DNA of 64,000 nucleotides from Verrucomicrobium sp. (GTDB taxonomy: Bacteria > Verrucomicrobiota > Verrucomicrobiia > Methylacidiphilales > GAS474), in NCBI GenBank assembly GCA_028283855.1, contig JAPWJX010000003.1, positions 62,001 to 126,000 on the forward strand. The letters run 5' to 3'. Under the pieces are notes generated by a model that saw only the letters and a program-made list of their open reading frames with translations, was not told where the DNA came from and searched no databases. Position 1 is the stretch's first letter, and every line of letters starts with the position of its first letter. The position numbers and the translations under genes were made by a program. This document shows, piece by piece, positions 1 to 64,000 of this stretch.

Positions 1-838
1 GCACCCGGACGGCCTCCGCCGGGAGGAGCGGCGCCAGCGCGCCGAAGGGGATCAGGCCCTTGCCCAGGGGCAGGTGGTCCCGGTCGGGCGGGGCGGCGTC
101 GTGGATGTGGCAGCCGATGAGGCGCTCCCGCCGGGCGCGCAGGGTGGCGGCGTGGTCGTGCCAGCCCAGGAACTCCTTCCGCGCCCCGTGGCCGAAGTCG
201 TGCCAGTAGCCCGCCACCTCCGCCGGGAAGTCGGCCAGGAACCGCTCCATCTCCACCTCGTCCGGGAACTCGGCGTAATCCTCCCGGATCTCGAAGCCCA
301 GGCGCAGCTTCCGCTCCTGCGCCGCGGGGGCGATCTTCTCCAGGCAGGGACGGACGCGTCCGTAAATGGTTTCAAAAAGGCCGCGGCGCTCCCGCACCGC
401 CTCCACCTTCAGGCGGCCCGCGTCCTTCGTCAGGACCCGGCCCTTCCGCCACAGGTCCTCCAGGGCCCGGCCCACGCCGCGCGGCCCCGCCGTCCCCAGG
501 TGGAGGACGACGACCGGCGCGCCGACCCGGGCGGCGAAGTCGAGGGTGTCGAGGGTGGCCCGCACCGCCCGCTCCCGGACGGAGGCCCTCTCGTCGGAAA
601 ACTCGAAGCAATTGGGCCCCGCGTAGGGCGCGCCGACCGGCACGGGGCAGAAATTATGGACGGAGGCGACGCGGACCACGCCCCCCGCCACCGCCTTGAG
701 GATGCCGGGCCCCAGCTCATAGCCGATCATGTGGCTTAGCTCCGCCCGCTCGAAGCCGAGTTCCCGGATCTCCGCCAGCATCGCCTCCCCATCCCGGTGG
801 CGGGTCGAGTTCCAGGAAGTGGAGAGGGCAAGGGCCAT
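1..838 (-). CDS. Sugar phosphate isomerase/epimerase-like TIM-barrel protein, 3' end cut by window edge
   Basis: The reading frame opens at ATG 838 (MALALSTSWNSTRH) and stays open to base 1, so only the C-terminus is missing. About 279 residues are visible. Segments typical of xylose-isomerase-like TIM barrels are present: an early ELGFERAELSH strand, VVVLHLGTAGPRG, then GFEIREDYAEFPDE, YWHDFGHGARKEFLGWHDH and GCHIHDAAPPDRDHLPLGKG, which supply the His/Asp/Glu residues that bind the divalent metal in this fold. It would isomerise or epimerise a sugar or sugar acid in the cytoplasm; the substrate cannot be told. It is divergent from the HExxH gene at 878, and only 39 bases separate the two starts. 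Family assignment is firm, function is not. Confidence 0.8.
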   Translation of the reverse strand, partial: MALALSTSWNSTRHRDGEAMLAEIRELGFERAELSHMIGYELGPGILKAVAGGVVRVASVHNFCPVPVGAPYAGPNCFEFSDERASVRERAVRATLDTLDFAARVGAPVVVLHLGTAGPRGVGRALEDLWRKGRVLTKDAGRLKVEAVRERRGLFETIYGRVRPCLEKIAPAAQERKLRLGFEIREDYAEFPDEVEMERFLADFPAEVAGYWHDFGHGARKEFLGWHDHAATLRARRERLIGCHIHDAAPPDRDHLPLGKGLIPFGALAPLLPAEAVRV

Positions 839-851
839 GCGCTGCCGTTGT

Positions 852-864
852 AATAGCCGAATTA
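852..864 (+). promoter_or_regulatory. AATAGCCGAATT element, copy 1
   Basis: AATAGCCGAATTA followed by TGGGTAC, ending 14 bases before ATG 878. It shares a 20-base stretch (one mismatch, T/C) with the copy at 12319. It sits in the 39-base gap between two divergent genes. No Shine-Dalgarno sequence is visible before ATG 878, so the element may be a -10-like promoter box or an operator. Confidence 0.6.
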
Positions 865-877
865 TGGGTACCGCGCC

Positions 878-2269
878 ATGCCCACGTTCCCGAGCACCCC
901 CTCCCTCTCCCCGCCCGATTGGGACGGCCTGGCCGCCCGCGGGCCGATGTGGGTCGACCGGCGCTCTCTTTTGGAAGCCGCCTTTGGCGGGCCCATCCCC
1001 GGCATCGCCCCCGACCCGGAGGAGCCGCCCCTGCGCCTTTTCTTCGCGCGCACGAAATTCGAGGCCGCCGAAAACGGCCTCCGCGCCATGGCGGAAGCCT
1101 TCGGCCCCCACCTGAAGCCCGGAGAGGAGTGGGACGCCGCCGCCCGCGCCGCCCAGGTGTGGAATTGGGGGCGGGACGCCCACCGCATTTCCTACGACCC
1201 CCATTTCGAGACGGATGACGCCTCCTTCGTCATCCCCCTCATGGGGCACGAGGGGATCCACGTCTGCCAGTTCGAGGACGCCCTGACCGACCTCCTCATC
1301 GCCCCCCGGTCCGCCGCCCTGACCTCGATCGGGGAAAACCCGTTCTGGGGCCACGGCCCGGCGTTGGAGCGGCTCATCCAGGACCGGGAAACCTTTGCCC
1401 AGCTCGCCGCCCGGCACCACATCCTGCAGCGCCTCCAGATGGAGGAAACGCAGAACCTCGCCGTCCCCCGCCTGCCCTATCTGGCCGATACCCACCTCTA
1501 CCTCCTCCTGGGCGTCGAGCTGGAAGCCCGCGTGGGGGAGCTGGTCTGCGGCATGTCCCACGGCGGCGCCTGGCCCCGGCTGCCGGAGAGCCGGGAGGAA
1601 CTGGAGCAGGTCTTCCAGGTCGTCCGCCTGCCCAGCGATCCGAAGAGCCTTTCCCACTGGCACGCCGATTTCTCCCGGAAGCGTTTTCACAACTGGATGG
1701 ACCCCGCCGCGGGCGTCGCCCGCAACGCGGCGCACGATCTTCAGGAAGCCAGCCGGGCCTTCCCGGCGGGCGCGGCGCGCGGGGCCTTCTTCGAGACGGT
1801 GCTGACGGAGGCCTACGCCTCCTTCGCCGAGCGGTGCGGCGATTACGGCATCCGCGCAAAGCTGGGCCTGGACCCCGGCACGCCCCACGGGCGGAAGGCG
1901 GGCCGCCAGCTCCGCTACGAGGTCGTGGCCCCGGACGACCGCCGGTGGACCGAGGCCCAGTGGGCCCGCAACGCGGCCCGGGCGGAGGGCGGCGCCCTCC
2001 CCGGCCTGCTCCGGCTGGCGGCGGAGAGCCAGAACGACCGCGCCTTCCCCATCCTCCTGGACGCCTGCCGGCGCCACCCCGCCTTCGACCCCGCCGCGCT
2101 GCGCGACCCGCTTTTGACGGAGGCCGCGCCCCTGCTCTCCCCGCGCAACCGGGCGCTCCTGAACGCCGCGGCGGCGCCGAAGCTCCCCGCCCACCTCCCC
2201 TTCCGCCGGGACGCGGGCAAAGAAAAACCCGGCCTGGGAATCCCAAGCCGGGTTTTAGAAAACCGTTAG
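878..2269 (+). CDS. Putative zinc metallopeptidase, HExxHxxQ family, paralogue 1
   Basis: 463 residues, family not recognised. It carries GHEGIHVCQFED (H124, E125, H128), an HExxH zinc-binding motif followed by xxQ, and a later ELEAR (E214, E216) that could supply the third metal ligand as in gluzincins. The N-terminus has a family signature LLEAAFGGPIPGIAPDP; the C-terminus has RCGDYGIRAKLGLDPGTPHG and a helical tail. No signal peptide or membrane segment is seen. Two tandem paralogues follow at 2585 and 3800 with the same order of motifs. HExxHxxQ recalls DUF4157-type domains, but I see no further match, so peptidase activity is inferred. The last codons overlap a strong terminator hairpin (2224-2256). 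Confidence 0.7.
   Translation: MPTFPSTPSLSPPDWDGLAARGPMWVDRRSLLEAAFGGPIPGIAPDPEEPPLRLFFARTKFEAAENGLRAMAEAFGPHLKPGEEWDAAARAAQVWNWGRDAHRISYDPHFETDDASFVIPLMGHEGIHVCQFEDALTDLLIAPRSAALTSIGENPFWGHGPALERLIQDRETFAQLAARHHILQRLQMEETQNLAVPRLPYLADTHLYLLLGVELEARVGELVCGMSHGGAWPRLPESREELEQVFQVVRLPSDPKSLSHWHADFSRKRFHNWMDPAAGVARNAAHDLQEASRAFPAGAARGAFFETVLTEAYASFAERCGDYGIRAKLGLDPGTPHGRKAGRQLRYEVVAPDDRRWTEAQWARNAARAEGGALPGLLRLAAESQNDRAFPILLDACRRHPAFDPAALRDPLLTEAAPLLSPRNRALLNAAAAPKLPAHLPFRRDAGKEKPGLGIPSRVLENR
2224..2256. terminator. Bidirectional intrinsic terminator for rpsU and the HExxH gene 1
   Basis: Perfect 10-bp stem AAAACCCGGC/GCCGGGTTTT around a 13-base loop that contains an extra GGG/CCC pair. On the minus strand the stem ends in TTTTTCT, a good rho-independent terminator for rpsU; on the plus strand it ends in TTTTAG. 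It lies inside the last 15 codons of the gene at 878-2269. Confidence 0.75.
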
Positions 2270-2283
2270 AGCGTCTTAAAAAA

Positions 2284-2490
2284 TTAAGGCACGGAAGGAC
2301 GGTTCAAGTTGAAGGTGCCCCAGAAGTTGAGGCGCGCCTCACGCTGCTTGCGGCGCTTCTTCTCCACGGGGTTCTCGAAGGTGCGGCGATTGCGCGCCTC
2401 ACGCAGGGTACCCTCGCGGTCGAGCTTCTTCTTCAGGCGGCGGAGCGCCTTATCGATGGATTCTCCTTTTTTGAGTCGAATTTCGGTCAT
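2284..2490 (-). CDS. rpsU: 30S ribosomal protein S21 (bS21)
   Basis: 68 residues, the usual length of bS21. The N-terminus MTEIRLKKGESIDKALRRLK and the very basic C-terminal part with FENPVEKKRRKQREAR are characteristic. It binds the small ribosomal subunit near the anti-Shine-Dalgarno end of 16S rRNA and helps initiation. An AGGTGA-type ribosome binding site precedes ATG 2490. It is transcribed towards the terminator at 2224-2256 and is divergent from the HExxH gene at 2585, with 94 bases between the starts. The presence of bS21 is notable because many genes in this window lack a clear Shine-Dalgarno sequence. Confidence 0.95.
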   Translation of the reverse strand: MTEIRLKKGESIDKALRRLKKKLDREGTLREARNRRTFENPVEKKRRKQREARLNFWGTFNLNRPSVP

Positions 2491-2566
2491 GAACAGTTCA
2501 CCTCGCTTTTCGTAATCCGGTTTTTAAGCCGGGCCGGACATTATTCCGGGTACCCCGGGTGGGGTC

Positions 2567-2579
2567 AATAGCCGAATTA
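2567..2579 (+). promoter_or_regulatory. AATAGCCGAATT element, copy 2
   Basis: AATAGCCGAATTA ending just before ATG 2585 (6 bases after GAATT). A GGGTACC lies about 20 bases upstream here instead of downstream as in copies 1 and 3. No Shine-Dalgarno sequence is present. It heads the two-gene HExxH block and possibly dnaE behind it. Confidence 0.6.
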
Positions 2580-2584
2580 TTAAG

Positions 2585-3796
2585 ATGCTAGCCCCTCTCG
2601 ACGCCATCCGCTCCCGGGGATGGACCACCCGGGAGGAGCTGCTCCGAATCGGCTTCGGCGGGCCGGTGCCGGGGATCGCGCCCGATCCCGACCCCTGCCC
2701 CATCCCCCTGGCCATTAACAAGATCGCCCCCGTCAGGCGTCCCAATGGGACCGAAGTCCTGGGGGGTGCCGCCCATGTCCGCGTGATGCCCTACGGCAAG
2801 GAGCGGAACCTCGTCACCCGGCTTTCCGCCCTGGGGCCGCTCGGGCCGCTTCTGACCTATAGCCAGGAGAACCCCAGCCTGATCGGCCACGAAGCCGTCC
2901 ACATCCTCCAGGCCCACGATATCGAGATCACCAACCTCGTCGCCCCCCACCGCCGGGCGCCGCACGTGGGGGCCTCCCTCCACCAGGGCTGCGGACCGCT
3001 CGACCCCATCCTGGCCTCGGAAGAGACTCCCCTGGAAACCTGGCGCCGCCGCCGCATGCTCCGCGGCGGGGTGGACAACGCCCGCCTGCGCCTGCCCCAC
3101 CTGGCCCAGGCGCAGCCCTATTACTTCAAAGGCATTGAGGTGGAGGCCCGGCTGGCGCAGCTCGTCTTCTCCCTGGCGCAGGAGGAGGGTTGGACGCGGC
3201 TGCCCCAAAGCCGGGCGGAAGCCGCCCCTCTCTTCGACCGCCTCCGTCCCGGCAACGCGGCGGCGCGCCTGCCCGCCGACCCCATCTCCCTTCAGGCGGC
3301 GGAAGAGCTGCGGGACGAGGTGGCCGCCCGCCTTTCCCCCGCCCAGCGGGAAGCCTTCTTTTCCCAAGCCCTGCCCGCCTTCTACGCCGACTTCCTGGAA
3401 CGGTGCGGCGACGGGCAGGCCCGTGAAAAGATGGGCCTCTCCCCCGGCATCCCCCAGGGCCGCCGCGCGGCGGAACGGATGATCTATGAGGGGACGCTGG
3501 CCCCCCGGCGCTTCCCCCGCTGGACCGGGGACCAGTGGCGGCAAGCCGCCGCCCTGGCCGAGCCGGAGACCCTCCCCGGCCTGGTTTCCCTGGCCGTGGA
3601 AACGGAACACCGCACCGCCCTGGCGCCCGTCCTGGACGCCTACCGGCAGCGGCCCGAGTTCTCCCCCGACGCCCTCCGCACCCTGCCGATCCGCTTCGGC
3701 GAGCGCCTCCTTTCCGCCGAAAGCCGCTCCCTCCTGCGCGAGGCCCGGCGTTCCGCCCCAGCCACCCCCGCGGCCGCCGCCGGCCGCACCCGCTGA
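2585..3796 (+). CDS. Putative zinc metallopeptidase, HExxHxxQ family, paralogue 2
   Basis: 403 residues, paralogous to its neighbours at 878 and 3800. It shows the N-terminal LLRIGFGGPVPGIAPDPDP signature, then IGHEAVHILQAHD (H102, E103, H106), NLVAPHRRAPHVGASL, the candidate third ligand IEVEARLAQLV (E185, E187), and RCGDGQAREKMGLSPGIPQG near residue 280. No signal peptide, so a cytoplasmic location or export by another route. It is followed by paralogue 3 after 3 bases, so the two are cotranscribed. The zinc site is intact in all three copies, which argues that the activity is conserved. The biological role is unknown. Confidence 0.7.
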   Translation: MLAPLDAIRSRGWTTREELLRIGFGGPVPGIAPDPDPCPIPLAINKIAPVRRPNGTEVLGGAAHVRVMPYGKERNLVTRLSALGPLGPLLTYSQENPSLIGHEAVHILQAHDIEITNLVAPHRRAPHVGASLHQGCGPLDPILASEETPLETWRRRRMLRGGVDNARLRLPHLAQAQPYYFKGIEVEARLAQLVFSLAQEEGWTRLPQSRAEAAPLFDRLRPGNAAARLPADPISLQAAEELRDEVAARLSPAQREAFFSQALPAFYADFLERCGDGQAREKMGLSPGIPQGRRAAERMIYEGTLAPRRFPRWTGDQWRQAAALAEPETLPGLVSLAVETEHRTALAPVLDAYRQRPEFSPDALRTLPIRFGERLLSAESRSLLREARRSAPATPAAAAGRTR

Positions 3797-3799
3797 CCC

Positions 3800-4945
3800 A
3801 TGACCCCGCTGCCCGATCTGAACACCCTCCTGGACCAAGGCCGCGCCACCCCCGGCGCGCTGCTGCGCCTGGCCTTCGGCGGGGACGTGCCCGGGCTCTC
3901 CTTCCGGGGGCAGGAAACCGTCGCCCTCTCCCCCTCCGCCGACCCCTCTCCCAAGACGGAAGCCATGTCCCTCTTCCTGGGGACGGAGGCCGATCCGGCC
4001 GTCCGCCACTTCGTCGTCCACACGCCGGAGCCGACCCGCATCCTCTTCCCCCCCGATTTCCGCAGCCGCCCCGCCGCCCGCCAGATCTCCACCCTGGGGC
4101 ACGAGGCGCTCCACGCCCTCCAGTTCGAGGACGAGCTGGCGGAGAACCTCGCCGCGCCCCACCGGCGCGCCCCGAACATCGGCGCCGCGTTCCGCTTCGG
4201 CCACGGCCCGGCGCTGGAAAAGATCCTGGCCGCGGAGGAGACGCCGGAAGAAACCGCCCTCCGCCACCGGCTGCTGGACCGGGTTTCCCACAACTCCCTC
4301 AGCGAATTCATCCGCATCCCCCACCTGCGCGACGCGACGCTCTACTACCTCCACGCGGCCGAGATCGAGGCCCGCTTCGGCGAGATCGCCTTCGACGCCG
4401 TGCGCCGGGGCGCCTGGCCCCGCCTGCCGCAGAACCGGGAAGAGGCCCAGGGCTTCGCCGCCCTCCTGGACGGCACCCGCGCCACCTCCGCCCCCGCGGC
4501 CTTCACCCTGGACAAGGCCGCCCTCTCCCCGGAAGCCGCCAAGGCCTGCGACGAGCTGGAGCGGGAAGTCGTCGCCAAGCTCTCTCCCGCCCAGCGCCGG
4601 GCCTTTTTCGCGGAAGCGGTCCCCGCCTTCGCCGCCGGGCTCCTCCAGCGGTGCGGGGAGCCGGAGGCGGCGCGCCGCTTCGGCCTGGAAGCGGGCGTCC
4701 CCCGGGGCCGCGAAATGGCGCGGCAGCTCCTCTTCGAGGCCCACCACGTCACCGGCCGCCACTGGAGCCCCCGGCAGTGGGAAAAAGCCCTCCGCCGGGC
4801 CGAGCCGGAAACCGTCCCCCACCTCCGCGCCCTGGCCGCCGAGGCCCAAAACGCCGCCGCCCTGAAGGGATTCTCCGCCGTCCGGTCCCGGGAACTTCCC
4901 CTTCCACCCTCCCGCTCGACACCCCTGGAAAAATCTCTAAGTTAG
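3800..4945 (+). CDS. Putative zinc metallopeptidase, HExxHxxQ family, paralogue 3
   Basis: 381 residues. It has LLRLAFGGDVPGL near the start, LGHEALHALQFEDEL (H101, E102, H105), NLAAPHRRAPNIGAAFRFG, the AEIEARFGEIAF segment (E188, E190), and RCGEPEAARRFGLEAGVPRG. Order and spacing match the two copies upstream; the N-terminal third is the most divergent part. It ends at TAG 4943-4945, only 4 bases before the GTG start of dnaE, so dnaE may depend partly on transcription from the element at 2567. No export signal. Family unrecognised; metallopeptidase activity is inferred from HExxH plus a downstream Glu. Confidence 0.7.
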   Translation: MTPLPDLNTLLDQGRATPGALLRLAFGGDVPGLSFRGQETVALSPSADPSPKTEAMSLFLGTEADPAVRHFVVHTPEPTRILFPPDFRSRPAARQISTLGHEALHALQFEDELAENLAAPHRRAPNIGAAFRFGHGPALEKILAAEETPEETALRHRLLDRVSHNSLSEFIRIPHLRDATLYYLHAAEIEARFGEIAFDAVRRGAWPRLPQNREEAQGFAALLDGTRATSAPAAFTLDKAALSPEAAKACDELEREVVAKLSPAQRRAFFAEAVPAFAAGLLQRCGEPEAARRFGLEAGVPRGREMARQLLFEAHHVTGRHWSPRQWEKALRRAEPETVPHLRALAAEAQNAAALKGFSAVRSRELPLPPSRSTPLEKSLS

Positions 4946-4949
4946 GAGG

Positions 4950-7900
4950 GTGGCCTCTTCCTCGTTCGTCCATCTCCACGTCCACTCGGAGTACAGCCTC
5001 CTGGACGGGGCCTGCCGCACTGCCGACCTGGCCGCGCGGGCCAAGGAACTGGGCATGCCCGCCGTGGCCCTCACCGACCACGGCAACCTCTTCGGCGCCA
5101 TTGAGTTCTATAAAGCCTGCACCGACGCCGGGGTAAAACCCCTCATCGGCTGCGAGGTCTACCTGGCCCCCGGCAGCCGCCTGGAACGGAAGGCCAACTC
5201 CGCCCGGGAAGCCTCCACCCATTTCCTCCTGATCGCCAAGAACCAGGAGGGCTACCACAACCTGATCCAGCTGGTCACCGCCGCCCACCTGGAGGGCTAC
5301 TACTACAAGCCGCGCGTCGACAAGGAACTGCTGCGGAAATACGGCGCGGGCCTCATCGGCACCAGCGCCTGCCTGAAGGGGGAGGTGGCCCAATACATCC
5401 TGCAGGAGCAGGTCGAACACGCGGAGGCCTCGATGAAGGAATTCGCCTCCATGTTCGCCCCCGGGGACTTCTACCTGGAAATCCACCGCCACGGCATCCC
5501 GGGACAGGAGACGGTGCTCAAGCAGCTCGTCGCCTCCGGCAAGAAGCTGGGGCTGCCCCTCGTCGCCGCCAACGACGTCCACTACCTGGCCAAGGAAGAC
5601 GCCGCCGCGCACGACGCGCTGCTCTGCATCGGCACCGGCGCGCAGCTGGCCGACGAGAAGCGGATGCGCTACCCGGTCCAGGAATTCTACTTCAAGACGC
5701 CGGAGGAGATGGCGGAACTCTTCGCCGACGTGCCGGAGGCCTGCGCCAACACCCTGGAAATCGCCGCCAAGTGCGACCTGAAGATCGAGCTGGGGAAGAA
5801 CAAGTTCCCCGCCTACCCGCCGCCGGAGGGGGAGACGCGGGAGGCCTACCTGCGCCGCCTCTGCCGGGAGGGCGTGGAGCGCCGCTACGGCGCGCGCGCC
5901 GCCACGCCGGAGATCGCCGACCGCCTGGAATTCGAGCTGCAGGTCCTGGAGAAGACCGGCTTCGTCAGCTACTTCCTCATCACCTGGGACTTCATCGACT
6001 ACGCCAAGCGCCAGGGCATCCCCGTGGGCCCGGGCCGCGGCAGCGCGGCGGGCAGCCTCATCGCCTACGCCCTGGGAATCACCGACCTGGACCCCCTGCG
6101 CTACGGCCTCTTCTTCGAGCGCTTCCTCAACCCGGAACGCGTCTCCCCGCCCGACATCGACGTCGACTTCTGCTACAACCGCCGCCCGGAGGTCATCGAG
6201 TACGTCCGCAAGAAATACGGGGAGCGGTCCGTGGCCCAGATCATCACCTTCGGCACCCTGGGGGCGAAGATGGCCGTGCGCGACGTCGCCCGCGTGATGG
6301 GCCTCTCCTACGGGGAGGCCGACCGCCTGGCGAAGATGATCCCCAACGACCTCAACATCACGCTGGAGGACGCCCTCAAGCAGAGCGCCGACCTGCGCGC
6401 GGCCACGGAGCAGGACGAGACGGCCCGGCAGGTCCTGGACACCGCCCGCTCCCTGGAGGGCCTCTCCCGCCAGGCGGGCGTCCACGCCGCGGGCGTCGTC
6501 ATCGCCGACGGGGAATTGACCGACAACGTGCCGCTGACGCGGGACGATTCCGGCGGCGTCGTCACCCAGTGGTCGATGGACTACCTCTCGGAAGTCGGCA
6601 TCCTCAAGATGGACTTCCTGGGCCTCAAAACCCTGACCGTCATCGACGACTGCCTCAAGCGCGTCGCCGCCGCGGGCGGGCCCGCGCTGATCCCCGGCGA
6701 CATCCCCCTGGACGACCGGAAGACCTACGAGATGATCGCCCGCGCGGAGAACGTCGGCGTCTTCCAGCTGGAATCGGCGGGCATGGGCGACGCCTGCCGC
6801 CGCATCCGCCCGCAGTGCCTGGAGGACATCATCGCCCTCGTCTCCCTCTACCGCCCGGGGCCGATGGAGAACATCCCCACCTACGGGGAGCGCAAGCTGG
6901 GCAAGGCCCCGGTCGAGTATCCCCACCCCCTCGTCGAGCCGATCCTCAAGGAGACCTACGGCATCATCATCTACCAGGAGCAGGTGATGCAGGCGGCCAA
7001 CATCCTGGCCGGCTACAGCCTGGGCCAGGCGGACCTCCTGCGCCGCGCCATGGGCAAGAAAAAGCCGGAGGAAATGGCCAAGCAGCGCGCCCTCTTCGTC
7101 CAAGGCTGCCTGGAAAAGAACAAGATCCCGGAGAAGACCGCCAACGACCTCTTCGACATCCTGGAAAAGTTCGCCGGCTACGGCTTCAACAAAGCCCACG
7201 CCGCCTGCTACGCCCTCCTGGCCTACCAGACCGCCTACCTCAAGGCCCACTACCCGGAGGCCTTCCTCTGCTCCCTCATGTCCAACGAACTGGGGAAGAA
7301 CGACAAGATCGCCGAGTTCGTCGCCGAGGCCAAGCGGCTCCGCATCGAGGTCCTCAAGCCCGACGTGAACAAGAGCCGCAACCAGTTTGAGATGGAGAAG
7401 CAGGACGGCCGCACGGCCATCCGCTACGGCCTGGCCGCCGTGAAGAACGTCGGCTCCGCCGCCGTCGACCTCATCGTCGCCGCGCGGGAGAAGGACGGCC
7501 CCTTCGAGTCCCTTTCCGACCTCTGCCACCGCGTCGACCCGCACGCCCTGAACAAGCGGCTCCTGGAAAGCCTGGTCAAGGCCGGCGGCGGCGACTGCTT
7601 CGGCGCCACCCGCGCCCAGCTCTGCGAGGAGATCGACGGCGCCCTCTCCTCCGCCAACAGCGCGGCCAAGGAAAAGGCCAGCGGCCAGATCTCCCTCCTC
7701 GACATGCTGGACGACGCGCCCGCCCTGACCCGGGCCGCCGCCGCCCAGGGCTCCGGTCCGGCCAAGCCCGAGTTCCCGGACCGGGAAAAGCTCCAATTTG
7801 AAAAAGAGCTCCTCGGCTTCTACTTCTCCGGGCACCCCCTGGACGAGGTCGCCGGCGACGCCAAGGCCATCCGCACCGCCACCGTATCCCAGCTCGGCGA

Positions 7901-8480
7901 GATGGAGGAAGGGACGCCGGTCCGCCTCGTCGGCATCGTGGAAAAGTTCGAGGTGAAGATCAGCAAGCGGGACAAGCGGACGATGCCCATCGTCACCTTC
8001 GACGACGGCACCGGCACGATGGAGTTCATGCTCTACAGCGACATGTACACCAGCATGGAAAAGCCCCCGGCGGCGGGGGACATCGCGGTAGTCTCCGGCA
8101 CCTTCAACCTGCGCGGCGAGCGCCGCAGCCTCCGCGTCCAGGCGTACGAATCCCTGCTGGAGGCCAAGGTGAAGCTCCTCAAGGGGCTCATCCTCGACAT
8201 CGACCTTTCCTCCTGGAACACCGCCAAGTGGGAAGCCCTGCACGAGCTGGTGCTGGCCCACCCGGGCGAGGCCCGCCTCTACTTCCGCTGCCACGGCGCG
8301 GGAGGCAAGAAATGGACCCTGGAGCCGAGCGACCTCTTCACCATCACCCCCAGCCGCCCCTTCATGGAAGGGGTGGAGGCGCTCCTGGGCGGCCCCCGTT
8401 ACGAGATCGTGGCCAGCCGGGAAGTCTCCGCCGGCCGGGGACGCGGGGGCAAGGGGCGCCGCCCCGCCGGGGCGTTCTAA
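4950..8480 (+). CDS. dnaE: DNA polymerase III subunit alpha
   Basis: 1176 residues, normal for the replicative polymerase catalytic subunit of the DnaE1 type. The N-terminal PHP domain starts [15 protein letters not shown], five residues from the start as in E. coli. The polymerase core has [18 protein letters not shown] and [16 protein letters not shown] with catalytic aspartates, then [20 protein letters not shown], a helix-hairpin-helix region, and a C-terminal OB fold ([18 protein letters not shown]). The start must be GTG 4950, because an in-frame TAA lies at 4938. AGGAGG (4944-4949) touches the GTG with no spacer, which is unfavourable for initiation. It is convergent with tsaC, 19 bases away. 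Confidence 0.97.
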
Positions 8481-8499
8481 AGCTGAATGTAGTTTGGCC

Positions 8500-9435
8500 C
8501 TAGACCGCCGCGCGGCGCAGCCGGTCGTTGACCGCCCGGCCCAGGTCTTCCTCCGGCAGCGGGAGGGCCCAGATCTCCTCCACCCCGGCCGCGTCCAGCT
8601 CCCGCAGCGCGCCGAAGAGGCGGGCCGCCGCCTCCGCGAAGTTCTTTGCCGGGGAAAGATTGCACACGGCCTTGTACCCCTCCGGCAGCGCGCCCCAGCC
8701 GATGAGGCCCGCCTGGGCCCGCGCCACCCAGTCCAGCTCCTCCGCCTGCTCCGGCGTGACGATCCGCACCCGGGTGCGCGGCGCGTAGTGCTGCGGCAGC
8801 TGGCCGGGCGCGGCGGCGGAAAGGCGCCCGCCCTCCCGGCCGATCTTTCCCGCCACCGCCTCCAGCGCCTCCAAGGGGACGCCGCCCGCGCGCAGGAGGA
8901 CCGGCTCCCCGTCGATGAAAGCCACGATGCTCGACTCCACGCCGATCTCGCACGGCCCGCCGTCCAGGACCAGCGGCACGGCCGCCCCCAGCTCCTCCCG
9001 CACGGCGGCGGCGGTGGTGGGGCTGATGCGGCCGAAGCGGTTGGCGCTCGGCGCGGCCAGCGGGCCGCCGAAGGCGCGCAGGAGCCGCTGCGCCGCCGGA
9101 TGGCGCGGCGCACGGACGCCGACCAGGGGCAGGCCGCTGGTGGCCAGGTCGGGGACCTCCGGCCGCTTTGGCAAAATGAGGGTGAGCGGGCCGGGCCAGA
9201 ACTTTTCCGCCAGCTGCTCGGCCAGCGGGGTCCACTCCGCCACGCAGCGGTCGGCGGCGGCCCGGTCGGCCACGTGCAGGATCAGGGGATCGAAGAAGGG
9301 GCGCTTCTTCACCGCGAAGATGCGGGCCAGGGCGGGCGCGGAAAACGCGTCCCCGGCCAGGCCGTAGACCGTCTCCGTCGGCATCCCGACGACTTCACCC
9401 GCGCGCAACAGCCCGACCGCCTTTTCAATTTCCAC
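8500..9435 (-). CDS. tsaC: Threonylcarbamoyl-AMP synthase, Sua5 type
   Basis: 311 residues. It makes L-threonylcarbamoyl-AMP from threonine, bicarbonate and ATP for the t6A37 modification of ANN-decoding tRNAs. The YrdC domain shows MPTETVYGLAGDAF, KKRPFFDPLILHV and PSANRFGRISPTTA. The QLPQHYAPRT linker and the following Rossmann-like part show that it is the two-domain Sua5 form. The open frame extends upstream to 9756, but homology begins at VEIEKAVGLLRAGEVVGMP, so I choose GTG 9435. A TATAAT box lies only 6 bases before this GTG, so the mRNA is probably leaderless. Divergent from fmt. Confidence 0.92.
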   Translation of the reverse strand: MEIEKAVGLLRAGEVVGMPTETVYGLAGDAFSAPALARIFAVKKRPFFDPLILHVADRAAADRCVAEWTPLAEQLAEKFWPGPLTLILPKRPEVPDLATSGLPLVGVRAPRHPAAQRLLRAFGGPLAAPSANRFGRISPTTAAAVREELGAAVPLVLDGGPCEIGVESSIVAFIDGEPVLLRAGGVPLEALEAVAGKIGREGGRLSAAAPGQLPQHYAPRTRVRIVTPEQAEELDWVARAQAGLIGWGALPEGYKAVCNLSPAKNFAEAAARLFGALRELDAAGVEEIWALPLPEEDLGRAVNDRLRRAAV

Positions 9436-9441
9436 GGCCCC

Positions 9442-9447
9442 ATTATA
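9442..9447 (-). promoter_or_regulatory. -10 box of the tsaC promoter
   Basis: TATAAT on the minus strand, separated from GTG 9435 by 6 bases, so transcription should begin at or next to the start codon. A TTGCGT at 9467-9472 could act as -35, but the 19-base spacing is long. Confidence 0.5.
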
Positions 9448-9460
9448 TCGACATATCGAC

Positions 9461-9489
9461 TTGCGCACGCAAGGAAATGGAGTTTTATA
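9461..9489 (+). promoter_or_regulatory. Candidate sigma-70 promoter of fmt
   Basis: TTGCGC (9461-9466), 17 bases, TTTATA (9484-9489), placed 20 bases before ATG 9509. It overlaps the divergent tsaC promoter region. Confidence 0.4.
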
Positions 9490-9508
9490 GAAGGCCCTCC
9501 CTCCACGC

Positions 9509-10468
9509 ATGAAAATCGTCTTCATCGGCACCTCGGAATTCGGCGTTCCGGCGCTCACCGCCCTAGCAGGGAGCAAGGAGCACACGATCACCGGCGTCAT
9601 CACCCAGCCGGACCGCCCGGCGGGCCGCCAGCAGAAACCCGCCCCCTCCCCCGTCAAGGAGGCCGCCTTCCGCCTGCACCTGAAGATCTTCCAGCCGGAG
9701 AAGATCAAGGCCGCCAGCGTGGTGAAGCAGATCGAATACCTGGAGCCGGACGTCATCGTCGTCGCCGCCTACGGCCAGATCCTGCCGAAGGCCGTCCTCG
9801 ACCTGCCGCAATACGGCTGCCTGAACCTCCACGCCTCCCTCCTGCCGAAGTACCGCGGCGCCTCCCCCATCCAGAGCGCCATCCTGGGCCGGGAGAAGGA
9901 GACCGGCGTCACCATCATGTGGATGGACGAGGGCCTCGACACCGGCGACATGATGCGGACGGAAAAGACCTCCATCCGCGCCGCCGACACCGCCCAGACC
10001 GTCCACGACCGCCTGGGCCAGCTGGCCGCAAAGGCCCTCCTCAAGGCCCTGGACGACGTGAAGGGAGGCAAGGCCGCCCGCGTGAAGCAGGACGCCGAAA
10101 AGGCGACCTACGCGCCGAAGCTCACCAAGGAAAGCGGCAAGATCGACTGGTCGAAGACGAAGCGGGACATCGACGCCCACATCCGCGCCATGACCCCCTG
10201 GCCCTCCGCCTACACCTGGGTGCCGGACGGCCGGAAAGACTCCCCCGACCACAAAATGCTCAAGGTCTTCTCCACCATCTTCTCCCGCCGCGCCAAGGGG
10301 AAGCCGGGCGAGGTCGTCGCCATCGACCGCCACGGCGTCCTCGTCGCCACGGGCGGCGGCGGGGGCCTCCTCCTGCGCGAGGTGCAGCTGGAGGGCAAGA
10401 AGCGGATGCACGCCGCCGAGTTCGCCCGCGGCTTCAACCTGGCCCTGGGCACCATCCTGGGCGGGTGA
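9509..10468 (+). CDS. fmt: Methionyl-tRNA formyltransferase
   Basis: 319 residues. It formylates initiator Met-tRNA using 10-formyl-tetrahydrofolate. The N-terminal formyltransferase domain begins MKIVFIGTSEFGVPAL and has the catalytic segment CLNLHASLLPKYRGASPI with Asn and His, followed by MDEGLDTGDM with the catalytic Asp. A lysine-rich linker KKxTYAPKLTKESGKIDW-like region leads to the C-terminal tRNA-binding OB fold. Length is normal. The stop overlaps the GTG start of the next ORF by 4 bases, so translation of the two is coupled. Confidence 0.95.
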   Translation: MKIVFIGTSEFGVPALTALAGSKEHTITGVITQPDRPAGRQQKPAPSPVKEAAFRLHLKIFQPEKIKAASVVKQIEYLEPDVIVVAAYGQILPKAVLDLPQYGCLNLHASLLPKYRGASPIQSAILGREKETGVTIMWMDEGLDTGDMMRTEKTSIRAADTAQTVHDRLGQLAAKALLKALDDVKGGKAARVKQDAEKATYAPKLTKESGKIDWSKTKRDIDAHIRAMTPWPSAYTWVPDGRKDSPDHKMLKVFSTIFSRRAKGKPGEVVAIDRHGVLVATGGGGGLLLREVQLEGKKRMHAAEFARGFNLALGTILGG

Positions 10469-10854
10469 AGACAACCCTCCTGGCCGCGCTTTCCCTGGAC
10501 GGCGGCTGGGTCACCCCCCGGCTCGCCGCGCCCGAGCTGGCCGCCTTCCTCCGCCTGGCGGGCAAAGGCCCCGTCTGGACCGACCTCTCCCCCCGCCCCG
10601 GCCTGCGCGCCGCCTCCCGCCGGGAGCTGGCGCGCCGCGCCCAGCAAGAGCCCCTGCGCCTCCTGCCCAGCCCCGCCCTGGCCGCCGCCCTCCTGGAACG
10701 GGAAGGCCCCCTGCGCCTCCTCCTGTGGTGGCGGCCGGAGCTTCCGGCGGGCCAGCGCCGCACCCTGGTCCCGCCCGGCGCGCCCCGCGCCCTCTTCACC
10801 CTGCGGCGCACGCGGAAACTCGGCGGCGGCATCGTCGGCGTTTATGAACGTTGA
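10465..10854 (+). CDS. Small hypothetical protein, resembles a shortened RibD C-terminal/DHFR-like domain
   Basis: 129 residues from a GTG that overlaps the fmt stop (GTGA). The N-terminus KTTLLAALSLDGGWVTP and the C-terminus RKLGGGIVGVYER recall the first and last strands of RibD C-terminal/dihydrofolate-reductase-like domains, and the middle has two hydrophobic strands (LRLLLWWRPEL). At about 130 residues it is far shorter than that domain (about 200-230), and the NADPH-binding loop cannot be located. Coding is supported by the coupled start and the continuous frame up to 28 bases before the next gene. The family call is tentative; it could be a folate- or flavin-related remnant. Confidence 0.5.
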   Translation: MKTTLLAALSLDGGWVTPRLAAPELAAFLRLAGKGPVWTDLSPRPGLRAASRRELARRAQQEPLRLLPSPALAAALLEREGPLRLLLWWRPELPAGQRRTLVPPGAPRALFTLRRTRKLGGGIVGVYER

Positions 10855-10882
10855 CCCGGCCCCCTCGTCATCTTAATTTGCA

Positions 10883-12280
10883 ATGATGGCAACGGTGAAA
10901 ACCGAACGGGACCTTTCCGGCGGAGCTTCCGACCTCTGGACGCGCGCGCGCGCCGCGTCCGACCCCGAATACGCCATCCCCCTCCTGCAAAGCCTGGTCA
11001 AGCTGGAGCCCTCCTTCCTGGACGGCCGCCGCGCCCTGCGGGACATGGAGATCACCCGCCACCGGGGCGCCTCCTCTCTGGCCAAGCAGCTACAGGCCGT
11101 GAAGGCCGCCGCCGCCGGCCTGAAAGCCGCCGGCACGCTGAAGAAAAACCCCGCCGAGGCCCTGTCCCTGGCGGAGGACGCCCTGGTCCACGACCCCTTC
11201 CACACCAAGGCCAACGAGACGCTGGCCGCCGCCGCCCTGGCGCTGGAACTGCCGCAGATCGCCGTCCTGGCCTACGAAACCCTGGCCGACGCCACCCCCC
11301 AGGCTACCGCGAACCTCCACCGCCTGGCCGACCTGCACATGAAGCAGGGAAACTTCCAGCTGGCCATCGACGCCTACGAGCGGGCCCTCCGCGTCGATCC
11401 CCGCGACGGGGAGGCCCAGGCGGGCCTCAAAAACGCCTCCGCCCGTCTGGCCTCCTCCAGCGGCGGCTGGGAGCGGCAGGGCGACTTCCGCGAGTCCCTG
11501 CGGGACAAGGAACAGGCCGCCGCCCTGGAACAGGAATCGAAGGTCGCCAAGTCGGCCGACGCGATCGCCGAGCAGATCGCCCGCCTCGACCAGCTGCGCG
11601 CCGCCGAGCCGAACAACCTCAACCACCCCCGCCAAATCGCCGACCTCCTCCTGCAGCGGGAGGATTACGAGAGCGCCATCGCCTGGTACGAATACACCTA
11701 CAACCAGGGCGGACAGACCGACGCGGCCTTGGAAAAGAAAATCTCCGGCCTGCGGCTTAAGAAAGTCGACCATGACATGGCCGCCGCCCGCGCCGCCCTG
11801 GCGGCGGAGCCCGGCCGCGCCGACCTGGCCAAATACGTCGAGGACCTCGAGGTCTACCGCCGCCAGCTCCACCTCCAAACCGCGCAGGCCATGGTCCAGC
11901 GCTATCCCAACGACAAGCAGTTCCACTACGAGCTGGGCAAGGCCTACGTGGAGCTGGGGATGTACAAGGAGGCCCGCCCCGCCCTGCAGGAGGGCAAGCG
12001 CCAGCCGAGCGTCCGCGCCCAGGCCTCCAACCTCCTGGGCATCTGCTTCTGGAAGTCGAACATGTTCGACCTGGCGGAAAAGGAGCTTTCCGCCGCCGCC
12101 GCCGAGATCTCCACCCTCAACGAGACGAAGAAGGAGATCCTCTACAACCTGGGCTCCGTCCAGGAGGCGGGGGGGAAGAAGGAGGCCGCCATCGAGACCT
12201 TCAAGCAGATCTACGAGGTCGACCTGACCTACCGGGACGTCGCCGCCCGGGTCGAAAGCTCCTATAACCCGGCGGGCTAG
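10883..12280 (+). CDS. Tetratricopeptide repeat protein
   Basis: 465 residues. Several TPR-like helix pairs are visible, for example KQGNFQLAIDAYERALRVDP (around residue 155), REDYESAIAWYEYTYNQGG (around 258), ELGMYKEARPALQEGKRQ (around 355) and EAGGKKEAAIETFKQIYEVD (around 430). No signal peptide or transmembrane segment is seen, so a cytoplasmic scaffold is likely. A Lys/Glu-rich stretch lies near residues 195-220. The start is ATG 10883 or the adjacent ATG 10886; no good Shine-Dalgarno sequence is present. A hairpin at 12281-12307 follows the stop. Partners are unknown. Confidence 0.8.
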   Translation: MMATVKTERDLSGGASDLWTRARAASDPEYAIPLLQSLVKLEPSFLDGRRALRDMEITRHRGASSLAKQLQAVKAAAAGLKAAGTLKKNPAEALSLAEDALVHDPFHTKANETLAAAALALELPQIAVLAYETLADATPQATANLHRLADLHMKQGNFQLAIDAYERALRVDPRDGEAQAGLKNASARLASSSGGWERQGDFRESLRDKEQAAALEQESKVAKSADAIAEQIARLDQLRAAEPNNLNHPRQIADLLLQREDYESAIAWYEYTYNQGGQTDAALEKKISGLRLKKVDHDMAAARAALAAEPGRADLAKYVEDLEVYRRQLHLQTAQAMVQRYPNDKQFHYELGKAYVELGMYKEARPALQEGKRQPSVRAQASNLLGICFWKSNMFDLAEKELSAAAAEISTLNETKKEILYNLGSVQEAGGKKEAAIETFKQIYEVDLTYRDVAARVESSYNPAG

Positions 12281-12307
12281 GGCCCTTTTGGGGAAGAAAA
12301 AGGGGCC
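12281..12307 (+). terminator. Hairpin terminator after the TPR gene
   Basis: GGCCCTTTT pairs with AAAAGGGGCC (one bulged base) around a loop of about 8 bases, starting directly after the TAG of the TPR gene. There is no long T-run behind it. It separates the TPR gene from the small-protein array. Confidence 0.5.
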
Positions 12308-12318
12308 GTGGGGAGGGA

Positions 12319-12331
12319 AATAGCCGAATTA
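12319..12331 (+). promoter_or_regulatory. AATAGCCGAATT element, copy 3
   Basis: AATAGCCGAATTA followed by CGGGTAC, preceded by GGAGGGA. It lies 30 bases before ATG 12361 and heads the four-gene small-protein array. It matches copy 1 over 20 bases except for one T/C difference. Confidence 0.6.
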
Positions 12332-12360
12332 CGGGTACACATCCCAGAAATCAAAACCTT

Positions 12361-12738
12361 ATGGCATCCCTCCTTCACACCCCTCAGGGCACGAAGTTGT
12401 ACGTCAAAGCCGCCTCCGGCGACGAACGGCTCGTGACCGACATTCAGAACCACACCGGCGAATCCCTCAAGCACTTGGGATGGGGACCGGTGGCCAGCAT
12501 CACCGAGCTGCGGCCGGGAGCTCCCGATGGCGCCAAGACGATCGTGAAAGGAGTCCATGCCGATTTCTATCCCCAGGTCTATCATTCCTCACAGTGGAGC
12601 TTTTCCAGCATCCGCTCCTCCGAGTCGGCCGCGGAGATCGCCGGCACCGTGTCGCGGGTCGGCTTCGAGCGGCCCAAGATAAAGACCCAGAGCGCCTTCA
12701 GCGCCTGGATGGACCGCACCTTCGGCGTGAGGGAATAA
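12361..12738 (+). CDS. Small protein of unknown family, array member A
   Basis: 125 residues, the most divergent of four tandem paralogues. Shared blocks are PVASITELRPGAPDGAKTIV (equivalent to the ExSxIxxLRExGPDxAxTVV block of the others), IRSSESAAEIAG and GFERPKIKTQSAFSAW. No signal peptide, cysteine pair or catalytic motif stands out; the protein looks like a small soluble alpha/beta domain. G+C is lower than in flanking genes. It is the first gene of a unidirectional array with spacings of 16, 13 and 3 bases, headed by the element at 12319. Function unknown. Confidence 0.65.
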   Translation: MASLLHTPQGTKLYVKAASGDERLVTDIQNHTGESLKHLGWGPVASITELRPGAPDGAKTIVKGVHADFYPQVYHSSQWSFSSIRSSESAAEIAGTVSRVGFERPKIKTQSAFSAWMDRTFGVRE

Positions 12739-12754
12739 AACCGCCCCATCCTAT

Positions 12755-13156
12755 ATGGCGCACGTTATCCATCACCATCTCGACAGTTATCACTGCGGCG
12801 AATCGGGCAAGTCCGTGGCCGTAGCCACCCCTTCCGGGGAGGCCTCGATCGCCCGCGACAGCCGCTACGTGACGGACAGCCTCATGATGCGTTCCGGTTG
12901 GCGCTATTCCCAGGAGGTTTCGCAGGTGGTAAAGCTGCGGGAAGAAGGCCCGGACCACGCCAAGACAGTGGTCTTCTCCACCGACTCCAGCGACTTCCAC
13001 TACAACAAACCGGAAAAGTCCCGCATCCGCTCCACCGAATCGGCGGAGTCCATCGTGCAGGCGCTGGTCGAGGCCGGATTTCGGCGCCCGCCCGTGAAAA
13101 CCCAATCGTTCCTCGGCGCCGTAAAGGACGAGATCGTCGACGCCTTCCGCCGCTAG
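12755..13156 (+). CDS. Small protein of unknown family, array member B
   Basis: 133 residues. The N-terminus is His-rich (MAHVIHHHLDSYHCGESGKS), followed by VAVATPSGEA, the block EVSQVVKLREEGPDHAKTVV and the most conserved block RIRSTESAESIVQALVEAGF ending RRPPVKTQSFLGAV. GKSV(A/S)V.TP.GEA is shared with member D. No export signal and no recognisable domain. The conserved RSTESAE and AGFxRPPV motifs suggest a compact binding fold. Cotranscribed with A, C and D. I do not recognise the family. Confidence 0.65.
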   Translation: MAHVIHHHLDSYHCGESGKSVAVATPSGEASIARDSRYVTDSLMMRSGWRYSQEVSQVVKLREEGPDHAKTVVFSTDSSDFHYNKPEKSRIRSTESAESIVQALVEAGFRRPPVKTQSFLGAVKDEIVDAFRR

Positions 13157-13169
13157 CCCACCCACTCAT

Positions 13170-13565
13170 ATGGCCCACATCGATCGCAGCACATACGAAG
13201 GCTGGGGCCTCATCTCCAGAGTGGGCGCCGGACACAGCACTTTTGTCAGCGTCGAAACCCCGGCCGGATACGCCAAGTCGGTGGCCCACGACATGTGGAT
13301 CGCGGGAATTAGAAACGGACACACCCATTCCGAGGTTTCGAAAATCCTTCAGCTCCGCGAAGAAGGGCCGGACCACGCCAAAACCGTGGTCACGCGCCTC
13401 GAAAACGGTTATCCCAAGCCGACAAAATCCCGCATCCGCTCCACCGAATCGGCGGAGGCGATCCTGCAAGCCCTGCAGGAAGCCGGTTTCAAGCGGCCGC
13501 CCGTTGTGCAACAGGGCCCCCTTGGCGCTTTCGTAGAACAGCTTCAGCAACACTTTCACCGCTAA
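13170..13565 (+). CDS. Small protein of unknown family, array member C
   Basis: 131 residues. It contains EVSKILQLREEGPDHAKTVV, SRIRSTESAEAILQALQEAG and FKRPPVVQQGPLGAFVEQLQ. Members B and C are close to each other in the central and C-terminal blocks and differ mostly in the first 50 residues, a pattern of duplication followed by N-terminal divergence. The C-terminal about 20 residues form a likely amphipathic helix (FVEQLQQHFHR). No known domain. Part of the same transcription unit as A, B and D. Confidence 0.65.
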   Translation: MAHIDRSTYEGWGLISRVGAGHSTFVSVETPAGYAKSVAHDMWIAGIRNGHTHSEVSKILQLREEGPDHAKTVVTRLENGYPKPTKSRIRSTESAEAILQALQEAGFKRPPVVQQGPLGAFVEQLQQHFHR

Positions 13566-13568
13566 CCC

Positions 13569-13961
13569 ATGCCTGAAATCCAACGTCACTCCCTCCATAA
13601 CTCCGGCTACGGCACCAGCGGCAAAAGCGTGAGCGTGCAGACTCCGGACGGCGAGGCGGCCCCGGTCGCCTTCAAAGGCTTCCGGCTGCCGGAACTCTGG
13701 CTCCACGGCCCCATTAACTACCACAACGAGGTCTCCAAGATCGTCACCTTGCGGGAAAAGGGGCCCGACCAGGCCCGGACGGTGGTGACCACGACGACGC
13801 GCGACCACGGCGAGAAGGGGAAATACCGGACCCGCTCCACCGAATCTGCGGAGGAGATCGTGAAAGCCCTGGCCGACGCCGGTTTCAAGCGGCCGCCGGT
13901 ACGGGAGCAAACGCGCCTCGGCGCGCTTGCGGAAAAGGTCCGCCAGCGTTTCGAGCGCTAA
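13569..13961 (+). CDS. Small protein of unknown family, array member D
   Basis: 130 residues. It contains GKSVSVQTPDGEAAPVAFKG, EVSKIVTLREKGPDQARTVV, RTRSTESAEEIVKALADAGF and KRPPVREQTRLGALAEKV. It starts 3 bases after the stop of C. Its TAA overlaps the TAG of the convergent secreted protein (13958), a tail-to-tail overlap of 4 bases, and is followed by a terminator hairpin. The strongest conservation across the array is RSTESAExI plus AGFxRPPV. Function unknown. Confidence 0.65.
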   Translation: MPEIQRHSLHNSGYGTSGKSVSVQTPDGEAAPVAFKGFRLPELWLHGPINYHNEVSKIVTLREKGPDQARTVVTTTTRDHGEKGKYRTRSTESAEEIVKALADAGFKRPPVREQTRLGALAEKVRQRFER

Positions 13962-14488
13962 AGGCCCAGCGCCTTTTTCACCGCCGCCTGCAAGGCGGCG
14001 TAGTCCCTCAGGTCGTCCCAGCGGGCGGCCTCCTGCCCGTCCTTCCCGTAGACGACGCAGCGGAGCTTCTCCGGCGTCTCCGCCCAGCCCAGGGAGCGGC
14101 TCAATTTCCCGTCGAAATCGGAGAAGGCTTCCAGGCTCCCGCGCGGATTCTCCGCGTTTCCGTTGGCCGCGTAGAAGGGGGCCAGGCGCTTGGCCTCGCC
14201 GTTCAGGTTTTCCCGCATCTCCCCGCGCACGATCGGAGGCAGCGCCCCGGCGATCGAGCCGCGCAGGTCGACGACGATGAAAAGCTGGAAGTCCGGCCGC
14301 CCGCGATACGCGTCCAGGACCCGCCCGGCCTCCCGCGTCGCCTTCTGGGTGGCGGGAGAGGAGCTTAAGACGACGCCGACCCGCCCGGACGCGTTGAGAA
14401 CGGTCTTCCGGTTGTCGACGTCGGTCCCCTCAACCGGCGCGGCGTGGAGCGGCAGGGCAAGGAGAAGAAAGAGAAGGAGCAGCCGCAT
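13958..14488 (-). CDS. Exported protein, possible thioredoxin-like fold
   Basis: 176 residues from ATG 14488. The N-terminus MRLLLLFLLLALPLHAAP is a clear signal peptide with an AxA-type cleavage site, so I prefer this start to the ATG at 14524, which would add MPLPGGFCQFEA in front of it. The mature part has RVGVVLSSSPATQKATREAG, QLFIVVDLRGSI and LRCVVYGKDGQEAARWDDLR, a strand order reminiscent of redoxin-like exported proteins such as YtfJ, but there is no CxxC motif. It lies 4 bases behind the glycosyltransferase gene and is probably in one operon with it and metF-like upstream. Function unknown. Confidence 0.6.
   Translation of the reverse strand: MRLLLLFLLLALPLHAAPVEGTDVDNRKTVLNASGRVGVVLSSSPATQKATREAGRVLDAYRGRPDFQLFIVVDLRGSIAGALPPIVRGEMRENLNGEAKRLAPFYAANGNAENPRGSLEAFSDFDGKLSRSLGWAETPEKLRCVVYGKDGQEAARWDDLRDYAALQAAVKKALGL
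13960..13978 (+). terminator. Terminator of the small-protein array
   Basis: AAAGGC (13960-13965), loop CCAGC, GCCTTT (13971-13976) running into TTC. It begins in the stop codon of array member D and lies inside the 3' end of the convergent minus-strand gene. Confidence 0.5.
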
Positions 14489-14492
14489 GGCC

Positions 14493-15659
14493 TCAAACTG
14501 GCAGAAGCCGCCGGGCAGCGGCAAGCACCGCCTCCGGCTCCAGACGGCCGATCTCCGCCTCCCGCAGCACCTCCCGCCGCTCCGTCCAGGGAGCCCAGCG
14601 GGCGGGATCTTCCCGGCTGTAGAGGCCGACGACCGGCACGCCCGCGGCGGCGGCCAGGTGGAGGGGGCCGGAGTCGTTCCCGACGAAAAGGCCGCAGCGG
14701 GCCAGGAAAGCCGCCGTCACCTCCAGCGGCATCCGGCCCGCCAGGTTCGCCGCGTTGGCCCCGCAGGCGCGGGCGATTTCCTCCCCCGCCTCCCGGTCGG
14801 CGGCGGAACCGATGACGGCGATATGGACGCGGCGGAACCGGCGCGCCAGGGAGGCGAAGCGCGCGGCGGGCCAAACCTTTCCCATATGGCCCGCGCCGAT
14901 GCCGAGGCCGACGACCGGACGGTCCTCCGCCCAGCCAAGGGAGCGCCAGACGTCGGCGGCCTCCCGCGCGGTGTTCGGCGTGATCCACGGCTCCAGCGGG
15001 CCGGGCGCGGCGGCGGGCTGGCCCAGGGCCTCGAAGAGGGCGGCCTGCCGCTCCACCTCGTGCCCGGCCCGGGGGACGGGGACCACCCGGTCCAGGACCA
15101 GGCCGGAACGGAAGTAGCCCAGCAGGGGCTTCACCGGCATGCCCAAAAGACGCCGCCCGTGGCTGCCCGCCAGGACGACCTGCGCCGCCGCCTGGACGAC
15201 GTCCTGGTTCGTCCGCACGGAGAGGCCCAGGTCGGGCGGCAGGCCGGGGAATTCCCGCTCCCGCAGCGCGGCAGCCTCCCGCCACCAGGCGGGGCACCCC
15301 GCGGTGGCCTGCCGCCACGCGGGACCGGCCAGCGCCTGAAAATCGAACGGGGCGACGGCGTCGACGTGGCGGCAGCCCCGCGCGAACTCGGCCACATGGG
15401 GCGCGGCGGCCAGGACGATGCGGGCCCCCGGATAAAGGCCGCGCAAGCGGCGCAGGAAAGGGCCGGTCAGGACCATGTCGCCGATGTCGGCCAATTGCGC
15501 GACGAGGATCTGGCGCGGCACGGCGGCGGCGCCCTTCCCCGCCCAATGCCGGGCGCGGCGGGCCGCTTCCAGCCGGGGACGGAGGTGGAGGAGGGGGAAG
15601 CAGGCCGCTTCCCGCCCGGCGCGCCGGAGGACGCGCCCCAAAAGGGCGGCGCCGCTCAT
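14493..15659 (-). CDS. Glycosyltransferase family 9 (ADP-heptose:LPS heptosyltransferase-like)
   Basis: 388 residues. It would transfer a heptose or related sugar onto an LPS core at the inner membrane. GT9 features: ILVAQLADIGDMVLTGPFLR at the N-terminal Rossmann half, GLGIGAGHMGKVWPAARF for the donor site, and LFVGNDSGPLHLAAAAGVPV in the C-terminal half. About 45 basic residues precede the fold. The start ATG 15659 overlaps the stop of the upstream methyltransferase gene (ATGA). A second GT9 gene lies at 62152. Acceptor and sugar cannot be told from the sequence. Confidence 0.85.
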   Translation of the reverse strand: MSGAALLGRVLRRAGREAACFPLLHLRPRLEAARRARHWAGKGAAAVPRQILVAQLADIGDMVLTGPFLRRLRGLYPGARIVLAAAPHVAEFARGCRHVDAVAPFDFQALAGPAWRQATAGCPAWWREAAALREREFPGLPPDLGLSVRTNQDVVQAAAQVVLAGSHGRRLLGMPVKPLLGYFRSGLVLDRVVPVPRAGHEVERQAALFEALGQPAAAPGPLEPWITPNTAREAADVWRSLGWAEDRPVVGLGIGAGHMGKVWPAARFASLARRFRRVHIAVIGSAADREAGEEIARACGANAANLAGRMPLEVTAAFLARCGLFVGNDSGPLHLAAAAGVPVVGLYSREDPARWAPWTERREVLREAEIGRLEPEAVLAAARRLLPV

Positions 15660-17488
15660 TTCTCCATGAGCCGCACGCTCAGGTCGTAGCGGAGGAAGGG
15701 GGTGATGAGGTAGAGGCCGGGCGCGTGGGCCCGCACCTCGTCCCGCAGTTCCTTGGCGAAGGCCAGGCCGACTTCCGCCGCCGCGTCCCCCTCCGCGTGG
15801 CGGAGGCGCTCCCGCACCGCCTCCGGGATGACGATGCCGGGGACCTCGTTGTGGAGGAATTCGGCGTTGCGGGCGTTGAGGACGGGCATGACGCCGATGA
15901 AGACCGGCACGCCCAGGGGGGCGATGGCCTTGGCCGTCTTTTCCACCAGCGCGGGATCGAAGACCGGCTGGGTCATGACGTAGGCGGCCCCGGCGGCGAC
16001 CTTCGATTCGAGCTTCCGCAGCTGGGAGTCGAAGTTGCGCGCGTTGGGGTTGAAGGCGCAGCCGATGACGAAGTCGGAGCGGCCCCGCAGGTCGCGCCCC
16101 ACGGCGTTGACGCCCCGGTTCATCCCGGCCAGCAGCTTGATAAGACCCAGGGAGTTGAGGTCGTAGACGGAGGTGGCGCCGGGGTGGTCCCCCGCCTTGG
16201 CCGGGTCGCCGGTCAGGGCCAGGATGTGCCGGAAGCCCAGGGCGCCCAGGCCCATGAGGTCGGACTGGAGGCCCAGGAGGTTCCGGTCCCGGCAGGCGAT
16301 GTGGAGGAGCGGCAGGATGGAAAGCTCCCGCCGGATCATGACGGCGGCGGCCACGTTGCTCACCCGCAGGATGGCCAGGGAGTTGTCCGCCAGGGTGACG
16401 GCGTCGGCCCCCGCGCGGTCGAGCGCGCGGACGCCCTCCATGAACTTTTCCATGGAGAGGTTCTTCGGCGAATCGAGCTCGACGATGGTGGCCTGGCCGC
16501 GCGGCTTTTCTTTCAGCCGGTCCAGGAGGGAGGGCTCCGCCGGGGCGGGCGCCGGAACGGCCTCCACGCGTGCGGAGGCGGCGCGGCGGAGGCCGGGCTT
16601 GCCCCGGCGGGGAACGGGCTGGAGGGCGCGGGCCGCCTCCGCCAGGGCGGCGGTATGCCGGGGCTCCGTGCCGTAGTCGCCGCCGATCAGCCGCGCCCCT
16701 TCCGCGACGAAGGCGGGCAGGCTGGCGGCGAAGTATTCCGGGCTGGCGGCGTAGTTGAAGCGGCCCTCGTAGAACTCCGGCTTGCCCGCGTTGGGGTAGA
16801 CGGCGGGGCGGTCGTCCGGGCCCAGCTCCAATTGGCGCAGGAGATGGAGGGAGGCCTGCACGCCGCAGGTACCGTTGATGCCGACCAGGTCGGCCCCCGC
16901 CTCCCGCAGGCGGCGGAAGGCGGTGGGGAAGTCCTCCCCGCTCCCCAACCGCCCCTCCTCCGCGACGCCCAGGGAGGCGACGACGGGGATGTTGGAAAGG
17001 TTCTGGAAGGCGTCCAGGGCGATGAGGAGGTCGGCCAGGTCGGTGAAGGTCTCCAGGAAGATGAGGTCGCAGCCGCCGTCCAGCAGCGCGCCGATCTGCT
17101 CCCGGTAGATGAGGGCGCGGTCGGCGTTGGAGATGGGGAGGTCGCTCAGCCGCCGCTGAAGGGGGCCGACGGAGCCGCCGACGTAGACGTCCCTCCCCTT
17201 GGCCGCCTCTTTTAAGAGACGGGCGGCCTTCCAGTTGATCTCCGCCACCTTTTCCTCCAGGCCGTAATTGGCCAGGCGCAGGCGGTTGGCGCCGAAGCTG
17301 TTCGTCTCCACCACGCGGGCTCCGGCGGCGATATATTCCTCATAGACGCGGGTGACCAGCTCCGGCCGGACCAGGTTGGCCTCCTCCAGGCAGCGCCCCT
17401 GGGGGATGCCCAGGGAATAGAGGTAGGTGCCCGTGGCGCCGTCGCCGATCAGCACCCGCTCTTCCAGTTCGTCCAATAGGTTTGCCAT
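15656..17488 (-). CDS. Bifunctional homocysteine S-methyltransferase-like / 5,10-methylenetetrahydrofolate reductase
   Basis: 610 residues in the arrangement of B. subtilis YitJ: an N-terminal homocysteine methyltransferase domain (about 1-290), a linker, and a C-terminal FAD-dependent MTHFR domain (about 310-610) with FLHNEVPGIVIPEAV, LALTGDPAKAGDHPGATSVY and YVMTQPVFDP. The MTHFR half looks intact. In the N-terminal half the zinc-binding cysteines of the family (GINC and GGCC) are altered: the sequence has GINGTCG (residues 203-209) and GGDYGTEPRH (269-278). Zinc-dependent methyl transfer may therefore be lost or use other ligands. First gene of a three-gene minus operon; TTGACA at 17517-17522 may be its -35 box. 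Confidence 0.88.
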   Translation of the reverse strand: MANLLDELEERVLIGDGATGTYLYSLGIPQGRCLEEANLVRPELVTRVYEEYIAAGARVVETNSFGANRLRLANYGLEEKVAEINWKAARLLKEAAKGRDVYVGGSVGPLQRRLSDLPISNADRALIYREQIGALLDGGCDLIFLETFTDLADLLIALDAFQNLSNIPVVASLGVAEEGRLGSGEDFPTAFRRLREAGADLVGINGTCGVQASLHLLRQLELGPDDRPAVYPNAGKPEFYEGRFNYAASPEYFAASLPAFVAEGARLIGGDYGTEPRHTAALAEAARALQPVPRRGKPGLRRAASARVEAVPAPAPAEPSLLDRLKEKPRGQATIVELDSPKNLSMEKFMEGVRALDRAGADAVTLADNSLAILRVSNVAAAVMIRRELSILPLLHIACRDRNLLGLQSDLMGLGALGFRHILALTGDPAKAGDHPGATSVYDLNSLGLIKLLAGMNRGVNAVGRDLRGRSDFVIGCAFNPNARNFDSQLRKLESKVAAGAAYVMTQPVFDPALVEKTAKAIAPLGVPVFIGVMPVLNARNAEFLHNEVPGIVIPEAVRERLRHAEGDAAAEVGLAFAKELRDEVRAHAPGLYLITPFLRYDLSVRLMEK

Positions 17489-17562
17489 CTGGGGCCGTTT
17501 CTGCTTTTCTTTTCCTTGTCAACACCGGCCATCGTGAATCCCGGCCGCGTCTCTCCCCCATC

Positions 17563-18624
17563 ATGCCCTCTGCCATAGAAAGTAAAGCCGTTCCTGCGGC
17601 CCCCTACACCACCGACAACCCCGTTTTAGACCAGAAGATCCGCGACCTCCTCAAGGAGGCGGGCATCGACCCGAGCAGCCGCGAGTATTACGAGATGATG
17701 GTCTCCGTGCTCAAGCTGGCCGGGCAGAAGCCCACCCGCGCCGACCGCAAGCTCTACAACCAGGCCCTTAAGGAGCTGCGCTACGCCAACAAGATCTTCA
17801 CCCCCTACCGCGACCGGAAAAAGATCTGCATCTTCGGCTCCGCCCGCACCCCGGCGAAGAACCGGGAATACCAGGCCGCGCGCGACTTCGCCGAGCTGAT
17901 GGTGAAGGCGGGCTACATGGTCATCACCGGCGGCGGCGACGGCATCATGGGCGCCGCCCAGGAAGGCGCGGGCCGGGAAAACAGCTTCGGCCTGAACATC
18001 AACCTCCCCTTCGAGCAGCGGGCCAACCCGACGATCGACGGCGACTCGAAGCTGATCCACTTCCGCTACTTCTTCACCCGGAAGCTCAACTTCGTGAAGG
18101 AGTCCCACGCCATCGTCTGCTTCCCCGGCGGCTTCGGCACGATGGACGAGGGCTTCGAGGCGATCACCCTCATGCAGACGGGCAAGACCCCCGTGCAGCC
18201 CGTCCTCTTCATCGACGCCCCGGGCGGCAACTTCTGGCTGACCTTTGAGCGCTACCTGCGGGAGCACCTGCTGCGTGACGGCCTCATCTCCGACTACGAC
18301 TTCCACCTCTTCAAGTTCACCGACGACCTGCGGCTGGCGGAGAAGGAGATCCTGGCCTTCTACTACAACTTCCATTCCTACCGCTTCGTCGACAAGGAGC
18401 TGGTCATCCGCCTTCAGCGCCCGATCCCGGACGGGGCCCTGGAGCGGCTGCGGCACGACTTCGCCGACATCCTGGCCGACCCCGCCGCCATGCGCCTCTC
18501 CAAGCCGCTGCCGCAGGAGGCCAACGAGCCCGACCTGGCCCACCTGCACCGCCTGCGCCTGCCCTTCAACCAGAAGGGCTACGGCCGCCTGCGCCAGCTG
18601 ATCGACCGGCTCAACGAGTTCTAA
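17563..18624 (+). CDS. LOG family protein (TIGR00730-type nucleotide-binding Rossmann fold)
   Basis: 353 residues. The core has ICIFGSARTPAKN, MVITGGGDGIMGAAQEGAG and the LOG signature PGGFGTMDEGFEAITLMQTGK split over the usual loop. Related enzymes hydrolyse nucleoside 5'-monophosphates to base and ribose 5-phosphate. It is longer than typical LOG proteins (about 190), with about 85 N-terminal residues (KIRDLLKEAGIDPSSREYYE) and about 80 C-terminal residues, as in the larger bacterial subgroup. The open frame extends to 17482 but homology starts after ATG 17563. It precedes the L,D-transpeptidase gene by 9 bases. Confidence 0.85.
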   Translation: MPSAIESKAVPAAPYTTDNPVLDQKIRDLLKEAGIDPSSREYYEMMVSVLKLAGQKPTRADRKLYNQALKELRYANKIFTPYRDRKKICIFGSARTPAKNREYQAARDFAELMVKAGYMVITGGGDGIMGAAQEGAGRENSFGLNINLPFEQRANPTIDGDSKLIHFRYFFTRKLNFVKESHAIVCFPGGFGTMDEGFEAITLMQTGKTPVQPVLFIDAPGGNFWLTFERYLREHLLRDGLISDYDFHLFKFTDDLRLAEKEILAFYYNFHSYRFVDKELVIRLQRPIPDGALERLRHDFADILADPAAMRLSKPLPQEANEPDLAHLHRLRLPFNQKGYGRLRQLIDRLNEF

Positions 18625-18633
18625 GCCGTTTCC

Positions 18634-19110
18634 ATGAGCACGAACGGAGCCGGCCTCCACCTCCGCGTCGACACGGCGCGGCAGCTCGTGGAACTGCGCA
18701 ACGGCGGCGTCACCATCTGGCAGGCGCCGGTCAGCACCTCCTCCTTCGGCCTGGGCGAGGAGCCGGGCAGCTGGAAGACGCCGCGCGGGAAACACCGCAT
18801 CGCCGCCAAGATCGGCGACGGGGCCGCCCTGGGCGCCCGCTTCGTCGGCCGCGTTGCCACGGGGGAAGTCTGGACTCCCGAGGCCCCGGAGACGGAGGAC
18901 GACCTGGTCCTCACCCGCATCCTGTGGCTGGAAGGGCTGGAACCGCGCAACGCCAATAGCAAGGACCGCTACGTCTACTTCCACGGCACCAACCGGGAAG
19001 ACCGCATCGGCCAGGCCGCCTCCCACGGCTGCATCCGCCTGCGCAATGCCGACATCGCCGCCCTCTTCGAGCGGGTCGAGGTCGGCACGGAAGTCGAAAT
19101 CGTCGGGTGA
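18634..19110 (+). CDS. L,D-transpeptidase, YkuD domain
   Basis: 158 residues, essentially a bare YkuD domain. The catalytic motif YFHGTNREDRIGQAASHGCI followed by RLRNADIAALF supplies the His and the nucleophilic Cys. The N-terminal half has TWKTP-like SWKTPRGKHRIAAKIG, as in the family. Such enzymes cross-link peptidoglycan or attach lipoproteins in the periplasm, yet no signal peptide is visible at the N-terminus (MSTNGAGLHLRVDTARQLVE), which is odd. Its stop overlaps the GTG of the next gene by 4 bases. Confidence 0.88.
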   Translation: MSTNGAGLHLRVDTARQLVELRNGGVTIWQAPVSTSSFGLGEEPGSWKTPRGKHRIAAKIGDGAALGARFVGRVATGEVWTPEAPETEDDLVLTRILWLEGLEPRNANSKDRYVYFHGTNREDRIGQAASHGCIRLRNADIAALFERVEVGTEVEIVG

Positions 19111-19886
19111 ACCAGGGCCCCTTCAAGCACCTCATCCTGGCCGGATCCGGCCTGCTCCATGACGGGCAGGGCTTTGGGGCGGCCTGCCGGGAGCGGGGCC
19201 TCATTCTCTCCCTTTTGGACGGCGCCGACCCGCGGGAAGCCGTCCCGCGCCTCCTTTCCGAGCGGGGGCTGGACCCGGCGGAAACCCTCCTCGTCGGCGA
19301 CACGCGGCGCGCCATCGAGGCCGCCCGCCACGGCGGCGTCACCAGCTGCGCCCTTCTCACCGGCGCCGAGCCCCTGGAACAACTCAAGGAAGCCGCGCCC
19401 GACCTCCTCTTCCGCGACCTGGACCAGCTCCTCGTCCACCTGGGCCACCGGCCCACGCCCCCGCCGCCCCTGCCCGCCGTCGGCGCACTGCTCTATAACG
19501 GGCGCGGGGAGGTCCTCATGATCCAGACCTTCAAATGGAGCCACCACTGGGGCATCCCCGGCGGCAAGATCCAGGGCGGGGAGACGGCGGAGGCCGCCGT
19601 CATCCGGGAGGTGCGGGAGGAAACCGGCCTGGAACTGGAGAAAGTCCGCTTCGCCCGCATTCACGACTGCATCAATCCGCCGGAATTCTACCACCCGGCC
19701 CACTTCATCCTCCTCACCTACACGGCCCGCGTGGCGGGGGAGGACCCCTCCGTCCGCCTCAACGAGGAGGCCGACTGCTTCCGCTGGATCCGGCCGGACG
19801 AGGCCCTCGGCTTGCCTTTGAACGGCCCCAGCCGCACCCTCCTGGAGCATGTCCGATCGCATCCTCATCTCGGCTTTGCGGCTTGA
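19107..19886 (+). CDS. Fusion of a half HAD-like domain and a NUDIX hydrolase
   Basis: 259 residues. Residues 1-115 match only the C-terminal half of a HAD phosphatase: LLVGDTRRAIEAARHGGVTS followed by LKEAAPDLLFRDLDQLL, as in phosphoglycolate phosphatases; the nucleophile DxD motif is absent. Residues about 125-259 are a NUDIX domain with a complete Nudix box, GGKIQGGETAEAAVIREVRE followed by ETGLEL. The NUDIX part probably hydrolyses a nucleoside diphosphate derivative, and the HAD part may be a non-catalytic leftover. GTG 19107 overlaps the preceding stop; the 3' end overlaps folB by 38 bases. Proximity to folB raises dihydroneopterin triphosphate as a possible substrate, which is inference only. 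Confidence 0.75.
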   Translation: MNQGPFKHLILAGSGLLHDGQGFGAACRERGLILSLLDGADPREAVPRLLSERGLDPAETLLVGDTRRAIEAARHGGVTSCALLTGAEPLEQLKEAAPDLLFRDLDQLLVHLGHRPTPPPPLPAVGALLYNGRGEVLMIQTFKWSHHWGIPGGKIQGGETAEAAVIREVREETGLELEKVRFARIHDCINPPEFYHPAHFILLTYTARVAGEDPSVRLNEEADCFRWIRPDEALGLPLNGPSRTLLEHVRSHPHLGFAA

Positions 19887-20208
19887 GACTCATTTGGGCG
19901 TCCCTGACGCGGAGCGGGCCAACCCGCAATTCGTCGAGGTGACGGTGGAGCTGGAAGTCCGCGGCACCGCAGCCGCCGCCGCCCGGGACGACATCGCCCT
20001 GACTGTGAACTACGGCGACGTGGCCCGCACCCTGGCCCGCGTGGCCGCCCACCGCCCGCGCAAGCTCCTGGAAACGCTGGCGGAGGACCTCGCCGCCGAG
20101 GCGCTCCGCTTCGAGGGCGTGCGCGCGGTGAAGCTGGTGGCGGAAAAATTCGTCCTGCCCAACGCGCAGTCCGTCGCCGTCCGCATCCGGCGGAAGAGGA
20201 AGAAGTAA
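19849..20208 (+). CDS. folB: Dihydroneopterin aldolase
   Basis: 119 residues, normal for FolB, which converts 7,8-dihydroneopterin to 6-hydroxymethyl-dihydropterin and glycolaldehyde in folate synthesis. Features: the N-terminal strand RILISALRLETHLGVPDAER, ALTVNYGDVARTLARVAAHR, and LLETLAEDLAAEALRFEGVR with the conserved Glu. The start ATG 19849 lies 38 bases inside the upstream NUDIX gene, so translation is coupled. The basic tail RIRRKRKK is unusual but short. The other folate genes are not in the window. Confidence 0.85.
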   Translation: MSDRILISALRLETHLGVPDAERANPQFVEVTVELEVRGTAAAAARDDIALTVNYGDVARTLARVAAHRPRKLLETLAEDLAAEALRFEGVRAVKLVAEKFVLPNAQSVAVRIRRKRKK

Positions 20209-20213
20209 GGCTC

Positions 20214-21017
20214 ATGTTCTCCCGCTACGGCCAGGTCTTTTCCCTGGGGATCCAGAACACCCTCGTCTACCGCTGGAACTTCCTCCTGCGGGCGGCCTAC
20301 AACCTGATCCCGCTCCTCACCACCTACTTCATCTGGCAGGCGGTCTTCGCCAAAAAGCAGGCGCCGATCGACGGCTATTCCTACCCGCTGATGATCGCCT
20401 ACTACCTGGCGCTGGTGGTGCTGACGAACACGGTGGCCCCCACGGACGAGGAATTCCAAATCGCCGCCGACATCCGCGACGGCCAGCTCAACCAGTTCCT
20501 CCTCCGCCCGGTGAACTACTTCCTCTACCGCTTCATCCTCTTCGTCTCCGGGCGGCTGGTCTACATCGCCGTCACCTTCCTGCCGCTGGCCTTCCTTCTC
20601 TACTGCTTCCGCCATTTCTTCGCGAACGTGCCCCTCTCGGAAACGTGGCTGCCCGCGCTGCTGGCCTTCGCCGGATCGGGGCTGCTCCAGTTCGTCGTCG
20701 CCTTCCTCGTCGGCATCCTCGGCTTCTGGGTTTTGGAGATCAGCAGCATCGCCTTCATGCTCTACGCGCTCGAGTTCCTGGCCGGGGGAAACACCTTCCC
20801 CCTCGACCTCCTGCCGGAGCCCTGGCGGTCGGCGGCCCTCTCCACCCCCTTCGCCTACGAGTATTTTTTTCCCGCCGGCGTCCTCGTGGGCCGCATCCAC
20901 GGCGCGGCGGTCTGGCACGGCTTCCTGGGGCAGATGGCCTGGACGCTGGCGCTCCTCCTCTTCGCCGCCTGGGCCTGGGGCCGGGGGCTGCGCCGCTACA
21001 CCGCGGTGGGGAGCTAA
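20214..21017 (+). CDS. ABC-2 type permease, first of a pair
   Basis: 267 residues with about six hydrophobic segments (for example around 25-45, 60-80, 110-130, 145-170, 175-195, 235-255). It starts MFSRYGQVFSLGIQNTLVYR. The motif NQFLLRPVNYFLYRF after the second segment and the overall length match the DUF990-like ABC-2 permeases that come in pairs with an ATPase. It would form half of an exporter channel in the inner membrane. The partner permease follows after 3 bases. No ATP-binding gene lies next to them, unlike the usual three-gene unit. Confidence 0.75.
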   Translation: MFSRYGQVFSLGIQNTLVYRWNFLLRAAYNLIPLLTTYFIWQAVFAKKQAPIDGYSYPLMIAYYLALVVLTNTVAPTDEEFQIAADIRDGQLNQFLLRPVNYFLYRFILFVSGRLVYIAVTFLPLAFLLYCFRHFFANVPLSETWLPALLAFAGSGLLQFVVAFLVGILGFWVLEISSIAFMLYALEFLAGGNTFPLDLLPEPWRSAALSTPFAYEYFFPAGVLVGRIHGAAVWHGFLGQMAWTLALLLFAAWAWGRGLRRYTAVGS

Positions 21018-21020
21018 GCC

Positions 21021-21806
21021 ATGCGCCTCCTTAAAATCTGGCTCGCCGCCGGGCGCTACTCCCTGACCCGGGAGCTGATGTTCCGGGGCAACTTCATCCT
21101 GTGGGTATTGGTGGAGATCTCCTGGTTCGCCCTCCAGCTGGCCTTTATCGAGGTGCTCTACCTCCAGGTCGACGCCGTCGCCGGATGGACGAAGTGGCAG
21201 ATGGTCACCCTCATCGGCATGGGGCAGGTGATCCAGCAGGTCTGCCAGCTCTTCTTCCTGGTCAACTTCATCGACTTCCCGGAGCTGGTGCGCACGGGCA
21301 AGCTCGACTTCTTCCTGGCCCAACCCGCGCCGGTCCTCTTCCAGGTCACCACGCGGCGGTGGGACATCGGCTCGACCCTCAACGCCTTCCTGGCCGCCGG
21401 GGTGACCGCCTTCGGCGCGGCGCACGCGGGCGTGCCCTTCACGCCGCTCTCCCTCCTCGCCGCGCTCCTCCTGGTCGGGGCGGGCGTGGCGATCCACTAC
21501 GGGCTCCTCCTCCTCTTCACCACGCTCTCCTTCTGGATGACCCGCTCCCAGGGCCTGGTCACCGCCTACTACCAGTGCTGCAGCCTGATGCGCCAGCCCC
21601 GGGAGGTCTTCCGGGGCGGCCTGCGCTTCGTCTTCACCTGGATCGTGCCGCTCCTCCTGGTGGCCAACCTGCCCTCCCGCGCCCTCTTCGGCACCCTGGC
21701 CTGGAGGGAGGCGGCGGCTCTGGTCGCCCTTTCCGCGGCCTTCGTCGCCGTTTCCATCGCCTTTTTCCACTACGGCCTGCGCTCCTACAAAAGCGCTTCC
21801 TCTTAG
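21021..21806 (+). CDS. ABC-2 type permease, second of a pair
   Basis: 261 residues, six likely membrane spans. It starts MRLLKIWLAAGRYSLTRELM. The motif ELVRTGKLDFFLAQPAPVLF corresponds to the GQLNQFLLRPVNYF motif of the first permease and is typical of this family (xxGxLDxxLxxP). It pairs with the product of 20214-21017. The ATPase must be encoded elsewhere; cysA at 36343 belongs to a different importer class. The gene ends 5 bases before a strong hairpin that may act as terminator. Confidence 0.75.
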   Translation: MRLLKIWLAAGRYSLTRELMFRGNFILWVLVEISWFALQLAFIEVLYLQVDAVAGWTKWQMVTLIGMGQVIQQVCQLFFLVNFIDFPELVRTGKLDFFLAQPAPVLFQVTTRRWDIGSTLNAFLAAGVTAFGAAHAGVPFTPLSLLAALLLVGAGVAIHYGLLLLFTTLSFWMTRSQGLVTAYYQCCSLMRQPREVFRGGLRFVFTWIVPLLLVANLPSRALFGTLAWREAAALVALSAAFVAVSIAFFHYGLRSYKSASS

Positions 21807-21810
21807 GCCC

Positions 21811-21835
21811 AGGGGGGGCCATAATCGGCCCCCCT
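21811..21835 (+). promoter_or_regulatory. GC-rich hairpin touching the yqeY start codon
   Basis: AGGGGGGCC pairs perfectly with GGCCCCCCT (21827-21835; one extra G in the left arm) around the loop ATAATC. The stem ends at 21835 and ATG follows at 21836. The only purine-rich ribosome-binding candidate is inside the left arm. It could be a terminator for the permease pair or could block initiation of yqeY. Confidence 0.5.
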
Positions 21836-22288
21836 ATGAGCCTTTCCGCCCAGATCGACCAGCATATCAAGGAAGCCATGCTCGCCCGCCAGGCCGACCG
21901 CCTCGGCGTCCTGCGCATGCTCAAGGCGGCGGTGAAGAACGCCGCGATCGAGAAGGGCGGCGCCGATTCCGTCCCCGCCGACATCGACGTCGTCGCCGTC
22001 ATCCGCAAGGAGGTCAAGAAGCGGCAGGACTCGATCGCCAGCTTCCAGGCGGGCAACCGCCCCGAGCTGGCCGCCAAGGAGGAGGCGGAGATCCAGGTTC
22101 TCCAGGGCTACCTGCCCGCCGCCCTTTCCGAGGCGGAGCTGGAGAAGCTGGTCCGCGAGGCGATCGCCGAGGCCGGAGCCACCGGGAAGGCGCAGATGGG
22201 CGCGGTGATGAAGATCGCCCAGGCGAAGGCCGCCGGCCGCGCCGACGGCAAGGCCCTCAGCGGCCTGGTGCAGAAGCTTTTGGCGTAG
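21836..22288 (+). CDS. yqeY: GatB/YqeY domain protein
   Basis: 150 residues, the normal length for stand-alone YqeY proteins, which share the tail domain of the GatB amidotransferase subunit and are thought to act on tRNA. Conserved features: LGVLRMLKAAVKNAAIEKGG, VIRKEVKKRQDSIASFQAGNR, EIQVLQGYLPAALSEAELEK and MGAVMKIAQAKAAGRADGKA. The start ATG 21836 is placed directly after a strong GC hairpin (21811-21835). It lies 5 bases before the cytochrome assembly gene and may be the first gene of the haem operon. Confidence 0.85.
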   Translation: MSLSAQIDQHIKEAMLARQADRLGVLRMLKAAVKNAAIEKGGADSVPADIDVVAVIRKEVKKRQDSIASFQAGNRPELAAKEEAEIQVLQGYLPAALSEAELEKLVREAIAEAGATGKAQMGAVMKIAQAKAAGRADGKALSGLVQKLLA

Positions 22289-22293
22289 ACGGG

Positions 22294-23112
22294 ATGATCG
22301 ACGAACGGAACTGGCTGGCCATCGCCACCGGGCTGACGCTGCTGAGCGCGGGCTGGGGCGCATTCGCCCTAGGCGCGGGCCGCCCGCAGAGCACCCGCTG
22401 GAACAATGTCCTGCTGGCCGCCGCCTGGGCCTGCCAATCCCTCTTTCTGGAACAGCGGGGCCGGATGATCGGCCACTGCCCGCTCACCAACCTCTTTGAG
22501 ACGGTCGCCTTCCTCACCTGGGGGCTGCTGTTCTTCCACCTGGTCGTCGGCAGCGGCTACCGGCTTTCCCTGCTGGGCTTCTTCACCGCCCCGGTCGTCT
22601 CCCTCATCAATTTCTTCGCCCTCGTCTCCCCCATCGACCGGCCCAATCCCGTCCCCCATTACGCGACGGGCTGGCCGCTGGAACTGCACGCCTCCCTCAC
22701 CGTCCTGGCCTACGGGGCGCTGGGCCTGGGGGCGGTGGCGGCCTTCCTCTACCTGGTGCAGGAGCGCCAGCTGCGGGAGCACCACCTGGGCCGCTGGTTC
22801 TTCCGCCTGCCCGCCATGGGGGACCTGGCCCACGTCCAGCGGCGCCTCCTCGTCGTCGGCTTCGTCCTCCTCACCCTGGGGCTGGGCGTCGGCCTGGGCT
22901 TCGACTGGGCGCGGGCCCTTTCCATGGACTGGGTGAAGCTGGTCTGGTCGGCCGCCGTCTGGGCCTTCTACCTCTTTCTCCTCCTGGCCCCCGCCGTCCT
23001 GGGCCTGAGCGCGCGGCGCGGCGCCTGGTGCGCGCTGGGCGGCTACCTCTTCGTCCTCCTCACCTTCTGGGGGATCAACTCCCTTTCCCACGCCCACCGC
23101 TTCGCCGTATGA
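22294..23112 (+). CDS. CcsA/HemX-like cytochrome c assembly membrane protein
   Basis: 272 residues with about eight membrane segments. It contains CPLTNLFETVAFLTWGLLFF, matching the PLsNxYE/W segment of CcsA-type proteins, conserved histidines in PLELHASLTVLAYG, and WGINSLSHAHRFAV at the end. Family members handle haem for cytochrome c maturation (CcsA/ResC) or modulate glutamyl-tRNA reductase (HemX). Its position directly in front of hemA, with a 4-base overlap, fits a HemX-like role. Which of the two cannot be decided from sequence. Confidence 0.8.
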   Translation: MIDERNWLAIATGLTLLSAGWGAFALGAGRPQSTRWNNVLLAAAWACQSLFLEQRGRMIGHCPLTNLFETVAFLTWGLLFFHLVVGSGYRLSLLGFFTAPVVSLINFFALVSPIDRPNPVPHYATGWPLELHASLTVLAYGALGLGAVAAFLYLVQERQLREHHLGRWFFRLPAMGDLAHVQRRLLVVGFVLLTLGLGVGLGFDWARALSMDWVKLVWSAAVWAFYLFLLLAPAVLGLSARRGAWCALGGYLFVLLTFWGINSLSHAHRFAV

Positions 23113-24164
23113 GCCGCCGCCCTACCCTCGTCTGCGGCGGCCTTTCCTTTGAGAAGACCCCGGTGGAAGTCCGCGAACGCGCGGCGATCGGCCTGGCCGC
23201 CCTCCCCTCCGCGCTGGAGCAGGTCCGCGACTCCCTGGGGCTAGAGGAGGCGGTCCTCATCTCCACCTGCAACCGCGTCGAGTATTTCGGCCTCACCGCG
23301 CACCCGCAGGCCCTCGCCGACGAGTGGCCTCTTTTCCTAAGCGTCCTCCCCGGCACGGAGGGGGCCGACGCCGCCGCCTTCGCCGCCCACTCCTTCCACC
23401 TGCGCGGGCGCGACTGCGTGGAGCACCTCTTCCGCCTCGCCGCCGGGCTCGAGTCGATGGTGCTGGGGGAGACCGAGATCCTGGGCCAGGTGAAGGACGC
23501 CTACCGCCTGGCGACCGACCGCGGCCTGACCGGCAAGCGCCTCCACCGCCTCTTCCAGGCCTCCTTCGCCGCCGCCAAGGCCGTCCGCTCCCAGACCTCC
23601 ATCACCCGCGGGGCGGTCTCCGTCGGCTCCGTGGCGGTCGATTTGGCGGGCAAGCTCTTCGGCGACTTGGGCAATTGCACCGTGATGGTGCTGGGCGCGG
23701 GCGCGACGAGCGAGCGCACCGCCCGTTCCCTGCAAAGCCGCGGCGCGCGGCGCCTCCTCGTCGCCAACCGGACGGAAGAAAACGCCCGCGCGCTGGCCGA
23801 GGCCCTCGGCGGCGAGGTCGTTCCCTGGAACGCCTTTCCCGCCCGCCTGGGAGAGGTCGACATCGTCATCAGCTCCACCTCCGCTCCCACCTACGTCCTC
23901 TCCCGCGACCGCCTGGAACGGGCCCGCCGCCGGGGCCGCCCCCTGTTCCTCATCGACCTGGCGGTGCCGCGCGACATCGACCCCTCCGTCCAGCACCTGG
24001 AGGACGTCTACCTCTACGATATCGACGACCTCGAATCCCTGGCCCGCAACGCCCGGCGCGACCGCGCGACGGAAGTGACCCAGTGCGAGTCGATCCTCCT
24101 CCCCCACGTCGAAGAGTTCCTGGCCTGGCTGGAAAAGCCCGGCTACCAGAACCAAACGGCATGA
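23109..24164 (+). CDS. hemA: Glutamyl-tRNA reductase
   Basis: 351 residues. It reduces glutamyl-tRNA(Glu) to glutamate 1-semialdehyde with NADPH, the first committed step of C5-pathway tetrapyrrole synthesis. It has LISTCNRVEYFGLT with the nucleophilic Cys, SMVLGETEILGQVKDAYRLA, the NADPH Rossmann motif VMVLGAGATSERTARSL, and PLFLIDLAVPRDIDP. It is somewhat shorter at the C-terminus than E. coli HemA (418), with a reduced dimerisation region. ATG 23109 overlaps the upstream stop, and its own stop overlaps hemC (ATGA). Confidence 0.93.
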   Translation: MSRRPTLVCGGLSFEKTPVEVRERAAIGLAALPSALEQVRDSLGLEEAVLISTCNRVEYFGLTAHPQALADEWPLFLSVLPGTEGADAAAFAAHSFHLRGRDCVEHLFRLAAGLESMVLGETEILGQVKDAYRLATDRGLTGKRLHRLFQASFAAAKAVRSQTSITRGAVSVGSVAVDLAGKLFGDLGNCTVMVLGAGATSERTARSLQSRGARRLLVANRTEENARALAEALGGEVVPWNAFPARLGEVDIVISSTSAPTYVLSRDRLERARRRGRPLFLIDLAVPRDIDPSVQHLEDVYLYDIDDLESLARNARRDRATEVTQCESILLPHVEEFLAWLEKPGYQNQTA

Positions 24165-25066
24165 GCGCCGCTCCCGTCCGCATCGGCACGCGCGGCAGCG
24201 CCCTGGCCCTGGCCCAGGCGGGCATGGTGCGCGACGCCTTGGCGGCCAAATGGCCCGCGCACGACTTCGTCCTGGAAATCCTCAAGACGCAGGGGGATGC
24301 CTGGTCCGCCCGGCCCGGCGATCCCGGCCCGCCGCCGGACAAGGGCTTCTTCACCCGCGAGTTCGAGGAAGCCCTCCGCGCCGGGACGATCGACCTGGCC
24401 GTCCACAGCCTCAAGGACCTCCCCACGGAGGAAACGCCCGGCCTGGTTCTGGCCGCCATCCCGCGGCGGGCCGACGCGCGCGACGTCCTGGTCCTGCGCG
24501 CGGGCCTCTCCCACGCCGACCTGCCCCCGGACGCCACCGTCGCCACCGGCAGCAGCCGCCGCGCCTCCCAGCTCCGGGCCCTGCGGCCCGACCTGCGGAC
24601 CGTCCCCATCCGGGGCAACATCGACACCCGCCTGCGCAAGCTGCGGGAGAATCCCGGCTGGGCCGCCACCGTCCTGGCCGCCGCGGGCCTGGAACGGCTC
24701 CGGCCGGACGTCTCCGGCCTCGCCGTCGTCCCCCTCGACTACAGCCTCATGCTCCCCGCGCCCGGCCAAGGGGCGCTGGCCCTCCAGCTCCGGGAGGACG
24801 ACCGGGACAACCGCTTCCGCGCCGCCGCCCTGGACCACGTGCCGACCCGCGCCGCCGTCACCGCGGAGCGGGCCTTCCTCCAGGGCCTGGGCGGCGGCTG
24901 CCGCACCCCCGTCGGCGCGCACGCCGCGCCGGAGGGCGACGGCCTGACCCTGCGCGGCATCGCCTGGATCGGCGACGATCCCGCGCCCCGCTCCGGCGCG
25001 GTGAGCGGCCCCCTGGAAAGCGCCGCCGCGCTGGGCGCGGCGCTGGCGGAGGAGATCCTAGGGTGA
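24161..25066 (+). CDS. hemC: Porphobilinogen deaminase (hydroxymethylbilane synthase)
   Basis: 301 residues, normal length. It polymerises four porphobilinogen units into hydroxymethylbilane. Features: RIGTRGSALALAQAGMVRDAL, DLAVHSLKDLPTEETPGLVL with the catalytic Asp region, TGSSRRASQLRALRPDL, RGNIDTRLRKL, and LGGGCRTPVGAHA whose Cys carries the dipyrromethane cofactor. Coupled by 4-base overlaps to hemA upstream and the cobA-hemD fusion downstream. Confidence 0.95.
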   Translation: MSAAPVRIGTRGSALALAQAGMVRDALAAKWPAHDFVLEILKTQGDAWSARPGDPGPPPDKGFFTREFEEALRAGTIDLAVHSLKDLPTEETPGLVLAAIPRRADARDVLVLRAGLSHADLPPDATVATGSSRRASQLRALRPDLRTVPIRGNIDTRLRKLRENPGWAATVLAAAGLERLRPDVSGLAVVPLDYSLMLPAPGQGALALQLREDDRDNRFRAAALDHVPTRAAVTAERAFLQGLGGGCRTPVGAHAAPEGDGLTLRGIAWIGDDPAPRSGAVSGPLESAAALGAALAEEILG

Positions 25067-26556
25067 AGGCGGGCGTCGCCTACCTCGTCGGCGCGGGCCC
25101 GGGCGACCCCGGCCTCCTCACCCTGCGCGGGCGGGAGCTGCTGGAGCGGGCCGACGTCGTCGTCTACGACTACCTTTGCAACCCGGAGCTCCTCCGCCAC
25201 GCCCCGGACGGCGCGGAGCTGGTCTACGCCGGAAAGAGCGCGGGCCATCACACCCTGACCCAGGCGGAGATCAACGCCCTCCTCGTCGCCAAGGTCGCCG
25301 CCGGGCGCGTCGTCGTCCGGCTGAAGGGGGGCGATCCCTTCGTCTTCGGCCGCGGCGGGGAAGAGGCGGAAGCCCTGGCCGACGCGGGCCTTTCCTTCGA
25401 GATCGTCCCCGGCGTCTCCTCCTCCATCGCCGCCGCCGCCTACGCGGGCATCCCCGTCACCCACCGCTCCCTCGCCTCCAGCTTCACCGTCCTCACCGGC
25501 CACGAGGAGCCGGGGAAGAAAGACTCCTCCCTCGACTGGGAGACGCTGGCAAAGCTCCCCGGCACCAAGGTCCTCCTCATGGGCGTCGAGCGGCTCCGCG
25601 CTCTGGCCGAGCGCCTCGTCCTGGCCGGGGCGCGGCCGGACCTGCCCATCGCCCTCGTCCGCTGGGGCACCTGGACGCGCCAGCAGACCCTGACCGGCAC
25701 CCTGGAAACCATCGCCGACCTGGCGGAGGCGCAGGCCTTCCAGCCCCCCGCCGTCGCCATCCTGGGGGACGTCGTCACCCTGGCGGACAAACTGGCCTGG
25801 TTCCAAAAGAAGCCCCTCTTCGGCCAGCGCGTCGTCGTCCCCCGCACGCGGCGGCAGGCGGGCGGCCTCACCGCGCGGCTGCGGGAACTCGGCGCCGACG
25901 TGCTGGAAATCCCGACCATCCGCGTCGAGCCCGCCCCGCTGCCGGAAGGCGCCCTCGACTTCTCCTGCGACTGGCTCCTCTTCACCAGCCCGAACGGGGC
26001 CGACTTCTTCTTCGACGCCTTCCTGGCCCGCCACGGCGACGTGCGCAAGCTGGGCGCGGCGCGGATCGGCGCCGTCGGCCCCGCCACCGCCGCCCGCGTC
26101 CGGGCCCGCGCCCTGGCCGTCGACCGCCAGCCCTCCGCCTTCACCGTCGACGCGCTCGTCGCCTCCTTCTCCCCGGAGGAGACGCGGGGGAAGCGCTTCG
26201 TCCTGGCCCGGGGCGGCCAGGCCAATCCGGAGTTGCCCGCCGCCCTCCGCGCCGCCGGAGCGGAAGTGACGGAGCTTTCCCTCTACCAGACCCTCCCCGC
26301 CGAGGGGACCGACCCGGCCTCCGCCGCCGCGCGCACGCGCTTCGTCGAGGAAGGGGCCCATTGGATCGCCTTCACCAGCGGCAGCACGGTGGAAAACTGG
26401 AAACGGCTGGGCCTGACGCCCGCCGCCGGCCCCACCCCGCGCGCCCTGAGCATCGGCCCCGTCACCACGCGGGCGCTGGAAGGGGAGCCGGTCCTCGAGG
26501 CCAAGGAGCAGACCCTCGCGGGCCTGGTGGACACCCTTTTGGAAAACCTTTCATGA
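25063..26556 (+). CDS. Fused uroporphyrinogen-III C-methyltransferase / uroporphyrinogen-III synthase
   Basis: 497 residues. Residues about 1-245 are a SUMT (CobA/SirA type) with YLVGAGPGDPGLLTLRG, VVRLKGGDPFVFGRGGEEAE and PGVSSSIAAAAYAGIPVTHR. Residues about 255-497 are a HemD domain starting GQRVVVPRTRRQAGGLTARL with DWLLFTSPNGADFFFDA and IAFTSGSTVENWKRLG. The fusion closes hydroxymethylbilane to uroporphyrinogen III and methylates it to precorrin-2, linking haem to sirohaem/cobalamin. Such fusions are known in several phyla. The start GTG 25063 overlaps the hemC stop (GTGA). Confidence 0.92.
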   Translation: MKAGVAYLVGAGPGDPGLLTLRGRELLERADVVVYDYLCNPELLRHAPDGAELVYAGKSAGHHTLTQAEINALLVAKVAAGRVVVRLKGGDPFVFGRGGEEAEALADAGLSFEIVPGVSSSIAAAAYAGIPVTHRSLASSFTVLTGHEEPGKKDSSLDWETLAKLPGTKVLLMGVERLRALAERLVLAGARPDLPIALVRWGTWTRQQTLTGTLETIADLAEAQAFQPPAVAILGDVVTLADKLAWFQKKPLFGQRVVVPRTRRQAGGLTARLRELGADVLEIPTIRVEPAPLPEGALDFSCDWLLFTSPNGADFFFDAFLARHGDVRKLGAARIGAVGPATAARVRARALAVDRQPSAFTVDALVASFSPEETRGKRFVLARGGQANPELPAALRAAGAEVTELSLYQTLPAEGTDPASAAARTRFVEEGAHWIAFTSGSTVENWKRLGLTPAAGPTPRALSIGPVTTRALEGEPVLEAKEQTLAGLVDTLLENLS

Positions 26557-26885
26557 AGACGAAGGAAGAGTGGATCGACGCCGCCCACGCCGCGCTGGCT
26601 ACCGGCGACCTGGCCGCCGCCGAGGCGGCCAACCGCGCCGCCCTGGAACTCGACCCCCAGGACGCCGAGCTGTGGCACGCCCTGGCCATGACCGCCTACA
26701 AGCAGGGGAACTACCCCGCCGCCATCGAGGCGGGCCGCCGCGCCGCCCAGATCGAGCCGAACGACGGCATGGTCTGGACCGGCCTCTCCCTGGCCTACAT
26801 GAAGAACGACCAGATCCCGGAGGCGGAAGCCGCCGGAGCCAAGGCCAAAGTCATCTCCTGGGGCGGCAAGGTCCAGTTTGAGTAA
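26553..26885 (+). CDS. Small TPR protein, last gene of the haem operon
   Basis: 110 residues with about three TPR units: ATGDLAAAEAANRAALELDP, KQGNYPAAIEAGRRAAQIEP and MKNDQIPEAEAAGAKAKVIS. No signal peptide or membrane segment. ATG 26553 overlaps the stop of the cobA-hemD fusion (ATGA), so it is translated together with the haem enzymes; it may help assemble them, but that is only a guess from position. Confidence 0.75.
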   Translation: MKTKEEWIDAAHAALATGDLAAAEAANRAALELDPQDAELWHALAMTAYKQGNYPAAIEAGRRAAQIEPNDGMVWTGLSLAYMKNDQIPEAEAAGAKAKVISWGGKVQFE

Positions 26886-26891
26886 GTATAT

Positions 26892-26916
26892 ATTCTATAT
26901 TTACTATTTATAGAAT
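26892..26916 (+). promoter_or_regulatory. AT-rich inverted repeat in front of the nucleoid-like gene
   Basis: ATTCTATA (26892-26899) and TATAGAAT (26909-26916) form a perfect 8-base inverted repeat with a 9-base spacer. The surrounding 30 bases are nearly pure A/T in a GC-rich genome. It sits 22 bases before ATG 26938 and may hold the promoter, an operator, or a bend recognised by the AT-hook protein encoded downstream. Confidence 0.45.
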
Positions 26917-26937
26917 CGAGGTTAGAGTGACTCGCTC

Positions 26938-27327
26938 ATGAAACTCTCCGATCTCACCAGCGCCCAGTTCAAGTCCCTCGCCAAGCTCATCTCCCTCAAG
27001 GAAAAGGCGGCGGCCAAGCTGCAGGAGATCGAGGAGAAGATCGAAGCCCTCGCCGGCTTTTCCCCCGCGCCCAAGACGCGCGGCCGCAAGCCCGGCAGCA
27101 AAGGCCGCCGCGGCCCGCGCAAGGGCTCCAAGCCCGGCCGCCTGAAGGAAACCCTCCTCAAGACCCTGCACGCCGCGGGCAGCGAGGGGCTCACCATCCA
27201 GGAGCTTTCCGACAAGCTCAAGACCCCGAGCAACAATCTCTATAGCTGGTTCTATACGACGGGCCGCAAGGTTTCCGGCCTCAAGAAGTCGGGCAAGAAG
27301 TACGTCTATACCGGCAAGGTCGACTAG
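26938..27327 (+). CDS. Nucleoid-like DNA-binding protein: coiled coil, AT-hook region, winged-helix-like C-terminus
   Basis: 129 residues, highly basic. Residues about 10-38 form a coiled coil (LISLKEKAAAKLQEIEEKIE). Residues about 45-65 are a Gly/Arg/Lys/Pro linker with AT-hook-like cores (RGRKPGSKGRRGPRKGSKPG). Residues about 67-129 look like a winged helix: LLKTLHAAGSEGLTIQELSD, then NNLYSWFYTTGRKVSGLKKS ending in KKYVYTG. The design suggests an H-NS-like or chromatin-shaping protein. It has its own AT-rich promoter region. The stop overlaps the convergent ygfZ stop by 4 bases. DNA binding is likely; targets are unknown. Confidence 0.75.
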   Translation: MKLSDLTSAQFKSLAKLISLKEKAAAKLQEIEEKIEALAGFSPAPKTRGRKPGSKGRRGPRKGSKPGRLKETLLKTLHAAGSEGLTIQELSDKLKTPSNNLYSWFYTTGRKVSGLKKSGKKYVYTGKVD

Positions 27328-28172
27328 CCGGCCTTAGGCGGGGCGATGCGGTAGGCCCGCTCCCCCGCCCGGAATTCCCCCGCCTCCTCCAGCAGCGTCC
27401 GGGGCACGTAGCCCAAGGCGATGCCCTCCGCCGCGCTGGTCAGCTTTCCCACCTCCTTCTCCCCGAAGGCGAGCGGCTGCGGCGTTTCCGGCACCCCCGC
27501 CGGGCCCGAGGCCTGGCGCAGGAGGACGAGCCGCCGGTTGACGTGGCCGATGCTCCGCACCCGCGCCACCGTCTCCTGGCCGACGTAGCACCCCTTCTCG
27601 TAGGAAAGGCCCCGCCCGCCCTCTTCCAGCCGCGCCTCCTGGGGCAGCGTCTCCGGCCCCAGCTCCCGTCCCCAGGCGCCCAGGGCGTGCTCGATGCGCG
27701 CCCGATCCACCGCCTCCGGCGCGGCCAGGCGGGCGGGCAGGCAGGGCGCGGCGCCCGGCTCCCACACATCCCAGCCCGGCGGGCCGAAGCGGGCGGAGCG
27801 GCTCACGACCCGGCCCGGCGCGGCGGGGGGCGCCTCTTCGCCAAACCAATGGGAGAGGCGGTAGGAATCGGTGACGTCCTCGATCATGGCGTCGTCGGCG
27901 ATGAGGAACTTTTCCAGCCGGGCGCGGAGGCTTTCCCGGACGGGGAGCGGCGCGTCGATCCACACGGCGTCCTCCGTGGCGGCGAAGAAGCCCTCCCCCT
28001 CCATCCGCCCCTTGCCGGTCAGCACCGCCCCGTAGAGGGAGCGGCCGGGGGTAAGGAGGGAAAGATCGTTCGTCACCTGGCCGTTTAGGTAACGGACGCG
28101 GTCCTCCCCGGTGACTTTCCACAGGGCGCGGTCCGGCAGGGGCAGGCCGCCCAGAATCTCCTCAACAAACAT
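27324..28172 (-). CDS. ygfZ: Folate-binding, tRNA-modifying protein YgfZ family
   Basis: 282 residues. The family signature KGCYVGQETVARVRSIGHVN with the conserved Cys is present. The GcvT-like N-terminus reads RVRYLNGQVTNDLSLLTPG, as in COG0354 proteins, which bind folate and support repair or assembly of iron-sulfur enzymes such as MiaB. It begins at ATG 28172, 29 bases from the divergent tadA start, so both promoters are squeezed into or beyond this gap. Confidence 0.88.
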   Translation of the reverse strand: MFVEEILGGLPLPDRALWKVTGEDRVRYLNGQVTNDLSLLTPGRSLYGAVLTGKGRMEGEGFFAATEDAVWIDAPLPVRESLRARLEKFLIADDAMIEDVTDSYRLSHWFGEEAPPAAPGRVVSRSARFGPPGWDVWEPGAAPCLPARLAAPEAVDRARIEHALGAWGRELGPETLPQEARLEEGGRGLSYEKGCYVGQETVARVRSIGHVNRRLVLLRQASGPAGVPETPQPLAFGEKEVGKLTSAAEGIALGYVPRTLLEEAGEFRAGERAYRIAPPKAG

Positions 28173-28201
28173 GATTTTGGAGATACGCTTCTTTGCCCCC
28201 C

Positions 28202-28687
28202 ATGAAAAGCCCCGACCCCTTCGCCGACGAAAGCGCCAGTGACGAAGCCTTCATGGCCGAGGCCCTCCGCCAGGCCCGCAAGGCCGCCCAGGCGGGGGAG
28301 GTCCCCGTCGGGGCCGTCATCGTCCGGGAGGGGCGGGTCATCGGCCGCGCCCACAACCAGGTGGAGCTGCTGAAGGACGCCACCGCCCACGCGGAGATGC
28401 TGGCCCTCACCCAGGCCCAGGAGGCGGTGGGGGACTGGCGGCTGACCGACTGCACCCTCTACGTCACCAAGGAGCCCTGCCCCATGTGCGCCGGGGCCAT
28501 CGTCCACACCCGGCTCTACCGGGTCGTCTTCGGCGTGGGGGACCCGAAGGCGGGAGCCCTGGGGGGGGCCTTCAACCTGCTGGACCTCAAAGGGCTCAAT
28601 CACACCTGCCTGCTGACCCCCGGGGTGGCAGCCCAGCCCTCCCTGGACCTCCTGCGGGAGTTCTTCCAGGCCCGCCGGGCCGAATAA
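28202..28687 (+). CDS. tadA: tRNA-specific adenosine deaminase
   Basis: 161 residues. It deaminates A34 to inosine in tRNA-Arg(ACG). The zinc site is complete: TAHAEMLAL with the His ligand and proton-shuttling Glu, and EPCPMCAGAIVHTRLYRVVF with both Cys ligands. DPKAGALGGAFNLL and LNHTCLLTPGV are also typical of TadA. I choose ATG 28202; a TTG in frame at 28193 is less likely. The N-terminus carries an acidic extension of about 16 residues. Confidence 0.92.
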   Translation: MKSPDPFADESASDEAFMAEALRQARKAAQAGEVPVGAVIVREGRVIGRAHNQVELLKDATAHAEMLALTQAQEAVGDWRLTDCTLYVTKEPCPMCAGAIVHTRLYRVVFGVGDPKAGALGGAFNLLDLKGLNHTCLLTPGVAAQPSLDLLREFFQARRAE

Positions 28688-28694
28688 AATCGAT

Positions 28695-28723
28695 TTGCCG
28701 GGCGCTGGAAAACGGGGTTTATT
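28695..28723 (+). promoter_or_regulatory. Candidate promoter of the DICT-like gene
   Basis: TTGCCG (28695-28700), 17 bases, TTTATT (28718-28723), with a 40-base leader to ATG 28764. The A/T-rich stretch is the only one in the gap after tadA. Confidence 0.4.
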
Positions 28724-28763
28724 AGGGAGTTCCAACGTAATTTCATCCGATCCCGCTCCATCC

Positions 28764-29534
28764 ATGTTTGCCCCCACCCCCGCCGAGGCCAAAACGGCGA
28801 AGAAGTTTAAGAAGAAGCTCGATCTCCACCTGCCGGAGAACGACGGGGTGCCGCGTCTCCTCCGCATCCGCGGGAAATGCCCGGACACCCAGAAGACCCT
28901 GGGGGAGGCCGTCTTCATCCCGGAGCGGGACATCATCCACGTCTTCGACCACGACACGCTGCTGGCCGTCAGCCACGCCATCGAGGACCTCGCCTCCGAG
29001 GTGCGCGAGGGGGAGCTGATCGCCACCTTCCAGACCTTCGACAATTTCCTGCCGCACAAGAAGCGCTACCAGAGCCTGGCGCGCGACCTCGACGCCGTGC
29101 GCGTCTGGGGCAGCGGCACCGCGCCGAAGGGGTGCCCGGGCATCGACTTCATCCGCTCCGACAACGAGAAGATGATGCGCTACTGGCTCGTCCTCTTCGA
29201 GAGCCAGAACGACCACGCCGTCCTCGTCTGCAAGCAGGTGGGCGCCGGCTCCTCCGCCGCCTCGCCGGAAGGGAAGAAGTTCGTCGGCTTCTACAGCTTC
29301 TGCCCCTACCTGGTGCAGTCGATCCGCTGGCGCTTCAACCTGGTCAGCTCCGGGCTGAAGACCGTCATCCAGCACTGGGAGAACACCTTCTCCCTGCCGG
29401 ACCTGAAAATGCGGGACCTGGACCTGGGCGCCTACCTCCGCCCCCAGCCCGCGCCGAAGGCCCCGGCCAAGGCCAAACCCAAGGCCAAGGCGGCCCCTGC
29501 CGCAAAAAAAACCGCTTCCCGCTCCCGCAAGTAA
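28764..29534 (+). CDS. DICT-like sensory domain protein with a basic C-terminal tail
   Basis: 256 residues. Residues about 70-215 have the look of a DICT domain (a sensory module known from diguanylate cyclases and two-component proteins): LAVSHAIEDLASEVREGELI, ATFQTFDNFLPHKKRYQSLA, YWLVLFESQNDHAVLVCKQV and KKFVGFYSFCPYLVQSIRWR. No output domain is attached. The last 35 residues are a Lys/Ala/Pro-rich tail (PKAPAKAKPKAKAAPAAKK) that could bind nucleic acid or the cell envelope. The frame opens at 28695, but ATG 28764 is the first plausible start behind the promoter. Assignment is by pattern only. Confidence 0.6.
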   Translation: MFAPTPAEAKTAKKFKKKLDLHLPENDGVPRLLRIRGKCPDTQKTLGEAVFIPERDIIHVFDHDTLLAVSHAIEDLASEVREGELIATFQTFDNFLPHKKRYQSLARDLDAVRVWGSGTAPKGCPGIDFIRSDNEKMMRYWLVLFESQNDHAVLVCKQVGAGSSAASPEGKKFVGFYSFCPYLVQSIRWRFNLVSSGLKTVIQHWENTFSLPDLKMRDLDLGAYLRPQPAPKAPAKAKPKAKAAPAAKKTASRSRK

Positions 29535-29550
29535 GGGCTTGGATCGAGGG

Positions 29551-30969
29551 ATGAGCGGCCTTTTCTCCCCCACCGGCGCCTCCGTCCCCCTGCGCTTCCA
29601 CTTCATCGGCATCTGCGGCACCGCCATGGGCGCCGTGGCGGCCATGCTGAAGGACCAGGGCCACCACGTCACCGGCTCCGACCAGAACGTCTACCCCCCC
29701 ATGTCCACCTTCCTGGAGGGCAAGGGGATCCCCGCCGGCCAGGGCTTCTCCCCCGCGCACCTGCCGCAGGACCCGGAGACGATCGTCGTCGTCGGCAACG
29801 CCATCAGCCGCGGCAACGAGGAGCTGGAAACCGCCCTGGAACAAAAACGCCTCTGCCTGGCGCTGCCGGAAGTCCTCAAATACTTCTTCCTCTCCCGCAC
29901 GCACAACCTGGTCGTCACCGGCACCCACGGAAAGACGACGACCACCTCCCTCCTGGCCTGGCTCTTCCAGCACGCGGGGAAGGAGCCCTCCTACCTGATC
30001 GGCGGCCTGCCGCGCAACTTCGCCGAGGGGTGCAAGCGCCAGTCCGGCCCCTACTGGATCCTGGAAGGGGACGAGTACGACACCGCCTACTTCGACAAGC
30101 GGAGCAAGTTCCTCCACTACCTCCCGGAGCTGGCGATCATCAACAACATCGAGTTCGACCACGCCGACATCTACGAGAACCTGGCCGCCATCCAGCTCTC
30201 CTTCCGCCGGATGGTAAAGCTGGTCCCGCGCAACGGCCTCATCCTGGTCAACGCCGACGACCCGAACGCCCTGGCCGTCGTCCAGGAGAGCCCCGCGCCG
30301 GTCAAGCGCGTCGGCTTCGCCGCGGACGCGGAGGTCCGCATCACCGACGCCGAATACGGCGCGGCGGAGAGCCGCTTCACCCTCTTCGGCCACCGCTTCA
30401 CCCTGCCGATGGCCGGGGAGTTCAACGTCCGCAACGCGGCCATGGCCCTGGCCGCCGCGCAGTTCTACCAGATCCCCCTTCCCGTCCTGGAAAAGGGCCT
30501 GGCCTCCTTCCTGGGCATCCGCCGCCGCCAGGAAGTGCGCGGGGAAAAGGGCGGCGTCACCGTCATCGACGACTTCGGCCACCACCCCACCGCCATCCGG
30601 GAGACGATCCGCGGCCTGCGGCAAAAGTATCCCGGCCGCCGCCTCTGGGCCGTCTTCGAGCCCCGCAGCAACACCACACGCCGCGCCGTCTTCCAGGAGA
30701 CGCTCCCCGCCGCCCTGGGGGAGGCCGACGGCGTCTTCGTCGCCCAGGTGGCCGCGCTCGACCAGCTCCGCCCGGAAGAGCGGCTCAACCCGGAAAAGGT
30801 CGTCTCCGACATCGCCGCGCGCGGCATCCCCGCCCACTACGAGCGGGACGCCGAGGCGATCGTCCGCGGCCTGGTCCCCCTCCTTCAGCAGCAGGACGTC
30901 GTCGCCGTCTTCAGCAACGGCGGCTTCGGCGGCATCCACGAAAAACTCCTCAACGCTTTGCCCAACTAA
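29551..30969 (+). CDS. mpl: UDP-N-acetylmuramate:L-alanyl-gamma-D-glutamyl-meso-diaminopimelate ligase
   Basis: 472 residues, the length of Mpl. It reattaches recycled murein tripeptide to UDP-MurNAc. The Mur ligase architecture is clear: RFHFIGICGTAMGAVAAMLK, the ATP-binding loop VVTGTHGKTTTTSLLAWLFQ, GDEYDTAYFDKRSKFLHY (characteristic of Mpl as opposed to MurC), and TVIDDFGHHPTAIRETIRGL. A TTG at 29539 is in frame, but ATG 29551 with GAGG in front is preferred. It indicates a meso-diaminopimelate type cell wall and recycling. Confidence 0.93.
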   Translation: MSGLFSPTGASVPLRFHFIGICGTAMGAVAAMLKDQGHHVTGSDQNVYPPMSTFLEGKGIPAGQGFSPAHLPQDPETIVVVGNAISRGNEELETALEQKRLCLALPEVLKYFFLSRTHNLVVTGTHGKTTTTSLLAWLFQHAGKEPSYLIGGLPRNFAEGCKRQSGPYWILEGDEYDTAYFDKRSKFLHYLPELAIINNIEFDHADIYENLAAIQLSFRRMVKLVPRNGLILVNADDPNALAVVQESPAPVKRVGFAADAEVRITDAEYGAAESRFTLFGHRFTLPMAGEFNVRNAAMALAAAQFYQIPLPVLEKGLASFLGIRRRQEVRGEKGGVTVIDDFGHHPTAIRETIRGLRQKYPGRRLWAVFEPRSNTTRRAVFQETLPAALGEADGVFVAQVAALDQLRPEERLNPEKVVSDIAARGIPAHYERDAEAIVRGLVPLLQQQDVVAVFSNGGFGGIHEKLLNALPN

Positions 30970-30971
30970 CC

Positions 30972-32912
30972 ATGAGCGCCCCCACCCTCGATCCCGTCCG
31001 CGACCAGCTGGAAGCCGCGCAGCAGGCCGGCCACCTCCTCCCCTCCACGGTGGAGAACATCCTGAAGGTCCACGGCCAGCCCGCCACCTCCCCCGGCGAC
31101 CGCGCCAGCATCGAGGAGCTTTTGGCCGCCGGGGAGTGGAACGAGCTGAACGACCGCTTCTTCAAGACCCTGGCCTTCGGCACCGGCGGCATCCGCGGCC
31201 GGACCATCGGCAAGGTCGTCACCCCCGTCGAAAAGGGGACGCCCACGCCGCTCGGCGCGCCGGAGCATCCCGCCGTGGGCACCAACATGATGAACCGGGC
31301 CAACCTGGCCCGCGCCGCCCTGGGCCTGGGCCTTCACCTGCGGAAGGCCTTCCCGGGGAAGAAGTGCAAGGTCGTCATCGCCCACGACACCCGCCACTAC
31401 TCCCGCCCCTTCGCCGAGCTGTGCGCGGAAAAGCTCCAGTCCCTCGGCCACGACGTCCTCCTCTTCGCCGAGGAGCGCTCCACCCCGCAGCTCTCCTTCA
31501 CCGTCCGCCAGGAGCGCGCCCAGGCGGGCATCGTCATCTCCGCCAGCCACAATCCGCCCCACGACAACGGCTTCAAAGCCTACTTCGACGACGGCGCGCA
31601 GCTGGTCGAGCCCCACGCCTCCGGCGTCATCGCCGAAGTGGAGGCCCTGCAGAAGGGCGCCCCCCTCCCCGACGTGGCGGAGAAAGGCACCCTCACCCTC
31701 CTCGGCGCCTCCGCCGACGCCGTCTACCGCCAGGCCCTTAAGACCCTCATCGTGGAGCCCCAGGCCCTCGCCGAGGCCAAGGGCCTGAAGATCGTCTACA
31801 GCTCCCTGCACGGCACCGGCATCCAGATCATCCCCGACCTCTACAAGGAAGTCGGCGTTCCCTTCTCCGTCGTCGCCGCGCAGCAGGAGGGGGACGGCCG
31901 CTTCCCCACCGTGAAGTCCCCCAACCCGGAGGAGAGCGCCGCGCTGGAGCTGGCCATCGCCCAGGCCAAGGAGGAGCAGGCCGACCTGGTCATCGCCACC
32001 GATCCCGACTGCGACCGCCTGGGCGCCGCCGTCCGCGACGGGGCGGGGAACTACGCCCTGCTCACCGGCAACATGATCGGCTCCCTCATCGCCGCCTACC
32101 GGCTGGAGCGCCTCTTCGCCCAGGGCGTGCTGACGCCGCAGAACGCGGGCCGCGCCGCGCTCATCAAGACCTTCGTCACCACCGACCTGCAGAAGAAGCT
32201 GGCCGCACGCTACGGCGTCAAATGCGTCGAATGCCTCACCGGCTTCAAATACATCGGCGCCAAGCTGCGCGAATACGAGCAGGCGACCGGCCTGGCCGAC
32301 TACCACTTCCAGCCCCCCGCCGCGCGCCGCGCCGCGCAGCTGGAAAAGGGGACCTTCTTCGTCTTCGGCGGGGAAGAGAGCTACGGCTACTCCGGCGGCG
32401 ACTACGTCCGGGACAAGGACGGCAACGCCGCCGCCCTCATGCTGGCGGAGGTCGCCGCGTGGCATAAGGCCCGGGGGAAGACCCTCCTGGAGGCCCTGGC
32501 CGACCTCTACCGGGAGCACGGCCTCTTCGCCGAGCGCCTGGGCACCATCACCATGGAGGGAGCCAAGGGCTCCGCGCAGATCCAGGCCCTCCTGGCCTCC
32601 TACCGGGCGGAGCCGCCGCAAAAGCTCGGCGGCCTCCCCGTCGAGCGGCTCGACGACTACGGCAAGCAGGACTTCGCCGACGTCGACGGCACGCCGATCC
32701 CGAAGGAGACGATGCTCCTCTTCCACGTGGAGGGCGGCCACCGCATGGCGGTCCGCGCCTCCGGCACGGAGCCGAAGGTGAAGTTCTACTTCTTCACCCA
32801 GCGCCCCGTGGCGCCGGGCCATTCCCCCGCCGAAACGGAAAAGGAAGCCCGCGCCTTCCTCAACGCCTGGTGGGCGGAGGTCGAGGCCGACGTGAAGAAA
32901 CGGGTGGGGTAA
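30972..32912 (+). CDS. Phosphohexomutase (phosphoglucomutase/phosphomannomutase superfamily)
   Basis: 646 residues, one of the longer alpha-D-phosphohexomutases. It interconverts 1- and 6-phosphates of glucose and/or mannose. Motifs in order: LAFGTGGIRGRTIGKV, the active serine loop IVISASHNPPHDNGFKAYF, the metal loop VIATDPDCDRLGAAV, the sugar loop FVFGGEESYGYSGGDYV, and the phosphate loop VRASGTEPKVKFYFF. All residues needed are present. It starts 2 bases after the mpl stop and is followed by a hairpin shared with the convergent parB. Confidence 0.92.
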   Translation: MSAPTLDPVRDQLEAAQQAGHLLPSTVENILKVHGQPATSPGDRASIEELLAAGEWNELNDRFFKTLAFGTGGIRGRTIGKVVTPVEKGTPTPLGAPEHPAVGTNMMNRANLARAALGLGLHLRKAFPGKKCKVVIAHDTRHYSRPFAELCAEKLQSLGHDVLLFAEERSTPQLSFTVRQERAQAGIVISASHNPPHDNGFKAYFDDGAQLVEPHASGVIAEVEALQKGAPLPDVAEKGTLTLLGASADAVYRQALKTLIVEPQALAEAKGLKIVYSSLHGTGIQIIPDLYKEVGVPFSVVAAQQEGDGRFPTVKSPNPEESAALELAIAQAKEEQADLVIATDPDCDRLGAAVRDGAGNYALLTGNMIGSLIAAYRLERLFAQGVLTPQNAGRAALIKTFVTTDLQKKLAARYGVKCVECLTGFKYIGAKLREYEQATGLADYHFQPPAARRAAQLEKGTFFVFGGEESYGYSGGDYVRDKDGNAAALMLAEVAAWHKARGKTLLEALADLYREHGLFAERLGTITMEGAKGSAQIQALLASYRAEPPQKLGGLPVERLDDYGKQDFADVDGTPIPKETMLLFHVEGGHRMAVRASGTEPKVKFYFFTQRPVAPGHSPAETEKEARAFLNAWWAEVEADVKKRVG

Positions 32913-32927
32913 AACCCGCCGAGGGTT
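32913..32927. terminator. Hairpin between the phosphohexomutase gene and parB
   Basis: AACCC, loop GCCGA, GGGTT. On the minus strand the stem is followed by TTTTA, so it can serve as a weak terminator for parB; it overlaps the parB stop codon. Confidence 0.4.
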
Positions 32928-33801
32928 ATTCGCTGACGCCGAAGCGGGCCAGGAGCTGCTCCAGCTCGCTGGCGGAGAAGTACTCGATCTCGATCTTCCC
33001 GACTTCCCCGTTTCCGTGCATGCGGACGCGGGTGCCCAGGGCGCGCTGGATGCGCTTTTCCAGGTCGGTCCACGCCGCCTCGCTCACGCCGGGGCCCTTG
33101 GCGCCCTTCGGCTTGCGGGTGCGGCCGGGCAGGGAGTCGACGAGCTTCTCGGTCTGCCGGACGGTCAGGCCGTCCTTCACCACCCGGTGGGCGACGAGGA
33201 TCTGCTCGTCCTTCGAGGGCAGGCCCAGGATGACCTTCGCATGGCCCACGGAGAGGCGGTTCTGGGAGACCCAGCCGCGCACCTCGTCGGCCAGGCCCAG
33301 GAGGCGGACGGCGTTGGCCACGTTGACGCGGCTCTTCCCCACCCGCTGGGCGACCTGCTCCTGCGTGAGGCGGAATTGGTTGATGAGGAGGGCGTAGCCC
33401 TCGGCCTCCTCGATCGGGTTAAGGTCGGCCCGCTGGAGGTTTTCGACGAGGGCCAATTCCAGCACCTCGCGGTCGCTGGCGGAGCGGACGATGACGGGGA
33501 CCTCCGCCAGGCCGACCTGCTGGGAGGCGCGCCAGCGGCGCTCGCCCGCGATCAGCTCGTGCTTGCCGTTGACCAGCCGGACGATGAGGGGCTGGATGAC
33601 GCCCCGCTCCCGGATCGACTCGACCAGTTCGGAAAGCTGCTCCGGGTGGAAAACCTTGCGCGGCTGGAACGGGCTGGGGACGATCTGCCCCAGGGGGACT
33701 TTCTGGACGACTTCCCCCTTCTCCGCGGAGGGCTGCGGCGAGGCCAGCTGGCTGCCGATGAGCGCCCCGAGGCCCCGGCCCAATCCTTTTTGCTGCGACA
33801 T
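32926..33801 (-). CDS. parB: Chromosome partitioning protein ParB
   Basis: 291 residues. The N-terminal CTPase/ParB domain has IVPSPFQPRKVFHPEQLSEL, ELIAGERRWRASQQVGLAEV and PVIVRSASDREVLELALVEN. The HTH region is RLTQEQVAQRVGKSRVNVAN, and a C-terminal dimerisation part follows. It binds parS sites and spreads as a CTP-dependent clamp to organise the origin region. parA, usually adjacent, is not here; the next gene upstream is bioB. No copy of the usual parS consensus is visible in the window. Confidence 0.93.
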   Translation of the reverse strand: MSQQKGLGRGLGALIGSQLASPQPSAEKGEVVQKVPLGQIVPSPFQPRKVFHPEQLSELVESIRERGVIQPLIVRLVNGKHELIAGERRWRASQQVGLAEVPVIVRSASDREVLELALVENLQRADLNPIEEAEGYALLINQFRLTQEQVAQRVGKSRVNVANAVRLLGLADEVRGWVSQNRLSVGHAKVILGLPSKDEQILVAHRVVKDGLTVRQTEKLVDSLPGRTRKPKGAKGPGVSEAAWTDLEKRIQRALGTRVRMHGNGEVGKIEIEYFSASELEQLLARFGVSE

Positions 33802-33831
33802 GGGGCGTACCGTAGGAGGGGTACCCTCCCC

Positions 33832-34791
33832 TTAGCAAGCGGAAGCCGGAGCAAGCTGGCTGGGCATGCGGAAGCCCAGCTCCTTCAGAAGCTTCAGGTC
33901 CTGGTCGGCCTCCGGATTGGGGGCGGTCAGGAGCTTGGAGCCGAAGAAGATCGAGTTGGCCCCGGCGTAGAAGCAGAGGGCCTGGCCCTCCCGGGTCAGG
34001 CGGGTGCGCCCGGCGGAGAGGCGGACCTTCGCCTGCGGGAAGGTGATGCGGGTGACGGCGATGAGGCGGACGATCTCGAAGATGTCGACCGGGTCCTGCT
34101 CCGCCAGCGGCGTGCCGGCGATGGGGGTCAGGCAGTTGATGGGGACGCTCTCCGGCGGCGGGTTGAAGCCGGAAAGGACCTCCAGCATCTTCAGCCGGTC
34201 GTCGGCGCTCTCTCCCAGGCCGACGATGCCGCCGCAGCAGACCGACATGCCCGCCTGCTGCGCGGCGGAGATGGTTTCCAGCCGGTCGGCGTAGGTGTGG
34301 GTGGTGACGATCTCGGGATAATAGTCCGGGCTGGTGTCGAGGTTGTGGTTGTAGGCGGTGACCCCGGCCTCTTTCAGGCGGCGGGCGGCCCCGGCGTCCA
34401 GGTGGCCCAGGGTGACGCAGACTTCCATGCCCAGCTTGGACACGTCGTCGACGATCTCGCAGACGGCGTCGAGCTTGGGGTCGTTCTCCTTCAGGCCTTT
34501 CCAGGCCGCGCCCATGCAAAAGCGGCTGGCCCCGCGCGCGCGGGCGTCCCGGGCGGCTTCCATCACCTTTTCGCGGGAAAGGAGCTTCTCCGACTCGACG
34601 CCGGTGGAGTAGTGGGCGCTCTGGGCGCAGTAGGAACAGTCCTCGCTGCAGCCGCCGGTCTTGATACTCAGGAGGCTGCAGAGCTGCACCTCCTGCTCCG
34701 GCCAATGGGCGGCGTAAACCGCGCGGGAACGGGTGATCAGCTCAAAGAGGGGCAGCGCGTAAAGGGCCTGCAGTTCAGAGAGGGTGGCCAT
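33832..34791 (-). CDS. bioB: Biotin synthase
   Basis: 319 residues. A radical SAM enzyme that inserts sulfur into dethiobiotin. The SAM cluster motif is GGCSEDCSYCAQSAHY (CxxxCxxC), followed by RFCMGAAWKGLKENDP, VCVTLGHLD, TAYNHNLDTSPDYYPEIVTT, CCGGIVGLGESADDRLKML and NCLTPIAGTPL. The C-terminus has RITFPQAKVRLSAGRTRL with the Arg ligand of the second cluster. A BirA-type operator overlaps the start codon at 34791. The other bio genes are not in the window. Confidence 0.96.
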   Translation of the reverse strand: MATLSELQALYALPLFELITRSRAVYAAHWPEQEVQLCSLLSIKTGGCSEDCSYCAQSAHYSTGVESEKLLSREKVMEAARDARARGASRFCMGAAWKGLKENDPKLDAVCEIVDDVSKLGMEVCVTLGHLDAGAARRLKEAGVTAYNHNLDTSPDYYPEIVTTHTYADRLETISAAQQAGMSVCCGGIVGLGESADDRLKMLEVLSGFNPPPESVPINCLTPIAGTPLAEQDPVDIFEIVRLIAVTRITFPQAKVRLSAGRTRLTREGQALCFYAGANSIFFGSKLLTAPNPEADQDLKLLKELGFRMPSQLAPASAC

Positions 34792-34821
34792 GTCAACCAG
34801 TGCTAGGGAAGAGGTTTACAA
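34791..34821 (-). promoter_or_regulatory. BirA-type biotin operator at the bioB start
   Basis: On the plus strand TGTCAACC (34791-34798), 14 bases, GGTTTACAA (34813-34821). This matches the known BirA operator pattern TTGTAAACC-N14/16-GGTTTACAA at 7 of 9 and 9 of 9 positions. It overlaps the ATG of bioB, so repression by biotinyl-5'-AMP-bound BirA would cover the promoter and the start. Confidence 0.7.
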
Positions 34822-34869
34822 AGTAAAGCCTTGGGAGGTCCCCCTCCCTTTGGGTAAAGTCTGGGCCCC

Positions 34870-36336
34870 ATGTCCGAATTTCATTACGACGCCGTCCTGG
34901 TCGGTGCCGGCGTGATGAGCGCCACCCTGGCCGCCCTCCTAAAGGAACTAGACCCCACCCTCTCCATCGCCGTCCTCGAGCGGTTCGACACGCCGGCTTC
35001 CGAAAGCTCCGACGCCTGGAACAACGCGGGCACGGGCCACGCCGCCCTCTGCGAGCTGAACTACACTCCGGAAAAGGCCGACGGCTCCATCGACGTCACC
35101 AAGGCGCTCCAGATCAACGAGTCGTTCGAGGTTTCCAAGCAGTTCTGGGCCTACCTGGTGGAAAAGGGCGTCCTGCCCAAGCCGGAAGCCTTCATCAATC
35201 CGGTGCCGCACTCCAGCTTCGTCCGCGGGGAGGAGAACGCCGCCTACCTGCGCAAGCGCCACGCCGCCCTCTCCGCCCATCCCCTTTTCCACGGCATGGA
35301 ATACTCGGAAGACCCGGCCAAGCTGGCGGAGTGGATGCCCCTGATCCTGGACGGGCGCGATCCGGGGGAAAAGATCGCCGCCACCCGGACGGCCGCCGGG
35401 ACCGACGTGAACTTCGGCGCCCTCACCCGCACCCTCCTCAAAGGACTGCAGAAGCAAGGCGTGACGGTGTACATCCGGCACGACGTGAAGGGCCTCAAGC
35501 GCGACAAGCAGCGCGGCGGCTGGCGGCTGGCCGTGCAGGACCTCGACTACCACACCGTGCATAAGATCCACGCCAAGTTCGTCTTCCTGGGCGCGGGCGG
35601 CGGCGCGCTGCCGCTCCTGCAAAAGTCCGGCATCGCGGAGGGGAAGGGCTTCGGCGGCTTCCCGGTGAGCGGCCAGTGGCTGGTCTGCACCAACCCGGAC
35701 CTCGTCTCCCGCCACGGGGCGAAGGTCTACGGAAAAGCCTCCGTCGGCGCGCCGCCGATGTCGGTCCCCCACCTGGACACCCGCGTCATCGACGGAAAGC
35801 GGGCCCTCCTCTTCGGCCCTTACGCCGGGTTCTCCACCCGCTTCCTCAAGCGCGGCTCCCTCCTCGACCTCTTCGCCTCGCTCAAGCCGGACAACATCTG
35901 GCCGATGATCCGCGCGGGCCTCGACAACCTCGACCTGACCAAATACCTCATCGGCCAGGTGCTCCAGTCCCAGGATGACCGGCTGGAGGCGCTGCGCGGC
36001 TTCGTCCCGCGCGCGCGGAAGGAGGACTGGAAGCTGGAGGTGGCCGGACAGCGCGTCCAAGTCATCAAGAAGGACGCCAAAAAGGGCGGCGTCCTCCAGT
36101 TCGGCACGGAGCTGGTCTGCGCCGGAGACGGCACGCTGGCCGCCCTCCTGGGCGCCTCCCCCGGCGCCTCCACGGCCGTCTCCGTCATGCTCGACATCGT
36201 GAAGAAATGCTTCCCCGCCCACCAGGCGCGCCTGGCGGAGATCATCCCCTCCTACGGGAAGTCGCTGGCGCAGGACGCCGCCCTGCTCCAGACCGTGCGG
36301 GAACGGACGAACCGCGTCCTGAAGCTGGCCGCCTAG
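34870..36336 (+). CDS. mqo: Malate:quinone oxidoreductase
   Basis: 488 residues. A peripheral membrane FAD enzyme that oxidises malate to oxaloacetate and reduces quinone. The dinucleotide motif is [20 protein letters not shown], followed by [75 protein letters not shown] and [13 protein letters not shown], all typical of Mqo. It can replace or complement malate dehydrogenase in the TCA cycle. Convergent with cysA, 6 bases away, without a visible terminator hairpin. Confidence 0.95.
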
Positions 36337-36342
36337 GGCGGC

Positions 36343-37095
36343 TTAGATCGTCGGGTGCATTTCCTCGGAGAGGCCGAGGAAGTGCCGGACGAAATCGTCC
36401 GCCGGGCGCGTCCGCAGCTCGGACGGCGTGCCGATCTGCCGGACCCGCCCCTCCCCCAGCACCGCCACGCGGTCGGCCAGGCGGAAGGCCTCCTCCTGGT
36501 CGTGGGTGACGAAGAGGGTGGCCAGCTTCGTCTCGTCGTGGAACTGGCGCAGCCAGAGACACAGCTCCCGCCGCACCTTCGCGTCGAGCGCGCCGAAGGG
36601 CTCGTCCAAGAGGAGGAGCCGAGGCTCCACCGCCAGCGCCCGCGCCAGGGCGACGCGCTGCCGCTGCCCGCCGGAGAGCTGGGACGGATAGCGCCCGCCG
36701 AAGTCGGCCAGCTGGATCAGCGCCAGCAGCTCCCCCACCCGGCGGGCGATCTCCGCCTTCGGCGGCCGCGCGGCGCGGGGCCGCACCCGCAGGCCGAAGG
36801 CGATGTTCTCGAAAACCGTCATATGCTGGAAAAGCGCGTAGTGCTGGAAAACGAATCCCGCCCGCCGCGCGGAGGCGGGGCGATCGGTCACGTCCTCCCC
36901 GCCGAACTCGACCCGCCCGCCCGCGTCGGGAAACTCGAGGCCCGCCACGATGCGCAGGAGCGTCGTCTTGCCGGAGCCGCTCGGCCCCAGGAGGGCCAAG
37001 AGCTCCCCCGGACGCACGTCCAGGTCAACGCCGCGCAGGGCGCCCGGCCCTCCGGCAGCGTAGGTCTTGCTCACGTTGCGGATGGCGATGTTCAT
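36343..37095 (-). CDS. cysA: Sulfate/thiosulfate ABC transporter ATP-binding protein
   Basis: 250 residues. Walker [22 protein letters not shown]-loop [20 protein letters not shown] (typical of CysA/ModC-type importers), signature [15 protein letters not shown], Walker [14 protein letters not shown], and the H-loop [18 protein letters not shown]. It is shorter than CysA of E. coli (365) and lacks the C-terminal TOBE regulatory domain, so control by that domain is absent. The start is ATG 37095, overlapping the cysW stop; the long upstream open frame is a shadow. Confidence 0.88.
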
Positions 37096-37982
37096 GACGG
37101 GGACTCCGGTGCGCGGGCCGCCTCCTCCTGCCGCCGCGCGCCCCACTCCACCGCCGTCTTCAGCGCCAGGGTGACCAGCGCTAGCAGGCAGAGAAGCGAG
37201 GCCGCGGCGAAGGCGGCGGCGTATTGGTAATCGTTGTAGAGGACCTCGATGTGAAGGGGCAGCGTGTTCGTCAATCCCCGGATGTGGCCGGAGAGGACGG
37301 AGACGGCGCCGAACTCCCCCATCGCCCGCGCGTTGCAGAGGATAACGCCGTAGAGGAGCGCCCACTTCACCTTCGGCAGGGTGATGCGGCGGAGGATCTG
37401 CCAGCCGCCGGCCCCCAGGGAATAGGCCGCCTCCTCCTCCGTGACGCCCTGGCTCTCCATGAGCGGGATGAGACTGCGCGCCACGAAAGGGACCGTGACG
37501 AAGGTGGTCCCCAGCACGATGCCCGGCAGGGCAAAGACGATGCGGATCCCGTGCGCGTCGAGCCACGGCCAGAGGAACCCGTGCCGCCCGAAGAGGAGGA
37601 CGTAGACCAGCCCGCCGATGACCGGGGAGACCCAGAGCGGCAGGTCGATGAGGACGGAAAGGACCCGCCGCCCGGGGAAGCGGTAGCGGGTGAGCGCCCA
37701 GGCGGCGGCGATGCCGAAGGCGGTGTTCAGCGGCACGGCGATGGCGGCCGTCAGCAGCGTGAGGCCGATCGCCGCTCGGCAATCGGGATCGCGCAGGGCG
37801 GCCCAGGCCACGCCCGGCCCCTGCGCGAAGGCCTCCGCGAAGACCTCCCCCAGCGGGACGACCAGGAAGAGGAGGAGGAAGGCCGCCGTGACCGCCAGGA
37901 GCAGGGCGCGGACCGGCGGCGCGTCGGCCGTCGCCCGGCGGGCGCGGGGCGCGGCGGCGGGCAGCGCGACGAGGCCGCTCAC
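37092..37982 (-). CDS. cysW: Sulfate ABC transporter permease CysW
   Basis: 296 residues, six membrane segments. The CysW-specific C-terminus [20 protein letters not shown] is present, as are [18 protein letters not shown] and the coupling EAA-type loop [20 protein letters not shown]. With CysT and CysA it forms the sulfate/thiosulfate importer; the periplasmic binding protein is not in the window. GTG 37982 overlaps the cysT stop (GTGA). The first 25 residues are Ala/Arg-rich before the first span. Confidence 0.88.
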
Positions 37983-38788
37983 GCCCGCCTCCGCTGCAGA
38001 AAATGGACCCCGGTCAAAATCGCCGCCGAGAAAAAGAGCATGAGGAGGCCCAAGACCGCCGCCCCGGAATAATCGTACTGCTCCAGCTTGCCCACGATGA
38101 GCAGGGGCAGGATCTCCGTGCGGAACGGGAGATTGGCCGAGATGAAGACGATGGAGCCGTATTCCCCCAGCGCGCGGCCGAAGGCCAGCGTCATGCCGGT
38201 GAGGAGGGCGGGCCGCAGCGCGGGGAAGACGACGCGGCGGAAGGTCTGCCCGCGGTCCGCGCCCAGGCAGGCCGCGGCCTCCTCCACGTCCTCCGGCAGG
38301 GCGGCGATGACCGGCTGGAGCGCGCGGACGACGAAGGGCAGGCCCACGAAGACGAGGGCCAGCGCCACCCCCAGCGGCGTGAAGGCGACGTGGACGCCGA
38401 GCCGCGCCAGCGGCGCGCCCAAAGGGCCGTGCGGCGCGTAGAGGGTCGTCAACGCGATGCCCGCCACCGCCGTCGGCAGGGCGAAGGGGAGGTCGACGAG
38501 GGCGTCGGCCAGCCGGCGGCCGGGAAAATCGTAGCGCGCCAGCGTCCAGGCGGTGACGAAGCCGAAAAGCCCGTTGCAAAGCGCGGCGGCCAGGGAAGCC
38601 CCCAGGCTCAGGCCGCACGCGTGGAGCACCCGCGCGTCCGCCACGGTGTGCCAGGCGTGGCGGAAGGTGGTGCCCGCCCCTTCCGCCAGGAGCGCGGCGA
38701 ACGGCAGGAGGACGATGCAGCTCAAGTAAAAGACCGAGTAGCCCAGGCTCAGCCCGAAGCCGGGCAACAGGCGGCGGGCGGAGGTCAC
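37979..38788 (-). CDS. cysT: Sulfate ABC transporter permease CysT
   Basis: 269 residues with six membrane segments. Signature parts: [20 protein letters not shown]-like N-terminal span, [20 protein letters not shown], the EAA loop [20 protein letters not shown], and [20 protein letters not shown], characteristic of CysT/CysU. It starts at GTG 38788, overlapping the stop of the COG0523 GTPase gene. Second permease subunit of the sulfate importer. Confidence 0.88.
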
Positions 38789-39732
38789 GCGGAGACGGCC
38801 CCCAGTCCGGCGAAGTGGGCGGCCAAGGCCGCCTCGTCCAGCCCGCGCCCCAGCAGGACCAGGCCGCAGGGGAGTTCCGCCAGCTCGGCGGGCGCGGACC
38901 AGGCAACCGCGTCGGTCTGGTCGCCCGCCTTTTGAAAGACGCAGGGGGAATCGGGCGCGTCGTCGAAGCGGACCAGGCCCTTGGCCCGGTAGATTTCCCC
39001 CGGCGCCTCGCGCAGCGCCCGCTCCAGGACGGGGCGCGGCACGGGCCGCTCCAGGGAAAGGAAGACGGTGGAGGTCTTCTCCGGATGGGGCGCGGCGCCG
39101 GAGGTCGCGCGGTGGCGCGGCACGGCGCTGCGCCGCGCGCCCAGCACCAGCTCAGGATCGACCCGCCCGCGCGTCACGTCGGCCCGGACGGCGCGCGGAT
39201 TGTGGCGGGCGAGGTCCTCCGCGATCTTCTCCAGGGAGGCGGGCTTGGCCTGGTCGGCCTTGTTGACGACGACCAGGTCGGCCCAGCGGAGCTGCTCCCG
39301 CGCCAGGGAGCGGTTGAGCCACCAGCCGGGATAGTTGGACCCGTCGACGACGTGGATGACCTGCGCCAGCTCCATCCGGTTCCAGAGCGGCGCCTCGGTG
39401 AGGCGGTCCAGCAGGTCGTCGGTCTCCGCCACGCCGGAGGCCTCGATCCAGACGTGCTTCACGGAAGGATCGGCGGCCAGCCGCTCCAGATTCCGGCCCA
39501 ATTCGGGATAGCTGGCGCAGCAGAGACATCCGGCAGTCAGCGCCGTCAGGCGGGATACCTTCGCCGCCAGGAGCGCGGCGTCGACGTTGACCTTGCCGAA
39601 GTCGTTCACCAGCACGACGGTTTCCTGCCGGGGAAATTCCGGCTGGGAGAGGACATGCTGCATGAGGGAGGTCTTTCCGCTGCCGAGGAAGCCGGTGAGG
39701 AGAGTCAGGGAAAGGCGGCGCATCGGGTTCAT
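38785..39732 (-). CDS. CobW/COG0523 family GTP-binding metallochaperone-like protein
   Basis: 315 residues. G3E GTPase features: Walker A LLTGFLGSGKTSLMQHVL, ETVVLVNDFGKVNVDAALL, the metal-binding GCLCCA (CxCC) motif near residue 70, VWIEASGVAETDDLLDRL, and VVVNKADQAKP. A C-terminal CobW-like domain carries YRAKGLVRFDD. Members deliver Zn, Co, Ni or Fe to target enzymes. Here it sits directly in front of cysTWA with 4-base overlaps on both sides, an unusual partner for sulfate uptake. There is no His-rich metal tail. Confidence 0.85.
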   Translation of the reverse strand: MNPMRRLSLTLLTGFLGSGKTSLMQHVLSQPEFPRQETVVLVNDFGKVNVDAALLAAKVSRLTALTAGCLCCASYPELGRNLERLAADPSVKHVWIEASGVAETDDLLDRLTEAPLWNRMELAQVIHVVDGSNYPGWWLNRSLAREQLRWADLVVVNKADQAKPASLEKIAEDLARHNPRAVRADVTRGRVDPELVLGARRSAVPRHRATSGAAPHPEKTSTVFLSLERPVPRPVLERALREAPGEIYRAKGLVRFDDAPDSPCVFQKAGDQTDAVAWSAPAELAELPCGLVLLGRGLDEAALAAHFAGLGAVSA

Positions 39733-40421
39733 TTCCGGCGGCGGTCCAGGGCGTCGTAGGCCAAGAGCAGCGTGGCCAGGCTCAAGGGCGTGGTCACCAA
39801 GGTGCCGACAAAGAAACAGGCTATCCCCAAAGAATTGAGAGCAACGAGCGCCAGGAGGAGGGCCAGAAAGCGCCGCCGCTCCCCCTGCGTCAACGCGGCG
39901 CTCCGCTTCAGCGCGGCGACGGGTGCCAAGCCCCGGTCTACCGACGCGAAAAAGGCCAGGCCGAAGCGGGGCAGCCAAAACACCCCCGGCACCAGCGCCA
40001 AGAGGAGGCCGCCGCCCACGACGAGGGCGGTCAACGCCGTCGCGGCCAACCCATGCGGCACGAAACGCAGCCCCCTCACAAAGTCTCCCCAGGAGGGGTC
40101 TTCCCCCCGGACCGCGCGCAAACCCCCGCGCACCCATCCGACAAGGATGCAAAGCCCGGCCAGAAGGCCCAATAGAAAAAACGGCAGAACCGCCTTCGCC
40201 GCCCAAGCCCAGCCGGGCCACTGATGATGGCTGCGGGTGTAGCGGAGAAGAACCTCAATCCCCGCGGAAAAGAAAACGGTCTGCGCCAGAAGATAGAGAA
40301 CAACCCCGAAAAAGAAAAAAAGGGGCCGCTTCCACAGGAGCCCCCATCCCTGACGCAAAAGGCCCGGAATGGAAAACGCGGGCGGCTTGGGCTTAGGCCT
40401 CGATTTGAGCTTCGGCATCAT
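39729..40421 (-). CDS. Polytopic membrane protein of unknown function
   Basis: 230 residues with four to five hydrophobic segments (about 31-52, 75-100, 125-150, 155-170, 187-222) after a basic Lys/Pro-rich N-terminus (MMPKLKSRPKPKPPAFSI). LVPGVFWLPRFGLAFFASVD and SAALTQGERRRFLALLLALV suggest the DUF975-like or glycerophosphodiesterase-membrane-domain type, but no firm match. The stop overlaps the start of the GTPase gene, so it is cotranscribed with it and cysTWA. Start is ATG 40421 or 40418. Confidence 0.65.
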   Translation of the reverse strand: MMPKLKSRPKPKPPAFSIPGLLRQGWGLLWKRPLFFFFGVVLYLLAQTVFFSAGIEVLLRYTRSHHQWPGWAWAAKAVLPFFLLGLLAGLCILVGWVRGGLRAVRGEDPSWGDFVRGLRFVPHGLAATALTALVVGGGLLLALVPGVFWLPRFGLAFFASVDRGLAPVAALKRSAALTQGERRRFLALLLALVALNSLGIACFFVGTLVTTPLSLATLLLAYDALDRRRK

Positions 40422-40439
40422 GACCCAGGATAGCTTGGC

Positions 40440-41465
40440 TTAGCCCAGCCCCGCTTGCAACGCGGCGATCTCCGCCAGCGCCTCTTCCCGCACGGCGGGG
40501 GAAACGAGCGCCGCCTCCCAGCCGTGGCGGGCGAGCTGGAGCAGCTCCGTCCGCGTGAGGCCCGCCTCCCGCGCCAGGGCGGCGTATTCGTTCTCCAGCG
40601 TGGTGCCGAAAAAGAAGGGATCGTCGGTGCTCACCGTGCAGCGGACGCCCGCGCGGTGGAGGGCGGCAATCGGATGCGCCCCCAGGGAGGGCACGGCGCG
40701 CAGCCGCCAGTTGCTCACGGGGCAAATATCGAGCGTCACGCCCCGCTCCCGCAGGAGGGCGCAAAGCGCCGGATCGGCCGCGGCGGCCAGGCCGTGCTCC
40801 ACCCGCGTGACGCCCAGCGCCTCGACGGCATGGCGGACGGCGGCCGCGTCGCCGAATTCCCCGGCGTGGGCCTTGGTGAACTTCCCCGCCTGCCGCGCGC
40901 GCCGCCAGACGTCGGCGGTCCAGGGCTCAAAGGGAACGGCCTCCGGCCCGTAGACGTCGAAGCCGTCGACCTCCTTCCAGCCGAGCGCGGCTTCAATCAC
41001 CGCCGCGTGGGTGGCATACAGCCCGCGCGTCATCCCGGCGAAGAGGCGCAGCTCCACCTGCGGCGTCGCCGCGGCGGCGGCGCGGAGAGCGGCCAGGACG
41101 GCCTCTCCTCCGGCGGCGTGGACGGCGGGCAGATGGACGCTGGCCTCCACGTAGCGGACGTTCTGCGCGGCCAGCGCCGGCAGGAGAAGGGCGGCGGCCC
41201 GGCCATAGGCCTCCGCCGAGCGGAACCAGGCGGCGGCGTGCTCCCGCATCACCCCGTCAAAGTGGGGGAAATCGTCATAACGGAAGCCCGGCTCCCAAAA
41301 AGCGGGCGGCGCGGCGAAGCGGGAAGGATCGAGCTCCCGTAGGAGCGCGTGGGGAAGCGCCCCTTCCAGGTGAAGGTGCGTCTCCGTCTTGGGAATGGCC
41401 CGGATAAAGGCGGCGAGCGCCGGATCGGCGGCAAGGTGGGGACTGGGAAAAAGGGAAGGCGCCAT
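40440..41465 (-). CDS. add: Adenosine deaminase family protein
   Basis: 341 residues from ATG 41465. The zinc site is complete: ETHLHLEGALP (HxH), KAHAGEFGDA with the His-Ala-Gly-Glu motif, RVEHGLAAAADP, and TVSTDDPFFFGTTLENEY with the catalytic Asp pair. It deaminates adenosine or, in some family members, adenine or an aminodeoxyfutalosine; SxDDP(F/x)FF alone does not separate these. The open frame runs to 41561, but the extra 32 residues look non-coding. It lies 18 bases before the membrane protein gene on the same strand. Confidence 0.85.
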   Translation of the reverse strand: MAPSLFPSPHLAADPALAAFIRAIPKTETHLHLEGALPHALLRELDPSRFAAPPAFWEPGFRYDDFPHFDGVMREHAAAWFRSAEAYGRAAALLLPALAAQNVRYVEASVHLPAVHAAGGEAVLAALRAAAAATPQVELRLFAGMTRGLYATHAAVIEAALGWKEVDGFDVYGPEAVPFEPWTADVWRRARQAGKFTKAHAGEFGDAAAVRHAVEALGVTRVEHGLAAAADPALCALLRERGVTLDICPVSNWRLRAVPSLGAHPIAALHRAGVRCTVSTDDPFFFGTTLENEYAALAREAGLTRTELLQLARHGWEAALVSPAVREEALAEIAALQAGLG

Positions 41466-41511
41466 CGGCGCTTCAGCATCCCCGCAAAACAGCGGCGGCG
41501 CGAGGCGCTTT

Positions 41512-41868
41512 TTAGGCGAGGGCGCGGCCTTCCGGAGAGGCGGAGCGGCCGTCGGCGACAAGGACGCGGGAGGCTTCCTTCATCTGCGCCTTTTCCAGGC
41601 GGTGGGCCTTGGTCCGACGGTCGAGGTGGGCATCGGCGGCCTGAAGGGCGGTGGCGGCGGCGGGGCGGATCATTTCGCCGACAACTTCCAAATCGGCCGC
41701 TTCCAGGGCCACCCGCGCCCCGACAACGGCGGCGCGCTGAATGCCCAGGCGGACTTCCCCGCGGGCGAGGTGGTTGACGGTCTGCAAGGATCCCTTGCCG
41801 ATGTTCCACAGGGTTGCCACGTCCCCCGCCACGGGGACCTTTTCCAGAAGCGCCTTCATCTTGGCCAT
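41512..41868 (-). CDS. Hypothetical protein
   Basis: 118 residues from ATG 41868, which has AGGAAG at good distance; ATG 41892 upstream (adding MADASGSI) has none. It is mostly helical. A Gly-containing hydrophobic hairpin at the start (KVPVAGDVATLWNIGKGSLQ) precedes VNHLARGEVRLGIQRAAVVG, somewhat like the short helical pre-toxin regions of polymorphic toxins, but no toxin domain follows. The C-terminus is charged (KAHRLEKAQMKEASRVLVAD). It sits between add and the sigma-54 activator on the same strand. I do not recognise the family. Confidence 0.5.
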   Translation of the reverse strand: MAKMKALLEKVPVAGDVATLWNIGKGSLQTVNHLARGEVRLGIQRAAVVGARVALEAADLEVVGEMIRPAAATALQAADAHLDRRTKAHRLEKAQMKEASRVLVADGRSASPEGRALA

Positions 41869-41907
41869 AATGCTTCCTGAAGCATCGGCCATGCCGGGGA
41901 GGCCGCT

Positions 41908-43332
<1,425 letters not shown>

Positions 43333-43428
43333 CGGCTCCCTTTATAGCTCAAGGGGAAGAATTGTCCCGGAAAAAAGTGCCGCCCGGGAGAGGCGCACGG
43401 CGGAGGCGGAATTTTCCACCCTCACTCG

Positions 43429-43442
43429 CCGGCCGAAGCCGG
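43429..43442 (-). terminator. Stable hairpin after the exported TPR gene
   Basis: On the minus strand CCGGC, loop TTCG, GCCGG: a UUCG tetraloop with a 5-bp GC stem, 10 bases after the stop of the gene at 43453. There is no T-run behind it, so it may stabilise the mRNA end instead of terminating. Confidence 0.4.
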
Positions 43443-43452
43443 AATTTTTGCC

Positions 43453-44628
43453 CTAATTGGAGGCTGTTTTCGCCGCCGGAGCGGCAGGCGTGACCGGAAC
43501 GATCACGGCGGTGACCGGCACGGCGCTGTCTTTGTCCCGCATCGCTTCCATTTTTGCCACCAGACCGGCCAAACGTTCCCGGAAGCCGCGCAGCCAGTCG
43601 TTCCAGCTGTCGGCCGCCTCGGCGCTCGGCTGGGGCTGGTCGGCGTTGGGATCGTTCGTCTGGCGGGCCAGGAGGGAGAGGTAGAAGTCGAGCATCCGGG
43701 CCCAGCCGGGATTGTTCTGGCTCTTGTAAATGGTCTCCAAGAGAGGGATCTGGTCCTTCAAGTGCCCCTTATACTCGGAGAGGAGCTGGTCGGCGCAGCG
43801 CCGTTGCCAATAAAGCTGGTTGTCCTTGTCCAGGGTGTCGACCAGCCAGATGAAGGACTGAAGAGCCTCCTTTTGCTTCTGAGGCTGATTGGTCATGCCG
43901 TAGAGGGAGACCAAGCGGAGCCACGCTTCCGTGGCGAAGGGGTGGAAGGGAGCCAGGGCCAACGCCGACTCGTAGCGGGCGATCGCCTCCTTCGGCTGGC
44001 GAAGCTGGAAGGAGATGTCCCCCTGGCGGTAGGAGGCGGTGGCGACCAGCTTTTCCAGGGAGGGATTCTGTTTTTTGAACCGCTCGTAAAGCTCGTCCGC
44101 GCGCTGCCAGTTGGAGGCCAGGTATTCGGTCTCCGCCAGTTCCCACGTGGCGGCCTGGGAGATGCGGACGGAGATGGAGAAATCGTCCAGGGTCAGGCTG
44201 GAAGCCCGGTTGATGGCGAAGGTGAGGGTCTTGTAGAAAGCGTCGCGCGCCCGGTCGTACGCCCCCAGCTGCTTGTAGGTTTCCCCCAGCTGGAAGGCGG
44301 CCGGAGCGGCGTCAATCTGGTCGCTGAACTCGGTCAGATACCTCTGGTACCAGACGACGGCGTCGGTCAGCTGGTCGGTCTGCTGGGCGATGCGGGCGCG
44401 CCAGAAAATGGCCTCCGCCAGGACGGGCCGCTCCACCCCCGGGCGGGTGATGAGCTTGTCCAGGACGGCCTTGGCCAGGTCGTAATCGCTCCGGTCGTAG
44501 AGCTTGTGAGCCTGGACGAGCAGCTCATTCGGCGTGACGCTTTGGCCGGCGCTGGGCGCGTCGGCCCGCGCGGGAAGGCCGGCGGCGGCCAATACGAAAA
44601 GGACGAGGGAAAGACGCCGCAAAGTCAT
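43453..44628 (-). CDS. Exported TPR protein
   Basis: 391 residues with a signal peptide (RRLSLVLFVLAAAGLPARAD). Helical repeats of TPR type follow: LYDRSDYDLAKAVLDKLITR, QLTDAVVWYQRYLTEFSDQI, QLGAYDRARDAFYKTLTFAI, LASNWQRADELYERFKKQNP and QLRQPKEAIARYESALALAP. The arrangement resembles periplasmic scaffold proteins such as YbgF/BamD-like families. The C-terminus is Ala/Pro/Val-rich (VPVTPAAPAAKTASN). It precedes no obvious partner except the low-complexity exported protein upstream at 44641, which ends 12 bases before it starts. Confidence 0.75.
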   Translation of the reverse strand: MTLRRLSLVLFVLAAAGLPARADAPSAGQSVTPNELLVQAHKLYDRSDYDLAKAVLDKLITRPGVERPVLAEAIFWRARIAQQTDQLTDAVVWYQRYLTEFSDQIDAAPAAFQLGETYKQLGAYDRARDAFYKTLTFAINRASSLTLDDFSISVRISQAATWELAETEYLASNWQRADELYERFKKQNPSLEKLVATASYRQGDISFQLRQPKEAIARYESALALAPFHPFATEAWLRLVSLYGMTNQPQKQKEALQSFIWLVDTLDKDNQLYWQRRCADQLLSEYKGHLKDQIPLLETIYKSQNNPGWARMLDFYLSLLARQTNDPNADQPQPSAEAADSWNDWLRGFRERLAGLVAKMEAMRDKDSAVPVTAVIVPVTPAAPAAKTASN

Positions 44629-44640
44629 GGCGCGCCTCTC

Positions 44641-45234
44641 CTACTTCTTGATGGTGTAGATGACCGAGCCCCCTCCGGGCGGCTGCTCCTGGTTCCAGAG
44701 ATAGGGATACTGAATGTTCAGCATCGTGTTGTCCTGGGCGGCGGCGGGGGAAGAGCCGTTCTGATAGCTGTTCCGCTCCGCCTGCGCGGCGGCGGCCGCG
44801 GCGGCGGGATTCTGCTGCACCCAGTTCATGAAGGGAGAAGTGGCCGCTCCGGGCGGGGGGGTGGCGGTGGTGATGGTCGTATCGCTATTGTTCCCAGGCG
44901 GATTGGGGGAGGACTGGCCGTTGACGCTCGTCTGCCCGCCGGAGGCGGCGGGAAGGCCGGTGGTGGTGTCCGGACCGTTCTTCGGGCCCACGGCGGGCGG
45001 AAGGGGGGAAACGATGGAGGTGGGCAGGGGCTTAGGCGGCCCCATGGGATGCAGGGAATCCGGAAGGGGCGGGAGGGTCACCTCCGCCATTAAAGGGTTC
45101 TGCGCGAAGTACCTGCCACGATTGTAAGGGATGTCGGAGGCCCCGGGAGAACTCGACAGGAGAGCGCCTGCCAGCAATATGGCCACCGTCCCCCCCATCC
45201 GCCAACGAGACAAACATCCTGTCCGACCTTTCAT
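44641..45234 (-). CDS. Exported low-complexity Pro/Ala/Gly-rich protein
   Basis: 197 residues from ATG 45234, with GGTVAILLAGALLSSSPGAS as a likely signal peptide after a basic start. ATG 45273 would add 13 residues in front and is less likely. The mature protein is rich in Pro, Gly, Asn, Thr and Ala (PLPPLPDSLHPMGPPKP-like regions, NPAAAAAAAQAERN) and probably unstructured, ending YPYLWNQEQPPGGGSVIYTI. It is probably cotranscribed with the exported TPR protein. No family recognised. Confidence 0.6.
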   Translation of the reverse strand: MKGRTGCLSRWRMGGTVAILLAGALLSSSPGASDIPYNRGRYFAQNPLMAEVTLPPLPDSLHPMGPPKPLPTSIVSPLPPAVGPKNGPDTTTGLPAASGGQTSVNGQSSPNPPGNNSDTTITTATPPPGAATSPFMNWVQQNPAAAAAAAQAERNSYQNGSSPAAAQDNTMLNIQYPYLWNQEQPPGGGSVIYTIKK

Positions 45235-45278
45235 AGGAGCACGGTTCCTCCGCGCTAGGTACGTTATCGGCAATAATG

Positions 45279-45302
45279 GGAAAGAGCTTTAGTACTCTTT
45301 CC
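45279..45302. terminator. Perfect inverted repeat downstream of the two-receiver regulator
   Basis: GGAAAGAG, 8-base loop CTTTAGTA, CTCTTTCC. It lies 21 bases after the end of the regulator gene at 45324 on the minus strand and before the start of the exported protein at 45234. Without a T-run it could be a terminator or an operator for the downstream gene. Confidence 0.45.
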
Positions 45303-45323
45303 TTAGGTTATAACAGATTCCGA

Positions 45324-46448
45324 CTAGAATTCGGCCAAAGCCGATTCCCGGTCGGAAAACACCTCCATGTCCTTGGTCTCCTCGAAGGAGCGGGCCTGGG
45401 TGGTGAAATCGCTGGAGCCGACGATGCGGAAGCGGATGGAAAGGCCGCGGCACGACTGGACGGCGTGCAGCAGCAGCTTGATGAGGCCCATCTCGATCCG
45501 CTGGATCTCGCTCACGTCCAGGAGCAGGCGGTTGATGCCCGCGTCGACCATCTCCCGCGTCTTCGACGTGATGTAGTCGTGCAGCTCGGAGAGGACGATC
45601 TGGGAGGGGTTGTTCGGCACCTTGCAGATCTGGATGTTGTTCTCCACGGAGAAGTATTGGTTGGAGGTGTCGACGTTCATCGCGCGGCAGACGCGGTGGA
45701 AGAGTTCCGGCAGGTCCAGCGGCTTGGTCATGATGCCGGTGAAGCCGATGCTCTGCGCCTTGCCCTGCTCTTCCGCCGCCGTTTTCACGCTCATGCCGAA
45801 GATGGGGATGGCCTTCGTCCGCACGCTGGCGCGCATCATCTGGAAGAAGCTGAAGGCGCCGCTGTCCGGCAGGGCCAGGTTGATGAGGATGACGTCCGGC
45901 ACGTCCTTGGAGGTGGCGTCGACCGCCTCGGAAGAGGAGGCGGCGCTGTGGATCTTCCACGCCGTGTGGGAGAAGGCGCTGCGGATCTGCTCCACGATGG
46001 CCGGCTTGTCGTCGATGACCAGGATGTTGGCCAGGTCGTCCAGGGTCTTGTTCTGGGTGTCGCTGGTGCCCTTCGTCTGCAGGTCAATGATGCGGCTGAC
46101 GCGGTCGACGAGGGTCTGCTCCGTGAAGGGCTTGATGATGTAGTCGCGGATGCCCATGCGGGCGATCTTCACCACGTTCTCCTTCCCCGCCTCCGCGGTG
46201 AGCATGAGGACGGGGATGTCCTTCATGATCGGGTCGGACTTGAGCTTGGTGAGGGTTTCCACCCCGTCCATCACGGGCATCGTCACGTCCAGGAGGATGA
46301 TGTCGGGATCCTCGCGGGTCGCCACGGCCAGAGCCTCTACGCCGTTGCTGGCGAAGATCAGGTCGACGTTGAAGTTCTTGAACGCGCGGCCGATGACCAT
46401 GTGGATCATCTTGCTGTCGTCCACGCTGAGGATTTTGGGGTTGGGCAT
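45324..46448 (-). CDS. Response regulator with two receiver domains and a STAS-like C-terminus
   Basis: 374 residues. Receiver 1 (1-122) is complete: ILSVDDSKMIHMVIGRAF, D54 in ILLDVTMPVMDGVETL, and the Lys in YIIKPFTE. Receiver 2 (about 140-262) keeps ILVIDDKPAIVEQIR and MTKPLDLPELF, but the phosphoacceptor position reads VILINLALPDSG with Asn in place of Asp. The C-terminal 100 residues resemble a STAS domain: LLLDVSEIQRIEMGLIKLLL followed by IRFRIVGSSDF. The gene ends 9 bases from the CheX-like gene that precedes it. It probably integrates phosphorylation with protein-protein switching. Confidence 0.82.
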   Translation of the reverse strand: MPNPKILSVDDSKMIHMVIGRAFKNFNVDLIFASNGVEALAVATREDPDIILLDVTMPVMDGVETLTKLKSDPIMKDIPVLMLTAEAGKENVVKIARMGIRDYIIKPFTEQTLVDRVSRIIDLQTKGTSDTQNKTLDDLANILVIDDKPAIVEQIRSAFSHTAWKIHSAASSSEAVDATSKDVPDVILINLALPDSGAFSFFQMMRASVRTKAIPIFGMSVKTAAEEQGKAQSIGFTGIMTKPLDLPELFHRVCRAMNVDTSNQYFSVENNIQICKVPNNPSQIVLSELHDYITSKTREMVDAGINRLLLDVSEIQRIEMGLIKLLLHAVQSCRGLSIRFRIVGSSDFTTQARSFEETKDMEVFSDRESALAEF

Positions 46449-46457
46449 GATGGGGGG

Positions 46458-46925
46458 TTATTCTTCCAGCCGGGCGAACACGTAGAGGTTGAGTTTCTCG
46501 GAAACGGAGGGTACCGCCAATTCTATCATGAGGGTCAACGCCGCCTGCAGGCTGGCGACGGCGATCTTTTCCCCCCGCAGGACGGTGGGGATGCTCAGGA
46601 CGGAATTGTAGCCTTGGTCGACCATCTTTGACTTAAGGTTGCCGGTGACCATGTTGGTCAATTCGCCGATGACGTCGTTGACGTCCTCCGGGCTGGCCGG
46701 GCCGCCCAGGATGCGGGCGGCGGCCTCGTTGGCCAGCCGCTCGCTCATGCACAGGTAGAGAAGGCCGGTCATCTTCCCCGTAAAGCCCACGGTGCCGATC
46801 ACGCCGTTGAACTCGATCGGGGCCGAAAGCTCCTCCGATTCGCGGACCAGCTCCAGCGGCAGGTTGAGCATCTTGGTGAAGACCTCCTGCGCCGCCGCCG
46901 TCCCGTAGTTCGATATCAGATGCAC
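46458..46925 (-). CDS. CheX-like chemotaxis phosphatase
   Basis: 155 residues. CheX/CheC-type phosphatases remove phosphate from receiver domains with an ExxN motif, present here as VIGELTNMVTGNLKSK (E88, N91). The preceding GFTGKMTGLLYLCMSERLAN and RILGGPASPEDVND also fit. The next gene on the same strand encodes the two-receiver protein, an obvious substrate. No che operon or flagellar gene is in the window, so it probably serves a pathway other than motility. Confidence 0.8.
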   Translation of the reverse strand: MHLISNYGTAAAQEVFTKMLNLPLELVRESEELSAPIEFNGVIGTVGFTGKMTGLLYLCMSERLANEAAARILGGPASPEDVNDVIGELTNMVTGNLKSKMVDQGYNSVLSIPTVLRGEKIAVASLQAALTLMIELAVPSVSEKLNLYVFARLEE

Positions 46926-47084
46926 ACTGTTAATCTTTCTTAACGAAGCGCCCTTTGGCTTGATCCATTTTCACGGGAAGTCTTTCCTTGGTACTACTAC
47001 AAGCGGCGATAGGGGAGCTAGGTGAAATTCTACTTAACTTTATACTTAAGAAATCGGCCCGAAAGCCGAAGAGAGGCGTAGCGC

Positions 47085-48032
47085 ATGCCGTCCGATTTCT
47101 TTGGCTTTCCCCTGGAACCCGCCGGGACCGTAGCGCCCAACGCCCCCATTTACGAGCTGATCTCCGACCCGAAGGCCAGCCAAGTCCTGCCTTCCCTGGG
47201 CGCCATCATCACCCAGCTGGAGCACCTCACCAATTCCGCCGACACGCCGATCCCCCAGATCACGGAGCTGATCCGCACCGACCAGGGCCTCACCGTCAAG
47301 ATCCTGCGCCTGGCCAACTCCGCCTTCTACGCCCCGGCGGAGCCGATCCTCAACATCGACGAGGCCGTCCTCTTCCTGGGCCTGACCCAGATCCGCCGCG
47401 CCATCCTGACGGCCAAGCTGATCGAGAAAAGCTCCGACCTGCCCGACGACCTCCTGGACTGGCACCAGTTCTGGCTGCACGAGATCGCCGTGGCCGTCAT
47501 CCTCCAGCACCTGGCCCAATACATGCGCCCCCTGCGCATGCCGGAGGAGGCCTACTACCTCATGGGCCTCCTGCACGACATCGGCAAGCTGGCCCTGGCC
47601 ATCCTCTCCCCGAAACTCTTCGAGGACGTCCTGCGCGAGACCGCCCGCCGCCGGTGCGACATCTCCCCGGTCGAAATCGAGCTCGTCGGCCTCAACCACG
47701 CCAGCATCGGCGCCTGGTACCTCCAGCAGCAGGGCCTCCCCCCTTCCCTCTACGAGGCCATCCGCATCCACCACTCCTGGGCCTACAGCCCCGGCTCCGT
47801 GGAGGAGGCGGCCATGATCAACCTGGCCGACCAAATCGCCCACCTCTTCCGCATCGGCCAGTCCGGCAGCTTCTTCCTCACGGAATGGAACCCGGAGGAG
47901 TCGCCGGAGTGGGCCTTCTTCAAAAAGCAGGCCCGCGGCGCCCTGCCGAAGTGGCCCGACCTCCTCCTGGACCTCTGGGAAAAGAAGCTCAAAAACGTCC
48001 CCGCCATGGTGGAGACGTTCGTGCGCGCGTAG
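47085..48032 (+). CDS. HDOD domain protein
   Basis: 315 residues. The HDOD domain (about 35-240) starts LPSLGAIITQLEHLTNSADT and has LIRTDQGLTVKILRLANSAF, LFLGLTQIRRAILTAKLIEK, and the HD-like MGLLHDIGKLALAILSP and LVGLNHASIGAWYL. HDOD proteins act in signalling, often with response regulators or diguanylate cyclases. It is divergent from the CheX-like gene, 159 bases apart, and probably belongs to the same circuit. ATG 47085 has only a weak GAGAGG upstream. Confidence 0.88.
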   Translation: MPSDFFGFPLEPAGTVAPNAPIYELISDPKASQVLPSLGAIITQLEHLTNSADTPIPQITELIRTDQGLTVKILRLANSAFYAPAEPILNIDEAVLFLGLTQIRRAILTAKLIEKSSDLPDDLLDWHQFWLHEIAVAVILQHLAQYMRPLRMPEEAYYLMGLLHDIGKLALAILSPKLFEDVLRETARRRCDISPVEIELVGLNHASIGAWYLQQQGLPPSLYEAIRIHHSWAYSPGSVEEAAMINLADQIAHLFRIGQSGSFFLTEWNPEESPEWAFFKKQARGALPKWPDLLLDLWEKKLKNVPAMVETFVRA

Positions 48033-48079
48033 CCTCACGCTCGAGTTGCCCCAGCCGCCGCCCTCCCGTATTCTACGGC

Positions 48080-49450
48080 GTGGACTCCGCGCCCGACCTC
48101 TTCGGCTCCCCTGACCCGGGCAGCCCCGCCGCATCCGCCCCGCCGGTGACCGACCGCTCCCCGCTGGCCGCGCGGCTGCGCCCCCGCGCGCTGGACGAGA
48201 TCGCCGGACAGGAACACCTCCTGGCCCCGGGCAAGCCGCTGCGCCGCCTGATCGAGGCCGACCGCCTCACCTCCATCCTCCTCTTCGGCCCGCCGGGCGT
48301 GGGGAAAACCTCCCTGGCGGAAGTCATCGCCGCCGCCACGCGCAGCCGCTTCGAGCGGCTCAACGCGGTGGAGGCCACCGTCGCCTCCCTGCGGAAAGTC
48401 CTGGCCGCCGCCGAGCAGCGCTTTAAAAACGGCGGCCCGCGCACCCTCCTCTTCATCGACGAGATCCACCGCTTCAACAAAGCCCAGCAGGACGTCCTCC
48501 TGCCCGACGTGGAGAGCGGCGCCGTCTGCCTCATCGGCGCCACCACCCACAACCCCTCCTTCTACGTCAACGGCCCCCTCGTCTCCCGCTCCCAGGTCTT
48601 CCAGCTGGAACCGCTCCCGGAAGAGGCCCTTTCCCGCCTCGTCGACCGCGCCCTGGCCGACAAGGATCGGGGCCTGGGCAAACACGCCGTCCGCCTCGAC
48701 GCCGACGCGCGCGCCCACCTCCTGCGCGTCGCCGACGGGGACGCGCGGCGGCTCCTCAACGGCCTGGAACTGGCCGTCCTCTCCACCGCGCCCGGGCCGG
48801 ACGGCGCCGTCGCCCTCGACCGCGCCGCCATCGAGGCCTGCCTGCAAAAGAAAGCCCCCGTCTACGACAAAGACGAGGACCAGCACTACGACACCATCTC
48901 CGCCTTCATCAAATCGGTCCGCGGCAGCGATCCGGACAGCGCCCTCTACTGGCTGGCCAAGATGCTGAAGGCGGGCGAAGACCCGCGCTTCATCGCCCGG
49001 CGGCTCGTCATCCTGGCCGCGGAGGACATCGGCATGGCCGATCCGCGCGGCCTCTCCGTGGCCATCGCCGCACAGCAGGCCTTCGAGTTCCTGGGCCTGC
49101 CGGAGGGGCGCATCCCCCTGGCGGAAGCCACCGTCTACCTGGCCACCGCGCCGAAGAGCAACGCCTCCTACATGGGCATCAACAAGGCGATGGCCGCCGT
49201 GGAGAGCGACGCCACCGTTCTGGTCCCCCGCGCCCTGCGCGACGCCCACTACAAGGGCGCCGAGGCCCTGGGCCACGGCCAGGGCTACCAATACAGCCAT
49301 GACTACGAGGGGGGCGTCTCCGGCCAGGAATTCGGCGTGCCGCCCGGCACCTTCTACACGCCGACGGGCCGGGGCTACGAAAAGCTCGTCCAGGAACGCC
49401 TCGACTATTGGGCCGAGCTGCGGAAGAACCCGCGCCGCGCGGAAGACTAA
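48080..49450 (+). CDS. rarA: Replication-associated recombination protein A (RarA/MgsA)
   Basis: 456 residues. An AAA+ ATPase that acts at stalled forks. LAARLRPRALDEIAGQEHLL, Walker A LLFGPPGVGKTSLAEVIA, Walker B LLFIDEIHRFNKAQQD, LIGATTHNPSFYVNGPLVSR, and the C-terminal YDTISAFIKSVRGSDPDSAL and AYxA-like YLATAPKSNASYMGINKA match the family end to end. The frame is open from 46988 but homology begins after GTG 48080, which I take as the start. Confidence 0.93.
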   Translation: MDSAPDLFGSPDPGSPAASAPPVTDRSPLAARLRPRALDEIAGQEHLLAPGKPLRRLIEADRLTSILLFGPPGVGKTSLAEVIAAATRSRFERLNAVEATVASLRKVLAAAEQRFKNGGPRTLLFIDEIHRFNKAQQDVLLPDVESGAVCLIGATTHNPSFYVNGPLVSRSQVFQLEPLPEEALSRLVDRALADKDRGLGKHAVRLDADARAHLLRVADGDARRLLNGLELAVLSTAPGPDGAVALDRAAIEACLQKKAPVYDKDEDQHYDTISAFIKSVRGSDPDSALYWLAKMLKAGEDPRFIARRLVILAAEDIGMADPRGLSVAIAAQQAFEFLGLPEGRIPLAEATVYLATAPKSNASYMGINKAMAAVESDATVLVPRALRDAHYKGAEALGHGQGYQYSHDYEGGVSGQEFGVPPGTFYTPTGRGYEKLVQERLDYWAELRKNPRRAED

Positions 49451-49458
49451 TCCTTTTT

Positions 49459-49821
49459 ATGAAAGCACTCCTCCTCGCCACGGCGCTCTTCGCCGCCTTT
49501 TACGCCGCGGCCCCCGCCGCGCCTGCCCCGCAGGCCGTCGTCGCCGTCATCCACGTCGACGTGATGCCCGACTTCACCCAGGCCGCGTCGGGGCTCCTTG
49601 ACCAGTTTCGCCGCGATTCGCTGCGGGAAAAGGGCGCGGAAAGCTTCCAAGTCCTCCAGGAAACCGTCCACGCCAACCACTTCACCCTCGTCGAAACGTG
49701 GGCCGATCAGGCCACCTACGACACGCACGCCTACTCCGCCGCCGCGCGCGCCTTCCGGGAAAAGCTCCAGCCGATGCTCGGCTCCCCCTTCGACGAGCGG
49801 CTGCACCGCGTCCGCCCCTGA
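49459..49821 (+). CDS. Exported ABM-like (dimeric alpha/beta barrel) protein
   Basis: 120 residues. The signal peptide MKALLLATALFAAFYAAAPA is followed by an antibiotic-biosynthesis-monooxygenase-like ferredoxin fold: VVAVIHVDVMPDFTQAASGL, FQVLQETVHANHFTLVETWA and FREKLQPMLGSPFDERLHRV. A periplasmic or secreted ABM protein is unusual, since most are cytoplasmic. Start is ATG 49459, 8 bases after the rarA stop. The substrate is unknown. Confidence 0.7.
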   Translation: MKALLLATALFAAFYAAAPAAPAPQAVVAVIHVDVMPDFTQAASGLLDQFRRDSLREKGAESFQVLQETVHANHFTLVETWADQATYDTHAYSAAARAFREKLQPMLGSPFDERLHRVRP

Positions 49822-49881
49822 AAAGGCGGGAAGAGAATCTTCTTTGGGAAATCGCGCCGTTGCGCTTTTCTTAGGCGCGTG

Positions 49882-50670
49882 ATGAAAGTCGTTTTCCTGG
49901 GAGACGTGGTCGGGGAGCCCGGGCGGGATGCCGTCCGGCTGGCCATTCCCGTATTGAAGGAGCGCTACGCGCCCGATTTCTTCATCGTCAACGGGGAGAA
50001 CGCCGCCGGAGGCCACGGCATCACGCCGAAGCTGGCCTACGAGCTGATGCGCGCCGGGGCCGACGCCGTCACCCTGGGGGACCACACCTGGGACCAGAAG
50101 GAGATTTTCCCCTTCTTTGCCCAGGAGCCGCGCCTCATTCGCCCGCTCAACTATCCTCCCGGCACGCCGGGCGCGGGCTTCGTCCTGGTGCAGGGCAACG
50201 GCAAGAAGCTGGGCGTGGTCAACGCCCTGGGCCGCACCTTCATGGGACCGGACGTGGACAACCCCTTTCTCATCATCAAGCCGCTCCTGGAAGGCATCCG
50301 CCGGGAGACGCCGTGCATCCTGGTCGACTTCCACGCGGAGGCGACCTCGGAAAAGATCGCCTTCGGCCGCCACGTCGACGGGCAGGCCAGCATCGTGGTG
50401 GGGACCCACACCCACGTGCAGACGGCGGACGAGACGATCCTGCCGGGCGGCACCGCCTACCTGACGGACGCGGGATTCTGCGGCGCGCACGAGTCGGTCA
50501 TCGGCCGGGACATCGCGGCGGTGGTGCAGAAATACGTGACCCTGCTGCCGGGGAAGTTCCCCCTGGCCACCGGCGACCTGCGGGCCGACGGCTTCTTTGC
50601 CGAGCTGGACGAGGAGACGGGACGGGCCCTCCGCATCGAGCGGATCCAGCTCAAGGTGTCGGCGCCTTAA
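49882..50670 (+). CDS. YmdB-family metallophosphoesterase (2',3'-cyclic nucleotide phosphodiesterase)
   Basis: 262 residues, the full length of the TIGR00282 family. Metal-binding motifs: VVFLGDVVGEPGRDAVRL, FFIVNGENAAGGHGITPK, VTLGDHTWDQKEIFPFF, LVDFHAEATSEKIAFGRH and VVGTHTHVQTADETILPGG. The B. subtilis homologue affects biofilm and motility gene expression. GTG 49879 directly precedes ATG 49882 and is a less likely start. Convergent with the kinase-like gene, 2 bases away. Confidence 0.9.
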   Translation: MKVVFLGDVVGEPGRDAVRLAIPVLKERYAPDFFIVNGENAAGGHGITPKLAYELMRAGADAVTLGDHTWDQKEIFPFFAQEPRLIRPLNYPPGTPGAGFVLVQGNGKKLGVVNALGRTFMGPDVDNPFLIIKPLLEGIRRETPCILVDFHAEATSEKIAFGRHVDGQASIVVGTHTHVQTADETILPGGTAYLTDAGFCGAHESVIGRDIAAVVQKYVTLLPGKFPLATGDLRADGFFAELDEETGRALRIERIQLKVSAP

Positions 50671-50672
50671 AG

Positions 50673-51188
50673 CTAAAGCGGCCAGCCGACCGCCTGGAAA
50701 CACTCCGGCGGCACTTGATTAAGCTGCAGGTCGATGGGAAATAAGCGGCCGTCAATATCGATGAAGTTGCCGAAGTGCGCGTCGGCGACCAAGACCCCGT
50801 CCTCCCGGTACCAGACATTCCGGTGAGGCGCTGGGCGAAATTGATTTTCCTCCATGAACGTGGATACCGCCTCGGGCGTGGCGGGACGTCCGCTACGGAA
50901 AGGCTGAGAAATCACAAGGGCCGGGCCAATCTCCCCTTGTGGATCGACTACTCCCTTTTCGTAAGGGAGATAAATCAAACCCTGCAGGATGATTTCATCG
51001 CCTAATGCACGATTCTGCAGGTGATTCCGCCAGCGATATCCCTCCTGCGTGGCGGGCTCCACGGAAAACACCCCATCTTCAATGACTGGAACAAATCCAA
51101 AGGTCCCCGGCCAAGTGTGCTTATAGACCAAGCCTTCTCCTTCGCCGCTCCCAAAGACTTTATGCTCGGCCCCATGGGCATCGAGCAA
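50673..51188 (-). CDS. Kinase-like protein resembling the polyvalent-protein kinase family
   Basis: About 171 residues from the TTG at 51188; the frame is open to 51437, and the true start is uncertain. AEHKVFGSGEGEGLVYKHTW looks like a nucleotide-binding lobe, GPALVISQPFRSGRPATPEA a hinge, and VLVADAHFGNFIDIDGRLFP a catalytic/metal loop with D and N, followed by PIDLQLNQ. This order fits the small protein kinases found in phage-borne polyvalent proteins (Kinase-PolyVal). G+C is clearly lower than in neighbours, suggesting transfer. It overlaps or follows the 63-residue ORF at 51215 in another frame, so a frameshifted single gene is possible. Confidence 0.55.
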   Translation of the reverse strand: MLDAHGAEHKVFGSGEGEGLVYKHTWPGTFGFVPVIEDGVFSVEPATQEGYRWRNHLQNRALGDEIILQGLIYLPYEKGVVDPQGEIGPALVISQPFRSGRPATPEAVSTFMEENQFRPAPHRNVWYREDGVLVADAHFGNFIDIDGRLFPIDLQLNQVPPECFQAVGWPL

Positions 51189-51214
51189 TGGCTTGGAGTG
51201 GAAAAAGCTAGGCT

Positions 51215-51406
51215 TTAGTAAGCGGCACCGCTCTTCAGGCTGGCCGGGAAAGGAGCAGAGGGCGTGCTCATCAGGGTGCGGATCTGGTCGACCTGCTGCT
51301 TGGCTGCCGCGTAGGTAACGGGCAGGCGTTCGTTGGCCACCCGCCGGGTGTCGAGAAGCTTCGGACTGGGACCGATCAAAGGAGGGAGATTCGCCCGGTC
51401 TTTCAT
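51215..51406 (-). CDS. Small ORF in front of the kinase-like gene
   Basis: 63 residues, MKDRANLPPLIGPSPKLLDT to SGAAY. It reads like a genuine protein start: LDTRRVANERLPVTYAAAKQ and QVDQIRTLMSTPSAPFPASL. It ends 26 bases before the candidate TTG of the kinase-like gene, in a different frame. It may be the first part of the same gene, split by a frameshift, or a small partner protein as in two-gene toxin-antitoxin-like units. No recognised family. Confidence 0.45.
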   Translation of the reverse strand: MKDRANLPPLIGPSPKLLDTRRVANERLPVTYAAAKQQVDQIRTLMSTPSAPFPASLKSGAAY

Positions 51407-51438
51407 CGGCCATACGATAATTCTCCCCCGAAAACAAA

Positions 51439-53596
51439 TCAAGAGAGGGTTTTTGCCTCTTTCACGCTGGTGAGCGGCGTCAGCACCATTTCTTCCGCGT
51501 GGACGGCCCGGTGGGCCTTCTGCTCCCGGCGCGCCCGCTCGCGGAAGGCCAGCTGGGCCTGGAAGGGCTCTTTTCCCTCCTCCCGGCACGCGCGGCGGTA
51601 GGTGCCGTCCGGTTGGAGGACGCGGGCCTTCACGCAGTCCTTGAGGTAGGTGGGCAGGATCTCCTCCGCCACGCGCGCGCGCAGGGCGGGATCCAGCAGC
51701 GGGAAGACGACCTCGATGCGGCGGTGGAGGTTGCGCGGCATCCAATCGGCGCTGCCCAGGTAGACGCGGGCCTCTTCCCCCTGCCCGAAGCAGAAGATGC
51801 GGCTGTGCTCCAAAAAGCGGCCCACGATGGAGCGGACGCGGATGTTCTCCGAGACGCCCGGGATGCCGGGGCGCAGGCAGCAGATGCCGCGCACGATCAG
51901 GTCGACCTGCACGCCCGCGCAGGAGGCCTCGTAGAGGTCCTCGATCAATTCCTCGTCCACCAGGGCGTTCATCTTGGCGACGATGCGGCCGCCGCGGCCC
52001 GCGCGGGCCCGCCTCCGTCTCCTGGCGGATCAAGTCCCGCAGGCCGGGCAGGAGGGAGAAGGGCGCGACGAGGAGGTGGTGGATCCCCTCGAACCGGCAG
52101 AGGCCGGTGAGGATGTTGAAGAGGGCGGCGACCTCCGCCGTCAGCTCCGGCCGGGTGGTGAGGAGGCCCAGGTCGGTGTAGACGCGCGCGGTGCTGGGGT
52201 GGTAGTTGCCGGTGCCCAGGTGGGCGTAGAAGCGGATGCGGTCCTCGTCCCGGCGGACGACGTGGAGGAGCTTGCAGTGGACCTTCAGCCCCACGACGCC
52301 GTAGACGACGTGCGCGCCGGACTCCTCCAGCCGCCGCGCCCAGCCGATGTTGTTGGCCTCGTCGAAGCGGGCCTTGATCTCGACGATGGCGGTGACCTGC
52401 TTCCCCTTCCCCGCCGCGCGGATGAGGGCCTCGACGATGGCGGAGTCCCCGCTGGTGCGGTAGAGGGTCATCTTGATGGCCAGGACGTGGGGGTCGTCGG
52501 CCGCCGCCTCGACGAAGTCGACGACGGTGCCGAAGTTCTCGTAGGGATGGTGGAGGAGGACGTCCTTCTTCCGCAGGAGGTCGAAGAGGTTGGCCCCTTC
52601 CGGCACCTCGGGGGAGAGGATCGGCGTCCAGGGGCGGTCGCGCAGGGAGGAGAATTCCTCCAGCTTGCAGAGGGGGGCGAGGTGGAGGAAGTTGAGCGGG
52701 CCGGGCAGGCGGTAGAGGTCGTCCGGGGAGAGCCTGCAGAAGCCCAGGAGGAGCTGCTCGATGTGCTCCGGGCAGCCGGAAGCCACCTCCAGGCGGACGG
52801 CGTTGCCCCGGTTCCGCTTCCGCAGTTCCTCCTCCACGGTGCGCAGGAGGTTTTCCGCCTCTTCCTCGTCGATGTAGAGGTCGCTGTTGCGGGTGATCTT
52901 GAAGGGCCAGGCGCCTTCCAGGAAGTCGCCGTGGAAAAGCTCCCCGACGAAGCGGGCGACGAGCTGGTGCAGCAGGATAAAGCGCCGCCGGGCCGCCCCC
53001 TCCGCGCGGGGCAGCTCCACCAGCCGGGGCAGGACGCGCGGCATCTGCACGACGGCGTAGGAGGGCTCCTCCCCCGCCTCCATCTCTGGACGGCGCAAGG
53101 CGACGATGAGGTTGTGGCTCTTGTTGAGGAGCTGCGGGAAGGGATGGCTGGAATCGACGGCCAGCGGGGTGAGGACGGGCAGGACTTCCTCCCGGAAGTG
53201 GCGGCCCGCCCAGGCCGTCTCCGCCGCGTCGAGGGCGCCGCCGTCGACGATCTCCAGGCCCGCCTCCTGGAGGGCGGGGCGCAGGGCGCCGTTCCACAGC
53301 GCGTGCTGGTCGGCCACCAGGCGCTGGGCGCGGGCGGACAGCGCCTCGAAGACCTGGCGGGGCTCCAGGCCGTCCATCGTCTCCTCCTCCGTCTCGTTCT
53401 CGATCTGCTGCTTGATGCCGGAGACGCGGATCTCGAAGAACTCGTCCAGGTTGGAACTGACGATGCAGAGGAAGTGGAGCCGTTCCAGGAGCGGCTGGCT
53501 GGGGTCGAGGGCCTCTTCCAGGACGCGCTGGTTGAACTCGAGCCAGCTCAGCTCGCGGTTCAGGAAATACTCGGGGTTTTCGAAGGGGCCGGCCAC
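51439..53596 (-). CDS. ppk1: Polyphosphate kinase 1, interrupted by a single-base frameshift
   Basis: About 718 residues after correcting one extra base, normal for PPK1, which polymerises polyphosphate from ATP at the inner membrane. From GTG 53596: NRELSWLEFNQRVLEEALDP, FLCIVSSNLDEFFEIRVSGI, RNSDLYIDEEEAENLL, IKMTLYRTSGDSAIVEALIR, and the phosphorylated His in VGLKVHCKLLHVVRR. The frame is lost at about 52008-52010, where GCGGGCCC is read instead of the expected GCGGCCC. It resumes in the next frame with AGRGGRIVAKMNALVDEELI and the second catalytic His in FLEHSRIFCFGQGEEAR. The unshifted frame runs on as nonsense. Error or true mutation cannot be told. Confidence 0.9.
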
Positions 53597-53609
53597 GGGG
53601 GCTTTAAAC

Positions 53610-55031
53610 CTACCTTTTTCCGACCCGCGCGGCCAGTTCTTCCGCCGGGTAGGTGACGATCTCCGCCAGGGTGGGATGGTAATGGGGCATGGCCGCCAGC
53701 TCCTGCGCGGTCCCTCCGTAGCGCATGACGGCCAGGATCTCGTGGATCAGGTCGGAGGCGTGCGGCCCGGCGATCTGGCCGCCCAGGATGGTGCCGCGCC
53801 GGCGGTCGGCCACCAGCTTCACGAAGCCGTCCAGGGCCCCCATGATCATCGACTTGCCGTGGTCGTCGAAGGGGTACTTCGCCGCGATGACGTCGAGGCC
53901 CTTTTCCCGGGCCTCCGTCTCCGTGAGGCCGACGGAGGCGACCTCCGGGTCGGTGAAGAGGACCATCGCCTTGAGCCGGTAGTCCATTTTTTCCAGCTTG
54001 GCCCGGCCGCCTTTCAGGCCGGCGGCGATGTTCCGCGCCGCCGCCTCTCCCTGGAGGATAGCCAGGTGGACGATCTCGTAGGGCCCCGCCGCGTCGCCGA
54101 CGGCGTAGATATGGGGCAGGTCGGTCTGCTGGGTGGGGCGGACGCGGAGCTTCCCCTCCCGCAGGCGGAGGCCCGCCGCTTCCAGGTTGAGGCGGGAGAG
54201 GGACGGCTTCCGGCCCAGGGCGTGCAGCACTTCCTCCGCCGCGACGCGGACGAGGCGCTGGCGCGGCCCCTCGCGGAAGTGGACCTCCTTGAGCTTCCCG
54301 CGCTTTTCGACGCGGACGAGCTGCGTGCCGGTGTGGACGTCCAGGCCGTGGCGGCGGAACGCCTTTTCCAGGACGGCGGAGACGTCGGGATCGAACTCCT
54401 TGGCCAGCCGCCCGCTGCGCTGGACGATCGTGACCTTCGTCCCCAGGGAGGCGTAAAAGTCGGCGAACTCGACCGCCACCGCGCCGCCGCCCAGGACGAC
54501 GAGCGATTTGGGCAGCTTCTTGCGGGTCAGCGCCGTGTCGCTGGTGAGGTAGCCCGCCTCCGCCAGGCCGGGGACCGGCGGCGCGCCGATCTCTGAGCCG
54601 GTGGCGATGAGGAAGGCCTTCCCCTCCACCGCCAGGGGTTTGGCCCCGGGGACTTCCACCTCCACCGCATTCGGGCCGGTGAAGCGTGCCCAGCCGCGCA
54701 GGAGGGTGAAGGGGCCGTGCTCCAGCTGGCGGCGGCGGTAGGAGGCGAAGTCCTCGATCAGCCTATCCTTCCGCCGGAGGATGGCGGGCAGGTCGGCCTT
54801 CACGCGGCGGAGGCGGAGGCCGAACTCGGCGGCCTCCCCGGCGGCGCGCCAGCGGTGGGCCGATTCCAGGAGCGCCTTCGTCGGCATGCAGCCGCGCAGG
54901 ATGCAGAGGCCGCCCAGTTCCCGCGCCCCGTCGATCACCGCCACGCGCAGGCCCAGGGAGGCCGCGGTGCGGGCCGCCGCGTAGCCGCCGGAGCCGCCGC
55001 CGATCACCACCAGGTCGAATTTCTTGGTCAT
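53610..55031 (-). CDS. Dihydrolipoamide dehydrogenase-like pyridine nucleotide-disulfide oxidoreductase
   Basis: 473 residues. FAD motif FDLVVIGGGSGGYAAARTAA, redox-active disulfide LGGLCILRGCMPTKALLES, NAD motif LVVLGGGAVAVEFADFYASL, second FAD motif PHIYAVGDAAG, and the C-terminal His-Glu pair in PHYHPTLAEIV. The pattern fits class I enzymes such as Lpd or mercuric-reductase-like proteins. No E1/E2 dehydrogenase genes are nearby, so it may not be the main Lpd. The frame is open far upstream (to 55397), but homology starts at ATG 55031. Confidence 0.85.
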   Translation of the reverse strand: MTKKFDLVVIGGGSGGYAAARTAASLGLRVAVIDGARELGGLCILRGCMPTKALLESAHRWRAAGEAAEFGLRLRRVKADLPAILRRKDRLIEDFASYRRRQLEHGPFTLLRGWARFTGPNAVEVEVPGAKPLAVEGKAFLIATGSEIGAPPVPGLAEAGYLTSDTALTRKKLPKSLVVLGGGAVAVEFADFYASLGTKVTIVQRSGRLAKEFDPDVSAVLEKAFRRHGLDVHTGTQLVRVEKRGKLKEVHFREGPRQRLVRVAAEEVLHALGRKPSLSRLNLEAAGLRLREGKLRVRPTQQTDLPHIYAVGDAAGPYEIVHLAILQGEAAARNIAAGLKGGRAKLEKMDYRLKAMVLFTDPEVASVGLTETEAREKGLDVIAAKYPFDDHGKSMIMGALDGFVKLVADRRRGTILGGQIAGPHASDLIHEILAVMRYGGTAQELAAMPHYHPTLAEIVTYPAEELAARVGKR

Positions 55032-55078
55032 AAGGAAAGGCCAGCCTACACGGAACGGCCCCGCGCGCGAATCCCGCT

Positions 55079-55501
55079 TTAGCGGGCGGCCCGCGCCGGG
55101 GCCCGCCGCGCGTCGAAGGACTTCCGGGCCGCCGTGAAGGTCCGAACCTGCCCGGCAATCCAGCTCCACAGCGGCTCGACCTGCTCCAGCAGCTTCATTC
55201 CCAAAGGGGTGATGGCGTATTCGACCCGGGGCGGCACCTCCGGAAAGAGTTTCCGGGTGGCCAGGCCGTCCCGCTCCAGCTGGCGGAGCGCCTTGGTGAG
55301 CGATTTCTGGCTGATCCCCCCCACCCGCTCCATGACGCGGGTAAAGCGGATCGGCCCTCCCGCCTCGGCCAGGACGCCCAGGGCCCAGAGGGACCACTTG
55401 TCGGAAAGCCGCGCCAGCAGCTCCCGGGTCATCGCCTCCTCCGCCTCGCTCAGGCTTTCGCAGAGCCGCTTGGCCTCTTCCATCCGTTTCGACGCCTTCA
55501 T
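55079..55501 (-). CDS. HxlR-family transcriptional regulator
   Basis: 140 residues. The winged helix shows LSDKWSLWALGVLAEAGGPI, RFTRVMERVGGISQKSLTKA, LRQLERDGLATRKLFPEVPP and RVEYAITPLGMKLLEQVEPL, the standard HxlR pattern. Many members sense electrophiles or quinones through a Cys near the N-terminus; here Cys14 is the only one. It is divergent from an SDR gene, and a TACC/GGTA repeat directly in front of its start is a likely operator for both. Confidence 0.88.
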   Translation of the reverse strand: MKASKRMEEAKRLCESLSEAEEAMTRELLARLSDKWSLWALGVLAEAGGPIRFTRVMERVGGISQKSLTKALRQLERDGLATRKLFPEVPPRVEYAITPLGMKLLEQVEPLWSWIAGQVRTFTAARKSFDARRAPARAAR

Positions 55502-55504
55502 AGT

Positions 55505-55520
55505 TACCTAAAGGTAGGTA
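55505..55520. promoter_or_regulatory. Candidate HxlR operator
   Basis: TACC-TAAA-GGTA (55505-55516), a perfect 4-base inverted repeat, followed by a second GGTA at 55517-55520. It starts 4 bases upstream of the HxlR start, in the 78-base gap to the divergent SDR gene. The arrangement suggests autoregulation and control of the SDR. Confidence 0.45.
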
Positions 55521-55579
55521 TAAGCCAAAAAGGTGCCTAATTGCGAGAATATACCGTTTTCTCCTATCGTCGTAAGACC

Positions 55580-56518
55580 ATGAAAAAGACCCCTTGGACC
55601 GCCGCGCAGATCCCCCTCCAAACCGGACGCCGGGCCCTCGTCACCGGCGCCAACAGCGGCCTCGGCTGGCACACCGCCCTGGAATTGGCCCGGCGCGGGG
55701 CGGAGGTGATCCTGGCCGCCCGCAGCGCGGCGAAGGCGGAAGACGCCGCCGCCCGCATCCGCCAGGAAGTGCCGGAGGCCCGCCTCCTGCCCGGCGTGCT
55801 CGACCTGGCCGACCTGGCCTCCGTGCGGCGGTTCGCCGCCGCCTTCTCCGGCGAGCCCCTCGACCTCCTCATCCACAACGCGGCCGTCATGGCGGTGCCG
55901 CGCCGGGAGCTGACCGTCGACGGTTTCGAGCGGCAGTTCGGCACCAACTATCTGGGGCCCTTTGCCCTTACCGCCCTGCTCTTCCCCGCCCTGCGGCGCC
56001 AGCCCGGCACGCGGGTGGTGACCGTCTGCAGCATGGCCAACAAGCAGGCCCGGATCGAATTCGACAACCTCCAGAGCGAGCGCCTCTACAAGCCGATGTT
56101 CCAGGCCTACGCCCAGTCGAAGCTGGCTAACACGCTCTTCGCCGTGGAGCTGCAGCGGCGCCTCTCCGCCGCCGGCTCCCCCATCGTCAGCACGGCGGCC
56201 CACCCCGGCTACGCGCGGACCAACCTGCAGACCTCCGGCCCGGGAAAGGGAATGATGGGCCTGCTCTTCGCCGCCGCGGGGAAGACCCTCGGCGCGCTCC
56301 TCTCCCAGGACGCCGCCCATGGCGCGCTGCCGACGCTCTTCGCCGCCACCGCGCCGGAGGCGCGCCCCGGCGGCTACTACGGGCCGGATGGCCTGTCCGA
56401 GATGAAAGGATACCCCGCGCCCGCCCCGCTGCCGCCGGCGGCGCAAAGCGAGGGGGACGCCAGGCGGCTATGGGAGGAATCGGAAACGCTGACGGGCGTC
56501 CGCTTCGGCCCGTTCTAA
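55580..56518 (+). CDS. Short-chain dehydrogenase/reductase
   Basis: 312 residues. Cofactor motif ALVTGANSGLGWHTALELAR (TGxxxGxG), LLIHNAAVMAVPRRELTVDG, and the catalytic Ser and YxxxK in VCSMANKQARIEF and YAQSKLANTLFAVELQRR. HPGYARTNLQTSG and the C-terminal GGYYGPDGLSEMKGYP fit the retinol-dehydrogenase-like group. It reduces a carbonyl with NAD(P)H; the substrate is unknown. The start is ATG 55580 (upstream in-frame codons from 55541 overlap the operator region). Probably controlled by the divergent HxlR regulator. Confidence 0.88.
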   Translation: MKKTPWTAAQIPLQTGRRALVTGANSGLGWHTALELARRGAEVILAARSAAKAEDAAARIRQEVPEARLLPGVLDLADLASVRRFAAAFSGEPLDLLIHNAAVMAVPRRELTVDGFERQFGTNYLGPFALTALLFPALRRQPGTRVVTVCSMANKQARIEFDNLQSERLYKPMFQAYAQSKLANTLFAVELQRRLSAAGSPIVSTAAHPGYARTNLQTSGPGKGMMGLLFAAAGKTLGALLSQDAAHGALPTLFAATAPEARPGGYYGPDGLSEMKGYPAPAPLPPAAQSEGDARRLWEESETLTGVRFGPF

Positions 56519-56523
56519 AAGGG

Positions 56524-56597
<74 letters not shown>

Positions 56598-56646
56598 GTG
56601 AAGCTGGCCCCATGATAGGCCGGGCCGGGGGCGGAAGGTCACGCCC

Positions 56647-57504
56647 CTATTTTTCCCGGGCCGGGCCGCCGCCCGGGGCCGCGCCTCCGGCTTCCCCCGC
56701 GCGGCGGAAGCCGATGCCGCGCTCCTGAAGGGCCTGGGCCACGGTGCGGCCCAGGGCCGTCTCCACGTAATCGACGCGGCGGTAAAGCTCGTCGAGCAGC
56801 TTTCTTTCCCGGCGGCTCTCCTCCCATTTTCCGAAGGCGGGACGGCCCAGGGCGAAGGTCAGGGAGGGGACGCCGCGCCGCTCCAGCTCCAGCTTGAGGG
56901 AGCTGCCGGGCGTCAGGGCATCGTCCAAATGGTGGAGGCCGCCGATCATGAGGACGCCGTGGCCCGCCCGCGCCTCGGCGGCGATCCGCTCCGCCATGAA
57001 GGCGTTGCGGGGGGCGACTCCTTCCAGCACCCGCTTTTCCTGCCGGGACATGGCCAAGTAGTCGGGGGAGGCGGGGACGTCGCACAGGACGGTACGCAGG
57101 CCGCGGCGCTCGGCCTCCTCGGCCAGGCCGCGCAGCTGGTAGCGCCACGACCCGCGGGCCAGCGCCTCCCCCTCCTCCTGGAGGAACAGGCGGCGCTCCT
57201 CCGCCCCGCGTTCCTGGCGGCGGCGGTCGAGCCGCCCCCGCCACCCGGCGCGCGGCGCGGAGGCGGCGGGGACGGGGTAAAGGGCCTCCAAGTAAAAGTC
57301 GATGACGGCGCGCCAGTCCTCCGGCTTCCGCGCGGAGCGGAGGTAGGCTTGCAGGGGTTCCTGGAGATTGTTCGGCTTCTCCAGCATGAGGGTGTCGTAG
57401 CCGCGCGCGGCGGCTTCCTGGAGGATCTTCCGCTCGGCCAGGTCGTGCAGGCCTTCGGCGTGGTTTTCCCCTACGAGGAGGACGGGGTGGGGGCCGGCAT
57501 TCAT
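56647..57504 (-). CDS. ChaN/TIKI-superfamily protein, paralogue 4
   Basis: 285 residues. Family motifs: VLLVGENHAEGLHDLAERKI (GExH), YDTLMLEKPNNLQEPLQAYL, RNAFMAERIAAEARAGHGVL and MIGGLHHLDDALTPGSSLKL (GxxHL). The GExH and GxxH motifs place it with the ChaN/TraB/EreA-like TIKI superfamily, whose members bind haem or metal or act as hydrolases. A Pro/Gly-rich tail follows. ATG 57504 overlaps the stop of paralogue 3 (ATGA). No signal peptide. The precise activity is unknown. Confidence 0.7.
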   Translation of the reverse strand: MNAGPHPVLLVGENHAEGLHDLAERKILQEAAARGYDTLMLEKPNNLQEPLQAYLRSARKPEDWRAVIDFYLEALYPVPAASAPRAGWRGRLDRRRQERGAEERRLFLQEEGEALARGSWRYQLRGLAEEAERRGLRTVLCDVPASPDYLAMSRQEKRVLEGVAPRNAFMAERIAAEARAGHGVLMIGGLHHLDDALTPGSSLKLELERRGVPSLTFALGRPAFGKWEESRRERKLLDELYRRVDYVETALGRTVAQALQERGIGFRRAGEAGGAAPGGGPAREK

Positions 57505-58241
57505 CGGACGCGCTCTTCCTGGCTGGGAGCAGGGGCCGCGCCGCCCCGGCGGAATTCGGCGCGGAGGAGCGCGGCGATCTCCTTCCCCGTCTCGACCAGG
57601 TGGTCGACGGGCTTCAGCCGGGCGGCGGGAATGCCCGCATGGATCTCCGGGCGGTCGCCGTCGATCGCCAGCTCGAAACTTTCCGAACGCAGGCCCAGGC
57701 GGCCCAGCTCGATCTTCAGCGAGCTGCCGGGGGACTCCGTCTCCGTCAAATGGGAGGCGCCGCAGATGGCGACGGCGCCGCCGCCCGCCTCCGCGATCCG
57801 CTCCGCCATGAAGGCGTTGCGCTGGGGCAGGGTCTCCACGGTCCGCTGCTCCTGGATGATCCGCTTGCGCTCCGCCGCGGGCAGGTCGTTGAACCGGACG
57901 CGGAAGCCCTCGTCCGCGCCGCGCTCCAGCCGGAGGCGGAGCGCCCGGTTCGTGTCGGCGGCGATCATCTGGTCGAGCAGCGCCTCCCGCCTTTCCCGGG
58001 GGAGCGGCGGCGCCCCGGCCCCGCGCGTCTTGTCCAAGGAGGCGGACGTGAAGCGGCGGTAGGCCGCGTCGGAACGGCTGGAAGCCAGGTAGGCATCGAG
58101 GTCGGGCTGGAGGTCGCACGGGCGCTCCAGGAAAAGGGTGTCGTAGCCCAGGCCGCGCAGTTCCCGCAGGGCGGCGATCTCCGCCGTCAAGTGCTCCGGG
58201 CGGTGGTGGTGCTCCCCCACGCAGACGACGGGCAGGATCAT
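57501..58241 (-). CDS. ChaN/TIKI-superfamily protein, paralogue 3
   Basis: 246 residues. VVCVGEHHHRPEHLTAEIAA (GExH), YDTLFLERPCDLQPDLDAYL, VRFNDLPAAERKRI, RNAFMAERIAEAGGGAVAIC and GASHLTETESPGSSLKIEL (GxxHL). The middle block NAFMAERIAE is shared with paralogue 4. No signal peptide. Coupled by 4-base overlaps with paralogue 2 upstream and paralogue 4 downstream, making a three-gene operon headed by the element at 59091. Confidence 0.7.
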   Translation of the reverse strand: MILPVVCVGEHHHRPEHLTAEIAALRELRGLGYDTLFLERPCDLQPDLDAYLASSRSDAAYRRFTSASLDKTRGAGAPPLPRERREALLDQMIAADTNRALRLRLERGADEGFRVRFNDLPAAERKRIIQEQRTVETLPQRNAFMAERIAEAGGGAVAICGASHLTETESPGSSLKIELGRLGLRSESFELAIDGDRPEIHAGIPAARLKPVDHLVETGKEIAALLRAEFRRGGAAPAPSQEERVR

Positions 58242-59083
58242 CGCCCGCCCTCCCGGGCCAGGATGCGGCCCACCTCCGCCCCATCGGAGACGACGTGGTC
58301 CACGGGGCTGGGAGCCCGGCCCAGCCGCCGGTAAACCCGCTCGATGGGCCGCTCCCCGTCGAGGGCCAGGTCAAAGCTGCGGCTGGGCACGCCCAGGCGG
58401 TCCAGCTCTTTCTTGAGGGACGTGCCGGGCACCACCTCGCTCAAATGCGCGGCGCCGTGGACGGCCACCACGCCGTGGCCCGCGCGGGCCTCCTCCGCCA
58501 GCACGGCGGCCGAGGCGGCGTTGCGGCGGCCCAAATCCCGGTAGAGGCGCCCGCCCTCCTCGATGGCGGCGAGGTTCCGCGCGGACAAATCGTCGAACCG
58601 GAGGCGGTAACCCAGCTCCGCCGCGCCGTTCAAGAGAATGCGGGTATTCCTCTCCCCCGGCTCTTCCATCTGCCGCGCGATTTCCTTTTCCCGCCCCTCG
58701 GCGGAGGCGCGGCGAAAAGCGTCGCCATAAAGGGCCGCGCTGCCTTCATGGAGAAAATCCCGGTAATCCTGCTCCGTGCGGCGGGAGGCGGCATAGCGCC
58801 GGGCGGCCGGTTCCCGCTCCGGCGGCAGCTCCACCGCCAGCGTGTCGTAACCCAAAGGGCGAAGGGCCCGCAACGCCTCCACCTCGATATGCGCGTGCTC
58901 TTCCCGAGTATGCAATTCTCCCAGGCAAACGACGGGCTGGAGCGTCCGGTCCAGTTCGGGCAGGGGCTTCCGCCACAGGCCAGGCCGGAGCCAGGCCGGC
59001 CGGGCGTCCCACAGAGTAAAGACGACGCCGCGCAAAGCCGCCCCAGGGGAGGCTTTTAAAAGAGAGGCGGCGCTAAACTCCAT
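58238..59083 (-). CDS. ChaN/TIKI-superfamily protein, paralogue 2
   Basis: 281 residues from ATG 59083. An N-terminal extension of about 48 residues (WDARPAWLRPGLWRKPLPEL) precedes the core: VVCLGELHTREEHAHIEVEA (GExH), YDTLAVELPPEREPAARRYA, LRFDDLSARNLAAI, RNAASAAVLAEEARAGHGVV and HGAAHLSEVVPGTSLKKEL (GxxHL). A TTG at 59092 is in frame but lies within the element, so ATG 59083 is preferred. First gene of the three-gene operon. Function unknown. Confidence 0.7.
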   Translation of the reverse strand: MEFSAASLLKASPGAALRGVVFTLWDARPAWLRPGLWRKPLPELDRTLQPVVCLGELHTREEHAHIEVEALRALRPLGYDTLAVELPPEREPAARRYAASRRTEQDYRDFLHEGSAALYGDAFRRASAEGREKEIARQMEEPGERNTRILLNGAAELGYRLRFDDLSARNLAAIEEGGRLYRDLGRRNAASAAVLAEEARAGHGVVAVHGAAHLSEVVPGTSLKKELDRLGVPSRSFDLALDGERPIERVYRRLGRAPSPVDHVVSDGAEVGRILAREGGR

Positions 59084-59090
59084 GCCGTAC

Positions 59091-59102
59091 AATTCGGCTA
59101 TT
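59091..59102 (-). promoter_or_regulatory. AATAGCCGAATT element, copy 4
   Basis: On the minus strand GGAGGAAATAGCCGAATT, with 7 bases between GAATT and ATG 59083. It heads the operon of ChaN/TIKI-like paralogues 2, 3 and 4. No Shine-Dalgarno sequence lies between it and the start. Confidence 0.6.
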
Positions 59103-59164
59103 TCCTCCAGCCGTTTTCTTCAGGTCCGTTGATTTTTTGATCTCCTGGGTTACGGTACGTCCCT

Positions 59165-59785
59165 ATGCACAAGTCTCTCCTCCTCCTGACGTTTTCCCTC
59201 TTTCTCCTTGGCACCGGCAAGGCGGCCGTGGCCGTCGGCAGCCCCGCGCCGGGATTCACCCTGAACGACCTGGCGGGGAAGCCCGTCCAGCTGTCCGATT
59301 ACGCCGGGAAAATCGTCGTCCTGGAATGGACGAACGTCGACTGCCCCTTCGTGAAGAAGCACTACGCCAGCGGGAACATCCCCGTCCTGCAGGAAAAGTA
59401 CACCGCCCAGGGCGTGGTCTGGCTCTCCGTCTGCTCCTCCGCGCCGGGGAAGGAAGGCAACCATCCGACCCAGGAGATCGAGGCGACGCGCGCCGCCTGG
59501 CACGCCGCCAGCACCGACTACCTGGTCGACGCGGACGGGATCATCGGCCGCCTCTACGGGGCCAAGACGACGCCCCACTTCTTCATCGTCGATAAGCAGG
59601 GGGTGGTCCGCTACACCGGGGGGATCGACAGCATCGCCTCCGCGAACCCGGACGACATCCGCAAGGCGGAGCCCTACGTGGCCAAGGCCCTCGACGCCCT
59701 CCTGGCGGGCAAGCCGGTGGCGACCCCGGTGACGACGCCCTACGGCTGCTCGGTCAAATACGGGGCTCTCGTCCCGGTTCCTTAG
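59165..59785 (+). CDS. Exported thioredoxin-fold (redoxin/TlpA-like) protein
   Basis: 206 residues with a signal peptide (MHKSLLLLTFSLFLLGTGKA). The redoxin domain has GSPAPGFTLNDLAGKPVQLS, LEWTNVDCPFVKKHYASGNI with a single Cys (CPFVKKHY type), TTPHFFIVDKQGVVRYTGGI, and a C-terminal TPVTTPYGCSVKYG with a second Cys. This (N/D)CPFVK(R/K)HY group differs from CxxC thioredoxins and probably acts as a periplasmic peroxidase or reductase. It lies inside the ChaN/TIKI array on the opposite strand; its 3' end overlaps paralogue 1 by 32 bases. Confidence 0.85.
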   Translation: MHKSLLLLTFSLFLLGTGKAAVAVGSPAPGFTLNDLAGKPVQLSDYAGKIVVLEWTNVDCPFVKKHYASGNIPVLQEKYTAQGVVWLSVCSSAPGKEGNHPTQEIEATRAAWHAASTDYLVDADGIIGRLYGAKTTPHFFIVDKQGVVRYTGGIDSIASANPDDIRKAEPYVAKALDALLAGKPVATPVTTPYGCSVKYGALVPVP

Positions 59786-60518
59786 ACTGGACCGCGCCCG
59801 CGCCCGAACGCGTCGCGCGCAGGAAGGCTTCGATCTCCGGCGCGCCGAAGGCGATCCGGTCGACCGAGGCGGCGAGCCGCTCTTCCGGCACCCGCATCTC
59901 CCGGGCCGGGGAGCGGCCGTCGACGGCCAGGGCGAAGGAGCGGTGCGGCACCTCGTGCCGGTCCAGTTCCTCCTGGAGGGAGGGGCATTCCTCTTCCGAA
60001 ATCAGATGGGCGCTCCCGGCCACCAGGATCACCTGGCGGCCCTGGTCTTCCGTGATCTCCGCCAGGTAATCGGCCATGAATTGGTTGCGCAGGGCGAGGT
60101 CGGCCTTCGTCTCCACCTCCGGCAGCCGGTTGAGGGCGGCCACCGGCAGGTCGATACAGCGGACGGCGTAGCCCAGCTCGGCGGCGCGGTCCCAGAGCTG
60201 CTTGGTCAAAACGGCCTGCGGCTCGGTCCGCAGCTCCTCGATCCACTCCTGCCGCTGGGCGGGGGAAACCTCCGGCGCGTCCTCCCCCAGCCCGGCCAGT
60301 TCCGTATCGAGCCGGGCTTCCAGGAAGGCGCGGTAGGCCGCCGCGTCGCGCGGGGAGGCCAGGTAAGCGTGGACGGCGGGCTCCAGATCGCACGGGTATT
60401 CGACGGCCAGCGTGTCGTAGCCCAAGGCCTGCGCGCGGCGGAGAGTCTCCCCCTCCATCTGGAGGTGGGCGAAATCGGCGTGATGTTCCCCTAACAGGAC
60501 GACGGGAGCCGGGGCCAT
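59754..60518 (-). CDS. ChaN/TIKI-superfamily protein, paralogue 1
   Basis: 254 residues. VVLLGEHHADFAHLQMEGET (GExH), YDTLAVEYPCDLEPAVHAYL, VRCIDLPVAALNRLPEVETK, RNQFMADYLAEITEDQGRQV and LVAGSAHLISEEECPSLQEE (GxxHL). No signal peptide. It is separate from the three-gene operon of paralogues 2-4 and has its own element at 60525. The 3' end overlaps the convergent redoxin gene. It starts 13 bases after the murJ stop, so it could also be read from murJ. Confidence 0.7.
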   Translation of the reverse strand: MAPAPVVLLGEHHADFAHLQMEGETLRRAQALGYDTLAVEYPCDLEPAVHAYLASPRDAAAYRAFLEARLDTELAGLGEDAPEVSPAQRQEWIEELRTEPQAVLTKQLWDRAAELGYAVRCIDLPVAALNRLPEVETKADLALRNQFMADYLAEITEDQGRQVILVAGSAHLISEEECPSLQEELDRHEVPHRSFALAVDGRSPAREMRVPEERLAASVDRIAFGAPEIEAFLRATRSGAGAVQSKEPGREPRI

Positions 60519-60524
60519 AGAAAG

Positions 60525-60536
60525 AATTCGGCTATT
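60525..60536 (-). promoter_or_regulatory. AATAGCCGAATT element, copy 5
   Basis: On the minus strand GGAAATAGCCGAATT with 6 bases before ATG 60518. The TAG inside the element is the stop codon of murJ (60532-60534). It heads ChaN/TIKI-like paralogue 1. Confidence 0.6.
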
Positions 60537-62155
60537 TCCGCAGCAGGCGGCGGCGGATCATTCCCCAGGCCTGGGACGTCTCCTCCACCCGCAGCAGAAG
60601 GCTGGCGGCGAAGTAGACCACGCCCCCGCCCCCGATCGCCGCGCCCAGGGAGAGCGCCGCGCGCGGGAAGGAACCCGCCGCCCAGGGCCCCAGCAGCCGC
60701 TCGATCCCCCAGGCCGCCCCGCCCATGAGGGCGGAGGAAAGGAAGAGCCGCGCGCCAAAGGAAACCCACTCCCCGCCCCGCCCCAAATCGAGCCGCCGCC
60801 CCAGCGCCCAGGCGAGCTGGCCGAAGTTGAGCAGGGCGATGCAGGAGGTGGTCAGCGCCAGCCCGGCGTGGCCCAGGCCCAGGACCTCCATGAGCAGGGC
60901 GTTGAGCCCCAGGTTGACGGCGATGCCCAGGAGGCTGACCCGCAGCGGCAGCTGCGGCAGCCCCAGGACGTAGAAGCAGGGCACCACCACCTTCAGCGCC
61001 GCGTAGCCGCAGAGGCCGATGGAATAGGCCTGGAGGGCCAGGGCGGTCATCTCCGTGTCGTGCGCGGTGAAGCGGCCGTGCTGGTAGATGAGGGCGATGA
61101 TCGGCCGCGCCAGGACGGCCAGCCCCAGAGCCGCGGGGACGGTGAAGAACCAGGCCAGCCGCAGCCCCTCCCGCACGCGGACGCCGAAGCCCGCGCGGTC
61201 GTCCTGCGCGTGGTGGCGGGAGACGGCGGGCAGGAGCGCGGTGGCGATGGAGACGCCGAAGACGCCGATGGGGAACTGCATGAGCCGGAAGGCGCAGCCC
61301 AGCCAGGAGCGCCCGCCGTCGATGGAGGAGGCGAAGGCCCCGTTCACCAGCACGTTGACCTGCACCGCCGCCCCGGCGATGACGCTGGGCCACATGAGGG
61401 CCCAGACCTCCCGCAGGCGCGGGTGGCGCAGGTCCAGGTGCCAGCGGAAGCGCATCCCCTGCCGCCACAGCTCCGGCAGCTGGATGGCCAGCTGGGCCAG
61501 GCCGCCCAGCGAGGACGCCGCCGCAGACGCCGAAGAGCGCCCGCTCCGTGAAATGGGGATGGAGCCAGTCGGCCCGCGCGGCGGGATCGCACAGGTAGGC
61601 CCCGGCGACCCCCGCGACGACGGAGACGACGTTGAAGACGGTGGAGGCCGAGGCGGGCAGGCCGAAGCGGTGGCGGGAGTTGAGGATCCCCATGGCCACC
61701 GCCGCCAGGGAGACGAAGAGGATGAAGGGGAAGAGGAGCCGCGTGAGGGAGACGGTGAGGGCGAACTTCCCCGGCACGTCGTGGTAGCCGTGGTTGGTCA
61801 CGTCGACGATCCACGGCGCCGCCGCGATGCCCAAAAGGCAGATCACGCCCAGGACGAAGATCAGCGCGCTGAAGATGAGGTTGGCCAGCGCCCAGGCGGG
61901 CGGCGGGCCCTCCTTTTCCCAGGTGCGGGTGAAGACGGTGGTGAAGGCGGTGGAGAGCGCCCCCTCCGCGAAGAGGTCGCGCAGGAGGTTGGGAATCTGG
62001 AAGGCCGCCAGGTAGGCGTCCAGGAGCTTCCCCGCGCCGAACATGGCCGCGAAGACCTGCTCCCGGACGAGGCCGAGGAGCCGGGAGGCGACGACGGCGA
62101 TCCCGACGACGCCCGCCGCGCGGCGCGTGCTGGGCGGCTTCTCCGAAACGCTCAC
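60532..62155 (-). CDS. murJ: Lipid II flippase MurJ, interrupted by a single-base frameshift
   Basis: About 540 residues after correcting one extra base, normal for MurJ, an MVF-type polytopic membrane protein that flips lipid II. From GTG 62155: VVGIAVVASRLLGLVREQVF, AYLAAFQIPNLLRDLFAEGA, LTRLLFPFILFVSLAAVAMG and PASASTVFNVVSVVAG. The frame breaks between ERALFG and LGGLAQLAIQLPELW, within about 61515-61530. It continues in the other frame with LMQFPIGVFGVSIATALLPA and VVPCFYVLGLPQLPLRVSLL. Both halves are well conserved and the gene is essential in most bacteria, so a sequencing error is likely. GTG 62155 overlaps the waaF-like stop. Confidence 0.9.
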
Positions 62156-63117
62156 GCGAGCGCCTCCTCGCACGCGGCCAGGACGCGGCCGACCGTCACC
62201 CGCTCCATGCAGGCGAAGTCGAGCGGGCACTCCCGCAGGAAGCAGGGGCTGCACGGCACGTGTTCCCGGACGACGCGCACGCTCTCCCCCAGGGGGCCCG
62301 TGCGGCGCGGCTCCGTCGAGCCGAAGACGGCGACGCCCGGCGTGCCGCAGGCGGCGGCCACGTGCATCGCGCCGCTGTCATTGGTCACCACCAGCCGCGC
62401 TCCGGCGACGGCGGCGAGGAATTCCTCCGGCGTGGTCTCCCCCGCGCGGTTCACCGCGCCGGGGACGCCCGCGGCCACCTCCGCCGCGGCGGCCCGGTCG
62501 CCCGGCGCGCCGTGGATAAAGACCGGCCCCAGGCCCAGCGCCGCCAGGGCGCGGCCCACTTCGGCAAAGCGGGCGGCGGGCCACCGCTTGGCCGGGCCGT
62601 AGGCGGCGCCGGGGCAGAGGAGGACGCCCTCCCGGCTCCCCTCCCCCGCGCGGAGGAGCGGCTCCGGGCCGCCCGCGTCGCCGTCGCCGCCCAGGGCGGC
62701 GGCCAGGTGGAGGTATTCAAACTGCTGGTGGAGCGCCGCCCAGGAAAAGGGGCGCGGGGCGACGCGGCCCGCGCGCGGCAGGAGGAAGCGGCGCCCGGCG
62801 TGGCCCAGCCCGGTCAGCGCGTGAACGCCCGCCAGGCGCATCTCCAGCGCGCTGCGGAAGGAATTGGGAAAAAGGAGCGCCCGCTTCGGCCCCGCCGCGC
62901 GGAGAAGCGGCACGGTGGCGCGGTAGCTGCGGGGGCGGGGCAGCGGCACGACGCGGTCGACCGCCGGGCAGGCCCGCCAGAGGGCGGCCAGGGAGGCGGG
63001 CGCGGCGACGACCAGCTCCGCGCCGGGCAGGCCCCGGCGCAGGCTGCGGACGGCGGGCAGCGCCATGACGGCGTCCCCCAGCCAGTTGGGGGAGCGCAGG
63101 AGGAGCGGCGCGCTCAT
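62152..63117 (-). CDS. waaF: Lipopolysaccharide heptosyltransferase II-like glycosyltransferase (GT9)
   Basis: 321 residues. LLLRSPNWLGDAVMALPAVR, LLFPNSFRSALEMRLAGVHA, LLCPGAAYGPAKRWPAARFA, VVTNDSGAMHVAAACGTPGV and the Cys-rich VPCSPCFLRECPLDFACMER are typical of WaaF, which adds the second heptose to Kdo-lipid A. Sits between lpxK and murJ with 4-base overlaps on both sides, so lipid A, core and lipid II export genes are coexpressed. Confidence 0.88.
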   Translation of the reverse strand: MSAPLLLRSPNWLGDAVMALPAVRSLRRGLPGAELVVAAPASLAALWRACPAVDRVVPLPRPRSYRATVPLLRAAGPKRALLFPNSFRSALEMRLAGVHALTGLGHAGRRFLLPRAGRVAPRPFSWAALHQQFEYLHLAAALGGDGDAGGPEPLLRAGEGSREGVLLCPGAAYGPAKRWPAARFAEVGRALAALGLGPVFIHGAPGDRAAAAEVAAGVPGAVNRAGETTPEEFLAAVAGARLVVTNDSGAMHVAAACGTPGVAVFGSTEPRRTGPLGESVRVVREHVPCSPCFLRECPLDFACMERVTVGRVLAACEEALA

Positions 63118-64000
63118 GCGGCGGCGGGCGCCTCCTCCTTCTTGTGCAGCCAGCTTTCGAAGAGGGCTTCCAGCGCCTCCTCGTTGTGGAGCACCTCGAT
63201 CTCGACGCGCAGGAAGTAGACGGGCAGGGGCGGCTCGGCGATGGGGGGGATGCGGACGGCGTCCTTCTCCGTGGTGATGACGGCGCGTGCGGTGCGCGCC
63301 TTGCTGCGGGAAAGGGCGTTGGCCACCTCCTCCCCGTCGAAGCGGTGGTGGTCGGCGAAGTGGCGGCTGTAGCAGATCTCCGCCCCCAGGCGGCGCAGGC
63401 CGTCCTCAAAGCTCTCCGGCCGGGCGATGCCGGAGAAGGCCCCCACGCGCAGGCCGCGCAGGAATTCGAGCGGCTGGCGCTCCCCGGTGTGGAGGTTTTC
63501 CAAAAACTGCGGCCGGTGGACGCACTCGACGATGGGGGCGTGCCGGTTGAAGCGGCGCAGCTCCTCCTTGAGCGGGGAGAGGTCGCTGCCGTCGCACTTG
63601 GTCAGGAAGATGAAGTCGGCCCGCTTCAGGTGGCCCTGCGGTTCCCGCAGCATGCCGCGCGGCAGCAGGTGCCGGTTGCCGAAGGGGCTCTCCCGGTCGA
63701 CGAGGAGCACGTCGCACCGCTCCTTGAGCGGCAGGTATTGGAAGCCGTCGTCCAGAAGGAGGGTGTCGACGCCGAAGCGGCGGATGGCGTGCAGGCCGCC
63801 CTTCACCCGGTCCCGGTCGACGACGACGACGACGTCCTTCAGGTTCTTCGCCAGCATGTAGGGCTCGTCCCCGGCGCGGGCCGAGTCGAGGAGGAGGCGC
63901 TTTCCGTCGGAGACGACGCGCGGCGGCGTGGCGTGCTCCCGGGAGCGGAAGCGGTCGCGCATCCGCTGCCAGAAGGGGACGGGGACGCTCTTGTAGCCGC
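63114..64000 (-). CDS. lpxK: Tetraacyldisaccharide 4'-kinase, 5' end cut by window edge
   Basis: The frame is open through base 64000 (GYKSVPVPFWQRMRDRFRSR lies upstream of an internal ATG at 63962), so the N-terminal P-loop region is outside the window. About 295 residues are visible: RVVSDGKRLLLDSARAGDEP, YMLAKNLKDVVVVVDRDRVK, LLLDDGFQYLPLKERCDVLL, LLPRGMLREPQGHLKRADFI and GAFSGIARPESFEDGLRRLG. It phosphorylates the lipid A precursor at 4'. The stop overlaps the waaF-like start by 4 bases. Confidence 0.93.
   Translation of the reverse strand, partial: GYKSVPVPFWQRMRDRFRSREHATPPRVVSDGKRLLLDSARAGDEPYMLAKNLKDVVVVVDRDRVKGGLHAIRRFGVDTLLLDDGFQYLPLKERCDVLLVDRESPFGNRHLLPRGMLREPQGHLKRADFIFLTKCDGSDLSPLKEELRRFNRHAPIVECVHRPQFLENLHTGERQPLEFLRGLRVGAFSGIARPESFEDGLRRLGAEICYSRHFADHHRFDGEEVANALSRSKARTARAVITTEKDAVRIPPIAEPPLPVYFLRVEIEVLHNEEALEALFESWLHKKEEAPAAA

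Follow-up and report, generated by a model that had tools for sequence, protein, structure and literature searches.

The strongest result of the analysis is that a four-gene array of orphan proteins is part of a species-specific gene set, the mark of which is a promoter-like element of 13 bases. The array spans positions 12361-13961 of the window, the 64,000-nucleotide stretch of a Verrucomicrobium sp. contig that was analysed. The element, AATAGCCGAATTA, lies at 12319-12331 on the + strand, 42 bases upstream of the start codon (ATG) of gene A, and an A/T-rich patch, AAGAAAAA, is found 18-25 bases before the element (12294-12301, +). We infer promoter function for the element and, with it, a role for the patch. 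Within the array the element precedes gene A only; the best matches at genes B, C and D reach 7 of 13 positions, which is the chance level. The four genes would therefore most simply form a single transcription unit, driven by a single copy of a dedicated promoter.

The array is genuine and its members are paralogous. Genes A (12361-12738, 125 aa), B (12755-13156, 133 aa), C (13170-13565, 131 aa) and D (13569-13961, 130 aa) are consecutive + strand ORFs separated by 16, 13 and 3 bases, as the first-pass annotation had it when it described a one-direction array with gaps of 3-16 bases. A search with copy B recovers the other three at E values of 1.5e-9 to 4.8e-27, far past chance. Identity among B, C and D is 45-48%, and A, the copy that diverged furthest, shares 25-33% with the other three. 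The four-copy alignment has 24 invariant columns, which fall within the conserved blocks named at first reading. Two of the named blocks, RSTESAE and AGFxRPPV, stand in B, C and D and fail in A, where they have diverged to RSSESAA and VGFERPKI. The G+C content of the array genes (0.60-0.65) is lower than that of their surroundings, again as first described; the mean for window genes is 0.690 (sd 0.039). With dS close to 1 between copies, nothing is claimed about selection. The array had also been credited with its own terminator, and this is not supported: the stem at 13955-13972 is no better than shuffled sequence (fold z = -0.65), is one of two such sites, against 2.3 expected from shuffles, and overlaps the stop of a convergent gene (13958-14524, -).

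The array proteins are an orphan family in everything searched. Their own genome (2.56 Mb, 9 contigs) holds only these four copies, and no relative was found in 59 related genomes (two of them congeners) or in the genome contigs, viral contigs, phages and plasmids searched. No array protein passed the curated cut-offs of Pfam (best E 0.011) or NCBIfam (best E 0.017), PHROGs gave nothing convincing (best E 0.084), PADLOC gave no match, and the PDB sequences gave no convincing match. The weak Pfam, NCBIfam and PHROG profile matches are inconsistent between copies. The initial failure to recognise a family thus extends to all these collections, and the profile searches (Pfam, NCBIfam, PHROG, PADLOC) assign the proteins to no characterised family; relatives may exist in metagenomes. 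These searches also bear on the idea that the array is a defence cassette, or cargo derived from a phage or carried by a plasmid. Lower G+C and orphan proteins would suit such an origin, but there is no match in PHROGs, PADLOC, viral contigs, phages or plasmids, and the element is spread over many contigs of the genome, which makes it very improbable.

Structure prediction, proposed in the first-pass annotation, was run on B and D singly, with a four-row alignment as shallow input. The two models, confident given such limited input, have the same topology at pLDDT 83-84 (B, pLDDT 83.7 and pTM 0.76; D, pLDDT 82.9 and pTM 0.77): six main antiparallel strands are followed by two C-terminal helices. 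A helix starts in the RSTESAE block, a short strand lies at RPPV, and the C-terminal helix comes after it. Foldseek searches of the PDB and viral libraries gave no match with E < 0.001 among the families listed; lipocalin and Hsp70 rows in the output were taken as noise. VIA-align returned weak rows from the PH superfold (Spt16, Rtt106, PTB, EVH1), the best having a Z of 4.8 over 65 residues at 2.8 A in the first list and of 3.8 over 58 residues at 3.0 A in the second. The modelled fold is at most weakly PH-like, and this is taken as a lead only.

Two readings of the array had been put forward at the outset, parts of one complex or alternative versions of one component. The second is the more natural, since the four copies align over their full length and the B and D models share a topology; the best reading is of a single small component whose versions are diversifying. 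In the proposed scheme this would be a soluble protein, duplicated in place and then diversified, consisting of an antiparallel sheet with C-terminal helices and perhaps serving as a PH-like interaction domain. The single direction, tight gaps and single upstream element would also fit four different subunits of one complex kept together in one operon. That arrangement is unlikely, as one domain spans all four proteins, so that tandem duplication suffices, and the regulon holds three further tandem paralog groups (HExxH and TIKI in the window; ankyrin at another locus). The link of the array to the HExxH and ChaN/TIKI-like genes is possession of the same element. As dozens of other genes carry it too, a complex of these proteins alone is not implied.

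The shared upstream element noted at first reading does exist, extends far past the window, and marks a genome-wide regulon. In the window, further copies are found at 852-864 (+), 26 bases before an HExxH-type gene (878-2269); at 2567-2579 (+), 18 bases before a second (2585-3796); and, with one mismatch each, at 59090-59102 (-) and 60524-60536 (-), before ChaN/TIKI-like genes starting at 59083 and 60518. The genome contains 47 exact copies of AATAGCCGAATTA; when one mismatch is allowed the number rises to 76, and a reversed-pattern control gives none. In 39 other genomes, the same genus included, the element occurs at 0-6 copies, like their own controls; AATAGCCGAATTA-N6-ATG gave single, chance-like hits among the matches listed from public genomes, and the element appears in none of the papers searched. 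An ORF begins with ATG 18-22 bases downstream in 44 of the 76 cases, compared to 2.8% of random positions. Positions -24 to -19 upstream of the element are A/T-rich across 71 aligned copies. This pattern suggests that the element is the promoter of a regulon, apparently specific to one species, which would comprise some 70-100 genes, most of them orphans. It could instead act in RNA or as an operator, that is in translation control or as a repressor or activator site. Only 5-9 bases separate it from most start codons, as would be expected of a translation element, and no -35 hexamer was found at the standard position. This role is quite unlikely, however: the core fits a sigma-28-like -10 box, the DNA upstream is A/T-rich, and roughly one copy in three stands at a variable distance from the ATG (42 bases at gene A, for example), which suits a promoter better.

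The gene set consists largely of unfamiliar proteins. At least 50 of 67 products have no Pfam match (E 0.01), and those matched include four ChaN/TIKI, three ankyrin, three hexapeptide, two adenosine deaminase and one Ham1/ITPase protein; NT5C is also among the recognisable members. Several occur in tandem. Three HExxH paralogs start at 878, 2585 and 3800 (878-4945, +) with the motifs GHEGIH, GHEAVH and GHEALH; the first two carry the element and the third does not, and the first has no Pfam match. A further relative with its own element lies elsewhere in the genome (L037:342-1487, -). Four ChaN/TIKI-like genes lie in tandem at about 56650-60518 (-), the first two with the element, and two more TIKI-like genes with the element were seen at other loci (L067, L075). 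An ankyrin triplet (L060:825-3060, -) and an adenosine deaminase pair (L041:2658-5143, +) are also tandem, each gene having its own copy.

Several properties of the products bear on where they may act. Against controls drawn from the stretches around element copies and the window, a biased sample obtained with a home-made gene caller, N-terminal hydrophobic stretches are found in 3 of 68 regulon products and 69 of 356 controls. Arg makes up 12.3% of the last 30 residues in the regulon and 8.2% in controls (p=3e-8; length-matched p=7e-4), and Arg content outside that stretch does not differ; B, C and D end in RR, HR and ER. FxRP occurs as a C-terminal motif somewhat more often in the regulon (5/68) than in controls (3/356), gene A being among the five. 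Positively charged C-termini are common in type IV substrates (PMC8714903). Random G+C-rich gene ends can also give basic, Arg-rich C-termini, so export is treated as hypothetical.

A type IV secretion locus with a TrbC/VirB2 pilin, a TraL-like protein and a TraC/VirB4-type ATPase lies on contig C1, which is not the contig of the array; Pfam PF03135 itself gave no hit. None of the type IV structural genes has a copy of the element, and VirB4 relatives are found in 13 other genomes of the order, all lacking it. Beside the locus is a long run of unknown genes on the - strand (L231:223-17780; C1:214-232 kb), which includes proteins of 807 and 944 aa with no Pfam match and two genes that bear the element. 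On the same contig a T2SSE-type ATPase is split into two overlapping ORFs in different frames (L230:497-2543; C1:200.5-202.5 kb), a frameshift that is either real or from assembly.

An outward-facing regulon, whose products would be delivered to another cell, possibly via this type IV system, is tentatively preferred as slightly likelier than its rivals. Close behind it, and still a serious contender, stands the view that the same promoter and regulon serve an internal programme (development, stress, dormancy or nucleotide stress), the array encoding four interchangeable intracellular adaptors. Alternative sigma factors usually drive internal programmes such as development, stress and dormancy, which counts for this view, as do the hypothetical nature of the export signal and the several recognisable members that are soluble enzymes (ITPase, adenosine deaminases, NT5C). 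The ITPase and adenosine deaminases could be ordinary internal enzymes. On the other hand, the large share of members with no Pfam match stands against a purely internal role, tandem paralog families and ankyrin proteins are commoner in secreted repertoires, and congeners lack the regulon, which would be odd for a core programme.

The factor that reads the element was sought among the sigma genes. The sigma-28 consensus is TAAAGTTT-n11-GCCGATAA (PMC2859248). Nearly all element copies contain GCCGAATT(A), which matches the -10 octamer or comes close to it, a resemblance of the core only; the -35 sequence TAAAGTTT is absent at n11, and the aligned copies show no base preference above 0.25 bit at -15 to -8. 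The most likely reader of the element would be an alternative sigma factor that belongs to the FliA/SigB/WhiG group but is not flagellar sigma-28. If its spacing resembles that of sigma-28 promoters, most members would have transcripts starting at or near the start codon, and the array transcript would start about 20 bases upstream of gene A. Two candidate sigma genes lack a clear ortholog among congeners. One (C3:14744-15451) lies in a region of about 51% G+C. The surrounding stretch (L107 and L232; C3:1-20000) has a G+C content of 51-52%, against about 70% for the genome as a whole, contains no gene that passes the codon model, and is probably acquired DNA. The other (C1:203761-204540) is adjacent to, and divergent from, the type IV locus. 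A genome from another family of the order (G010) has a sigma gene at the same place beside its type IV locus; no comparable motif was found in the 0.38 Mb of it that was read.

The fullest version of the proposal combines a new promoter class and a regulon of about 70-100 genes arising since the split from congeners, a secretion-linked sigma factor, transcripts starting at the start codon, and an array that is a diversifying effector cassette of a new family; taken together, these parts are rather unlikely all to hold. By marking about 70 unknown genes, the element places an otherwise unreadable orphan array in a set that can be tested. Should the products prove to be delivered to other cells, it would be a ready list of candidate effectors. 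Its absence from the same genus shows how fast a new promoter class can spread over a genome.

The proposal can be compared with three known systems. The PH-like superfold (PH, PTB, EVH1 and the FACT middle domain) has an antiparallel sheet followed by a helix, as do the array models, and such chains top both VIA-align lists; the models differ in an extra C-terminal helix, there is no sequence signal, and Z is at most 4.8.

Sigma-28 (FliA/WhiG) promoters have a GCCGA core at the -10 position, like the element, and their regulons are likewise scattered genes under one element. The genome carries an FlhA-type gene, then a FliA-type sigma gene (on contig C5), and related sigma genes are present. 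In contrast to the element, one flagellin gene of the same genome has TAAAGTCT-n12-GCCGAT about 160 bases upstream, complete with a -35; flagellar sigma-28 as the simple answer was rejected on this ground. The element is also absent from relatives, and the recognised regulon members include no flagellar genes. Flagellar sigma-28 specificity is widely conserved, and as relatives lack the element a different factor is likelier.

Type IV secretion bacteria such as Legionella and Bartonella have effector regulons. Control of these by a 13-base promoter-like element is not known, and in the present genome, where delivery is a hypothesis, no coupling protein was identified and there is no known host. 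Features in common are many orphan genes that lie dispersed yet are jointly controlled, along with ankyrin proteins, basic C-termini, a scarcity of hydrophobic N-termini and a type IV locus.
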